Positions 1-40,180 of a DNA stretch of 40,180 bases are shown piece by piece. The stretch is from the NCBI RefSeq assembly GCF_900188425.1, contig NZ_FZON01000048.1, positions 1 to 40,180 on the forward strand, read 5' to 3'. Position 1 is the first letter of the stretch; each line of letters opens with the position of its first letter. The notes under the pieces are model-generated. The model saw nothing but the letters and a program-made list of their open reading frames with translations. It made no database searches and was not told where the DNA came from. The position numbers and the translations under genes were made by a program. Origin of the DNA: Antarctobacter heliothermus (lineage in GTDB: Bacteria > Pseudomonadota > Alphaproteobacteria > Rhodobacterales > Rhodobacteraceae).

Positions 1-318
1 AAGCTGGCCGAGGCGATCCGCTACGCGCTCGGCCGCATGCCCAAGGCGCGTCCATACCTCGATAACGGGCTTCTGGAACTGGACAACAACATCTGCGAGC
101 GGTCAATCAGGCCCCTGACTCTCGGCAGGAAAAACTACCTGTTCATGGGTTCGGAAGGTGGCGGCAAGGCCGCGGCTGTCGCCTACACACTCATCGAAAC
201 CGCCCGCATGAACAGCGTTAATCCCGAAGCCTGGCTCACCTGGGTTCTCGAACGGATCGCCGATCACAAGATCAACCGCATCGGCGAACTCGCGCCATGG
301 AACTGGACGCCGAAATAG
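1..318 (+). CDS. IS66-family transposase (TnpC), C-terminal fragment cut by the window edge
   Basis: The reading frame is open from the first base and ends at TAG 316-318. The visible ~105 residues carry the usual C-terminal signature of the IS66 transposase: a [12 protein letters not shown]-type stretch, then [18 protein letters not shown], then the [10 protein letters not shown] segment, and a terminus at APWNWTPK. The family cuts and pastes IS66-type elements. The catalytic DDE core lies largely upstream of the window, so activity cannot be judged. The upstream tnpA and tnpB genes are not visible. The gene is probably the end of a complete element whose right terminus lies about 30 bases after the stop. 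Confidence 0.93.
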
Positions 319-324
319 GCGTCA

Positions 325-348
325 AGCGCTGCGTGGCCGGACGCATAC
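325..348. mobile_element. Probable right terminal inverted repeat of the IS66 element
   Basis: Read inward on the minus strand from position 348, the sequence begins GTATGCGTCCGG, which resembles the GTAAGCG-type termini common in IS66 elements. It lies just after the transposase stop, where the right end is expected. The left end is outside the window, so the boundary and the expected 8-bp target duplication cannot be confirmed. Confidence 0.45.
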
Positions 349-901
349 CCTCCAAACCTAAGGTGCAACCAATTTTTCTGGGTCTTACCCAACATGCTTA
401 AATTAACAGAAACGCTCTTCAAAATCGATACTTTTGTGACCTTGAACAGTCGGCGGCATGTTTGGCTTTGCAAAAGCTCGCTTGGAAACCGCTCCAATGC
501 TGTAGTCAACTTGCAAAACATCCGTGCCAGAAACGGACGCTTTTGTCCCTCACTCGACGGTAACCGAACTTCAAGGACTTGCCTCTGCCGGAAACCCACG
601 GCAAAACTCGCAAGGTTTTGACTGGTTTGTGCCCGAAGGTTGATCCCGACAGATGCAATGCCCCGATGAACAGACGATGCCGTCTCGATCCCCACGGTCC
701 AGCCCAATTACATCATCATTTGCGACCGTCCCAAAGGCGCACCTTCCTACCCCTCCCGCATCCCCAAACCCTAACAAACCGTAAATTCGCCTCTGCAACC
801 CATTGAAGACGCGACGTCACCTTGCTGTCCACACGTGGACATCCCTCCCTGCGGCCAAAAACCCAATGGTCCAAATCCAGCCCCAAGGGCACTCTCATCC
901 C
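349..901. other. 553-bp strip without a convincing gene
   Basis: The strip is clearly lower in GC than its neighbours, and no frame in it shows the strong third-position GC seen in the real genes. The short frames present on both strands have no recognisable motif, and one of them runs across the presumed IS66 end. It holds a TGTCCAC/GTGGACA dyad at 826-841 and presumably the trmO promoter. It may be remnant DNA next to the insertion sequence. Confidence 0.5.
826..841. repeat. Palindrome TGTCCAC-AC-GTGGACA, copy 1
   Basis: There are two perfect 7-bp arms around a 2-bp centre, 60 bases upstream of trmO. A near-identical palindrome occurs at 38599-38616. The role is unknown; a protein-binding site is the simplest reading. 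Confidence 0.6.
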
Positions 902-1399
902 ATGTCCACATCCATCCACCGAGATCAGCTCCGACCCGGCGAAATCCATGCCGAATTGCCCCCCGCCACCGACGCGGGCCTGCGATTCATCGGCCAGATT
1001 CAGACCCCCTTTCAGGTCCGCGCCGATTGCCCCAGACAGGGCGATCCAGACGGCGGCCCCGATTGCCGCCTGATCCTCGACCCCATCTATGCCCCGGCCC
1101 TCGAAGGCCTCGACCAGTTCGAATTCATCGAGCTTCTCTACTGGCTGCACGAAGCCCGCCGCGATCTGCTGACCCAAAGCCCCAAGGCGGACGGCCAGAC
1201 GCGCGGCACCTTTTCCGTCCGCTCGCCACTGCGCCCGAATCCCATCGGCACCTCGATTGTCCGCCTGATCGGGCGCGAGGGCGCAACCCTCACGGTACGC
1301 GGCCTCGATTGCCTGACCGGCACGCCCTTGCTGGATATCAAGCCTTACCGCTGTTCCTACGCCGTGCAGGCCCGCGCCAAGCCCGGCGTCTCACCCTGA
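902..1399 (+). CDS. trmO: TrmO-like tRNA (N6-threonylcarbamoyladenosine-37) methyltransferase family protein (TsaA/UPF0066)
   Basis: This is a 165-residue protein of the TsaA/TrmO beta-barrel family, which methylates t6A37 in tRNA using S-adenosylmethionine. Visible family signatures are the early FIGQIQTPF segment, a central LYWLHEARRDL stretch, RGTFSVRSPLRPNPIG (the most conserved block of the family), and RGLDCLTGTPLLDIKPY near the C terminus. The ATG at 902 was chosen because it gives the usual family N terminus; an in-frame ATG at 866 would only add unconserved residues. The stop overlaps the convergent matB stop by 9 bases. The family call is firm. The exact activity is inferred, because short alphaproteobacterial members are less studied than the E. 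coli enzyme. Confidence 0.85.
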   Translation: MSTSIHRDQLRPGEIHAELPPATDAGLRFIGQIQTPFQVRADCPRQGDPDGGPDCRLILDPIYAPALEGLDQFEFIELLYWLHEARRDLLTQSPKADGQTRGTFSVRSPLRPNPIGTSIVRLIGREGATLTVRGLDCLTGTPLLDIKPYRCSYAVQARAKPGVSP

Positions 1400-2899
1400 G
1401 AACAGGCCCGCGAAACGCTCGCGCAGCGCCGCCTTTTGCACCTTGCCCATCGTATTGCGCGGCAGCGCGTCGATCAGCTCCATATGGCGCGGATGCTTGA
1501 ACCGTGCCAGCCGAGCGGACACCTCTGCGCCAACGGCCTCCAGATCCAGCACCTCACCGGGCAGCGGCACCAGCACCGCCACGGGCGTCTCACCAAAATC
1601 CGGATGCGGCACGCCAACGACGGCGGATTCCAGAACACCCGGCTGGCCGTCCAGCAGCTCTTCGATCTCTTTGGGGTAGATGTTGAACCCGCCCGAGATG
1701 ATCAGATCCTTGCCGCGCCCCACGATGGTGACGTAGCCCTCCGTGTCCATCACCGCCAGATCGCCGGTGATGAAGAACCCGTCCGCGCGCAGTTCGGCGG
1801 CGGTCTTTTCCGGCATCTGCCAATAGCCCTGAAAGACGTTCGGCCCGCGCACCTCCAACGTGCCGATCTCACCGCGCGGCAGTTCGGTGCCGGTGTCGTC
1901 ACAGACCTTGGCCTCGACCCCCGGCAGGGGCAGGCCAACGGTCCCCGCGCGGCGGTCACCCTCATAGGGGTTGGAGGTGGACATGTTGGTCTCCGTCATG
2001 CCGTATCGTTCAAGGATGCGGTGGCCTGTACGCGCCTCGAATTGCCGATGCGTCTCTGCCAGCAGCGGGGCAGAGCCGGAGATGAACAGCCGCATGGACC
2101 GCGCCACGTCGCCTTCAAAGCGCGGGTTGTCCAGCAGCCGGGTGTAAAAGGTCGGCACGCCCATCAGGCTGGTGGCGCGCGGCATCCAGTTGATCAGCGC
2201 ATCGTCGTCAAGTTTCGGGAAAAACACCATCGACCCGCCCGCCGCGAGGATCACGTTGGTGGCCACAAACAACCCGTGTGTGTGAAAGATCGGCAACGCG
2301 TGCAGCAGAACATCGGTATCGGTAAATCGCCACAGATCGACCAGCGTCAGCGCGTTGGACAGCAAGTTGTGTTGGCTCAGCATCGCGCCCTTGGACCGGC
2401 CCGTGGTGCCGGACGTGTAGAGAAAGGCGGCCAGATCATTGCTTGTACGCTGTTCCACCGCCGCCACGGTCGGCGCGGCGTCGGCCCGTGTCGACATGCT
2501 GCCGCCCTTTGGTCCCAGCGTTTCACATTCCGCGCCAAAACGCGCCGCCTCTGCCGCAAGGGTATCCGCCCGCGACGGGTCGCAGACCAGCAGCCGCGCG
2601 CCGGAGTTTTCGACAAAATAGACGACCTCATCTGGCGTATAGCCGGTGTTCAGCGGCAAAAAGATCATGCCCGCTTGAATGCAGCCAAAGATCAGCGCCA
2701 GCGCATCGGGGCATTTTTCGACCTGCAGGGCCACCCGGTCCCCCGGCTGCACGCCCAACCCGCGCAGGGCACCGGCAAACTGGGCCACCCGTCCGACAAA
2801 ACCCGCATAGCTGATGGTGTCCCCGTCGGGCAGGTGCAAAAAGACCTTGTCGCTCTGCGATTGGGGACCAAGCAGCGTGTCGTATAGCGGGTTGGACAT
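1391..2899 (-). CDS. matB: Malonyl-CoA synthetase (ANL superfamily acyl-CoA ligase)
   Basis: This 502-residue cytosolic enzyme should ligate malonate (or methylmalonate) to CoA with ATP via a malonyl-AMP. The P-loop YTSGTTGRSKGA lies at about 161-172. HALPIFHTHGL, RLFISGSAPLL and ERYGMTETNMSTSNPY follow, and the C-terminal catalytic lysine is K486 in PRNTMGKVQK. Overall it resembles characterised alphaproteobacterial MatB much more than generic fatty-acyl ligases, including the SGSAPLL and TNMSTSNPY segments. AGGAGA sits 6 bases before the ATG. No malonyl-CoA decarboxylase gene is adjacent here, so its pathway partner must lie elsewhere. A related short-chain acid substrate cannot be excluded. 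Confidence 0.86.
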   Translation of the reverse strand: MSNPLYDTLLGPQSQSDKVFLHLPDGDTISYAGFVGRVAQFAGALRGLGVQPGDRVALQVEKCPDALALIFGCIQAGMIFLPLNTGYTPDEVVYFVENSGARLLVCDPSRADTLAAEAARFGAECETLGPKGGSMSTRADAAPTVAAVEQRTSNDLAAFLYTSGTTGRSKGAMLSQHNLLSNALTLVDLWRFTDTDVLLHALPIFHTHGLFVATNVILAAGGSMVFFPKLDDDALINWMPRATSLMGVPTFYTRLLDNPRFEGDVARSMRLFISGSAPLLAETHRQFEARTGHRILERYGMTETNMSTSNPYEGDRRAGTVGLPLPGVEAKVCDDTGTELPRGEIGTLEVRGPNVFQGYWQMPEKTAAELRADGFFITGDLAVMDTEGYVTIVGRGKDLIISGGFNIYPKEIEELLDGQPGVLESAVVGVPHPDFGETPVAVLVPLPGEVLDLEAVGAEVSARLARFKHPRHMELIDALPRNTMGKVQKAALRERFAGLFSG

Positions 2900-2956
2900 G
2901 GGGGCTCTCCTGCGGAATTTTCCGTTGTTTAACGCCGCCGGGTTGAAAGGGTAAAG

Positions 2957-5563
2957 TCATCGGGCCTTTTGCGCCTGTTCCAGCGCCTGCACCTCGACGG
3001 ACAATGCCGCGCGCGTCGATGTCCAACAGGCGGTCAGATCTTCGAGGCGCGCATTGAGGTTCGTCCTGTGCGTGGACAGGGCTTCGGTGTGGATTGCCTG
3101 TAGAAGGGCGGTCAGTTGAACAGCCCCCAGAACCGCAGCGGACCCCGACAGGCGATGCGCTTCGGACGCCAGAGAGGCCAGCCCTTCTCCGCCCGACTGT
3201 AGCCACTCTGGCATCGCCCCCAGAAAATCGGACATGTCGCCGACAAAGCGGTCGTGGATATACGTCATGTGGGTACTGGAAAGATGCTGATGCATATCCG
3301 CAAGCTGGGACGTGTCGATGTTCGTAGGCGCCTCTGGCCCAGACGCGGGTGGCATCGGTTGTGCCGCCTCTATTGTCATGGCTTGCGTCAAGGCCCTGCG
3401 GATCGCATCGAGCGTGAGCGGCTTGATCAGGGCCGCCTGCATCCCTGCCGCAAGGAACGCCTCTTTTTCTTGCGGCAGGGCATGTGCGGTCGTGGCGATG
3501 ATTGGCGTATTCGCATTAACGCCCGCCCCCGCGCGCAGGGCGCGGGCGACGCTGATGCCGTCCAGTCCGGGCATCGAAATATCCAGCAACACCGCATCGT
3601 AGCGGCGCGCAGCCGCACGTTTCAGGGCCAATTCACCGCTGGCGGCTGTCTCGACTTGGTGCCCGTCATGTTCCAGCAGTTCGCGCCCCACGATCCGGTT
3701 GATTTCGTTGTCTTCGACCAAAAGGATGTTGCAGGCGGGCGGTGCCTGTGCCGGTTTCACTGGCGCGATTTCTGGAATGGGCAGGTCCGAATGGACCTGT
3801 TCCGGGAGGGCCAGCGGCAACCGGAGCCAGAACACACTGCCGTCACCCGGTTCGCTTTCCACGTCCAGTTCGCCGTCAAGCGCAGTGGCCAGACGGCGTG
3901 AAATGCCCAGTCCCAATCCGGTGCCAGAGGTGTTGCGCCCATAGGTGCTGTCGATGGTGACAAAATCCTCAAAAATGCGATCAAGGTCCGCCTCTGCGAT
4001 GCCGATGCCAGTATCGGTCACGCGCAGTTCCACTGCCTCCAGCCCGTTGCTGCAATCGGCCTCTATGGAGATGCGACCGTTCCGGGTGAATTTGATCGCA
4101 TTGCTCACAAGGTTCAGCAGAACCTGGCGCACTCTGTCCGGATCGCCGTGGACGTGATGCAGTTCCGGGTTTGGTGGCACCAGAACAAGGCTGTTGCCAT
4201 GCGCCGACGCGTTCTGACGCTGGTTGTCGATGGTCTCTTCGAGCAAGGCAATCAGATCGAACCCGGTCTTGCGCAGGCTCATCTTGCCGGCATCCAGCCG
4301 CGAGATGTCCAGAACCTCGTTCACATGGCGCAGCAGCACGCGGCCAGAGTCCTTGACGATACGCAAGTAGCGCTGGTGCCGCGCGTCCAGCGCCGTGTCG
4401 TCGACCAGTTCCAGCGTGCCAAGCATCCCGTTCAGTGGGGTGCGCATTTCGTGGCTCATGACGGCCAGCAATTCGGCCTTTTGCTTTTCGCCGGCGATGG
4501 CCCGGTCGCGCGCGCGTTTCAGCGCGGCCTCATTGCGGACCCGGTCCGAGATGTCGCGCAGAAAGGCGATAAAGATCTCTCCGTCCGGGCTTTGTGCCTG
4601 GGCAAGAGAGACATCAACCGGAAAGATCGTACCGTCGCGTCTTTTGGCCTCCAGACGGACGGTGCCCTTGCCCATGAACCGCAGGCTGCCATCGCGGCGA
4701 AAACGGCCCATCCCTTCGCGGTGGGCATCGCGAAAATGGTCAGGGATGATCAGATCCGCCATGTCGGCGCCGATGGCCTCAGCCCGGGAATAGCCAAAGA
4801 CGCGCTCTGCCGCGCCGTTGTATTCGATGATGCGGCCGATGTCGTCGGACACGACCACGGCATCCAGGGACGTCGACAGAATGGTTTCGATCCGCTCGCG
4901 GTTTTCGCGGTTTTCGCGTGCTTCGGCATCGCTTTTGCGGGCCAGCCGGAACAATGCCAGTGACAGAACCGCAAGCATCGCCAACAGGGCGACGGTCAAC
5001 AGGCCGACGCGGGCCATGCTGCGGCCCAGGCTGTCGCGCTGTGCATAGCCCAGTTCAGAAAAATACTCGACGCCCGCCAGGGTCGCGTCGCGCACGGCGC
5101 CACGGGTGGCGCGTGCCTCATCGGCCATACGGGGCAGGGCAGCGCGGAGCGTCGCATCCGGTCCGTCGATCACGGGCAGCCATGCTTCGCGGAACGCCGA
5201 GACCTGGCTGATCCGGTCCTGGACATCGCCGACGTCCAGCAAGGCGGCAAACCGGGAACTGTCCTGGATGGTTTGCACACGGCTGTAGAAGACATCATAG
5301 CGCAGGCGGACTTCTTCCAGGGTATCCACACCGGCGTTCGCTCGCAGCGCGGCAATTTCCAGCGCCATGAGCTCGACCTCTGTTTGGCCCAGCGTCCATT
5401 GCATGTTGTCCGCAGCCGACGTCGCAAGCCTGCGGACCTGCTGGCGCAGATCCAGAACAAGCACGGCGATGGTCACGACGACCAAGAGGACGACCAACAC
5501 GGCCAGCACGCGGCGCAGGCCGGTCATCCATACAATCAGGGGTCGGATGTTCGGGACGCCCAT
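2957..5563 (-). CDS. Hybrid sensor histidine kinase (TM-PAS-HisKA-HATPase-REC-HPt)
   Basis: This is an inner-membrane hybrid kinase of about 868 residues. In order it has a transmembrane helix (~19-40), a periplasmic helical sensor region (~41-185), a second transmembrane helix (~186-207), and a PAS domain (~225-345, containing EYNGAAERVFGYS). These are followed by HisKA with phosphoacceptor H371 in SHEMRTPLNG, HATPase_c with DTGIGI and GTGLGLGI boxes, a receiver with D661 in LLDISMPGLDG, and an HPt domain with H803 in AHRLSGSA. A complete phosphorelay path is therefore present within one protein. It is transcribed divergently from the response regulator at 5841, its likely final target. The start is uncertain: ATG 5563 is used, but GTG 5566 and ATG 5527 (just before the first helix) are possible. 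The signal sensed is unknown. Confidence 0.92.
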   Translation of the reverse strand: MGVPNIRPLIVWMTGLRRVLAVLVVLLVVVTIAVLVLDLRQQVRRLATSAADNMQWTLGQTEVELMALEIAALRANAGVDTLEEVRLRYDVFYSRVQTIQDSSRFAALLDVGDVQDRISQVSAFREAWLPVIDGPDATLRAALPRMADEARATRGAVRDATLAGVEYFSELGYAQRDSLGRSMARVGLLTVALLAMLAVLSLALFRLARKSDAEARENRENRERIETILSTSLDAVVVSDDIGRIIEYNGAAERVFGYSRAEAIGADMADLIIPDHFRDAHREGMGRFRRDGSLRFMGKGTVRLEAKRRDGTIFPVDVSLAQAQSPDGEIFIAFLRDISDRVRNEAALKRARDRAIAGEKQKAELLAVMSHEMRTPLNGMLGTLELVDDTALDARHQRYLRIVKDSGRVLLRHVNEVLDISRLDAGKMSLRKTGFDLIALLEETIDNQRQNASAHGNSLVLVPPNPELHHVHGDPDRVRQVLLNLVSNAIKFTRNGRISIEADCSNGLEAVELRVTDTGIGIAEADLDRIFEDFVTIDSTYGRNTSGTGLGLGISRRLATALDGELDVESEPGDGSVFWLRLPLALPEQVHSDLPIPEIAPVKPAQAPPACNILLVEDNEINRIVGRELLEHDGHQVETAASGELALKRAAARRYDAVLLDISMPGLDGISVARALRAGAGVNANTPIIATTAHALPQEKEAFLAAGMQAALIKPLTLDAIRRALTQAMTIEAAQPMPPASGPEAPTNIDTSQLADMHQHLSSTHMTYIHDRFVGDMSDFLGAMPEWLQSGGEGLASLASEAHRLSGSAAVLGAVQLTALLQAIHTEALSTHRTNLNARLEDLTACWTSTRAALSVEVQALEQAQKAR

Positions 5564-5712
5564 CACGCAGTTGGCACGGTGGAGGGACTGCCGACGTCAA
5601 CGGCCAGCGGGAGCATTGGGGTACAGGTCATGTCTGGCGCGCCTTTGCGGGTCCGGGTGCGTGTAGGAAACCGGTCAATGCAGGGTCATGCAAGGGCCAT
5701 CGGGCGGGGATT

Positions 5713-5730
5713 CCGCATCACCGGATGCGG
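5713..5730. promoter_or_regulatory. Dyad CCGCATC-ACCG-GATGCGG upstream of the regulator promoter
   Basis: Perfect 7-bp arms around a 4-base centre end just before the putative -35 element of the response-regulator gene. They lie in the divergent region shared with the sensor kinase. A regulator operator, possibly autoregulatory, is plausible but only inferred from position and symmetry. Confidence 0.4.
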
Positions 5731-5733
5731 GGT

Positions 5734-5762
5734 TTGGCAATGCTTATTAATTCCTGTATCTA
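5734..5762 (+). promoter_or_regulatory. Putative sigma-70 promoter of the response regulator
   Basis: TTGGCA (5734-5739) and TATCTA (5757-5762) are separated by 17 bases within the only AT-rich part of the intergenic region. The predicted transcript would have a leader of about 70 bases before ATG 5841. Confidence 0.5.
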
Positions 5763-5840
5763 AATATGAAGGGTACAAGGCACCGGGACGGCAGCCCGGA
5801 CGGAAAAAAACGGCGCGAGGGCGCGATTGGGGCGGACATA

Positions 5841-6443
5841 ATGAGAATTCTTGTGGCGGACGATCATGATCTGGTGCGCGATACTATCGCCGCCTATCTT
5901 GACGGGGCCGATGTGGATGAGGTGCGCACCGTGGCCACGTTGCAGGATGCGGTTGCGATGGCAAAGGACAGCGGCAGTTTCGACCTGGTACTTCTGGACT
6001 ACAACATGCCGGGAATGAACGGCCTCGAAGGGCTGGAACTTATGCGTGCCGCCAATTCCGGCCGTCCGGTGGCGATCCTGTCAGGCAGTGCCACGCGGGA
6101 TGTGGCCAGCGCGGCACTGAAAGCGGGCGCGCAGGGGTTCATTCCCAAGACGCTGAGCGCGCGGTCGCTGCTGTCGGCGGCGCGGTTCATGGCGGCGGGT
6201 GAGATTTATACGCCGATTGACTTCATGAAACCGGGCCGTTCTGACAGGGAAGGCACGTTGACGCGGCGCGAACAAGAAGTGCTGCAGGGCATCTGCGAGG
6301 GCAAGGCGAACAAGGAAATCGCCCGCGATCTGGACTTGCAGGAGGTCACGGTCAAGCTGCACGTCAAGACCCTGAGCCGCAAGCTGGAGGCTCGCAACCG
6401 GACCCATGCCGCGATGATCGCCCGGGACCGCGGACTGGCTTGA
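5841..6443 (+). CDS. LuxR/NarL-type response regulator
   Basis: This 200-residue protein has an N-terminal receiver (acidic pair DD at 7-8, phosphoacceptor D53 in LLDYNMPG, conserved lysine in FIPKTLS). A C-terminal LuxR-type helix-turn-helix follows (LTRREQEVLQGICEGKANKEIA, then VTVKLHVKTLSRKL). It should be a DNA-binding transcription factor phosphorylated through the HPt domain of the divergently encoded hybrid kinase. ATG 5841 is chosen because the receiver begins immediately after it (MRILVADDHD). An upstream in-frame ATG at 5766 adds only 25 charged residues. The target genes cannot be read from the sequence. Its stop lies 9 bases from the convergent phosphatase gene. Confidence 0.92.
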   Translation: MRILVADDHDLVRDTIAAYLDGADVDEVRTVATLQDAVAMAKDSGSFDLVLLDYNMPGMNGLEGLELMRAANSGRPVAILSGSATRDVASAALKAGAQGFIPKTLSARSLLSAARFMAAGEIYTPIDFMKPGRSDREGTLTRREQEVLQGICEGKANKEIARDLDLQEVTVKLHVKTLSRKLEARNRTHAAMIARDRGLA

Positions 6444-6452
6444 CGCCGTTAC

Positions 6453-6941
6453 CTACTCCGGGCCGTAGCGACGGCGTTCAATCGTCACCCGACCCTGAGC
6501 GTCGGACCGGATGATGTGCAGATCGCCATAGTCCAGAGGTGACGGCTCGGACAGGTTCAAGTCTTCCCAGATGGTCGCGATGTTGCCCTTGTTGCCGATC
6601 CAGATCACCACCGTTCCGGCCCCCCGCTCTGCCAGGGCAGGGGTAGGGTTCTCTTGCGGTAGGCGTTTGACAGGCAGGCCAAGCGCCTGCGCCAGAGGCG
6701 CGGCGGTGTCGAGGTTTCGCTTGATCCCGGGGCTGTAGATGTGCGCCACTCCCAGCCCGTCGACCGCATTGACGAGGGCCTGTGCACGGGCGTGGCCCTT
6801 GTCGTTGAGGTCTTCGCCATCGCGGTCGGCATGGCGCGTCACGATCAGGGTCGAATTCGGCCCAAGCGCCAGATTGCCGGGGATCAGGGCGCAGGCGGCG
6901 GAGACCGAGATCAGCGAAATCAGGAATAGGCGGCGCAGCAT
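6453..6941 (-). CDS. Exported histidine phosphatase superfamily protein (SixA/PGM-like fold)
   Basis: This is a 162-residue protein with a hydrophobic N-terminal signal (MLRRLFLISLISVSAACALIPG). It is possibly a lipoprotein, since a cysteine follows SAA, although the -3 position is atypical. The mature part opens with LIVTRHADRDGEDLNDKGHARA. The RH dyad is the phosphohistidine-forming motif of the branch-2-like histidine phosphatases, and the NDKGHARA pattern is usual after it. A second conserved histidine is not obvious in the C-terminal half, where IGNKGNIATIWEDL appears in its place, so catalytic competence is uncertain. Substrate unknown. The gene stands alone between convergent genes. 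Confidence 0.75.
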   Translation of the reverse strand: MLRRLFLISLISVSAACALIPGNLALGPNSTLIVTRHADRDGEDLNDKGHARAQALVNAVDGLGVAHIYSPGIKRNLDTAAPLAQALGLPVKRLPQENPTPALAERGAGTVVIWIGNKGNIATIWEDLNLSEPSPLDYGDLHIIRSDAQGRVTIERRRYGPE

Positions 6942-7010
6942 CGGCTCCCTCGCATCTTGTTGACCCTAGGGTAACGCGATTCCGGGCGGTCCGGCAATAC
7001 GGCGCGCAGG

Positions 7011-7035
7011 CCTGCCCCGGACCAGCCGGGGCAGG
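7011..7035 (-). terminator. Strong hairpin downstream of ileS
   Basis: CCTGCCCCGG and CCGGGGCAGG form a perfect 10-bp stem around a 5-base loop, 14 bases after the ileS stop. There is no T-run, so it may act as a factor-assisted terminator or 3'-end stabiliser. Confidence 0.6.
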
Positions 7036-7048
7036 TAATGTCTGGCGA

Positions 7049-10030
7049 TCACCCCAGCGCGTCGTTGCAGCGCTTGCAGGTGGCCGGGTGGGCATGGGTG
7101 CCCACGTCCGGCAGGATCTTCCAGCAACGTTGGCATTTCTCGCCGTCGGCCTTTTCGAAGACGACGGTGACGCCATCAACCTCTGGCAGGCGGAACGCCT
7201 CGGACGGTGCGGGATCACCCGACAGGACGATGTCCGAAGTAATGCAGACGTCCTCAAACGCGACCGATTTCAGAGCGGTGAGCATGTCGGGCGCGCGGAC
7301 ATGCACCACGGGTGCCGCCTCCAGCGAGGCACCGATCACCTTGTCGGTGCGCTGCACCTCCAGCGCGGCGGTCACGGCACGGCGGGCGCGGCGGACCATC
7401 TGCCACTTGGCGGACAGCGGCTCATCCAGCCATTCCTTGGGCGTTTCGGGGATGTCCTGCAGGTGGATCGAACTGTCGTCGCCGGGGAACCGTTCCAGCC
7501 AGACCTCTTCCATGGTGAAGACAAGGATCGGGGCCAGCCACGTGGTCAGCCGGTGGAACAGCAGGTCCATGACCGTGCGCGCGGCACGGCGGCGCGCGGT
7601 GTCGCCGTCACAATACAGCGCGTCCTTGCGGATGTCGAAGTAGAAGGCCGACAGTTCCAACGTGCAGAAGTTGAACAACTGCTGATACACGCCCTGGAAA
7701 TCATAGGCGGCATAGCCTTCGCGCACCACATGATCCAGTTCCGCCAGACGGTGCAGGATATAGCGTTCCAGCTCCGGCATGTCGGCGGCATCGACGCGCT
7801 GATCCTCGGTGAAATGCGTCACCGCGCCCAGCATGTAGCGCAGCGTGTTGCGCATCCGGCGATAGCCGTCGGCGGTGCCTTTCAGGATCTCCGGGCCGAT
7901 GCGCAGGTCGGCGGTGTAGTCCGCCTGCGCCACCCAGAGCCGCAGGATGTCTGCGCCGTATTGCTTGGTCACGTCGTCCGGCGACACGGTGTTGCCCAGC
8001 GACTTGGACATCTTGTTGCCCTTGGCGTCCAGCGTGAAACCATGGGTCAGCACGCCGCGATAAGGCGCGCGGCCCTTGGTGCCGCAGGCCTGCAACATCG
8101 ACGAATGGAACCAACCGCGGTGCTGGTCGGTGCCTTCGAGGTAGAGATCGGCGATGCCGTCCTCCGCCCCATCCGGGCGGTCGCGCAGGACAAACGCATG
8201 AGTGGAGCCTGAGTCAAACCAGACGTCGAGGATGTCGAAGACCTGTTCCCAGTCCTCGGGGTCGTATTCGTTGCCAAGGAAGCGCGCCTTGGCGCCGGGT
8301 TTGTACCAGGCGTCGGCGCCCTCAGTCTCGAACGCTTCGTTGATGCGGGCATTCACCGCCGGATCGCGGAGCAGGAAGTCCGCGTCGGTCGGCAGCGCGC
8401 CCTTTCTGGTAAAGCATGTCAGCGGCACACCCCATGCGCGCTGGCGCGACAAAACCCAGTCGGGCCGTGCCTCGATCATGGAATACAGCCGGTTGCGTCC
8501 GGTTTGCGGGGTCCATTTCACCAGTTGATCGATGCTGGTCAGCGCTCGCTGGCGGATCGTGGTGCCATAGGTGTCCTGCCCGTCGCCGACCTCGCGGTCG
8601 ATGGCGGCAAACCACTGCGGCGTGTTGCGATAGATCACGGGGGCCTTGGAGCGCCAAGAGTGCGGATAGCTGTGGGTCATGCGCCCACGCGCCAGCAACC
8701 CGCCCGCCGCGACCAGTTTGTCTATCACGGCGCTGTTGGCCTTGCCTTCCTTGCCCTTGCGGTCAAAGACCTGCAGTCCGGCGAACAGTGGCACATGCGG
8801 CAGGAATTCGGATTCCTCGCCGACGTTGTGCGTCATCCGGTCCATCCAGTTGCGCGCGACAAAGCATTCATAGTCGTCCTGACCATGGCTGGGCGCGGTG
8901 TGGACAAAGCCGGTGCCGGCATCGTCGGTGACGTGGTCGCCGTCGATCATCGGAACGTCGTAGTCCCAAAAACCGTCCGCGCCGTCGGTGCCGCGCAGCG
9001 GATGGGCGAGGGTCAGGCTGGCCAGTTCATCGGCAGAGACATCGCGCAGGCGCGTCCACTGGCCGTCTTCCAGCCGCGCCTTGGTCAGCACCTCTGCGGC
9101 CAATTTGTCGGCCAGCAGGTATGTGTCGCCCACGGTGGCCCAGCATTCGTCGGGTGTGCCGGTGATCTCATAGAGACCATATGAGATGGCCGGATTGTAG
9201 GCGACGGCCTTGTTGGACGGGATGGTCCAGGGGGTGGTGGTCCAGATGACGACGCGCGCGGCGTGCAGGTCAGCCGCCAGCAGGGCCTGATCGGCACCGG
9301 CATAGTCGTCATCTTCGCCTTCGGGCATCGGCATGTCGCCGCCGCGCACCACGTTGAACATCACCCAGATCGTGTGGCTCTTGTGGTCGTGGTACTCGAC
9401 CTCCGCCTCGGCCAGCGCGGTCTTTTCAACCGGCGACCACATCACGGGTTTGGACCCCTGGTACAGCGTGCCGTTCATCAGGAACTTTTGAAATTCCTCG
9501 GCGATCACGCGTTCAGCGTGAAAATTCATTGTCAGGTAGGGATCGGCCCAGTTGCCGGTCACGCCAAGGCGCTGGAACTCGTCGCGCTGGATGTCGATCC
9601 AGCCTTCGGCGAACTTGCGGCATTCCTGACGGAAATCGACGATGTCCACGTCATCCTTGTTCTTGCCCTTTTCGCGGTACTGCTGCTCGATCTTCCATTC
9701 GATGGGCAGGCCGTGACAGTCCCAGCCGGGCACATAACGGGCATCGCGGCCCATCATCTGCTGAGAGCGCACGATGAAGTCCTTGAGCACCTTGTTCAGC
9801 GCGTGACCGATGTGCAGGTTGCCGTTGGCGTAGGGCGGGCCGTCATGCAGGATAAAGGGCGTGCGGCCCTGTTTTTCGCGCAGGCGGTCATAAACCCCCA
9901 GCTTGGCCCAGCGGTCCAGCCAGCCGGGTTCACGTTTGGGCAGGCCCGCGCGCATCGGGAAATCGGTTTTCGGCAGGGACAGGGTGTCTTTGTACTCGGG
10001 CAGGGTTGTTTCGGGCGTGTCGGCGCACAT
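7049..10030 (-). CDS. ileS: Isoleucyl-tRNA synthetase
   Basis: This 993-residue class Ia synthetase charges tRNA-Ile in the cytosol. HDGPPYANGNLHIGHAL with the HIGH signature lies at 73-76. GWDCHGLPIEWK follows, then the editing (CP1) domain with TTTPWTIPSN and TGFVHTAPSHGQDDY. KMSKS in GNKMSKSLGN is at about 668-673, and a C-terminal zinc-finger motif CQRCW...CKRC closes the protein. The start at MCADTPE (ATG at 10030) matches the expected family N terminus. A start 10 residues upstream is open but looks like leader. It is essential and single-copy in most bacteria. No regulatory T-box is seen, as expected outside Gram-positives. Confidence 0.97.
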   Translation of the reverse strand: MCADTPETTLPEYKDTLSLPKTDFPMRAGLPKREPGWLDRWAKLGVYDRLREKQGRTPFILHDGPPYANGNLHIGHALNKVLKDFIVRSQQMMGRDARYVPGWDCHGLPIEWKIEQQYREKGKNKDDVDIVDFRQECRKFAEGWIDIQRDEFQRLGVTGNWADPYLTMNFHAERVIAEEFQKFLMNGTLYQGSKPVMWSPVEKTALAEAEVEYHDHKSHTIWVMFNVVRGGDMPMPEGEDDDYAGADQALLAADLHAARVVIWTTTPWTIPSNKAVAYNPAISYGLYEITGTPDECWATVGDTYLLADKLAAEVLTKARLEDGQWTRLRDVSADELASLTLAHPLRGTDGADGFWDYDVPMIDGDHVTDDAGTGFVHTAPSHGQDDYECFVARNWMDRMTHNVGEESEFLPHVPLFAGLQVFDRKGKEGKANSAVIDKLVAAGGLLARGRMTHSYPHSWRSKAPVIYRNTPQWFAAIDREVGDGQDTYGTTIRQRALTSIDQLVKWTPQTGRNRLYSMIEARPDWVLSRQRAWGVPLTCFTRKGALPTDADFLLRDPAVNARINEAFETEGADAWYKPGAKARFLGNEYDPEDWEQVFDILDVWFDSGSTHAFVLRDRPDGAEDGIADLYLEGTDQHRGWFHSSMLQACGTKGRAPYRGVLTHGFTLDAKGNKMSKSLGNTVSPDDVTKQYGADILRLWVAQADYTADLRIGPEILKGTADGYRRMRNTLRYMLGAVTHFTEDQRVDAADMPELERYILHRLAELDHVVREGYAAYDFQGVYQQLFNFCTLELSAFYFDIRKDALYCDGDTARRRAARTVMDLLFHRLTTWLAPILVFTMEEVWLERFPGDDSSIHLQDIPETPKEWLDEPLSAKWQMVRRARRAVTAALEVQRTDKVIGASLEAAPVVHVRAPDMLTALKSVAFEDVCITSDIVLSGDPAPSEAFRLPEVDGVTVVFEKADGEKCQRCWKILPDVGTHAHPATCKRCNDALG

Positions 10031-10441
10031 TTGTGGCGTCCTCTGGATCAGTCGTGTCAATCAGGATGAAGGGGCGGCGCGTCGTTGCATACGCCTTGTC
10101 CCGGCGGCTCGTACTGTCAGAGCGCCGGGCATGTAATTCGGAGGATGATCGCAAAACACCACATCTTGGGCGCCTTATAGAACTGCAGGCGGCGGGCGTC
10201 CAGAGGATGCAGCGGCGGGCGGGAACCTGCCGCCAGCACAGCCGTGCCCGGCGGAACAAAGCCGATCTTGCGGCGCGCAAGGTTCTGTCCGCCGGAACCC
10301 GCCGAACAGCAAAGCCCAATTCGGCAAGGTAGCACCGAGAGTCCGCCGGTGCGCTCTGCGGGTCTTTATCCAGCGCGTCGAACTGTCACCTTAACCTCAT
10401 GCGCCGGACAGACCGACGCCTTTGGAGGAAAGGAACGCCAG
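10031..10441. other. 411-bp intergenic region, no gene recognised
   Basis: This divergent region between ileS and a small membrane-protein gene contains several short frames with no motif and no conserved RNA signature recognised by eye. A TTGACA on the minus strand lies only about 25 bases before the ileS ATG, too close to serve as its -35 element. Length and GC would allow a small RNA, but nothing supports one directly. Confidence 0.4.
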
Positions 10442-10762
10442 ATGACTTCTCAGGACCCGTACCTGCGCCAGCATGAGGCGCGCTATGCCCCCGACGAATT
10501 GACCGACCCGAAGTATGCCAGCACAAGGCGGTCACCGGGTTCGGCGCTTGGCCTTGCCGTTGCGTTGGCGATCGCCGTCGCGATCGTGGCCGTTTTGTCG
10601 CTTGGCCCTGCGGCGACGACCGATCCGGTCGACACGCCTGTCGCCGCCGATCCCGACGGCGCACCAGTGCCGATGACCGTCGCACCCGACGCCCCTGTGC
10701 AGGACGTCACGCCAGAAGGCGGCGCAGTCCCTGCCGCACCCGATGGTGCGCCTGTCGAGTAA
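10442..10762 (+). CDS. Small single-pass membrane protein with Pro/Ala/Asp-rich periplasmic tail
   Basis: The product is 106 residues. The N-terminal ~30 residues are polar and probably cytoplasmic (MTSQDPYLRQHEARYAPDEL). One transmembrane helix at about 35-57 (GLAVALAIAVAIVAVLSLG) follows. The rest is a low-complexity tail of Ala, Pro, Asp, Val and Gly. A strong GGAGGAAAG ribosome binding site lies about 10 bases upstream of ATG 10442, which decides the start. No family is recognised. A strong hairpin follows the gene, suggesting a monocistronic unit. Confidence 0.75.
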   Translation: MTSQDPYLRQHEARYAPDELTDPKYASTRRSPGSALGLAVALAIAVAIVAVLSLGPAATTDPVDTPVAADPDGAPVPMTVAPDAPVQDVTPEGGAVPAAPDGAPVE

Positions 10763-10781
10763 GTCCGCCATCCGGGCGCAT

Positions 10782-10817
10782 CGCCTCCGGGGCCGGTTCT
10801 GACCGGCGTCGGGGGCG
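10782..10817 (+). terminator. Terminator hairpin after the small membrane-protein gene
   Basis: The 16-base arms 10782-10797 and 10802-10817 pair almost fully (one mismatch and two G-T pairs) around the loop TCTG. TTGCAATTT follows directly. The position is 20 bases after the stop. Confidence 0.75.
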
Positions 10818-10939
10818 TTGCAATTTGACGGGTCGCTTTGCGGGCGGTGCGGATCGGTCGCACCGCCTGCGTCGCTGCGTCGCTTGCGCGTCCCCCGCCA
10901 AGACGGTTTCCCTTCTCCCGGAGGAAGGGGAGGTCCGCC

Positions 10940-12133
10940 ATGGATATAGCGATTGCCGGGGCCGGTATGGGCGGCCTGGCGGCGGCCACGGCGTTGCGCC
11001 AGTCGGGCCACAGCGTCACCGTGTTTGATCAGTTCGACACGCCCGCCCCGGTGGGATCCGGGCTGGTGGTGCAACCTGTCGGGCTGGACGTACTTGACCA
11101 GCTGGGCGCGTTGCCGGCAGCGATGGCCTCCGGCAATCGCATTCACCGGATGTTTGGCCATGAGGTGCGGACAGGGCGCCCGGTTCTGGATGTGGCCTAT
11201 GACGCACCAGGCGATCCGCGCTTTGGCCTTGCGATTCATCGCGCAGCGCTGTTTCAGGCGCTGCATCAGACAGTGCAGGAGGCCGGGGTTCAGATCGAAC
11301 CGGGCCGTCGTGTCATCGGGCGCGACGGGGCGACGCTGCTGTTCGACGATGGGCGCGAGGGTCCGTTCGACCTGATTGTCGATGCTACGGGCACGGGGTC
11401 GCCGCTATCACCGATGCGGGCGCGGTCCTTGGACTATGGCGCGCTCTGGGCGACGGTGGACTGGCCAGAGGGCACGGACCTGCCACGCAATGAGTTGCGT
11501 CAGGCCTATCGCCGGGCGGACCGGATGTTGGGGGTTTTGCCAGTGGGGCGCATTCCCGGCCAACCCGGGTTTCGCGCGTCGATCTTCTGGTCGCTCCCGG
11601 CGGAGGGATATGAGGACTGGCGCACTGGCGGGTTAAGCGCATGGCAGGCAGAGGCCGTGGCCCACTGGCCCGCCTTTGCGCCGTTCGTGGAGCAGATCAC
11701 CGGCCCGGACCAGATGACCATGGCGCGCTATACACACGGGACGCTGCGTCGCCCGTTTGAGGACGGTGTTGTGTACATCGGCGACTCCGCGCACCGCGCC
11801 AGCCCGCAACTGGGGCAGGGCGCAAACATGGCGTTGCTGGATGCCTGGGCGCTGGCGCGGGCGCTGGACCTTGCACGCGGCGATGTGGCGCTGGCCATGC
11901 GTTGGTACGCGCAGGCGCGGCGCTGGCATGTGCGCGGCTATCAGATGATGAGCCGTCTGTTTACACCGCAGTATCAGGGGCATAGCCTTTGGTTGCCGGT
12001 CTTGCGGGACCGTGCACTGTACCCGCTGTCGACGGTCCGTCCGGTCCAGCGCATTCTGACCCTGCTGGTCTGCGGCGATCTCTTGCCGCCGCTGGGTTCA
12101 TTGGCGCATGACCCCCGTTCAGCCGAACATTGA
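10940..12133 (+). CDS. FAD-dependent monooxygenase (UbiH / salicylate-hydroxylase-like)
   Basis: This 397-residue flavoprotein has an N-terminal FAD-binding Rossmann motif (IAGAGMGGLAAATALRQSGH, GAGMGG at 7-12). The second FAD motif YIGDSAHRASPQLGQG lies near 280-295, and ANMALLDAWALARAL follows, the layout of class A single-component aromatic hydroxylases. Such enzymes hydroxylate phenolic or quinone-like substrates using NAD(P)H and O2. The substrate cannot be told from the sequence. GAGGAAGGGGAGG precedes ATG 10940 by about 7 bases and decides the start. The 3' end overlaps the convergent VIT-family gene by 15 bases. Confidence 0.85.
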   Translation: MDIAIAGAGMGGLAAATALRQSGHSVTVFDQFDTPAPVGSGLVVQPVGLDVLDQLGALPAAMASGNRIHRMFGHEVRTGRPVLDVAYDAPGDPRFGLAIHRAALFQALHQTVQEAGVQIEPGRRVIGRDGATLLFDDGREGPFDLIVDATGTGSPLSPMRARSLDYGALWATVDWPEGTDLPRNELRQAYRRADRMLGVLPVGRIPGQPGFRASIFWSLPAEGYEDWRTGGLSAWQAEAVAHWPAFAPFVEQITGPDQMTMARYTHGTLRRPFEDGVVYIGDSAHRASPQLGQGANMALLDAWALARALDLARGDVALAMRWYAQARRWHVRGYQMMSRLFTPQYQGHSLWLPVLRDRALYPLSTVRPVQRILTLLVCGDLLPPLGSLAHDPRSAEH

Positions 12134-12832
12134 GCCGACATAATAGGCAATCCCAGCCGCCACGCCGCCTATGGCCAAGGTCTCCAGTCCTGACCGCCAC
12201 CAGGGGGACAGTGACCAGACGCTCTTGACCGATCCGATGGCGAAGAAGGTGATCAGCGTCAGAACGGTCGCCACGGCAAAGCCCTGGGTCATTCCGATCA
12301 AAAAGGGCAGCAGCGGCACAAACCCGGCCAGCAGAAAGGCCCCGAACGTCACCAGCGCCGCCCGCATCGGGTGCGGATCGACGGACCCGATGCCGTATTC
12401 TCCCTCCAGCATTGTGTCGATCCAGATATCGTGGTTCCGGGAAACCTGTTCGACCGCCTCGTCCAGCGTTGCTCCGGACAGGCCCTTTTGTTCAAGGATT
12501 GCACGCAATTCGCGCTTTTCGCCGTCCGGGTGCAGGCGGATGTGCCGCTCTTCGATGCTGCGCAGGCGCAGTTTATTGTCGCGCTCCGCCTTGGTGGCAG
12601 AATAGTTGCCTGCGGCCATGGAAAACCCGTCGGCCAGCACGTTGGCCAGCCCCAGTGCCACGATGATGAAGGGCGACAGACCCGCGCCCGCAACCCCGGC
12701 CACAATGGCAAAGGTCGTCACCGCGCCGTCGATCGCGCCATAGACCGCATCGCCCAGATCCCCCTTGCCCGGCGGGTTGGCCAGACGGTCTGCAATTTCG
12801 TGTTCGGTGTGGCCGTGCTCGGGCAGTTGCAT
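12119..12832 (-). CDS. VIT1/CCC1-family transporter (Fe/Mn efflux-type membrane protein)
   Basis: The 237-residue protein has the VIT1/CCC1 architecture. An N-terminal GDLGDAVYGAIDGAVTTFAIVAGVAGAGL helix is followed by a VALGLANVLADGFSMAAGNYSATKAE helix and a charged cytosolic segment at about 85-145 (RHIRLHPDGEKRELRAIL). Three C-terminal hydrophobic helices complete the fold. Family members move Fe2+ or Mn2+ across membranes, and the acidic and histidine residues of the cytosolic segment usually bind metal. The direction and metal here are inferred. No ferritin-like domain is fused. Neighbouring genes give no iron context. Confidence 0.88.
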   Translation of the reverse strand: MQLPEHGHTEHEIADRLANPPGKGDLGDAVYGAIDGAVTTFAIVAGVAGAGLSPFIIVALGLANVLADGFSMAAGNYSATKAERDNKLRLRSIEERHIRLHPDGEKRELRAILEQKGLSGATLDEAVEQVSRNHDIWIDTMLEGEYGIGSVDPHPMRAALVTFGAFLLAGFVPLLPFLIGMTQGFAVATVLTLITFFAIGSVKSVWSLSPWWRSGLETLAIGGVAAGIAYYVGSMFG

Positions 12833-12909
12833 CCGCGTCGTCCTTCGGGGCTGTCGTGCGCCGTGTCGCGCGAGTCCGGGCGTGGGTCAAGCGCGAGCGA
12901 CTCGCAACC

Positions 12910-15666
12910 CTATGGACTTGGGACGGGGGTGGCGCGGGTCTGAACCCAGCGGTTGAACCACGCCAAACCGGCCAGTGACAGGCCCAGCAGCAGGAAGGAA
13001 AACACCCGCATCAGCCCCGCCAGCCCAGATATGTCGATCAGGAACACCTTGGCCACTGCCAGCGCGATCACCGCCACACCCGCACGGCGCAGGGCGTCTG
13101 ATCGCCGGGCAAGCGCCTGGTAGAACAACCCCGCCCCGGCCAGCAGCAAGGCAACGGTGTAGCTGTAAAGCTCGCCGTCACTGATGCCGTTCCCGATGTG
13201 CATGTCCAGCCCGCCTTGCCACGCATGACGGATGGTCAGACCCGCCCACAGCAGCGCCAGCGCCCCGCCCGGCAGGGCGATCCCGATGCGCAGCCAGCGC
13301 GGCAACTGCCCAAGACGCCATGCGCCGAACATCAGGGTCAGCGCGGGCAACAGGTAGGCCGGGATCAACGTGTTCAGCACGATCGTGCCATGCACCGCCT
13401 GTTCCTCGAACAGCGGGTTGCCAAGGCTGCCCCCTGTCAGGAGGCTGGCCAGCGCCACCAGCCCGAAAACCACCGCCAGTGCGATCCGCAGCCAGCGCAT
13501 CGGGCCGCCCAGCATCAACCGCTCCAGCTGTGCCAATGCGGTGCCGATCCAGATTGTGCCGTACAAGCCAAGGAACCAGTGCAGATCCTGACTGTCGTGG
13601 CCGACATGGGCCTCTATCACATGGTACAGGACAAGACTGATGGTCATGCCGGCCACCGACCATGCCGCGCTTTCCAGAAAGACGCGGGCGCTCGGGCGTG
13701 GGCGCAGGGTACACAGCCAGAGCGACCAGAGCAGCGCTGCCAACGTGCCGCCGTAGGCCGCCAGCATTTCCAGCACCGGCGCCCTGATCGCCCAGTCAAG
13801 GCCGGGGTCGATGACCAGACGGTAGCCTAGCGCCACAATGCTCGCAGCGATGAAGCCGGTCATTTGCGGCAGGTCGAAACGGCGGTCCAGTGCGGCGGCA
13901 CTGACCACCACCGCCGCCAGTGCCAGCGTCAGGGCGGCGTCGGTCAGCAGCACCGTCAGCGCAAAGGCAAGACAGGCCAGCGCCGAGACGGTGAACAGCG
14001 CGGTGCGCAGCCTGACCGCGCCATCAATGCGGGCAAACCGCGCCGCCTGCGCCACCATCAGCGCCGCCAGCGCCAGCGCGTGCAGCGCCCAGGGCCAGGC
14101 CCCCAACAGGGTGCGCGCATCCCAGACAAAGTCCAGCGCCAGACCGACCAGTGGGGCGATCAACGCCGCCGCAGCGGCCCAGACGGAGGGCCAGACGGAG
14201 GAATAGCGCCCCGGCTTCAGGCTGCGCCATGCGCTTGCCAGCCCGACCAGTGTGGCGGCCATCAGCAGCAAGCTCAGATCCAGTGGCAGGCGCTGTTCTG
14301 TCAGGTCGGCCTGCGCTGTCAGCCTGGCGTCCAGCGCGGTCTGCGCCTCTTTGTTCAGCTCCGGCACGGCAATCAGCGCCAGCAGGGTCAGCGCGGGCAA
14401 CACGGCCTGATCCTGCAAGGCGGGTGCGCCGCGTGACCACAGGATCAACAGTACCGCAAGGCCCGCGCTCAACCCAACGGACAATTGCCATGTCAGTGCA
14501 CTGAACAGGGCGGCATAGCAAAGTGCGGCACAACAGGGGACCAGCAGCGCGCCGGACAGGATTACCGGAAAGATCGGCCTGCGCTGCGTCTCAGCGGTGG
14601 CGGCGACGGTTTCCACGATGCCGGGGCCGGTGTGATCGGGCGCCAACGCGCGCGACGGGATCAGCAGTGTCAACAGCATAAGACCCACGCCATAGCCCGC
14701 GAAAGAGGCCATCAGCGCCTCATCTCCCGGCGCGGACAGGTGCAGCAGCAGACCGGCGGCAAACCCCAGCGCGACGGCCAGAGCGCTGACCCAGGCCCAG
14801 CGGCGCAGGGTGTCGATGCCCAGGCCCAGCGCGGTCAGCAGGCCGAAATAGAGAAGCAGCCATTCGGGGTTTTCGCTATGCCCGCCCACCAGAAACGGCG
14901 CGGCCATGCCGCCGGTCAATCCGACGGCTGCCAAAAGCGGGCCGTGACGCCAGCCCAGCAGCAAGCCAAACAGGGCGATAGCAAACAGGGCTCCCAGCGC
15001 CGGGCCGGGGGCTACAAGATCATACAGAAGACGTGCGGCCAGCACACCACCCATTTGTGACACAAGTCCCGCGCCAGACAGGACAGAGGGCAGGTAGGCC
15101 GTGGCGCTTGCTGCGTCGTCACCAAAACGGCGGCGGATGGCCTCTCCCGCTGCGATGAGCGCCGCGCCAAAGGCCAGCGCGGCAATCACCCGCATGGTCG
15201 GGGTCAGCAACCCGGTTTCGATCCCGTATTGCACAAGAAAGATGCCCGCCAGCGCCAATGAGACGGCAGCGACGCCGTAAAACCAGTTGTCGCGCAACCA
15301 GACTCCAAGGGTTTGCAGGGTCGATGGTTCGGTTCGGCGCGGCGGACGCGCCATGGCGGTGGCGCGCGCTTTGGGGGGGACATCACCGGCCTCTGTTGCA
15401 GGGGCGGACGGGGTCGGGCCGTGCACGTTTGACGGCGGAGTGTTCGACAGCGGCGCGGACGACAACGGTGCAGTCAATGCATTGGCGGCTTGCCCGGTCG
15501 GCTTGTTCCGGGGGGACGTGGAGAAGGCCGCAGATTGCAGGTCCGCGACGATGCCGTTCAGGGTTCTGACCTGACGGCGAAGACGTACATGCCCGATGAT
15601 CAGGACGGTCACGGCCACGGGCAAGGCAAGGACCACAAGGCCCAAGAGGACAAAAATGGCTTCCAT
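12910..15666 (-). CDS. DUF2339 polytopic membrane protein
   Basis: This is a very hydrophobic protein of 918 residues. An N-terminal helix and a short coiled stretch (RLRRQVRTLNGIVADLQ) are followed by a Pro/Ala/Ser/Thr-rich linker (~45-110). A long array of more than 20 predicted membrane helices then runs to the C terminus. WLRDNWFYGVAAVSLALAGIFLVQYGIE at the start of the array and RRFGDDAASATAYLPSVLSGAG are typical of DUF2339 proteins. The function of the family is unknown. ATG 15666 is preferred over GTG 15675. It is transcribed alone, with a REP-like hairpin region upstream. Confidence 0.85.
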   Translation of the reverse strand: MEAIFVLLGLVVLALPVAVTVLIIGHVRLRRQVRTLNGIVADLQSAAFSTSPRNKPTGQAANALTAPLSSAPLSNTPPSNVHGPTPSAPATEAGDVPPKARATAMARPPRRTEPSTLQTLGVWLRDNWFYGVAAVSLALAGIFLVQYGIETGLLTPTMRVIAALAFGAALIAAGEAIRRRFGDDAASATAYLPSVLSGAGLVSQMGGVLAARLLYDLVAPGPALGALFAIALFGLLLGWRHGPLLAAVGLTGGMAAPFLVGGHSENPEWLLLYFGLLTALGLGIDTLRRWAWVSALAVALGFAAGLLLHLSAPGDEALMASFAGYGVGLMLLTLLIPSRALAPDHTGPGIVETVAATAETQRRPIFPVILSGALLVPCCAALCYAALFSALTWQLSVGLSAGLAVLLILWSRGAPALQDQAVLPALTLLALIAVPELNKEAQTALDARLTAQADLTEQRLPLDLSLLLMAATLVGLASAWRSLKPGRYSSVWPSVWAAAAALIAPLVGLALDFVWDARTLLGAWPWALHALALAALMVAQAARFARIDGAVRLRTALFTVSALACLAFALTVLLTDAALTLALAAVVVSAAALDRRFDLPQMTGFIAASIVALGYRLVIDPGLDWAIRAPVLEMLAAYGGTLAALLWSLWLCTLRPRPSARVFLESAAWSVAGMTISLVLYHVIEAHVGHDSQDLHWFLGLYGTIWIGTALAQLERLMLGGPMRWLRIALAVVFGLVALASLLTGGSLGNPLFEEQAVHGTIVLNTLIPAYLLPALTLMFGAWRLGQLPRWLRIGIALPGGALALLWAGLTIRHAWQGGLDMHIGNGISDGELYSYTVALLLAGAGLFYQALARRSDALRRAGVAVIALAVAKVFLIDISGLAGLMRVFSFLLLGLSLAGLAWFNRWVQTRATPVPSP

Positions 15667-15793
15667 AAAAACCACGCGCTCCGGTTCATTCGAAAGCGCA
15701 GTCTAGGGCGTGTCCCTCAGACTGGACAGGTCCGGAATGCCGGACCCGCCAGTATGCGGCATTGTTTGACGGATTGTATCCCAGGTTCCCCGC

Positions 15794-15814
15794 GTCCCGG
15801 GCTTGACCCGGGAC
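15794..15814. repeat. Hairpin GTCCCGGG-CTTGA-CCCGGGAC (REP-like)
   Basis: Perfect 8-bp arms with a 5-base loop sit in the 190-bp spacer between the DUF2339 gene and ycjF. Units of this kind (GTCCCGGGTCAAGCCCGGGAC read on the minus strand, split here as arms plus loop) are widespread between genes in alphaproteobacteria. I recognise the type from general knowledge, not from a search. Confidence 0.6.
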
Positions 15815-15859
15815 TTCGGGATTCCGTCGCACTGGCGTCCGGGCGTATCCGGTAGCCGA

Positions 15860-16873
15860 TCAGCGTTTGTCCTGCATCACCAGCCCTGACAGGCTGGATC
15901 GAATGATGGACCGGACCGAGGGCCGCTTGCCCGTGCCAAAGGGCAGTGGCCGGCATACTTCCATCGCGGCGACGCCCACCCGCGCGGTCAGCGCGCCGTT
16001 GACCATGCCCTCGCCAAAGCGGCGCGACAGCTTGCCCAGCAAGCCACCGCCAAGGATCGGTTCCAGCATGTCGTCGCCAATGGCGACGGCACCCGTGGCG
16101 ACAAGGTGGGACATCACCGCCCGCGTCAGCCGCCAACTGCCCAGCGTGCCAGAGCGTCCGCCATAGATCTCGGCGATGCGCCGGATCATTCGCAGGTTGG
16201 CGGTCAGCGCCGCCACCACGTCGGCCAGCGCCAGCGGCACCAGCGCCGTGACGGTCGCCACCTGCCGCGCTGCCGCCTCGACCTCGCGTCGGGCGGCGGT
16301 GTCCAGCGGGGCCAACAGGGCGGTTTCAGCATGGGCGAGCAGACCCCTGGCATCAAAAATCTCGTCGCGTTGCGCGGCCAGCTTGTCGCGCCCCCAACGG
16401 GTGTCCTCGCGTCCCTTGTACAGCGTCACCAGATCGTCGGTCAGTTTGCGCGCCGCCCCCAGATCCTCTTCGGCGAGCACGGTTTCGGCGGCATGATGCA
16501 AGGTGTCGATCCGTGACAGCCGTGAGAACGCCGCAATTTCCTTGATGACGATCATCAGGCAGACAAGAGCAAAAGCGCCGAACAGTGCGGTGACAATCCA
16601 GCCCAACACCGGAGACGACGCAATCAGATCCGTGGCGAAAGTCCACGCGGCAATCGACACAAGCGTGCCGACAAGGGCCACCAGCAATCGCCAGAACCAG
16701 CGCGCAAGGACAGACGGTTGCCGGGTGGCCAAGGCAGCGACGGTGGTCATCGCCACGCCCTCTGGCGGGGGCAGATGGGGTTCGGGGACGGGCGGCGCGG
16801 CGGCAGGGTTGGGGGCGTCGGCGCTGTCGTCTTCCAGGTTGATCAGGATCGGGCCCTTGGGTGGCTGGCTCAT
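15860..16873 (-). CDS. ycjF: YcjF / TIGR01620-family membrane protein (DUF697)
   Basis: The 337-residue protein has a Pro-rich acidic N terminus, two adjacent hydrophobic segments at about 70-95 and 105-125 (LLVALVGTLVSIAAWTF and WIVTALFGAFALVCLMIVI), and a helical C-terminal half with a DUF697-like segment. Its role is unknown, but across proteobacteria it is paired with YcjX, as here. The ATG (16871-16873) overlaps the stop of the upstream acetyltransferase gene by four bases (ATGA), indicating translational coupling. An in-frame ATG 39 bases upstream lies inside that gene and is unlikely to be used. In enterobacteria the ycjXF genes are stress-responsive; no such promoter is evident here. 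Confidence 0.82.
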   Translation of the reverse strand: MSQPPKGPILINLEDDSADAPNPAAAPPVPEPHLPPPEGVAMTTVAALATRQPSVLARWFWRLLVALVGTLVSIAAWTFATDLIASSPVLGWIVTALFGAFALVCLMIVIKEIAAFSRLSRIDTLHHAAETVLAEEDLGAARKLTDDLVTLYKGREDTRWGRDKLAAQRDEIFDARGLLAHAETALLAPLDTAARREVEAAARQVATVTALVPLALADVVAALTANLRMIRRIAEIYGGRSGTLGSWRLTRAVMSHLVATGAVAIGDDMLEPILGGGLLGKLSRRFGEGMVNGALTARVGVAAMEVCRPLPFGTGKRPSVRSIIRSSLSGLVMQDKR

Positions 16874-17346
16874 GTCGGTTGCTCCGGATGGGGGGCGGTA
16901 GGGCGTCGCCACAGGTAACGGATGTCTGGCAGGCCTTCTTCGTTCTTGTCGCCGTCGGTGCGGGCAATCTCGTCAAATCCGTGCCGCAGGTAGAATTTCT
17001 GCGCCCCAGTGTTCCTCTGAAAGGTCCACAGTTCCAGCCTGTCGGCCTGTGCCTTGGCATCCTCCAGCAGCGCAGCGCCCAGCCCCTGACCCTGCGCCCA
17101 GGATGCCACAAACAGCGCATCGATTTCGTTGCCATCGCGGGCGATGAATGCCGCAACGTCGAACCCCAGTTCGGCCACGGTCACCCAGCCAAGGTCAATC
17201 AGCTTGCCGGTGTGGGCGATGTCCTGTGCCGCCGAATGCAGGCGCGGCTTCCATGTGTTGGCCTCGACTGCTTCGGTGATCATCGCGCCAAGTTTGCCGG
17301 CATCGCCGGGTTGCGCGGGGCGCAGGGTAATGTCACGCTGGTTCAC
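16870..17346 (-). CDS. GNAT-family N-acetyltransferase between ycjX and ycjF
   Basis: The 158-residue protein has GNAT motifs: ITLRPAQPGDAGKL at the N terminus, the acetyl-CoA loop ASWAQGQGLGAALLEDA, and a C-terminal FQRNTGAQKFYLRHGFDEIARTDG segment typical of motif B. It starts with GTG (17344-17346), overlapping the ycjX stop as GTGA. It ends with an ATGA overlap into ycjF, so three genes are translationally coupled. The substrate is not predictable. The insertion between ycjX and ycjF is interesting because the two flanking genes are usually direct neighbours. Confidence 0.88.
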   Translation of the reverse strand: MNQRDITLRPAQPGDAGKLGAMITEAVEANTWKPRLHSAAQDIAHTGKLIDLGWVTVAELGFDVAAFIARDGNEIDALFVASWAQGQGLGAALLEDAKAQADRLELWTFQRNTGAQKFYLRHGFDEIARTDGDKNEEGLPDIRYLWRRPTAPHPEQPT

Positions 17347-18758
17347 AGTTTGTCACCGATCAGGAACTGCGCGGCGCGGTCCAGCCGGATGTGCGGCGGC
17401 CCTTCGCCCGGCTTTAGTACCAGTGGAGCGGGGGCAAAATTCATCACGGAATAGTCCTGATCAAGCCAGGTTTCCGCCCCCTCGCGGGCCGTCCCCAGCA
17501 GATGTGAGGGGTCTTCGGGCAGGGCACCGGGATAAAACGCCGCCTGCTTGCCGGTGTCCAACAGAGTCCCCCGAACGCAGGGCAGGTCGCTGCCCTGATG
17601 CTGGATCACCTGTTCCGTGGTGGCCCGCAGCGCGGCGAGTGACATCGCCTGCGTGTCCGCCCCGGCAAAGCGCGCACGGTCACGCGCCTCTCGGGTCAGG
17701 GCCTCCATGATCGCGGTCAGCCTGCCATGCTGAAGGTGATGCAGGTGGTCGGCCTTTGTCGCTGCAAACAGGATCTTTTCAACCCGCTTTCCCATAAAGA
17801 GATTGGTCAGAAAGGCGTTGGTGCCGGGCCGGAAGGCGGTGAGGATGTCCGCCAGTGTGCGGCGCAGATCCTCCATCGCGCGGGGGCCTGCGTGGATCGC
17901 GCCCAGGGCATCGACCAGCACGATTTGCCGGTCGATGCGGCTGAAATGATCGCGGAAAAACGGTTTGACGACGCGCGCCTTGTAGCTGTCGAAACGGCGC
18001 TCGAACTCACGGTAGAGCGACCGGCGCGGGGCGCCGTCGACGGGTGGCAGTGGGGCAAAGGTCAGGACGGGTGAGCCTTCAAGCTCTCCAGGCAGCAGGA
18101 ACCTGCCCGGCGAGCAGTCGGAAAATCCCGCCTTGCGGGCGGTGTGCAGCGCGGCGGTATAGGCGTCTGACAACCGTCGGGCGCTGGTTTCATCCAGATC
18201 CTGTTTGCTGTCTTCGCCCTCCAGCAGGGCGCGGGTGTCCGGCCCACCGGGGCGCAGCGCCAGCCGGTCCAGCATGTCCCGCGACCAGTCCGCATAGGAT
18301 TTGTCCAGCAACGACAGATCCAGCAGCCATTCGCCGGGGTAATCGACGATATCAAGGTGCAGGGTGCGCGGCCCTTGCAGCCCTGCCAGCAGGCCGGAGG
18401 GACGGATTTTCAGCGATAGCCGCAGTTCGGACACGGCGCGGGTGCTGTCCGGCCAATGCGGCGTGCGTGCGGTCAACGCAGCCAGATGGGTTTCATAGTC
18501 AAATCGCGGCAGCGTGTCGTCCGGCTGCGGCTGTAGAAAGGCGGACAGGATGCGGTTTTCGCTTTCGGCCACGAGTTGCGGCATCCGGGCACGGTCCATC
18601 ATGTTGGCGACCAAAGAGGTGATGAAGACGGTCTTGCCCGCCCGCGACAGGCCGGTCACGCCCAACCGCAAAGTGGGTTCGAAAAAGGTTTCCGACAGGG
18701 TGCCGGTGACGTTTTCGACGCTGCGGGTGAGTGTGTCGGCGATGGTGCCAATGACCAT
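17343..18758 (-). CDS. ycjX: YcjX-family P-loop GTPase-like protein
   Basis: The 471-residue protein has a Walker A motif GLSRAGKT at 36-43 ([23 protein letters not shown]) and [16 protein letters not shown], the family's G3-like DxxG region. A central block [24 protein letters not shown] and a [11 protein letters not shown] motif resembling the guanine-specificity TKxD are also present. YcjX proteins bind nucleotide and are often induced by stress; the cellular role is not settled. It is the first gene of the ycjX-GNAT-ycjF operon. ATG 18758 lies 155 bases from the divergent truA start. Confidence 0.88.
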
Positions 18759-18913
18759 GGGCTGGGGGCCTTGTCCTGTGGTTCGCTGGCAACTTAGTCA
18801 CTGGTTGCGCGCGGGGCCAGAGGCGGGGGCGGGGAATGTGGCCGGTGTTGTGCCCGCGCGCGCGGGTCTTGACGGGATTGCCCTATGGCGGGCAGGGCGC
18901 TAGGAGGCGGTCC

Positions 18914-19681
18914 ATGCCCAGATACGCTTTACTCGTGGAATATGATGGCCGCCCCTTTGCGGGTTGGCAGCGGCAGGCCGACCAGCCGTCGGTGCAAGGC
19001 GCCATCGAGGCCGCATTGGCCCGACTGGAACCGCGTGACCACACGATTGCGGCGGCGGGCCGGACGGATGCGGGTGTCCATGCGCGCGGGCAGGTGGCGC
19101 AATGCGACATGGACAAGGACTGGGATCTGTTCCGACTGTCCGAGGCGCTGAACCATCACCTGAAACCCTTGCCGGTGGCGATCCGGCAGGCGGCGCGGGT
19201 TTCCGATGACTGGCACGCGCGGTTTTCGGCGGTAGAGCGGCGTTACCTGTTTCGCCTTCTGATGCGACGCGCGCCCGCGACGCTGGAGGCGGGGCAGGTT
19301 TGGCGGGTGAACCACCAGTTGGATATCGAGGCCATGCGCGAAGGCGCTGCGCACATGATCGGCCTGCACGATTTCACCACCTTTCGGTCGGTGATGTGTC
19401 AGGCGAAATCCCCGGTGAAGACACTGGATGACGTCTCAATCGACGCAGTGGACGGGCTGGGAGGGCCGGAAATCCATTTTCGCCTGCGGGCGCGGTCCTT
19501 TTTGCACAATCAGGTCCGGTCCATCGTCGGCACGCTGGAGCGGGTCGGAACCGGCGCATGGGAACCTGACCGCGTGCGTACGGCGCTAGATGCGCGCACC
19601 CGGTCAGCATGCGGGCCGGTCTGCCCGCCGCACGGGCTGAGCCTGATGGGCGTCGGCTATCCCGACGACCCGTTCGCCTGA
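18914..19681 (+). CDS. truA: tRNA pseudouridine(38-40) synthase
   Basis: This 255-residue enzyme isomerises uridines 38-40 in the anticodon arm. The catalytic aspartate is D52 in [39 protein letters not shown] opens the protein, and [15 protein letters not shown] is the conserved C-terminal block. TAGGAGGCGG precedes ATG 18914 by 5 bases and selects it over an upstream in-frame ATG. It is divergent from ycjX, and its stop is 4 bases from the convergent dioxygenase gene. Confidence 0.96.
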
Positions 19682-19685
19682 CCTG

Positions 19686-20483
19686 TCAGCGGCGGAACAG
19701 CACCGGAAACCAGTCCTCGCGCAGGCGCTGGCCCTGTTCCATGTCATGGCCGGGAAAAGGGGGGGAGGTCGGCCCCGGACGGGTGGTATACCGCGCATCG
19801 TCCCCGACCAGACGCAACGAAAAGGCGCGGCGGCGCGTGTCGCTGTTGTTGCCGCGTGCGCCATGCAGCGTGCCATAATTGAAGGCCACGGCGTCGCCCG
19901 GCTCCAGCGCCCATTCGCGCACGTCCATGCCTTGGGCGTCCGGGTCGGGCACCGGCATGTAGGCGCTCTCATCGGGGTAGAAGTTTTCCTCTGACAGCCA
20001 ACGGGTCGGCAGCACGGGTTTGTCCCAAAGATGTGAGCCTGCGACACAGCGCAAGGTGGCCTGTGTCACCGGGTCCAACGGGCACCAGAAACTGACGGTC
20101 TGGCGGCCTTCGACAAAATAGTAGGGGCCGTCCTGATGCCAGGGTGTGGCTTTCGAGGTGCCGGGTTCCTTGACCAGAACATGATCGTGGAACAGCTGCG
20201 CGCTGTCGGATTGCATCAGGTCGGCGGCGACCTCGGCGGCGGGGCTGCTGCGGATGACCTGTTCAAATTCCGGGATGCGCTGCCAGTTGCAATAGTCGTC
20301 AAAGAAGCGCCCACCCTCGCCCGCCTTGAGGTTTTCGGCGGCGTAGGGGCCGGGTTCCGCCATGTTGCGGGCGACGCCGTCGCGCAGGGTCTCGACATGG
20401 TCGGCAAACAGGCCGCGCACCACCACAACGCCGTCGCGCTGGTAGGTGGCGATGTCATCGGGCGTCAGCAGGGCGTGCGGCAT
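19686..20483 (-). CDS. Phytanoyl-CoA dioxygenase (PhyH) family protein
   Basis: This is a 265-residue Fe(II)/2-oxoglutarate dioxygenase-like protein. The HxD pair is H116 and D118 in TPWHQDGPYYFVEG. The distal histidine is probably H207 in FNYGTLHGARGNNS, and the RRAFSLRLV stretch supplies an arginine for 2-oxoglutarate. Metal and cofactor sites thus look intact. In marine bacteria such proteins oxidise diverse lipids or small molecules, and the substrate is not predictable. ATG 20483 gives the usual start (HALLTPDDIATYQRDGVVVVRG). The open frame continues upstream without family similarity. Confidence 0.87.
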   Translation of the reverse strand: MPHALLTPDDIATYQRDGVVVVRGLFADHVETLRDGVARNMAEPGPYAAENLKAGEGGRFFDDYCNWQRIPEFEQVIRSSPAAEVAADLMQSDSAQLFHDHVLVKEPGTSKATPWHQDGPYYFVEGRQTVSFWCPLDPVTQATLRCVAGSHLWDKPVLPTRWLSEENFYPDESAYMPVPDPDAQGMDVREWALEPGDAVAFNYGTLHGARGNNSDTRRRAFSLRLVGDDARYTTRPGPTSPPFPGHDMEQGQRLREDWFPVLFRR

Positions 20484-20550
20484 GGTACTCTCCGGTTTTT
20501 GCCGGAGAAAACCATGGTCTGTCGGGCGGAGCAAGCCCCGCCGACCTTGT

Positions 20551-21150
20551 TCAGCCGTTGTCGCTGGTACTGCCGCCGGACCCGGCATCCGGGGCGACAT
20601 CGGACGGGGCGGCATCCGTCACGTCGGTCTGGACAAATGTCCAAAGCTGGCCGGAAACGTTCTGGCAATCGTCCATGAAGGCCGCGCCGCCAAGGGCCGC
20701 GTCCGGGGCATAACGGTTGCCTTCCAGGCATTTGCCATCGCCCTGAAACTGGGTTTTCAGCCTGTACCAACCGTCGCCTTGTGGCTGAATGGCCCAAAAC
20801 TGGCCAGAGACGTTCTGGCAGGTGTCCATGTACGCCGCGCCACGCAACGTCGAGTCGGGGCTGTAGCGGTTGCCCTCAAGGCATTTGCCGTCGCCCTGAA
20901 ACAGGGTCTTCAACCGATACCACCCGCCGCCTTGCGCCTCGATCTTCCAAAGCTGGCCGGTGACATTCTGGCAGGTGTCCATGAAGGCCCCGCCGCCCAG
21001 CGTCGAGTCCGGCGAAAAGCGGTTGCCTTCGAAACACTTGTTTTCTGGAGCTTGAAACATGGTTTGCAGGCGGTAGGTACCGGTAAAATCCTGGGCCATT
21101 GCCGGGCTGGCAGCAATGACCGCCAGTAGTCCCGCGAAAAGTAATTTCAT
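20551..21150 (-). CDS. Secreted three-repeat beta-trefoil (ricin-B-type) protein
   Basis: The 199-residue protein has a Sec signal peptide (MKLLFAGLLAVIAASPAMA, cleavage near residue 19-20). Three repeats follow with exact 51-residue periodicity. QxW motifs fall at 66-68, 117-119 and 168-170, and cysteine pairs at 39/60, 90/111 and 141/162. Each repeat carries C(F/L)EGNR and CQNV(T/S)GQ(L/F)W. (QxW)3 with threefold symmetry is the mark of ricin-type beta-trefoil lectins, so carbohydrate binding is likely, but no catalytic domain is present. The last 25 residues are a Ser/Gly/Asp-rich tail. The repeats are also similar at DNA level, suggesting recent or homogenised duplication. The family assignment is inferred from these motifs. 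Confidence 0.8.
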   Translation of the reverse strand: MKLLFAGLLAVIAASPAMAQDFTGTYRLQTMFQAPENKCFEGNRFSPDSTLGGGAFMDTCQNVTGQLWKIEAQGGGWYRLKTLFQGDGKCLEGNRYSPDSTLRGAAYMDTCQNVSGQFWAIQPQGDGWYRLKTQFQGDGKCLEGNRYAPDAALGGAAFMDDCQNVSGQLWTFVQTDVTDAAPSDVAPDAGSGGSTSDNG

Positions 21151-21251
21151 TGGGTCATCCAGATGTTTGAAAAAAACGCGTCACTCTGCGTCGAAATCAA
21201 AGCCTGCTACGGGGGTGATGTTCGGTCAAGCACCCGGTTGGTACGCGATTG

Positions 21252-21773
21252 TCAGTCGTTGTCGATATTTCCTGCCCCCGCGCCCGCATCGCGGGACTCG
21301 CCGGTTGCGGCAACATGGGTTTTGGCAGCCAATCCGCTCAGATGTTCGATCAGGTCGGCCGGTGCGTCGATGCGCGCGGGTAGGCGGGCACGGGATGAGG
21401 TGTCAAGATCGGCACACAGGACAAGGCGAGGCGGGGCGCCTTCGGGCTGATCAACCGCCGCACGTTCGATATGGATGTGCATCAGGGCCGTATAGGCCAG
21501 CGCCAGCGCCTCGTCGCCCGGTTGTAGCGTCAATGTGATTTCCGGGCCGGACAGGGTGAGGGCGCGCAGGATGTCCTCTGCCAGCAAAGGCAGGCGCAGG
21601 ATCGGGCTGTCGGTCGGATCGGCCAGCGCGTGCAGCAGGGCGGTCGGCGCGCCGCCCCCTGCCAGATGATGGACCGTCGCCGCACCAAAGACCTCGGCCT
21701 GTCGGGGGGGAAAGCCCGCCCCGCGCGCGGCCTTTTGCGCAAGGCTGGCAATCTCGTTGGCGGAAAAGCTCAT
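21252..21773 (-). CDS. Uncharacterised protein, possibly DUF3726-like
   Basis: The product is 173 residues with no signal peptide or membrane helix. The opening MSFSANEIASLAQKAARGAGFPPRQAEVFGAAT is reminiscent of DUF3726 proteins, which begin with a similar helix; I hold this only as a weak resemblance. The remainder is rich in Ala, Leu and Asp, and a Gly/Asp tail ends it. The ATG (21771-21773) overlaps the stop of the 549-residue protein upstream by four bases, so the two are translationally coupled and probably act together. No function is proposed. Confidence 0.7.
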   Translation of the reverse strand: MSFSANEIASLAQKAARGAGFPPRQAEVFGAATVHHLAGGGAPTALLHALADPTDSPILRLPLLAEDILRALTLSGPEITLTLQPGDEALALAYTALMHIHIERAAVDQPEGAPPRLVLCADLDTSSRARLPARIDAPADLIEHLSGLAAKTHVAATGESRDAGAGAGNIDND

Positions 21774-23419
21774 GTCGTCAGACCCGCCAGCCACCAATCA
21801 TCTGCACGGTCTGTGCCCAGATCCTCGGGCAATGGCGCGCCCTGCGCGAGCGTGATCCGGGTCCAGCGGTCCGATTTCGGATCAAACTTGGTCGCGCCGA
21901 AGTAGGCCAGCTTGCAGCGGAGCATGTCGATTGGCAGACAGGAGTCGGCGATCAGATTGTCGCGGATTTCGCAATAAGCATGGCGGGCCACGCAGGCGAC
22001 GCGCTGCAGTGCGAGTTCATGTTGGGGGTGGGTTGTCCGGAAAGCGCGCAGGTCGTCGACACCCTGTAGCGCACGATACAGCGCCTGCACGCGGCGCGCG
22101 ATGTCCAGCGGGCTTTCCCGTTCCGCCCCCGGTTCGGCAAAGCGGTCTCCTATTCGGGGCTCTTGCTTTTCCTCGGAGACGTACCAGAAACGACGCGTCT
22201 GGGTTGCGTGACCAAAGTCAAGCTCCAGCGCCCAATCAAAATGCGCCTCGATCGCCTCACGCAGCGCAATAACCGACCCGAAGGGATGCATTATCGGGCC
22301 ATGCGGATCGGCCATCTGGTCAGCCAGATCGTCGACGATCTCTCCGAACGGTTCCAGAACCAGCGCCACGCAAAGCTCTTGCGTGTCGGGCGAAAAAGCC
22401 TGTGAGGCGTGGATCAGCGCGTCCATCGGCTGGTCGGGCGGCAGAGCGGCCAACACCCGACGAACTGCGGGCCACTCTGCCCGCAACAGGTCAATTCGGG
22501 ATTGATGCAGCGGGTCGGGCACCTGCCATTCGGCCAGGTGAGTGGCGGCCCGGTCCGCCAGCCGCACCAGCGTTTCGTTTTGCGCGGCGGTTATCGACGG
22601 CAGGGCGCGGACCCGCGCCAGCGCGGTTTCGCGGGCCATGGTCCAGTTGTGCAGCAACACAGGGTGCGACACGAGGAACGGGGCCATGCCCAACCCTGTC
22701 GAGTTTCCAATCCCGAGGTGACGTTTCAAGCGCGGATCAAGCGCCGCGCCACCAAGGTGTTCGACAAGGTCATGGGTAAAGCTGCGGATCAGCCAGACGG
22801 TCAGCATCTCGGCGGCAAAGGGGCCTTCGATACTGGGACGGTCCTCGATCAGGGCGCGGTCGGCGATGCCGAACTTGCCGTTGCCGTAGACGGCGGTGGT
22901 GCGCATCAGGTAGCCGACGCTGTTGATCAACGCGGCGTCGGGTTGCTGACCGGCCCGCAGGCGGTCGACAACATGGGCGAACAGGCGCACCGATTTGTTG
23001 GCGCGGCTCAACACAAGGTCGCGTTCGGTAAAGCGGGCAGCTTCCTGTTTCGGGGCGGCGGCGCAAATACGGTCAATTTCCGCAGCGTCGGGCACCCCGT
23101 CATACAGCACATAGGCCGTGTCCCAGGCGGTTGCGATCACCCGGTCGGTGCGCATCTCGTCGGGCAGATGGGTCGAAACCGCAACAAGGCTGTAGTCGTG
23201 CCCGCCAAGGCCGATGGTATAGACCGCATGGCCATAGCCCTGCGCGTCGATCTGCCAGACCGGACGGGTCACGCGCGCGCCCTCGCGGGACAGACGTCGG
23301 ATCAAGACGCGCAAAAAGCTGAGCCGGGTCGGAAAGGCGGCACCCAGGCGCGCCAACCGCATCACAAGGGCGGGGGGTCGCAAATCGGTTTGCGGTGTCA
23401 CGGGCGCAAGGTCTTTCAT
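21770..23419 (-). CDS. Uncharacterised conserved protein (549 aa), coupled to the downstream gene
   Basis: I do not recognise a named family. The protein is soluble-looking, without signal peptide or clear membrane helix. It is rich in Arg, Ala, Asp and His, with distinctive segments such as LSRANKSVRLFAHVVDRL, YGNGKFGIADR, LKRHLGIGNSTGLGMAPFLVSHP, and FDWALELDFGHATQTRRFWYVSEE. Conserved-looking NST/GLGMAPF and CxxxxLAYFG elements suggest an enzyme or ligand-binding protein, but no nucleotide or metal motif is certain. The ATG at 23417-23419 fits the point where coding character starts. The frame is open further upstream but antisense to the M20 gene. It is divergent from the M20 amidohydrolase. 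Confidence 0.75.
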   Translation of the reverse strand: MKDLAPVTPQTDLRPPALVMRLARLGAAFPTRLSFLRVLIRRLSREGARVTRPVWQIDAQGYGHAVYTIGLGGHDYSLVAVSTHLPDEMRTDRVIATAWDTAYVLYDGVPDAAEIDRICAAAPKQEAARFTERDLVLSRANKSVRLFAHVVDRLRAGQQPDAALINSVGYLMRTTAVYGNGKFGIADRALIEDRPSIEGPFAAEMLTVWLIRSFTHDLVEHLGGAALDPRLKRHLGIGNSTGLGMAPFLVSHPVLLHNWTMARETALARVRALPSITAAQNETLVRLADRAATHLAEWQVPDPLHQSRIDLLRAEWPAVRRVLAALPPDQPMDALIHASQAFSPDTQELCVALVLEPFGEIVDDLADQMADPHGPIMHPFGSVIALREAIEAHFDWALELDFGHATQTRRFWYVSEEKQEPRIGDRFAEPGAERESPLDIARRVQALYRALQGVDDLRAFRTTHPQHELALQRVACVARHAYCEIRDNLIADSCLPIDMLRCKLAYFGATKFDPKSDRWTRITLAQGAPLPEDLGTDRADDWWLAGLTT

Positions 23420-23522
23420 GTGGTGACTGTGCCACCGGATCTGCGTTCTGGGAAGAGGCACGGTATTGCCCGCAGGTGGCGCGGCGTGAAAGGGTGCCCT
23501 GACAGGGTTACGGGAGTGGTGC

Positions 23523-24668
23523 ATGGGCATTGCAGATGAATTGGACGGCGAAATGTTGGGCAAGGCGCGGGCGTTGCGGCACGACCTGCATCGCTTGCCG
23601 GAATTGTCCGGGCTCGAGGGTGAAACTTCGGCGCGGATCACTACCGAGATGACGGCGCTGGGCGCGCGCCAAGTCGTGACCGGGCTGGGCGGCACCGGCG
23701 TCGCCGCGGTCTTTGGCGAGGGCGAGGGCGCATTGTTGGTTCGCGCTGAACTGGATGCGCTGCCGATTCTTGAGACGGGCCGTCCGGCGCACCGTTCACA
23801 GCGCGACGGGGTAGCACATCTGTGCGGCCATGATGGGCATATGGCGATCCTGCATGCGGTGGCGCAGGCGCTGGCCGCCGCGCCACCCGCGGCGCGCGTG
23901 ATTCTGCTGTTCCAACCGGCGGAAGAGATCGGGGCAGGCGCGCGGGCGGTGCTGGACGATCCGCGCTTTGCGGATCTTGGCGCGAGCATGGCGGTGTCCT
24001 TGCACAATCTGCCGGGAATGCCGCGCGGTGCAGTGGCATTGCGCACAGGGCCAGTCAACTGCGCCTCACGCGGTTTGAGGGTGCGGCTGACGGGGCGGAC
24101 GGCCCATGCCTCGGAACCCGAAAAGGGGGTGTCACCCGGTGTCGCACTGGCCGGTCTGATCCCTGCGCTGGGCGCGCTGGCCCGCGATCTGCCCACGGAC
24201 GATCCCGGCTTTCGCCTCGCCACGGTGACCCACGCGCGGCTGGGCGTGCCTGCCTTCGGCGTCGCGCCGGGAGAGGCCGAAATCTATGTGACCCTGCGCA
24301 CCCTTCTGGACGACGCGATGGCCGCGCTGGAGGCAGAGGCACGCGCCTTGGTGGCCGAGATCGCGCAGGGTTTTGAGGTTGAGATCACGGTGCATGAGGC
24401 CTTTGGTCATTGCGTAAACCACCCGGTGGCCGCCGCCCTGCTGGAGCGCGCGGTGCAGGACATGCCCCGGCATGAGGCGGCCTTGCCGATGCGCGCCTCA
24501 GAAGACTTTGGCCTGTTCGGCAGAGCGATGCCCTCGGCGATGGTTTTTCTGGGTGCGGGGGAGGCGTGCCCAGCCTTGCACGCGCCGGACTATGATTTCC
24601 CCGACAGCCTGATCGAGGTCGGCGCGCGGCTGTTTCTGCGCGCGATCGCGGAGTTCGGCAGGCCATAG
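23523..24668 (+). CDS. M20-family amidohydrolase (aminoacylase/hippurate-hydrolase type)
   Basis: This 381-residue metallopeptidase is of the M20D type. The N terminus has the usual LRHDLHRLPELSGLEGETS. The metal site shows VRAELDALPI and HLCGHDGHMAILHAVA. FQPAEEIGAGARAVLDD carries the catalytic glutamates, and HNLPGMPRGAVALRTGPV and RTAHASEP complete the pattern. Near the C terminus, SEDFGLFGRAMPSAMVFLG supplies the last zinc ligand region. It should hydrolyse N-acyl amino acids or similar amides. A GGGAG ribosome binding site precedes ATG 23523. Its stop lies 13 bases from the convergent dehydrogenase gene. Confidence 0.92.
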   Translation: MGIADELDGEMLGKARALRHDLHRLPELSGLEGETSARITTEMTALGARQVVTGLGGTGVAAVFGEGEGALLVRAELDALPILETGRPAHRSQRDGVAHLCGHDGHMAILHAVAQALAAAPPAARVILLFQPAEEIGAGARAVLDDPRFADLGASMAVSLHNLPGMPRGAVALRTGPVNCASRGLRVRLTGRTAHASEPEKGVSPGVALAGLIPALGALARDLPTDDPGFRLATVTHARLGVPAFGVAPGEAEIYVTLRTLLDDAMAALEAEARALVAEIAQGFEVEITVHEAFGHCVNHPVAAALLERAVQDMPRHEAALPMRASEDFGLFGRAMPSAMVFLGAGEACPALHAPDYDFPDSLIEVGARLFLRAIAEFGRP

Positions 24669-24681
24669 CGCCGGGACACGC

Positions 24682-25719
24682 TCAGAACGACGTGATGACC
24701 GTCGCGCCGCGCGCCTGAAAGCTGTCCATCGCCATCAGGGCGGGCACGGCATCCGTCAAGGTGATGCGGTCGCCGACCAGACGGTCGGGGCTCAGCGCGC
24801 CGCTTTGGATCATGTCCAGCATGGCGCGGTAGCGATGCGCCTGCATGCCGTGACTGCCAAGGATCTCCAGCTCCCACCCGATAACGCGGTCCATGGGCAG
24901 GGCTGGGCGGCTTTGTTCGCCCAGCAGCAGGCCGACCTGAACGTGCCGCCCACGCTTGCGCAGCGACAGGATGGAATTGGCACAGGTCTGCGGATGGCCA
25001 AGCGCGTCAATCGACAGATGCGCGCCGCCGACGGTCAGGTCATGCACTGCCTGCGGCACGTCACCGTCCAGCGCGTTCACCGTGGCATTGGCCCCCATCT
25101 GACGCGCCAGGGCCAGCTTGTCCGTGGCAATGTCCACCGCGACCACCTGCGCGCCCATGGCGCGCGCGATCATGATGGCCGACAGGCCGACGCCGCCGCA
25201 GCCATGCACGGCGACCCACTCTCCACCCCGAACGCGGCCCTGATCGACAACCGCGCGAAAGGCGGTGGCAAAGCGGCAGCCCAGGCTGGCCGCCGTGTCA
25301 AAGCCCATCGTTTCTGGCAAGGCCACTAGGTTCAGGTCGGCCTGCGGCAGGGCGACAAATTCGGCAAAGCTGCCCCAATGGGTGAAACCGGGCTGAAACT
25401 GCGCGTCGCAGACCTGTTGGTGGCCGGCGTGGCATTCCGGGCAAGTGCCGCAGGAGCAGATAAAGGGGACAGTCACCCGGTCGCCTTCGCGCCAGCGGGT
25501 CACGCTTGCGCCCACGGCGGCAACGGTGCCGGCCAGTTCATGGCCGGGGACATGCGGCAGGGCAATGTCGGGGTCGTGGCCCATCCAGCCGTGCCAGTCG
25601 CTGCGGCACAGGCCGGTGGCGGCCACCTTGATCACGACGCCGCCCGGCACGGGCGCGGGATCTGGCAGAGAGGTGATCACCGGGGCCGCTCCGAAGGCCT
25701 CGTAGAGCATGGCTTTCAT
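24682..25719 (-). CDS. Zinc-dependent medium-chain alcohol dehydrogenase
   Basis: The 345-residue MDR-superfamily enzyme has a catalytic zinc site ([14 protein letters not shown] and [10 protein letters not shown]). A structural zinc lobe follows with four cysteines in [17 protein letters not shown]. The Rossmann motif is [26 protein letters not shown], with an aspartate at the end of strand 2 suggesting NAD rather than [18 protein letters not shown] is a typical N terminus and sets the start at ATG 25719; the upstream open frame has no similarity. The substrate is an unidentified alcohol or polyol. There is no obvious operon partner. Confidence 0.92.
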
Positions 25720-25837
25720 CTTGGGCTCCGGGTTTTGCTTTGCAGCAAATCGATGTTGCAATCTGCAAGTGAGGTCAAGATCCCGGACCGAAACTCTGCT
25801 TTCCGGACGATCCAGAGCGGGGCCCGGATCTGCCCGA

Positions 25838-26152
25838 TCACAGGTCGATGATCGGAGGGAGTGAACGATTGGGTGCATTTCTGCGATAGCCACCCGGATT
25901 TACCGGAGCGGGAACACCCTGATCCGGAGTGGTCTGGACATCGGGTGGTTTCTCGGAGCTTTCGGATTGGATCGAATGGCCGACAAGTATCGTCACGGCC
26001 AGAATTGTAATGCCAACGAGCACATCGGTTACATATTTTCGCCACCAGTTCGGGGTGAAGAACCCCTCGTGAACGTCTCGTTGGATGGCGCGAACAAGCC
26101 GGGGGTCAACCCGGTCAAAGAGTGGGTCAGGGCGATTGGTGTGGACTGGCAT
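25838..26152 (-). CDS. Small single-pass membrane protein of unknown function
   Basis: The product is 104 residues. A charged N-terminal domain ([19 protein letters not shown], about residues 12-32) precedes [25 protein letters not shown], a transmembrane helix at about 36-57. A Pro/Asn-rich tail with [13 protein letters not shown] follows. No family is recognised. ATG 26152 was chosen because the preceding 19 residues of the open frame are proline-rich and unconserved-looking. It lies upstream of the alcohol dehydrogenase in the same direction, 118 bases away, so an operon is uncertain. Confidence 0.6.
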
Positions 26153-26565
26153 GGACCGCCTCCATGTTTTGGGTCGGGGACTGGGGACCATAGGCAAGGG
26201 TGTAGGCACGCGGCAGGTGCCTGCGTCCCGTGCCGGGATCGACTGCGGGGGACCGGGAGAAAGGCCGCAATGGGTCGGGGGCTATTCTGCGTGCGATTGG
26301 CAAGTTCTTGTTTGAAATCAGCGACATGGACTGGCTCCCAGTTGATGCGGTTTCTCAAGTTAAACGCCACTATATCATATTTAGTGACGAATTGCGCCAT
26401 TTTTGGTGTTTGGTCACTTTTGGCTGACAATGGCTCACTACTGTTATATTTAAGGATTTCCGTTGACATTAGGGTAGTTTGGCGGGCAAATGAGGTGAAA
26501 TGGCAGGCAGTCGCGCCTATAAGTCCAGTTTTGAGAAAGTCATATATCCAGAGTGAGCCGGGCGC
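26153..26565. other. Intergenic region with AT-rich core
   Basis: This 413-bp divergent region lies between a small membrane-protein gene and a ribbon-helix-helix gene. Positions about 26330-26560 are markedly AT-rich compared with the rest of the window. They contain short repeated TTTTGG/TTTGG-type words near 26400-26430 and a TTGACA at 26463-26468. Frames on either strand here look non-coding. The region could hold the promoter and operator of the downstream regulator, or it could be acquired DNA. Confidence 0.5.
26463..26492 (+). promoter_or_regulatory. Possible promoter for the ribbon-helix-helix gene
   Basis: TTGACA (26463-26468) is a perfect -35 box. The best -10 at 17-18 bases (CAAATG around 26487) is poor, so the assignment is tentative. 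The ATG of the gene is about 75 bases downstream. Confidence 0.3.
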
Positions 26566-26820
26566 ATGTCCCGGAGATTGGCGTCAAGCATGGCCGCAGC
26601 CCGCGAAAAGGACCGCATCACGATTCGTTTGAATGGTGAGTTGGGGGAAATCATCAACGAACTGGTCGAAAAGACACCGGCGCAGTCGCCCACAGATGTG
26701 GTGCGCAGGGCGTTGGTCGTCTACCACCAGTTGGCGCAGGCCCATCTGGCCGGGTCACAATTGCTGATCATCACCGAAGAGCCTTCGGGTAACCGCAAGC
26801 GCGAGCCGATCTTTCTGTAG
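26566..26820 (+). CDS. Ribbon-helix-helix (CopG/Arc-type) DNA-binding protein
   Basis: The product is 84 residues. KDRITIRLNGELGEIINELVEKT followed by SPTDVVRRALVVYHQLAQAH fits the ribbon-helix-helix fold: a beta strand with alternating side chains, then two helices. The C-terminal LLIITEEPSGNRKREPIFL is typical of small bacterial members annotated as RHH or CopG regulators. ATG 26566 is used; an internal ATG at 26590 is an alternative start. There is no toxin gene next to it on either side, so it is probably not half of a standard toxin-antitoxin pair. It converges on the M19-family gene, with 17 bases between. Confidence 0.75.
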   Translation: MSRRLASSMAAAREKDRITIRLNGELGEIINELVEKTPAQSPTDVVRRALVVYHQLAQAHLAGSQLLIITEEPSGNRKREPIFL

Positions 26821-26837
26821 GTGATCTGTCGCGCGCG

Positions 26838-27818
26838 TCAGGCCGGTCCGAAACCTGTCTCATAAAACCGCAGCCAGTTGCCGCCAAGGATGCCCTCGGT
26901 CTCGCCCCGCGAGAATCCGACGTCCCGCAACCCGTCCCGGATGTTGTCCCAGTCTCGATTGTCTTGAAACCAGTCGGGCATCGGCGGAAAGCCGGGGGCC
27001 GATGCGGACCCTTCGCCATAGTCGATGCCCTTGGTCCAGCGCCCGACGCGCATCCATTCGACCACGCTGTCGGGCTGGTCCTGGCACAGGTCGCTGCCAA
27101 TCCCGAGGTTTTCGGCGCCGTAACGGTCTGCCGCCTCTGCCACCATCTCGCAAAAGCTGGTGAGGGTGCAGTTGGTGCCGCCCGCCAGGTGATGCGGATA
27201 GAGAGAAAAGCCCAGCATCCCGCCCGAATTGGTCAACGCGCGCAGGACCTCATCCGATTTGTTGCGCAGCGCGGTATGCCACCAGTCTGGGTTGGCATGG
27301 GTGATGGCAATGGGGCGGGTGGAATGGTCGATCGCTTCCAGCGTGGAGCGCTCTGCCGAATGGCTCATGTCGATCACAAGGCCGACTCGGTTCATCTCAG
27401 ACACCACGGCGCGGCCCATGCGGGTCAGGCCGGTGTCGTCTTCCTCATAGCAACCAGTCGCCAGCAGCGATTGGTTGTTGTACGTCAGTTGCATGAACCG
27501 CACGCCCATCTGGTGCACGATCTCGACCAGCCCGATGTCGTCCTCGATGGGGGACGGGTTCTGAAAGCCGAAGAAGACGGCGGTGCGCTTAGACTCTTGT
27601 GCCTCGCGCACATGATGCGCCTCTGTTCCGCGCAAGATCAGGTCGGGGAAACGCTCAAACCAACGGTTCCAGCGTTCAAGGTTGGCCACCATCTCCCGAA
27701 AGCTTTCGTGATAGGCGATGGTGACGTGGATCGCGTCCACCCCACCGGCGCGCAACTGACGAAAGACCTTTTCGGAGAAGTTGCAGTACTGGAGATTGTC
27801 GATAAGGGGCGCTGTCAT
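26838..27818 (-). CDS. M19 (renal dipeptidase) family protein with altered metal site
   Basis: The 326-residue protein is of the membrane-dipeptidase fold. HVTIAYHESFREMVANLERWNRWFERFPDLI opens it. The later SYNN-type block is TYNNQSLLATGCYEEDDTGLTRMG, and VIDMSHSAERSTLEAI carries H153. PIAITHANPDWW carries H174, and ENLGIGSDLCQDQP follows. Classical dipeptidases use an N-terminal HxD and a bridging glutamate for their two zincs. Here the N terminus reads LIDNLQYCNFS without HxD, and the glutamate position is FGFQNPSP with Q86. Only the two distal histidines remain visible, so standard dipeptidase activity is doubtful. Similar proteins are common in roseobacters under the dipeptidase name, as I recall. 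Confidence 0.82.
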   Translation of the reverse strand: MTAPLIDNLQYCNFSEKVFRQLRAGGVDAIHVTIAYHESFREMVANLERWNRWFERFPDLILRGTEAHHVREAQESKRTAVFFGFQNPSPIEDDIGLVEIVHQMGVRFMQLTYNNQSLLATGCYEEDDTGLTRMGRAVVSEMNRVGLVIDMSHSAERSTLEAIDHSTRPIAITHANPDWWHTALRNKSDEVLRALTNSGGMLGFSLYPHHLAGGTNCTLTSFCEMVAEAADRYGAENLGIGSDLCQDQPDSVVEWMRVGRWTKGIDYGEGSASAPGFPPMPDWFQDNRDWDNIRDGLRDVGFSRGETEGILGGNWLRFYETGFGPA

Positions 27819-28069
27819 GGCGTGACGCTAACGATGCCCGCCGGGCCGCGCAATGGTGGCAGGATTGCAAATGCTTGCGCGGTTGCGGAAATGCTGTATG
27901 AGCAGGGACATGATGACAATGGTCCAGATCCGACGAGGATAACACCTCTTGATCTCCTCGCCCCCCGTGTGGCGCGGGCGCGTCCGTTGAATCATAATCC
28001 CCTTACAACTTGACTCGGCCCAAGGCGCTTGCCACCAATCGGGCCTCTTATCCCCCTGAGGACAGCGAC

Positions 28070-29251
28070 ATGATCCCCTCCGTTCTGCCGACCTACAACC
28101 GCGCGCCCCTGCATTTCGTGAAGGGCGAAGGCTGCTGGCTGTTCGAGGAAGACGGGCGACGTTTTCTGGACCTCGGGTCCGGCATCGCCGTGAACGTGCT
28201 GGGCCATGCGCATTCGCCGCTGGTCGCGGCGCTGACCGAGCAGGCGAACAAGCTGTGGCATGTGTCCAACCTGTATGAGATCCCGCAACAGCAGGCGCTG
28301 GCGGACAGACTGGTCGAAACGACGTTTGCCGATACGGTTTTTTTCACCAACTCCGGGACCGAGGCCTGCGAACTGGCGGTCAAGATGGCGCGCAAGTACT
28401 GGTACGAAAAGGGCCACCCGGAAAAGACCGGCATCCTGACCTTTGATGGCTGTTTCCACGGTCGGTCCTCTGCTGCCATCGCGGCCTCCGGGTCGGACAA
28501 AATGGTCAAGGGCTTTGGCCCGGTGCTGGGCGGGTTCAAGACGCTGCCTTGGGGCGATCACGACGCATTGCACGCGGCGATCGACGACACCACGGGCGCG
28601 ATCCTGATCGAGCCGGTGCAGGGCGAGGGCGGCATCCGCACGCTGCCCGACCAATGCCTGAAGGGGCTGCGCGACTTGTGTGACGAAAAGGGTCTGCTGC
28701 TGATCCTTGATGAGGTGCAATGTGGTGTCGGACGCACCGGACGTCTGTTTGCCCATGAATGGGCGGGCATCACGCCGGATATCATGATGATCGCCAAGGG
28801 CATCGGCGGGGGCTTTCCTTTGGGGGCGGTGCTGGCCACGGAAGACGCCGCCTGCGGTATGGTCGCGGGCACCCACGGGTCGACCTATGGCGGCAACCCG
28901 CTGGGTTGCGCAGTGGGCAAGGCGGTGCTGGACATCGTGTCCGACCCTGACTTTCTCGACGATGTCCGCGCACGCGCGGGTCTGCTGCGGCAAAAACTGG
29001 AAGGGCTGGTTGCAGCGCATCCTGGTGTTTTCGAAGGCGTCCGAGGCTGCGGCATGATGCTGGGTCTCAAGTCCAAACTGCCGCCCGCGGATGTTGTCAA
29101 GGCCGGGTATGCTGCTGAGGTCATCACCGTCCCGGCGGCAGACAATATCGTGCGGCTGCTGCCGCCGCTGAACATCACCGAAGATGAGATTCAAGAGGCG
29201 TTCAACCGTCTCGACACCGCCGCCACTGCGCTGGAAAGCCAACCCGCCTGA
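28070..29251 (+). CDS. argD: Acetylornithine aminotransferase
   Basis: The 393-residue class III PLP aminotransferase converts N-acetylglutamate semialdehyde to N-acetylornithine in arginine synthesis. It may also act on succinyl-diaminopimelate or ornithine-like substrates. [47 protein letters not shown], and [15 protein letters not shown] with Schiff-base lysine K243 are all present, followed by [19 protein letters not shown] lies 7 bases before ATG 28070. It forms a unit with argF 90 bases downstream, although a dispersed repeat sits in the spacer. The intergenic region upstream, shared with the divergent M19 gene, shows no convincing promoter. Confidence 0.93.
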
Positions 29252-29260
29252 GTGTTTTCG

Positions 29261-29313
29261 GGCCTGAAATATCTACGGGGAGACGCCGTCAGGCGACCGG
29301 GGGCAGCGCCCCC
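29261..29313 (+). repeat. 53-bp dispersed repeat, copy A (between argD and argF)
   Basis: It starts GGCCTGAAATATCTACGGGG and ends with the hairpin GGGGGC-AGC-GCCCCC (29299-29313). An inverted copy of the same length lies at 33186-33238, with the same ends and GGCCTGAA(A/G)TATC core. Read in this orientation, both copies are followed by C/A-rich sequence. Confidence 0.8.
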
Positions 29314-29341
29314 ATCCCCTTCAATAAAGAAGAAAAACGCG

Positions 29342-30268
29342 ATGAATCATTTCCTCGACATTCACAAGACCGACAAGCCCGATTTGCGGTCCATTATCGA
29401 CAACGCCATGGCGATGAAAACCGCCCGTCAGGGGCGGCCCAAGGCCGCCCCTGACGACGACCAGCCGCTGGCCGGTCGGATGGTCGCCCTCATCTTTGAA
29501 AAACCGTCGACCCGGACGCGGGTTTCGTTTGATGTGGGCGTGCGCCAGCTAGGCGGACAAAGCATGGTTTTGTCAGGCAACGAGATGCAGCTGGGTCACG
29601 GCGAGACCATCGCCGACACGGCCCGCGTGCTGTCGCGCTATGTCGATCTGATCATGATCCGGACGTTTGACGAGTCGGTGCTGGATGAAATGTCCGAATA
29701 TGCCAGCGTGCCGGTGATCAACGGGCTGACCGACAGGTCGCATCCCTGTCAGATCATGGCCGACATCCAGACATTCGAAGAGCATCGCGGCCCGATTGCC
29801 GGAAAAAAGGTGGTCTGGTGCGGTGACGGCAACAATGTCTGCACCTCGTTCCTGCATGCCGCCGGGCAGTTTGGTTTTGACCTGACCTTTTCCGGTCCGG
29901 TGCAACTGGACCCCGAGATGGAATCCGTGGGCTGGGCGCGCAATGAGGGCCGGACCATCACTATTGAACGCGATGCGATCAAGGCGGTCGAGGGTGCGGA
30001 TCTGATCGTCACGGACACTTGGGTGTCGATGCACGACGCCCAAAGCTCGCGCGAGCGGCGGCACAACATGCTGCGCCCGTATCAGGTGAACGCCCGCCTG
30101 ATGGAGGCGGCCAAACCCGACGCACTGTTCATGCATTGCCTGCCCGCGCACCGCGAGGAAGAGGTGACATCCGAGGTCATGGACGGCCCGAACTCTGTCA
30201 TCTGGGATGAGGCAGAGAACCGCCTGCACGCGCAGAAGGCCATCATGCGTTGGTGTCTGGACGTCTGA
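29342..30268 (+). CDS. argF: Ornithine carbamoyltransferase
   Basis: This 308-residue enzyme makes citrulline from ornithine and carbamoyl phosphate. The carbamoyl-phosphate site is [14 protein letters not shown] (STRTR at 56-60). [17 protein letters not shown] and the ornithine-binding [16 protein letters not shown] block follow. DTWVSMHD is the SMG-type loop region. ATG 29342 follows an AAGAAGAAAAACGCG leader and gives the family N terminus ([17 protein letters not shown]). Together with argD it indicates an arginine-biosynthesis pair. Confidence 0.96.
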
Positions 30269-30679
30269 CGGCGGTCTTTCACGCGCCCCGACTGCCGCGC
30301 CTGCGCGCGCCAGCGGCCCGCCCTTCAGCCACGCTGCGACCTTGGCGTGCCGTCTGGCAGGGCGGCGGTCTACTCGGGGAACAGAGCGATACCCTGTCGG
30401 ATGGTATGGGCGCTGAAACGGCGACGCCGCAGTCCTTGCCGTAGGTCACGACCTGCCCATTCCTGCCGGGCGTGGGCAGGATGGCGTTGCAGGTCGGGCC
30501 CTCGACCTGGGCCCGATCTGGCGATGACATGCGTGGCGATGGCAGCAGTGTACGACCATCGGCACGCTGGGCATCTGGCAAGTGACGGTCTCGCAGGCAT
30601 TGAGGCCCAGAGCATGAGGTGTCTCGTTTTGATCCGGCTAGAGTACCATATTGCCATGGCTGCAGGAACGCGGTGAGCT
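30269..30679 (-). pseudogene. 411-bp spacer with coding-like but frame-broken minus-strand segments
   Basis: On the minus strand, a stretch at about 30420-30520 reads with very high third-position GC (VEGPTCNAILPTPGRNGQ, then VVTYGKDCGVAVS). A stretch at about 30530-30600 has the same codon character in a different frame (ACETVTCQMPSVPMVV). A third frame looks coding-like near 30290-30350 (HAKVAAWLKGGPLARAG). No continuous gene is possible, so this may be a frameshifted remnant of a small cysteine-containing exported protein. No family is recognised, and it might simply be high-GC noise. Confidence 0.3.
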
Positions 30680-33139
30680 TCAGGTGCCGCGCGGCTTGGC
30701 CCGCAATGTGGGATCCGCCTGTGTCGGGTCTTCTGGCCAGGGGTGCCGGGGATAGCGCGCCCGCATGTCCTTGCGCACATCCGCATAAGAGCCGGACCAG
30801 AAGCCGGGCAGGTCCATGGTTGTCTGGACCGGGCGATGGGCGGGAGACAGCAGGGTAACCTTCAGCGGCGTTCGGCCCACCATCGGATGCGTCTTCTGGC
30901 CAAAGAGTTCTTGCAGGCGAAGACTGATTTCCGGATGGTCGCCGGAATAGTCGATCGGAATCTGGCGGCCAAGTGGTGTGGTGAAATGAGCGGGCGTGAC
31001 GGACTCCAGTGACTGGAGTTGGTTCCAATCCAGCATTGCGCGAAGGGCGGGCAAAAGATCGAGCCGTTTCCAGTCGGCGGCGCTGCGCACGCCGGTCAGG
31101 TAGGGCAACAGCCAGGTGTCGATGGTGCCAAGCAGTGCCTCCGGGGACATGTCCGGCAAGTCTTGACCGGCGTCCCGCGCCAATGCCACTCGGGCGGTAA
31201 ACCGGCGTTCGGCGTCCGACAGCGTGATGCCGAGGTCGCGGACGCCGTCAAGCATGGCGCGGGCAAGCGCTATGTCGGGGGCATCTTTCCAGATGCGGTC
31301 GTCCAGCGCGATTGCCCCCAACCGTTCCTGTTGCCGCGCGATGACACGGCGGTCGCGTTTCGACCATTCGCAGAGGTCGGTCCAGGTGATCCGTTCCTCG
31401 AACAGCGTGCGGATTTCGGCAAGGGAGATGGCAATGGCTTGCCGGATCTTTGCTTCACGCGGGTTGCCGTCCGTGTCGGTGACGACGACCAACCGCTCTT
31501 TGGCCAGTGGATCGTGATCCTCCATGACCGCGCCTTTGCCTCCGGACAATTGGTAGCGTGCGCTGTCGCCCGCGCGGCGCAGACCGATCCGATCCGGATA
31601 GGCCAGAGCCGCCATTTCGGCAGCGGTATAATTCTCTTTTGGGGCAGGACGTTCAGGGGCACGTTTCATGCTTTTGGTGAGGCGTCTGGCCTCTGTCTTG
31701 ATCCGTTCCAGCGCGGCGCGGTTGATTTGTTCGGGACGCCGCCGCGAAAATCCCTGTGAATCACGCAGAGCATCGAGCCGTAGCGAGAGGTCCGAGGATG
31801 CCCCTGTGAGTGGATCGCGATCAGACAAGAGGGCCGCCAGATTGACCGCGTCTTGGCCGCAAAGAGTCAGCATATGTGCAAGTCTTGGATGGAGGGGGAG
31901 CCTGCATAGAGCCCGTCCATGGGCTGTGATCAGCATCTCTGCATCCAATGCGCCCAACATTTGCAACAGCGCCTGGGCCTCGGCGCAGGCGCGTTCCGGC
32001 GGCGGCGTCAGAAAGGGTAATTGCGCCGAATCTGCCCCCCAGAGAGCGATTTCAAGCAGGAGACCGGCCAGATCTGCATTTTCGATTTCCGCAGGCGGGA
32101 AGGGGCTTAGCCCGCCTTCTTCACCCTTTGTCCAAAGTCGATATGCCACGCCGGGGGCAATACGGCCCGCACGTCCAGCGCGCTGGGTCGCTTCGGCGCG
32201 GGTGACACGTTCAGTCACCAGCCGGGACATGCCGGACCCGGGGTCGAACCGTGCGCGGCGGGCCTTGCCGCCGTCGACAACGACGCGGATATCCTCAATC
32301 GTGAGCGAGGTTTCCGCTATGGATGTGGCAAGCACCAGCTTGCGGCCGGTTTGCTCTGGACGGATGGCCGCGCGTTGGGCCGAAAGATCCATCGCCCCGA
32401 ATAGCGGGCGCAAGTGGGTGTCGGGCGGCAGGCGAGATTTCAGCAGTGCCTCGGTGCGGCGAATCTCACCCTCGCCGGGAAGGAAGGCCAAGATGCCGCC
32501 TTGGGTTTCCTGATGCGCCTGAAAGATGAGATCGGCCAGAGCCGTGTCGAACCGGGTGCGTTTTGCCAGCGGCTGCGGCAGCCAGCGGGTATCGACCGGG
32601 AAGGCACGGCCCTGCGATGTGATGACGGGAGCCTGCATTAAATCCGCCACCGGCTGGGCGTCCAGCGTCGCTGACATGGCGATCAGGATCAGATCGTCCC
32701 GCAGGGCGTCCGTGATTTCGAGGCACAGCGCGAGGCCAAAGTCGGCATTCAGAGAGCGTTCGTGAAATTCATCAAACAGAACCGCGCCGACGCCGGTCAG
32801 TTCCGGATCGGACTGGATCATGCGGGTCAGGATGCCCTCTGTCACAACTTCGATGCGTGTCCGTTTCGAGACTTTGGAATCGCCCCGGATCCGGTAGCCG
32901 ACGATTCCGCCCGGGGATTCGCCCAGTTGTTCGGCCAGACGCTGTGCGGCGGCGCGCGCGGCAAGACGGCGGGGTTCCAGCATGACTATGCGGCCATCGG
33001 TCAAACGCGCGTCAAGCAATGCAAGCGGGACACGGGTTGTCTTGCCCGCGCCGGGCGGGGCCTGCAGGACGGCACGGCCGCAGGCGCGCAGGGCGGCCAT
33101 GAGATCCGGCAGGGCGTCTTCGATGGGGAGGCGTGTCAT
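30680..33139 (-). CDS. hrpB: DEAH-type ATP-dependent RNA helicase HrpB
   Basis: The 819-residue protein has Walker A QAPPGAGKTTRVPLAL (GAGKT at 30-34), motif Ia EPRRLAARAAAQR, and Walker B LFDEFHERSL (DEFH, the HrpB variant of DEAH). SAT in IAMSATLD and motif VI AEATQRAGRAGRIAPG follow. HrpB-specific C-terminal sequence includes GVRSAADWKRLDLLPAL and the terminal GFWSGSYADVRKDMRARYPRHPWPED. Length is normal for the family. The physiological role is poorly defined; it is linked to RNA metabolism. It is divergent from meaB, with a dispersed repeat in the spacer. Confidence 0.95.
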   Translation of the reverse strand: MTRLPIEDALPDLMAALRACGRAVLQAPPGAGKTTRVPLALLDARLTDGRIVMLEPRRLAARAAAQRLAEQLGESPGGIVGYRIRGDSKVSKRTRIEVVTEGILTRMIQSDPELTGVGAVLFDEFHERSLNADFGLALCLEITDALRDDLILIAMSATLDAQPVADLMQAPVITSQGRAFPVDTRWLPQPLAKRTRFDTALADLIFQAHQETQGGILAFLPGEGEIRRTEALLKSRLPPDTHLRPLFGAMDLSAQRAAIRPEQTGRKLVLATSIAETSLTIEDIRVVVDGGKARRARFDPGSGMSRLVTERVTRAEATQRAGRAGRIAPGVAYRLWTKGEEGGLSPFPPAEIENADLAGLLLEIALWGADSAQLPFLTPPPERACAEAQALLQMLGALDAEMLITAHGRALCRLPLHPRLAHMLTLCGQDAVNLAALLSDRDPLTGASSDLSLRLDALRDSQGFSRRRPEQINRAALERIKTEARRLTKSMKRAPERPAPKENYTAAEMAALAYPDRIGLRRAGDSARYQLSGGKGAVMEDHDPLAKERLVVVTDTDGNPREAKIRQAIAISLAEIRTLFEERITWTDLCEWSKRDRRVIARQQERLGAIALDDRIWKDAPDIALARAMLDGVRDLGITLSDAERRFTARVALARDAGQDLPDMSPEALLGTIDTWLLPYLTGVRSAADWKRLDLLPALRAMLDWNQLQSLESVTPAHFTTPLGRQIPIDYSGDHPEISLRLQELFGQKTHPMVGRTPLKVTLLSPAHRPVQTTMDLPGFWSGSYADVRKDMRARYPRHPWPEDPTQADPTLRAKPRGT

Positions 33140-33185
33140 GGGGTCGCTTTAGCCGATGGGGCGGGCGTTTGGCCAGTGAGGGCAA

Positions 33186-33238
33186 GGGGGCGCTGCCCCC
33201 GTCTCCCTGTGGTCGACTCCCCCGGGATACTTCAGGCC
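33186..33238 (-). repeat. 53-bp dispersed repeat, copy B (between hrpB and meaB), inverted relative to copy A
   Basis: Read on the minus strand it starts GGCCTGAAGTATCCCGGGGG and ends with GGGGGC-AGC-GCCCCC. It has the same boundaries and length as copy A at 29261-29313. The middle 20 bases are less conserved. Confidence 0.8.
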
Positions 33239-33294
33239 AGAAGAAGCTGAAGCGTGGTCTGGACTTTTATTGGTGCGCGCGGGATGAAACAGGG

Positions 33295-34275
33295 ATGGAT
33301 ATTGACGACCTCAAGACCCGCATCCTGGCGGGCGAACGGCGGGCGCTGGCCCGGGCGATCACACTGGTGGAAAGCGGGCGGGCGGATCATCGTGCGCAGG
33401 CGCTGCATCTGCTGGAAGGTTTGAAAGGACATGGCCGCGAAGCCTTGCGCGTGGGGCTGTCGGGGACGCCGGGGGTGGGCAAGTCCACCTTTATCGAAAC
33501 TTTTGGTCTGATGCTGACGGCGCAGGGGCTGAAGGTTGCGGTTCTGGCGGTCGATCCGTCGTCGGCCCGGTCCGGCGGATCGATTCTGGGGGACAAGACG
33601 CGGATGGAGCGGCTGTCGCGGGATCGCAATGCGTTTATCCGGCCGTCCCCGTCGCAAACGCAACTTGGCGGGGTGGCGCGGCGTACACGCGAGGCAACAG
33701 ACCTGTGCGAAGCGGCGGGGTTCGACGTTGTGTTGATCGAGACCGTGGGGGTCGGACAGTCGGAAACCATGGTGGCCGAGATGTCGGATCTGTTCCTGTT
33801 GCTGCTGGCACCTGCGGGCGGGGATGAATTGCAGGGCGTCAAGCGCGGCATCATGGAAATGGCCGATATCCTGCTGGTCAACAAGGCGGATGGGGATCTG
33901 AAAGCGACGGCGCTGCGGACCTGTGCCGATTATGCCGGGGCGTTGCGTCTGTTGCGCAAACGCCCGCAAGACCCCGAGGGCTTTCCCAAGGCGATGACCG
34001 TATCAGCGCTGGAGGACACCGGGCTGGCGAAGGCCTGGGATGAGATGCAGTCCCTTGCGGAATGGCGGCGCGACACTGGCCATTTCGCGGCGCGGCGTGC
34101 GGCGCAGGCGCGATTCTGGTTCAATGCGGAGGTGCGCGAGCGTTTGTTGGCGCGATTGTCCCGTGAACCTGTGAAAGGGGCGATGGCGGCGTTGGCGCGG
34201 CAGGTTGAGGCAGGCGATCTGACACCCACCGCGGCGGCAGAGGAGTTGTTGCGCGATCACTTGCAGATGGACTGA
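33295..34275 (+). CDS. meaB: Methylmalonyl-CoA mutase-associated GTPase MeaB
   Basis: The 326-residue G3E-family GTPase protects and loads adenosylcobalamin in methylmalonyl-CoA mutase. Walker A is SGTPGVGKSTFIE (57-65). VLAVDPSSARSGGSILGDKTRM, VLIETVGVGQSETMV (switch and DxxG equivalents) and LLVNKADGD are all characteristic. The ATG at 33295 opens MDIDDLKTRILAGERRALARAI, the standard N terminus. No mutase gene is in the window, so in this organism meaB is uncoupled from mcm; a role with ethylmalonyl-CoA pathway mutases is equally possible. Confidence 0.95.
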   Translation: MDIDDLKTRILAGERRALARAITLVESGRADHRAQALHLLEGLKGHGREALRVGLSGTPGVGKSTFIETFGLMLTAQGLKVAVLAVDPSSARSGGSILGDKTRMERLSRDRNAFIRPSPSQTQLGGVARRTREATDLCEAAGFDVVLIETVGVGQSETMVAEMSDLFLLLLAPAGGDELQGVKRGIMEMADILLVNKADGDLKATALRTCADYAGALRLLRKRPQDPEGFPKAMTVSALEDTGLAKAWDEMQSLAEWRRDTGHFAARRAAQARFWFNAEVRERLLARLSREPVKGAMAALARQVEAGDLTPTAAAEELLRDHLQMD

Positions 34276-34366
34276 TTGCGGGGTCGCAGATGGGGCGTGG
34301 CTCGGGGCGGTGCCAATGCGGCTGCGCAAAGCCGCAGGTCGGCACTTGATGAATCGCAACAGGCCC

Positions 34367-34395
34367 TTGACGAACCCTGCGCATCTGCATATGCA
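34367..34395 (+). promoter_or_regulatory. Putative sigma-70 promoter of rpmB
   Basis: TTGACG (34367-34372) and TATGCA (34390-34395) are spaced by 17 bases. The promoter lies in the 257-bp gap between meaB and rpmB, about 130 bases before the ATG. Confidence 0.5.
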
Positions 34396-34532
34396 CCGTC
34401 GAACCAGATTCCGGGCGCCCCCCGATCCAACAAACGGGCGGCGCCTTTTGATATTGGCAGGGCGGAACCTCCCCCTGCATGGATGAGACCGGCGGGGCAA
34501 AGGCCTTGCCACCAGTGGATGAGGACGAACCG

Positions 34533-34820
34533 ATGTCGCGTGTGTGCGAACTGACCGGCAAAGGCCCCATGGTGGGCAACAATGTGAGCCACGCCAACAA
34601 CAGGACCCGGCGCCGTTTTCTGCCGAACCTGAATGACGTGACCCTCCAGTCCGAGACTTTGGGCCGTGGCGTCAAGCTGCGCATTTCTGCCCATGCTCTG
34701 CGGTCGGTTGACCACCGTGGCGGTCTGGACAAGTTCCTGGCCAAGGCGAAAGATACCGAGCTTTCGGATCGCGCCCTGAAGGTCAAGAAAGAGATCAAGA
34801 CAGCACAGGCTGACGCCTGA
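34533..34820 (+). CDS. rpmB: 50S ribosomal protein L28
   Basis: The 95-residue ribosomal protein has [33 protein letters not shown] and [25 protein letters not shown]. No zinc-binding CxxC pairs remain, so this is the zinc-independent form. ATG 34533 gives the standard N terminus. The gene has its own promoter candidate and a clear intrinsic terminator, so it is probably transcribed alone. Confidence 0.97.
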
Positions 34821-34847
34821 AGCTATCTGACGATGGACAGTGATAGC

Positions 34848-34884
34848 AGCCTCGCGCCAACTGGTGCGGGGCTGTTTCCTTTTG
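34848..34884 (+). terminator. Intrinsic terminator of rpmB
   Basis: AGCCTCGCGCC (34848-34858) pairs with GGTGCGGGGCT (34863-34873) over 11 bp, two of them G-T pairs, with loop AACT. GTTTCCTTTTG follows. It is the best canonical terminator in the window. Confidence 0.85.
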
Positions 34885-34924
34885 TCGCTTTGGTCACATC
34901 TGACAATGCCAATATATCGAGCGC

Positions 34925-35275
34925 ATGAAGAAGCGTATGCGACCCTTGTTTGGCATTGTGCTGGCGGTCATTCTGGCCGTGACCAGCCAGTCGGCCGCGT
35001 TTGCACGCGGTCAGGCGGGTCCGGCGGGCACGATGGTGATCTGCCGCGGTCTGACCGTGTCGACCGTTTTGGTGGACGCGGACGGGCAGCCGATGCAGGT
35101 GCAGCATATCTGCCCCGACGCTGCCTTGGCGCTGTTTGTCGCAACAGGCATGGTCCCGCCGCCGACAGCGCGTTCGTTGGTCTGGCGGTCGGTGACGTGG
35201 GATGCGCCGCCTCAAGTGAGCGGTTTGCTGGTATCGATAGCTGCGCGGGCCCGGGGCCCGCCCGCTTTTCTCTGA
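34925..35275 (+). CDS. Exported small protein with two conserved-looking cysteines (DUF2946-like)
   Basis: The product is 116 residues. A signal peptide (MKKRMRPLFGIVLAVILAVTSQSAAFA) precedes a mature part with TMVICRGLTVSTVLVDADGQP and VQHICPDAALALFV. The arrangement of one cysteine in VICRG and another in HICPD recalls short DUF2946-type proteins found beside copper-handling genes. The gene lies 43 bases before the PCu(A)C copper chaperone gene in the same direction, supporting a shared role in periplasmic copper handling. That role is inferred from context. Confidence 0.7.
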   Translation: MKKRMRPLFGIVLAVILAVTSQSAAFARGQAGPAGTMVICRGLTVSTVLVDADGQPMQVQHICPDAALALFVATGMVPPPTARSLVWRSVTWDAPPQVSGLLVSIAARARGPPAFL

Positions 35276-35318
35276 CGACGTGTTGCGAAACCTGACAGAG
35301 AAACCTGAGGATACCAAA

Positions 35319-35804
35319 ATGAACCTGAAGACCCTTTTCGTCGGCGCTGTTGCGCTGTCTCTTGCCACTCCTGCCCTTGCCGACATCGTGATCAAAGACC
35401 CCTATGCGCGCAGCTCTGGCCCCACGGCCAAGGCCGGTGCTGCCTTTATGGTGATCGAAAACACCGGCGCCGAGGATGACCGGCTGATCGGCGCAAGCTC
35501 TGAGATCGCGGTGCGTGTCGAATTGCACACGCACAAGGACATGGGCGAGGGCGTCATGCGCATGATGGAAGTGGAAGAAGGCTTTGCCGTGCCCGCCGGG
35601 GGCACCCACATGCTGCAGCGCGGTGGGGACCATGTGATGTTCATGGGCCTGAACGGGCCGATGGAGCAGGGCGAGGCCGTCACCGTCACGCTGACCTTCG
35701 AGAAGGCGGGCGAGATGGTGGTCGAGATCCCCGTCGACCTGGAGCGCAAGCCGATGCACGGCATGGGAGCGGGCATGGGCCACGGCATGGGCGCCAGCAA
35801 CTAG
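35319..35804 (+). CDS. Periplasmic copper chaperone PCu(A)C
   Basis: The 161-residue exported protein has a signal peptide MNLKTLFVGAVALSLATPALA. The PCu(A)C core follows: DPYARSSGPTAKAGAAFMVIENTG, LHTHKDMGEGVMRMMEVE, and HMLQRGGDHVMFMGLNGPM. These fit the HX(n)MX(n)HXM copper-binding pattern. The C terminus (MHGMGAGMGHGMG) is rich in methionine and histidine, likely a second copper site. Such proteins deliver Cu(I) to cytochrome c oxidase assembly. An ATG after GAGGATACCAAA sets the start. Confidence 0.92.
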   Translation: MNLKTLFVGAVALSLATPALADIVIKDPYARSSGPTAKAGAAFMVIENTGAEDDRLIGASSEIAVRVELHTHKDMGEGVMRMMEVEEGFAVPAGGTHMLQRGGDHVMFMGLNGPMEQGEAVTVTLTFEKAGEMVVEIPVDLERKPMHGMGAGMGHGMGASN

Positions 35805-35833
35805 GCCCCGCCAAGACGGGGCGCAGTCCCGTC
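35805..35833. terminator. Bidirectional hairpin between the copper chaperone and Sir2 genes
   Basis: GCCCCG/CGGGGC (35805-35810 with 35817-35822) and the alternative GACGGG/CCCGTC (35815-35820 with 35828-35833) overlap in the 29-bp gap between convergent genes. The gap seems to serve as terminator for both. Confidence 0.6.
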
Positions 35834-36550
35834 CTACACAAACGGCAGGCGGCGCGCGCCGCCTGTCAAAAGGCTATCCACCCAGCGTGGCACGATATCG
35901 GTTGCGGGTCCGATATGGTGGCTGTCAAACGCGCGTGAGATTTCAGTCCGGTCCAGATTGAGTTCGACCGTTTCGGCCCCGGATTGCGCCGCTTCAGCCA
36001 CGAACCCCGCTGCCGGGTAGACCTGACCTGAGGTTCCGATGGCTGCAAAGATCGCGCAGTCTTGCAGGTGCTTGTCGATCGCTTCCATGTGATAGGGTAT
36101 CTCCCCGAACCAAACGATGTCCGGGCGAGCGGCGGGCGCGTGGCAGTGAGGGCACATGTCCTGTGGTGTCATTTCGGACGGGGCAGGCCAGCGGTGATCG
36201 CAGGCGGCGCACAGCGCTCCGGTCAGGATTCCGTGCATGTGGATCGCGGTTGCGCCCGCCTTTTCATGCAGTCCGTCTACGTTTTGCGTGACAAGGATGA
36301 CTTCGTCCGGCCAGCGCTGCTGAAGCCGCGCAAGGGCGTCGTGGGCGGCATTTGGCGTAGCTTCGGCAGCCTGCTGGCGGCGCGCGTTGTAAAAGGCATG
36401 GACCAGGCGCGGATCACGGGCAAAGCCCTTTGGCGTGGCCACGTCCTCGATCCGGTGTTGCGCCCAAAGCCCGCCTTCATCGCGAAAGGTGCCCAGCCCG
36501 CTTTCTGCCGACAGGCCCGCCCCGGTCAGTATGACGATCTTTCCGCTCAT
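35834..36550 (-). CDS. cobB: NAD-dependent protein deacylase (Sir2/CobB)
   Basis: The 238-residue class III sirtuin has an NAD site GAGLSAESGLGTFRDEGGLW at 10-29 and TQNVDGLHEKAG. The catalytic base is H106 in IHMHGIL, and the zinc cysteines are C114/C117 and C133/C136. FYNARR places Y54 and R57 where SIRT5 and E. coli CobB recognise succinyl- and malonyl-lysine, so desuccinylase activity is expected beside deacetylation. ATG 36550 is used; the long upstream open frame overlaps the phosphatase gene. It is divergent from the LMW phosphatase, 42 bases apart. Confidence 0.95.
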   Translation of the reverse strand: MSGKIVILTGAGLSAESGLGTFRDEGGLWAQHRIEDVATPKGFARDPRLVHAFYNARRQQAAEATPNAAHDALARLQQRWPDEVILVTQNVDGLHEKAGATAIHMHGILTGALCAACDHRWPAPSEMTPQDMCPHCHAPAARPDIVWFGEIPYHMEAIDKHLQDCAIFAAIGTSGQVYPAAGFVAEAAQSGAETVELNLDRTEISRAFDSHHIGPATDIVPRWVDSLLTGGARRLPFV

Positions 36551-36592
36551 CACGGCTCCCTTGCTGAAAAGTGTCCCGGTCGGTAGGACCAG

Positions 36593-37045
36593 ATGATGTC
36601 CCACCGTATCCTCTTTGTCTGTCTCGGCAACATCTGCCGGTCCCCGACCGCCGAGGCCGTCGTGCGGGCCAAGGCGGACGCTCAGGGGGTGCCCGTTGAA
36701 CTGGACAGCGCCGGAACCGGTAACTGGCACAGCGGCGCGCCGCCCTATGGTCCGATGCAGGATGTGGCCCGGGCGCGAGGATATGACATGTCAGACCTGC
36801 GCGCCCGCCAAGTGTCCTCTGACGATTTCGGTCGCTTCGAACTGATCGTGGCGATGGACGCACAGAACCTGGATGACCTGAACGCCCTTGCGCCGAGGGC
36901 GGGCGGGGCGCGCATCAGGCTGATGACCGATTTTGCTGCCAGCGGTGACGCGACGCAGGTGCCCGATCCCTATTTCACACGGGACTTCGATGGCGCGTTG
37001 GATTTGATTGAGCGTTGCGCTGACGGCCTGTTGCGTCAGTTGTAG
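36593..37045 (+). CDS. Low-molecular-weight protein-tyrosine phosphatase
   Basis: The 150-residue protein has the CX5R P-loop at C10-R16 in LFVCLGNICRSPTAEAV and the general acid aspartate in VPDPYFTRDFDGALDLIERC. It hydrolyses phosphotyrosine in bacterial signalling or polysaccharide control; no capsule genes are nearby. Two in-frame ATGs (36593 and 36596) are equivalent, with a TAGGA ribosome binding site. The gene converges on the small membrane protein with a 10-base overlap. Confidence 0.93.
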   Translation: MMSHRILFVCLGNICRSPTAEAVVRAKADAQGVPVELDSAGTGNWHSGAPPYGPMQDVARARGYDMSDLRARQVSSDDFGRFELIVAMDAQNLDDLNALAPRAGGARIRLMTDFAASGDATQVPDPYFTRDFDGALDLIERCADGLLRQL

Positions 37046-37215
37046 AGACGGCGCGCGACAAGCCAGGACACGGGGGCGGCCAACACAAAACCGACCGCCG
37101 CCGCGATGAGGATCGGCATGAGCGTGTCATGGCCCGCCACAAGAACGGCGATGATCATCGTTCCGGCAAGGCTGGTGGAAATCAGAGAATAGAGCAAACT
37201 GGCCAAACGAAACAT
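37036..37215 (-). CDS. Small two-helix membrane protein (59 aa), often labelled CTP synthetase
   Basis: The sequence MFRLASLLYSLISTSLAGTMIIAVL and TLMPILIAAAVGFVLAAPVS predict two membrane helices and a positive C terminus (WLVARRLYN). Very similar short proteins in Rhodobacterales are, as I recall, carried in databases as CTP synthetase. Nothing here resembles the CTP synthase enzyme, so that name should be treated as a transfer error. Function unknown. ATG 37215 is the only reasonable start. Confidence 0.8.
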   Translation of the reverse strand: MFRLASLLYSLISTSLAGTMIIAVLVAGHDTLMPILIAAAVGFVLAAPVSWLVARRLYN

Positions 37216-37356
37216 GGCATTCTCCTGAACTGCATAAGTGTGCGACACATAGTGTTGGCGGCATGCGAATTCCTTGATCTGGGTCAGGCGCGGCTTGATC
37301 GGCACGCGGGACTGCCGTATTTTCCCGACAACGAATTTGACCAAACGGATAGTCCC

Positions 37357-38214
37357 ATGCGCAACTTTGCTATTTTGACCGCTTGCGCTCTCGCGCTCGC
37401 GGCCTGCGATACAACGGGCTACATTGCCCAGAGCAGCCGGGCCGACGCGCCGGAACTGTCCTGTCTGACCCGGCCACAGGGGGGGTGTACCTTTAGCCAG
37501 TCGCCCCTGCGCGTCCTGCCAGAGCCGGTCGAATTGCCAAAACGTCCCTACAAGTTCTTTCCCACAGCCGGGCCGCTGAACTTTGTCGATGCGCGGGGCA
37601 ACAGTTGGGTGGCTCCGCCGCGAACGCTGACTGACGGCGCATCGATCCCCAAGATATTTGTCTCGATTGTTGGCGATCCGACCGCGCCAGAGTTCATCAA
37701 TGCGGCGGCCGTTCACGATGCCTACTGTGGCGTCGGGAATGAATCGGGGGCCATGTTCCATCGTGCCAAATGGGAAGACGTACATGTCATGTTCTATGAC
37801 GGCCTGATTGTTGGCGGCACGCCAGAGATCCGCGCCAAGATCATGTTCGCGGCGGTCTGGCTGGGGGGACCGCGATGGGCACCGCCTGCGGGGGCTGTGG
37901 TGTCGACACAGGGCCGGGCCGACGGGCGTTCGGTTTCCTACGTCAACCCGTTGGATCGGGTGCCGATCCCGCGCAAGCAAGAGGCGATGCGCCGGGTCAA
38001 AAGCTATATCGAGTCCACCCGCCCGCCGCTGCCGCGCCTGATCGCCTACCTTCGGCAAGTGGAACGCGAGATGTTGCAGGAGGTCTGGTCGCTGGCCTAC
38101 GAAGAAGGCCAGAATGGCGAGACCGACTACTTTGAGGAAACACCGGAAGACGACTACGCCCCGGACGTGGGATATCCGGAGGAACCGGACGGGACCACGG
38201 GACTGGGCGAGTAG
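37357..38214 (+). CDS. DUF1353 lipoprotein
   Basis: The 285-residue protein has a lipoprotein signal (MRNFAILTACALALAACDTT, lipobox LAAC). The DUF1353 core follows: FVDARGNSWVAPPRTLTDGASIPKIF, then INAAAVHDAYCG with a conserved histidine-aspartate pair. DUF1353 members are found in phages and bacteria and resemble peptidase-fold proteins; the activity is unproven. The acidic C-terminal tail (EETPEDDYAPDVGYPEEPDG) is unusual. It is outer-membrane or periplasm-anchored if the lipobox is used. Confidence 0.85.
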   Translation: MRNFAILTACALALAACDTTGYIAQSSRADAPELSCLTRPQGGCTFSQSPLRVLPEPVELPKRPYKFFPTAGPLNFVDARGNSWVAPPRTLTDGASIPKIFVSIVGDPTAPEFINAAAVHDAYCGVGNESGAMFHRAKWEDVHVMFYDGLIVGGTPEIRAKIMFAAVWLGGPRWAPPAGAVVSTQGRADGRSVSYVNPLDRVPIPRKQEAMRRVKSYIESTRPPLPRLIAYLRQVEREMLQEVWSLAYEEGQNGETDYFEETPEDDYAPDVGYPEEPDGTTGLGE

Positions 38215-38305
38215 CGCGCGCCGCGCGAAAATGATCAGGATCAATGCGGTTCCCGAGAGGGCGACTATGCTCGCCTGCCAAGGCATTCACCTTGGGAGAC
38301 GTGAC

Positions 38306-38584
38306 ATGATCACGCTGGACGACATCGAAGACATGACCTGCCTCAGCCGCGAAGAGATCGAGGCGGTGGCCGAACATGATGGCCTGCCGGACGTCAACGC
38401 GACCTGTCTGGCCGAATATATGATGCATGAGCATCACGGGGCGGCCAAGCTGCAGCAGATGATTTGCGAGGATATTCGCGAGGCGCTGCATAAGGGAAAC
38501 AAGGCCCACGCCAAGGATCTGTACGTCGTGCTGCATCACTTCTTGCGGGCGCATCCCGAGGCGGCGCGGGGGGCGCAGGCCTGA
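38306..38584 (+). CDS. Conserved hypothetical protein (92 aa)
   Basis: The protein MITLDDIEDMTCLSREEIEAVAEHD continues with MMHEHHGAAKLQQMICEDIREAL and AHAKDLYVVLHHFLRAHPEAA. It is all-helical in appearance and rich in His, Glu and Asp. I recognise close relatives in Roseobacter genomes as hypothetical proteins, without a function. ATG 38306 is preceded by GGGAGACGTGAC, a reasonable ribosome binding site. Possible metal binding through the histidines is only a suggestion. Confidence 0.75.
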   Translation: MITLDDIEDMTCLSREEIEAVAEHDGLPDVNATCLAEYMMHEHHGAAKLQQMICEDIREALHKGNKAHAKDLYVVLHHFLRAHPEAARGAQA

Positions 38585-38598
38585 GGGTGTGTCTGGCG

Positions 38599-38616
38599 CT
38601 GTCCACGCGTGGACAG
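38599..38616. repeat. Palindrome CTGTCCACGCGTGGACAG, copy 2
   Basis: This is a perfect 18-bp palindrome 14 bases after the preceding stop codon. Its core is shared with the imperfect palindrome at 826-841. It is followed by CCCCC..GGGG and an AT-rich patch. Confidence 0.65.
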
Positions 38617-38682
38617 ATTCCCCCCCGTTAAAAATCAAGGGGTTACAGAGGCGGTTTTACCTGCGCTTAACCTTTGACCGGC

Positions 38683-39027
38683 TCAGAGGCCGGGACAGAT
38701 ATAGACGATGGTCAGACCCGGACCGGCCAAAGCGATGGCGTAGCTGGTGCCGGTCTCGCCTGAAAAGGGCACGGGCTCAGGCTCACTGCTGGGGGCGGGA
38801 CCAGGCAGGATCTGCCCCGCGCTGGTACGGATGACGATCGCGCCGGGTCCAAGGTTATAGAGCGTCCATGTATGCGCCGGCGCGTTCATCGGGATGGACA
38901 ACGCGGGATCGTTCAGATCATGACCAAGGCATTCCTGCGGCTGCGCGGCCAGAGGGGCGGCAACGGGGCCGACCAGGGCCATGACCAGCGCCGAGGTGGA
39001 CACCAAGGATGTGCTTTTGCGGAACAT
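38683..39027 (-). CDS. Exported hypothetical protein (114 aa)
   Basis: It has a signal peptide MFRKSTSLVSTSALVMALVGPVAAPLAA and a short mature region beginning QPQECLGHDLNDPALS. A Pro/Ser-rich loop (GPAPSSEPEPVP) and a C-terminal IVYICPGL complete it. Two cysteines, in ECLGHD and YICPGL, could form a disulfide. No family is recognised. ATG 39027 is set by the signal peptide. Confidence 0.7.
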   Translation of the reverse strand: MFRKSTSLVSTSALVMALVGPVAAPLAAQPQECLGHDLNDPALSIPMNAPAHTWTLYNLGPGAIVIRTSAGQILPGPAPSSEPEPVPFSGETGTSYAIALAGPGLTIVYICPGL

Positions 39028-39143
39028 GCGAGACTCTCCCCCCGTATGGGATGCGGAGAGTAGTGCGTTGCGGCTTGGGGGGCAATGATGGGGAGGGGGC
39101 GTGGTTTCACGGACCATTAACCCTCTTTGGGCGAGGATGGCGC

Positions 39144-39728
39144 ATGTCCCGCTACATCCGTCCCAAGGTTTCCGGCGCGCGCGTGTTCTTTACGGTCACT
39201 CTTGTGGACCGTGGAAGCGACTCATTGGTGCAGGAGGTTGACCTCTTGCGGGATGCGGTGCGCAGGACGCGGGCCGAGCGGCCATTCGAGATCGAGGCTT
39301 GGGTGGTCCTGCCGGATCACCTGCATTGCATCTGGCAGATGCCTGCGGGGGACAGGGCGTATGGCCGACGATGGGGGGCAATCAAGGCGCGGTTCACGAT
39401 GGCGGTGCGGGAAAAATATGCCTCTGATGATGGGTGTAGGCCGGGCTTAAGCCCGGCTTACCCAAAGATGCCAAGTGAATTGCCCGTTGTTCGGTCTGGG
39501 CGGTTTGCCGGGCTGAAGCCCGGCCTACGGGAGACCAAGCGCGAAGCGGCTGTTTGGCAGCGGCGGTTCTGGGAGCATCATATTCGGGACGAGGCGGATT
39601 TCGCGGCGCATCTACGGTATTGTTGGATCAACCCGGTGAAGCATGGGTTGGTCGAGCGGGTTGAGGATTGGCCGTATTCGTCTGTGCATCGGGATGCGCG
39701 GTTTAAGGCGGGGATGGATTTGGCATAG
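39144..39728 (+). CDS. REP-associated tyrosine transposase (RAYT, IS200-like HUH nuclease)
   Basis: The 194-residue protein is of the Y1 transposase (COG1943) type. MSRYIRPKVSGARVFFTVTLVDRG opens the fold. The metal-binding HUH is H59-L-H61 in LPDHLHCIWQMP. IKARFTMAV, VWQRRFWEHHIRDEADFAAHLRY and CWINPVKHGLVERVEDWPYSS are the diagnostic late segments; the catalytic tyrosine may be the one in RYCW. RAYTs nick REP hairpins that start with GTAG. Residues 98-129 are encoded by two REP units lying inside the gene (39436-39461 and 39503-39528). The frame remains open across them. The gene is AT-neutral and follows a GGCGAGGATGGCGC leader. Confidence 0.88.
   Translation: MSRYIRPKVSGARVFFTVTLVDRGSDSLVQEVDLLRDAVRRTRAERPFEIEAWVVLPDHLHCIWQMPAGDRAYGRRWGAIKARFTMAVREKYASDDGCRPGLSPAYPKMPSELPVVRSGRFAGLKPGLRETKREAAVWQRRFWEHHIRDEADFAAHLRYCWINPVKHGLVERVEDWPYSSVHRDARFKAGMDLA
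39436..39461 (+). repeat. REP unit 1 inside the RAYT gene
   Basis: GTAG is followed by the perfect palindrome GCCGGGCTTAAGCCCGGC and TTAC. It is read in the sense direction of the gene and encodes part of RPGLSPAY (residues 99-106). Confidence 0.85.
39503..39528 (-). repeat. REP unit 2 inside the RAYT gene, inverted
   Basis: On the minus strand it reads GTAG then GCCGGGCTTCAGCCCGGC then AAAC. It faces unit 1 across 41 bases, forming a BIME-like inverted pair. In the RAYT frame it encodes AGLKPGLR (residues 122-129). Confidence 0.85.
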
Positions 39729-39750
39729 GTGCGTGATTTCACGCACCTAT
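39725..39750 (+). repeat. Hairpin ATAGGTGCGTG-ATTT-CACGCACCTAT
   Basis: Perfect 11-bp arms with a 4-base loop overlap the RAYT stop codon (TAG 39726-39728). It may double as the transcription terminator. Confidence 0.75.
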
Positions 39751-39764
39751 GGATGCGGCGGAGT

Positions 39765-39784
39765 GGTGCGTGCGAGCACGCACC
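39765..39784 (+). repeat. Hairpin GGTGCGTGC-GA-GCACGCACC
   Basis: Perfect 9-bp arms with a 2-base loop share the GGTGCGTG/CACGCACC core with the hairpin at 39725-39750. It therefore belongs to the same, second repeat family. Confidence 0.7.
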
Positions 39785-39847
39785 TGACGCTTGCTGGGCT
39801 TGGATCAAAGTTCAATTGATTTCTTGATCACTTTTTCATCTTCGACG

Positions 39848-39863
39848 GGCTTTGTTGCGCAAA
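39848..39863. mobile_element. Terminal inverted repeat of an IS5-family (IS903-group) element
   Basis: GGCTTTGTTGCGCAAA matches the style of IS903-group ends (GGCTTTGTTG). It marks the inner edge of the element that continues off the right side of the window. The other end is not visible. Confidence 0.7.
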
Positions 39864-39901
39864 GTCGGTAACGTCCGGAGTTCCCCTTTCCCCGGACGCA
39901 A

Positions 39902-40180
39902 TTATCCCACAGGCTCTGTGACGGGTATGCCGAGCGCGGTGTAGCCGTTGAGCACGGCGGCGCGGATCTGAAGTTCGGCGACCTGACGATCGAAGTCGCG
40001 CGCCATGAGGCTCTGCCCCAGCAGCTTCACGCAATGCATCTTCGTCTCGGCGCGGCTTCGTCGGTGGTATCCGCTCCATTTTCTCCAGATGGCGCGGCCA
40101 AGGTATTTCGAAGCGCGCAGCGCCTCGTTCCGAGCGATAGCCCCTGCAGTCGATGGCTTCCACGGCTTGGCATTCTTGCG
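39902..40180 (-). CDS. IS5-family transposase (IS903 group), C-terminal 92 residues
   Basis: The minus frame is open from the window edge to TAA (39902-39904). It reads RKNAKPWKPSTAGAIARNE, ALRASKYLGRAIWRKWSGYH, RRSRAETKMHCVKLLGQSL, and MARDFDRQVAELQIRAAVLN. The final GYTALGIPVTEPVG is typical of this transposase group. The catalytic DDE glutamate is likely the E in RAETKMHC. The N-terminal part lies outside the window, so intactness cannot be judged. It is 38 bases inside the terminal repeat. Confidence 0.92.
   Translation of the reverse strand, partial: RKNAKPWKPSTAGAIARNEALRASKYLGRAIWRKWSGYHRRSRAETKMHCVKLLGQSLMARDFDRQVAELQIRAAVLNGYTALGIPVTEPVG

Follow-up and report, generated by a model that had tools for sequence, protein, structure and literature searches.

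An inverted pair of REP units embedded in frame in a RAYT gene of Antarctobacter heliothermus, and a loop that may join REP reader to REP target

The REP-associated tyrosine transposase (RAYT, or TnpAREP) gene of Antarctobacter heliothermus carries an inverted pair of genuine GTAG-headed REP units that is translated in frame, and the protein loop encoded there is, on balance, probably a specificity module, exchangeable between RAYTs, by which the stem of the REP is read and which, in this branch of the RAYTs, holds a cognate REP pair as well. The gene lies near the end of the window, the whole stretch of 40,180 nucleotides that was analysed. Palindrome search places unit 1, GTAG+GCCGGGCTTAAGCCCGGC (GTAG followed by GCCGGGCT, TA, and AGCCCGGC), at 39,436–39,457 on the forward strand and unit 2, GTAG+GCCGGGCTTCAGCCCGGC (GTAG followed by GCCGGGCT, TC, and AGCCCGGC), at 39,507–39,528 on the reverse strand. 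Both units lie in the open RAYT frame and together span residues 98–129; the complement of unit 2 codes for AGLKPGLR, and the spacer between the units (39,458–39,506, forward strand) encodes LPVVRSGRF in its 3′ part. The stems are perfect and 8–9 bp long. The pair is the longest inverted pair listed for positions 38,600–40,180, with 27-nt arms that are 89% complementary and 39 nt between the arms, and it folds as one long hairpin (z of −5.7 as DNA and −5.1 as RNA, with 0 of 200 shuffles as stable). Its palindrome core has two exact matches in the window, whereas dinucleotide shuffles average 0.44 matches at up to three mismatches and 3 of 100 reach two. The window gene and that of a relative with 94% protein identity (L043) differ at 49 of 582 bases, none of which lies inside the two REP units. 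The in-frame pair described in the first-pass annotation is thereby confirmed as a real observation.

The gene occupies 39,144–39,728 on the forward strand (as do all features of it given below), encodes 194 amino acids, and ends in a TAG stop at 39,726–39,728. It was identified by its match to the NF047646 profile, REP_Tyr_transpos (E 7.1e-51 over profile positions 1–146); the protein scores 171.9 bits against a cut-off of 80 in this curated NCBI model for REP-associated tyrosine transposases, and 12.8 bits with Pfam Y1_Tnp, under the 23-bit cut-off of that model. The NF047646 family has one match in the genome, that is, a single RAYT at low copy number. The HUH motif D58-H59-L60-H61 is encoded at 39,315–39,326, with H59 and H61 invariant in 26 aligned rows, and the Y---NP motif takes the form Y159-CWI-N163-P164, in which Tyr159 (39,618–39,620) would be the catalytic tyrosine by homology (PMC6006769). 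The closest solved fold to the AlphaFold model (47 sequences; mean pLDDT 82.8) is TnpAREP 4ER8 (Foldseek E 1.6e-16), which is also the only sequence match in the PDB.

The REP-bearing insert sits between helix αC (model residues 73–93; 39,360–39,422) and the segment W138–R148 (39,555–39,587). Residues 78, 79, and 82 of the helix covary with stem base 8, and the E. coli equivalent of αC is described as contacting the REP, position 82 being the place of the REP-contacting residue K82 (PMC8266576). By alignment with E. coli TnpAREP, W138–R148 would be the GTAG-reading equivalent: residues W94, Q95, E100, H101, and R104 of the E. coli protein, placed near or at the GTAG motif by PMC6006769, correspond with equal spacing to W138, Q139, E144, H145, and R148. 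Five residues before W138, and outside the REP units, lies R133 (39,540–39,542), the predicted reader of stem base 7; a positional claim for R133 at the DNA from the AlphaFold model was ruled out, as residues 98–133 fall under pLDDT 50.

REPs lying in frame within tnpAREP genes have been published before, a point absent from the first-pass annotation: Quentin et al. (2018; PMC6006769) describe them as unique to subclass 2.4, and note that some members of subclasses 2.7 and 2.8 bear a REP insertion. The same source judges the subclass 2.4 insertion domain, between β3 and αC, to be peripheral, considers that such insertions may affect activity little, and places the short αC–β4 insertions of subclasses 2.2 and 2.6 close to the REP-recognition region. 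The window gene shares with subclass 2.4 the presence of REPs in a tnpAREP gene, but holds them in a different loop, from αC to the GTAG-reading motif; in place of the other subclass 2.4 traits (NH[IFV]H, a β3–αC insertion, and no tail), it has DHLH, an insertion after αC, and an SS tail motif. Carriers of the window type differ from subclass 2.4 in the same DHLH and SS tail motif, and in belonging to the Rhodobacteraceae and their kin. The hallmarks of subclass 2.2 are DHLH, YIHYNP, an SS tail motif, and a 10 aa insertion between αC and β4 (PMC6006769). The window protein has DHLH, YSSVHRD, and an insert after αC, yet also YCWINP and an insert of about 50 aa, and its perfect stems depart from the mostly long, bulged REPs of that subclass; on these motifs it is called 2.2-like only. 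As in E. coli TnpAREP, the subclass 2.2 REPtron (4ER8), the HUH motif, the Y---NP motif, and the GTAG-reading residues are conserved; unlike in that system, where the REPs are bulged and about 3 residues stand at the place of the insert, the window has perfect stems and about 50 residues.

The window pair also resembles GTAG REP dimers, or REPINs, in being an inverted pair of GTAG palindromes, and dimers with heads out and with heads in have both been described (PMC3733652); GTAG REPs and REPINs are, however, mostly intergenic, whereas the window pair sits within the enzyme's own gene. PMC3733652 reports in-frame intragenic REPs in unrelated genes as well as the flanking REPs of RAYTs, and cites the Rickettsia palindromic elements as palindromic repeats that are translated in frame. 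Unlike the window REPs, the Rickettsia elements occur in many unrelated genes. To our knowledge, they have neither a cognate enzyme nor a residue–base relation.

At up to one mismatch, the window unit has 14 distinct sites in the 5.17 Mb genome, self-palindromic sites being taken once, and 12 of these lie outside the RAYT gene. A reversed-pattern control gives 0 sites in each of 80 genomes at the same threshold, and at up to three mismatches gives 3 sites in the window genome in one count and 1 in another. The dispersed sites were also looked at for coding status, with ORFs as the sole criterion. With its GTAG head, its palindrome, and its repetition in the genome, the window unit has the features of a GTAG REP family, and is a real but modest one; the palindrome is not so rare as to disqualify it, though it recurs at only 12 sites elsewhere. 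The tnpAREP genes are "often" flanked by REPs (PMC6006769), and the strict definition of a RAYT has two inverted REPs delimiting the gene (PMC2817692). The window gene departs from the latter: no GCCGGGCT-type REP flanks it within 400 nt, and downstream there are only GGTGCGTG hairpins, which have an ATAG head. It is accordingly filed as TnpAREP, following PMC6006769 and NCBIfam, and not as a strictly flanked RAYT; its motifs, GTAG-reading residues, model score, low copy number, and dispersed cognate REPs are features that would place it among the RAYTs of class 2 TnpAY1.

The downstream hairpins form a second inverted palindrome pair, of the GGTGCGTG type, at 39,724–39,787; the pair starts at the RAYT stop, with the TAG stop within its ATAG head. 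At up to three mismatches, this type occurs at only one other place in the window genome (C141), and by the residue–base rule set out below it would go with another kind of RAYT (SHxxRQERG). Further along, at 39,902–40,180 on the reverse strand, an open frame truncated by the contig end may be the last part of an insertion-sequence transposase gene.

Embedded REPs recur well beyond this genome. Among relatives, 40 of 147 have a RAYT homologue; in the family the count is 129 of 394 genomes, and in the order 169 of 390. In all, 208 HMM matches gave 205 aligned sequences (3 were too short) and, once identical genes were removed, 188 distinct ORFs. With hairpins called at a head with no more than one mismatch, a stem of at least 7, and a loop of at most 6, 52 of these ORFs carry two GTAG-headed hairpins in the same loop, 28 carry one, and 108 carry none, so that REPs of differing types are embedded in 80 of the 188. 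The carriers are genomes of the window family, or contigs titled Rhodobacteraceae, Rhodobacterales, or genera taken as such, with the title of one (L173) giving Alphaproteobacteria only. Of 29 further loci, 17 were parsed, 15 of these loci belonging to other families of the class and two (L325 and L327) to the window family; at the settings of the flank-only scan described below, none of the 17 has an embedded or flanking GTAG hairpin. Three arrangements were distinguished by pattern in 96 of 125 ORFs, 29 being left out: heads out in phases 2/0, heads out in phases 2/2 (with the hairpin one base longer), and heads in. Heads out is the geometry of types A and C and heads in that of type B, and single units also occur. 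Some loops (L046, L048, L073, L087, and L168–L170) contain hybrid pairs, with GGCGGGCT as unit 1 and GCCGGGCT as unit 2.

This diversity bears on the suggestion that the arrangement is autoregulatory, with the RAYT binding its own REP pair in the single-stranded gene or transcript, or with an mRNA hairpin slowing translation, and the level of RAYT being limited in either case. The single long hairpin into which the window pair folds would suit such a role, but the variation among heads out, heads in, and single units, together with the 108 ORFs that embed no REP, makes autoregulation improbable.

At the place of the insert, the loop measures 19–20 aa in beta- and gammaproteobacterial relatives, and these short loops, like the few residues of the E. 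coli protein, identify the segment as a derived insertion. The first-pass annotation had held that REP-less homologues sharing residues 98–129 would reduce the resemblance to REPs to a codon-level coincidence; the segment proved to be absent from such homologues. A single ancestral insertion followed by vertical inheritance was rejected, as the state with or without insert needs 31 changes on a tree of RAYT cores, a weak tree (185 genes with distinct and long enough cores, 132 of them with a REP) in which 24 of 182 inner branches are starred and 90 are open. Just upstream of one insert-less RAYT (L070, 1,338–1,450), three tandem GTAG-headed GTCGGATGC repeats share one open frame with the RAYT.

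Within the loops, the hairpins far exceed what the encoded peptides would bring about. Across 78 loops, 126 exact-GTAG hairpins stand against 0.08 expected under synonymous recoding with the codon usage of RAYT cores, and as many hairpins as observed arise in 10 of 23,400 recoded loops; the cores of the 188 genes contain 1 GTAG hairpin. Covariation was assessed in rows selected on the motif xGxxPx[LV][RP] of the peptide rather than on hairpins (51 distinct of 76 genes, with a false motif match, L139, left in), and in loops picked in this way 94.7% of stem cells pair over 33 rows and 95.1% over 18 rows. At stem pair 4–19, the 33 rows comprise 12 GC, 10 CG, 9 UA, and 2 unpaired, and the arms thus covary. 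Tested in two registers, the covariation score is reached by 0 of 500 shuffles; the pairs changed on both sides are not exceptional (129 and 140 of 500 shuffles are as high), and the number of pair types is not above that in shuffles (495 and 500 of 500 are as high). These comparisons show that the hairpins in RAYT loops are conserved as DNA. The idea that the peptide xGxxPxLR is by chance encoded by palindromic DNA could draw on the presence of this motif in many loops (76 genes), but the recoding result and the compensatory changes in the arms led to its rejection, and its probability is very small.

The peptide, too, is under constraint. In 23 loops of the window kind, the nine spacer codons have a pS of 0.74 and a pN of 0.175, with the peptide LPVVxSGRY, whereas the REP-coded AGLKPGLR has a pS of 0.13 and a pN of 0.03; from this difference it follows that the spacer is kept as protein and that the REP unit is kept as DNA too. 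In loops of this kind, the peptide between and after the REP units is shown by these substitution patterns to be, as far as sequence can tell, conserved as protein. Recent transfer as the sole cause of loop similarity was also discarded, given that synonymous sites in the spacer are saturated.

On these grounds, the earlier proposal of a REP insertion tolerated in a variable loop stands as regards the insertion and falls short as regards mere tolerance, which is too weak to account for the conservation of the spacer. It also fails to explain the fit between loops and the REPs of their genomes (40 of 45 genomes; 15 of 16 genes) and the residue–base rule, both described below. A stronger form of the proposal, in which a RAYT acting close to its own gene leaves cognate REPs in the single loop able to take them, where they serve no purpose in the protein, is unlikely, though it has several points in its favour. 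The loop is modelled at very low confidence, as disorder would be; at least two geometries occur (heads out in types A and C, heads in for type B); the embedded REPs are of the cognate kind that insertion in cis would yield; and in-frame REPs are reported in unrelated genes (PMC3733652), with subclass 2.4 insertions perhaps of low impact (PMC6006769). Such selfish insertion is countered by the conservation of the spacer LPVVxSGRY and of the tail KRE in the 23 loops with saturated synonymous sites, and by the occurrence of similar loops on cores that are just 45%–55% identical. The lone GTAG hairpin in 188 cores also speaks against it, although loss of damaged genes could give the same result, and it does not predict that genes without embedded REPs would obey the rule linking loop position W-5 to stem base 7.

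The embedded REPs match those dispersed in the genome. Four REP types were counted in 80 chosen genomes, of which 45 have an embedded unit of one of the four types, 23 have a RAYT without such embedding, and 12 have no fetched RAYT; copies flanking a RAYT gene were counted as outside the loop. Outside the loop, the embedded type ranks first among the four tested types in 40 of the 45 genomes (the exceptions being G003, G070, G079, G247, and G431), compared with a mean of 12.1 and a maximum of 23 in 10,000 permutations. A flanking GTAG hairpin is present in 106 of the 188 genes, and of 50 genes with embedded as well as flanking units, 43 have the same first six stem bases in the two.

Loop identity is 0.61–0.65 within REP types and 0.39–0.41 between them, across core identities from 0.45 to 0.70, although the REP-coded stretch itself accounts for part of the identity within types. 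For the six non-REP residues that end the loop, a same-type partner is found in 54.6 of 80 cases, compared with 38 for the core and 14.9 by chance. A mosaic is seen in the pair L072/L164, whose DNA identity ahead of the loop is 0.80–0.89 in five windows of the core and 0.67 in the one over the gene start; past the loop it is 0.82–0.98, yet inside the loop it falls to 0.44–0.73. For 16 genes whose nearest core belongs to another embedded type, a comparison made without L098 (a gene cut by the contig end), the main REP of the genome is predicted by the loop in 15 and by the core in 2. These results show that the loop behaves like a module that is passed between RAYT cores, and that the dispersed REPs of a genome follow the loop rather than the core.

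The relation between loop and REP extends to single residues and bases. In genes without an embedded REP, most loops ending in SHxxRxER pair with GGTGCG stems, and SKxxKxE loops with GGTGGG or GATGGG stems. In a residue-by-base scan that took in every well-filled column of the core and the nine final positions of the loop, W-5 (R133 in the window) leads for base 7, with 0.92 of 1.70 bits, W-9 for base 5, and residues 79 and 78 for base 8. Restricted to 57 flank-only genes, the scan leaves W-5 barely ahead of residue 79 for base 7 (0.60 vs 0.56 bits), with W-9 then W-6 for base 5, and 79, 78, then 82 for base 8. Of 68 genes with Gly-Ala (GA) at 78–79, 67 have T at base 8; of 24 with RL there, 22 have G. 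In the first set, Arg at W-5 occurs with C at base 7 in 43 genes, Arg without C in 3, C without Arg in 0, and neither in 89; in the same order, the counts are 22, 0, 0, and 56 for embedded genes and 21, 3, 0, and 33 for flank-only genes. That flank-only genes obey the rule implies that REP embedding is not needed for reading.

The W-5/base 7 rule was fixed before being applied to a held-out set of 79 ORFs, drawn from the same order as the first set and partly from the same genera. Twelve duplicates of the first set were dropped, and 51 of the remaining 67 genes were scored (13 lacked a REP and 3 lacked a Trp in place), with near-identical genes of related genomes kept. Here, the counts were 22, 2, 0, and 27 (p 1.8e-12), 49 of the 51 genes obeying the rule, and in the flank-only part 12, 2, 0, and 10 (p 6.7e-5). 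The secondary rule linking His at W-9 to C at base 5 held less well, with 13 genes having both, 1 His only, 4 C only, and 33 neither. Exceptions to the W-5 rule are L130, L146, and L152 (the last of which has mixed flanks) in the first set, and L254 and L304 in the held-out set; among the 17 of 20 loci (L224–L243) looked at in addition, it is also broken by L238 (Arg with T at base 7, the stem having one mismatch) and by the Pseudomonas relative L243 (Gly with C at base 7). Within this sample of genes, W-5 thus predicts stem base 7, W-9 and W-6 go with base 5, and residues 78, 79, and 82 go with base 8.

Joint descent might produce such correlations with no contact at all, loop residues and REP types simply travelling together in lineages; coevolution of RAYTs and REPs has been reported (PMC2817692), and relatives share both traits. 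This explanation is rather doubtful. On the weakly resolved core tree, at least 24 changes are needed for Arg at W-5 and at least 21 for C at base 7, and independent pairs on starred branches go the same way in 6.8 of 7 cases and the opposite way in 0 (median p 0.016); flank-only pairs (4 starred, median p 0.125) are too few to stand alone. The columns leading for base 8, position 82 included, lie on αC, the helix whose E. coli equivalent contacts the REP, and the core is a poor predictor of the REP where loop and core disagree.

The preferred reading is of the segment as part of a REP-reading loop, which lies between αC and the GTAG-reading motif and in which W-5, W-6, and W-9, with helix residues 78, 79, and 82, may touch the stem and set the choice of REP. 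Because the DNA of the loop also bears the REP pair, exchange of the loop would move reader and target together, and the benefit of embedding might be that a retargeted enzyme obtains its first substrates in cis. The fuller proposal is more tentative, with prospects a little short of even: that the choice of REP by a RAYT follows a residue-to-base code spread over αC (78, 79, and 82 for base 8) and the loop before the Trp (W-5 for base 7; W-6 and W-9 for base 5), and that the loop is a cassette, at once the reader part of the gene and its target, such that one recombination would both retarget the enzyme and supply its first targets. This reading covers one order of bacteria, in which the correlations are strong, and from which we infer the contact and the benefit. 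A literature search (including PMC3686654, PMC3116915, and PMC8049555, with few subscription papers and no supplements) found no report of REPs in the αC–β4 loop and, within the same scope, none of RAYT loop exchange or of a residue–base rule; for group 3 RAYTs, contacts with the REP are treated as speculation only (PMC8266576). The rule makes testable the question of how each RAYT recognises its own REP family only. If the loop is a cassette of reader and target, it would also explain the replacement of REP families, which would otherwise require a simultaneous change in the enzyme and in its dispersed targets.

Several genomes combine RAYTs and REPs in other ways. In G003, the RAYT gene L050 (contig C216, 81,609–82,306) embeds GGTGGGTTT units, and its flanks and 40 counted genome sites are of the GGCGGGGT type; the loop may have been exchanged recently, with the former REP population persisting in the genome. 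The GGCGGGGT type (23 copies) and two GGTGGG types (18+12 copies) occur in genomes G008 and G010, in which no RAYT was found with the window protein; either orphan REP families or a distant RAYT may be involved. The highest count among the 80 genomes, 191 copies of the GGTGGGTTT type, belongs to G023, and the RAYT fetched from that genome (L062) has a short SH-type loop and a GGTGCGTG flank.
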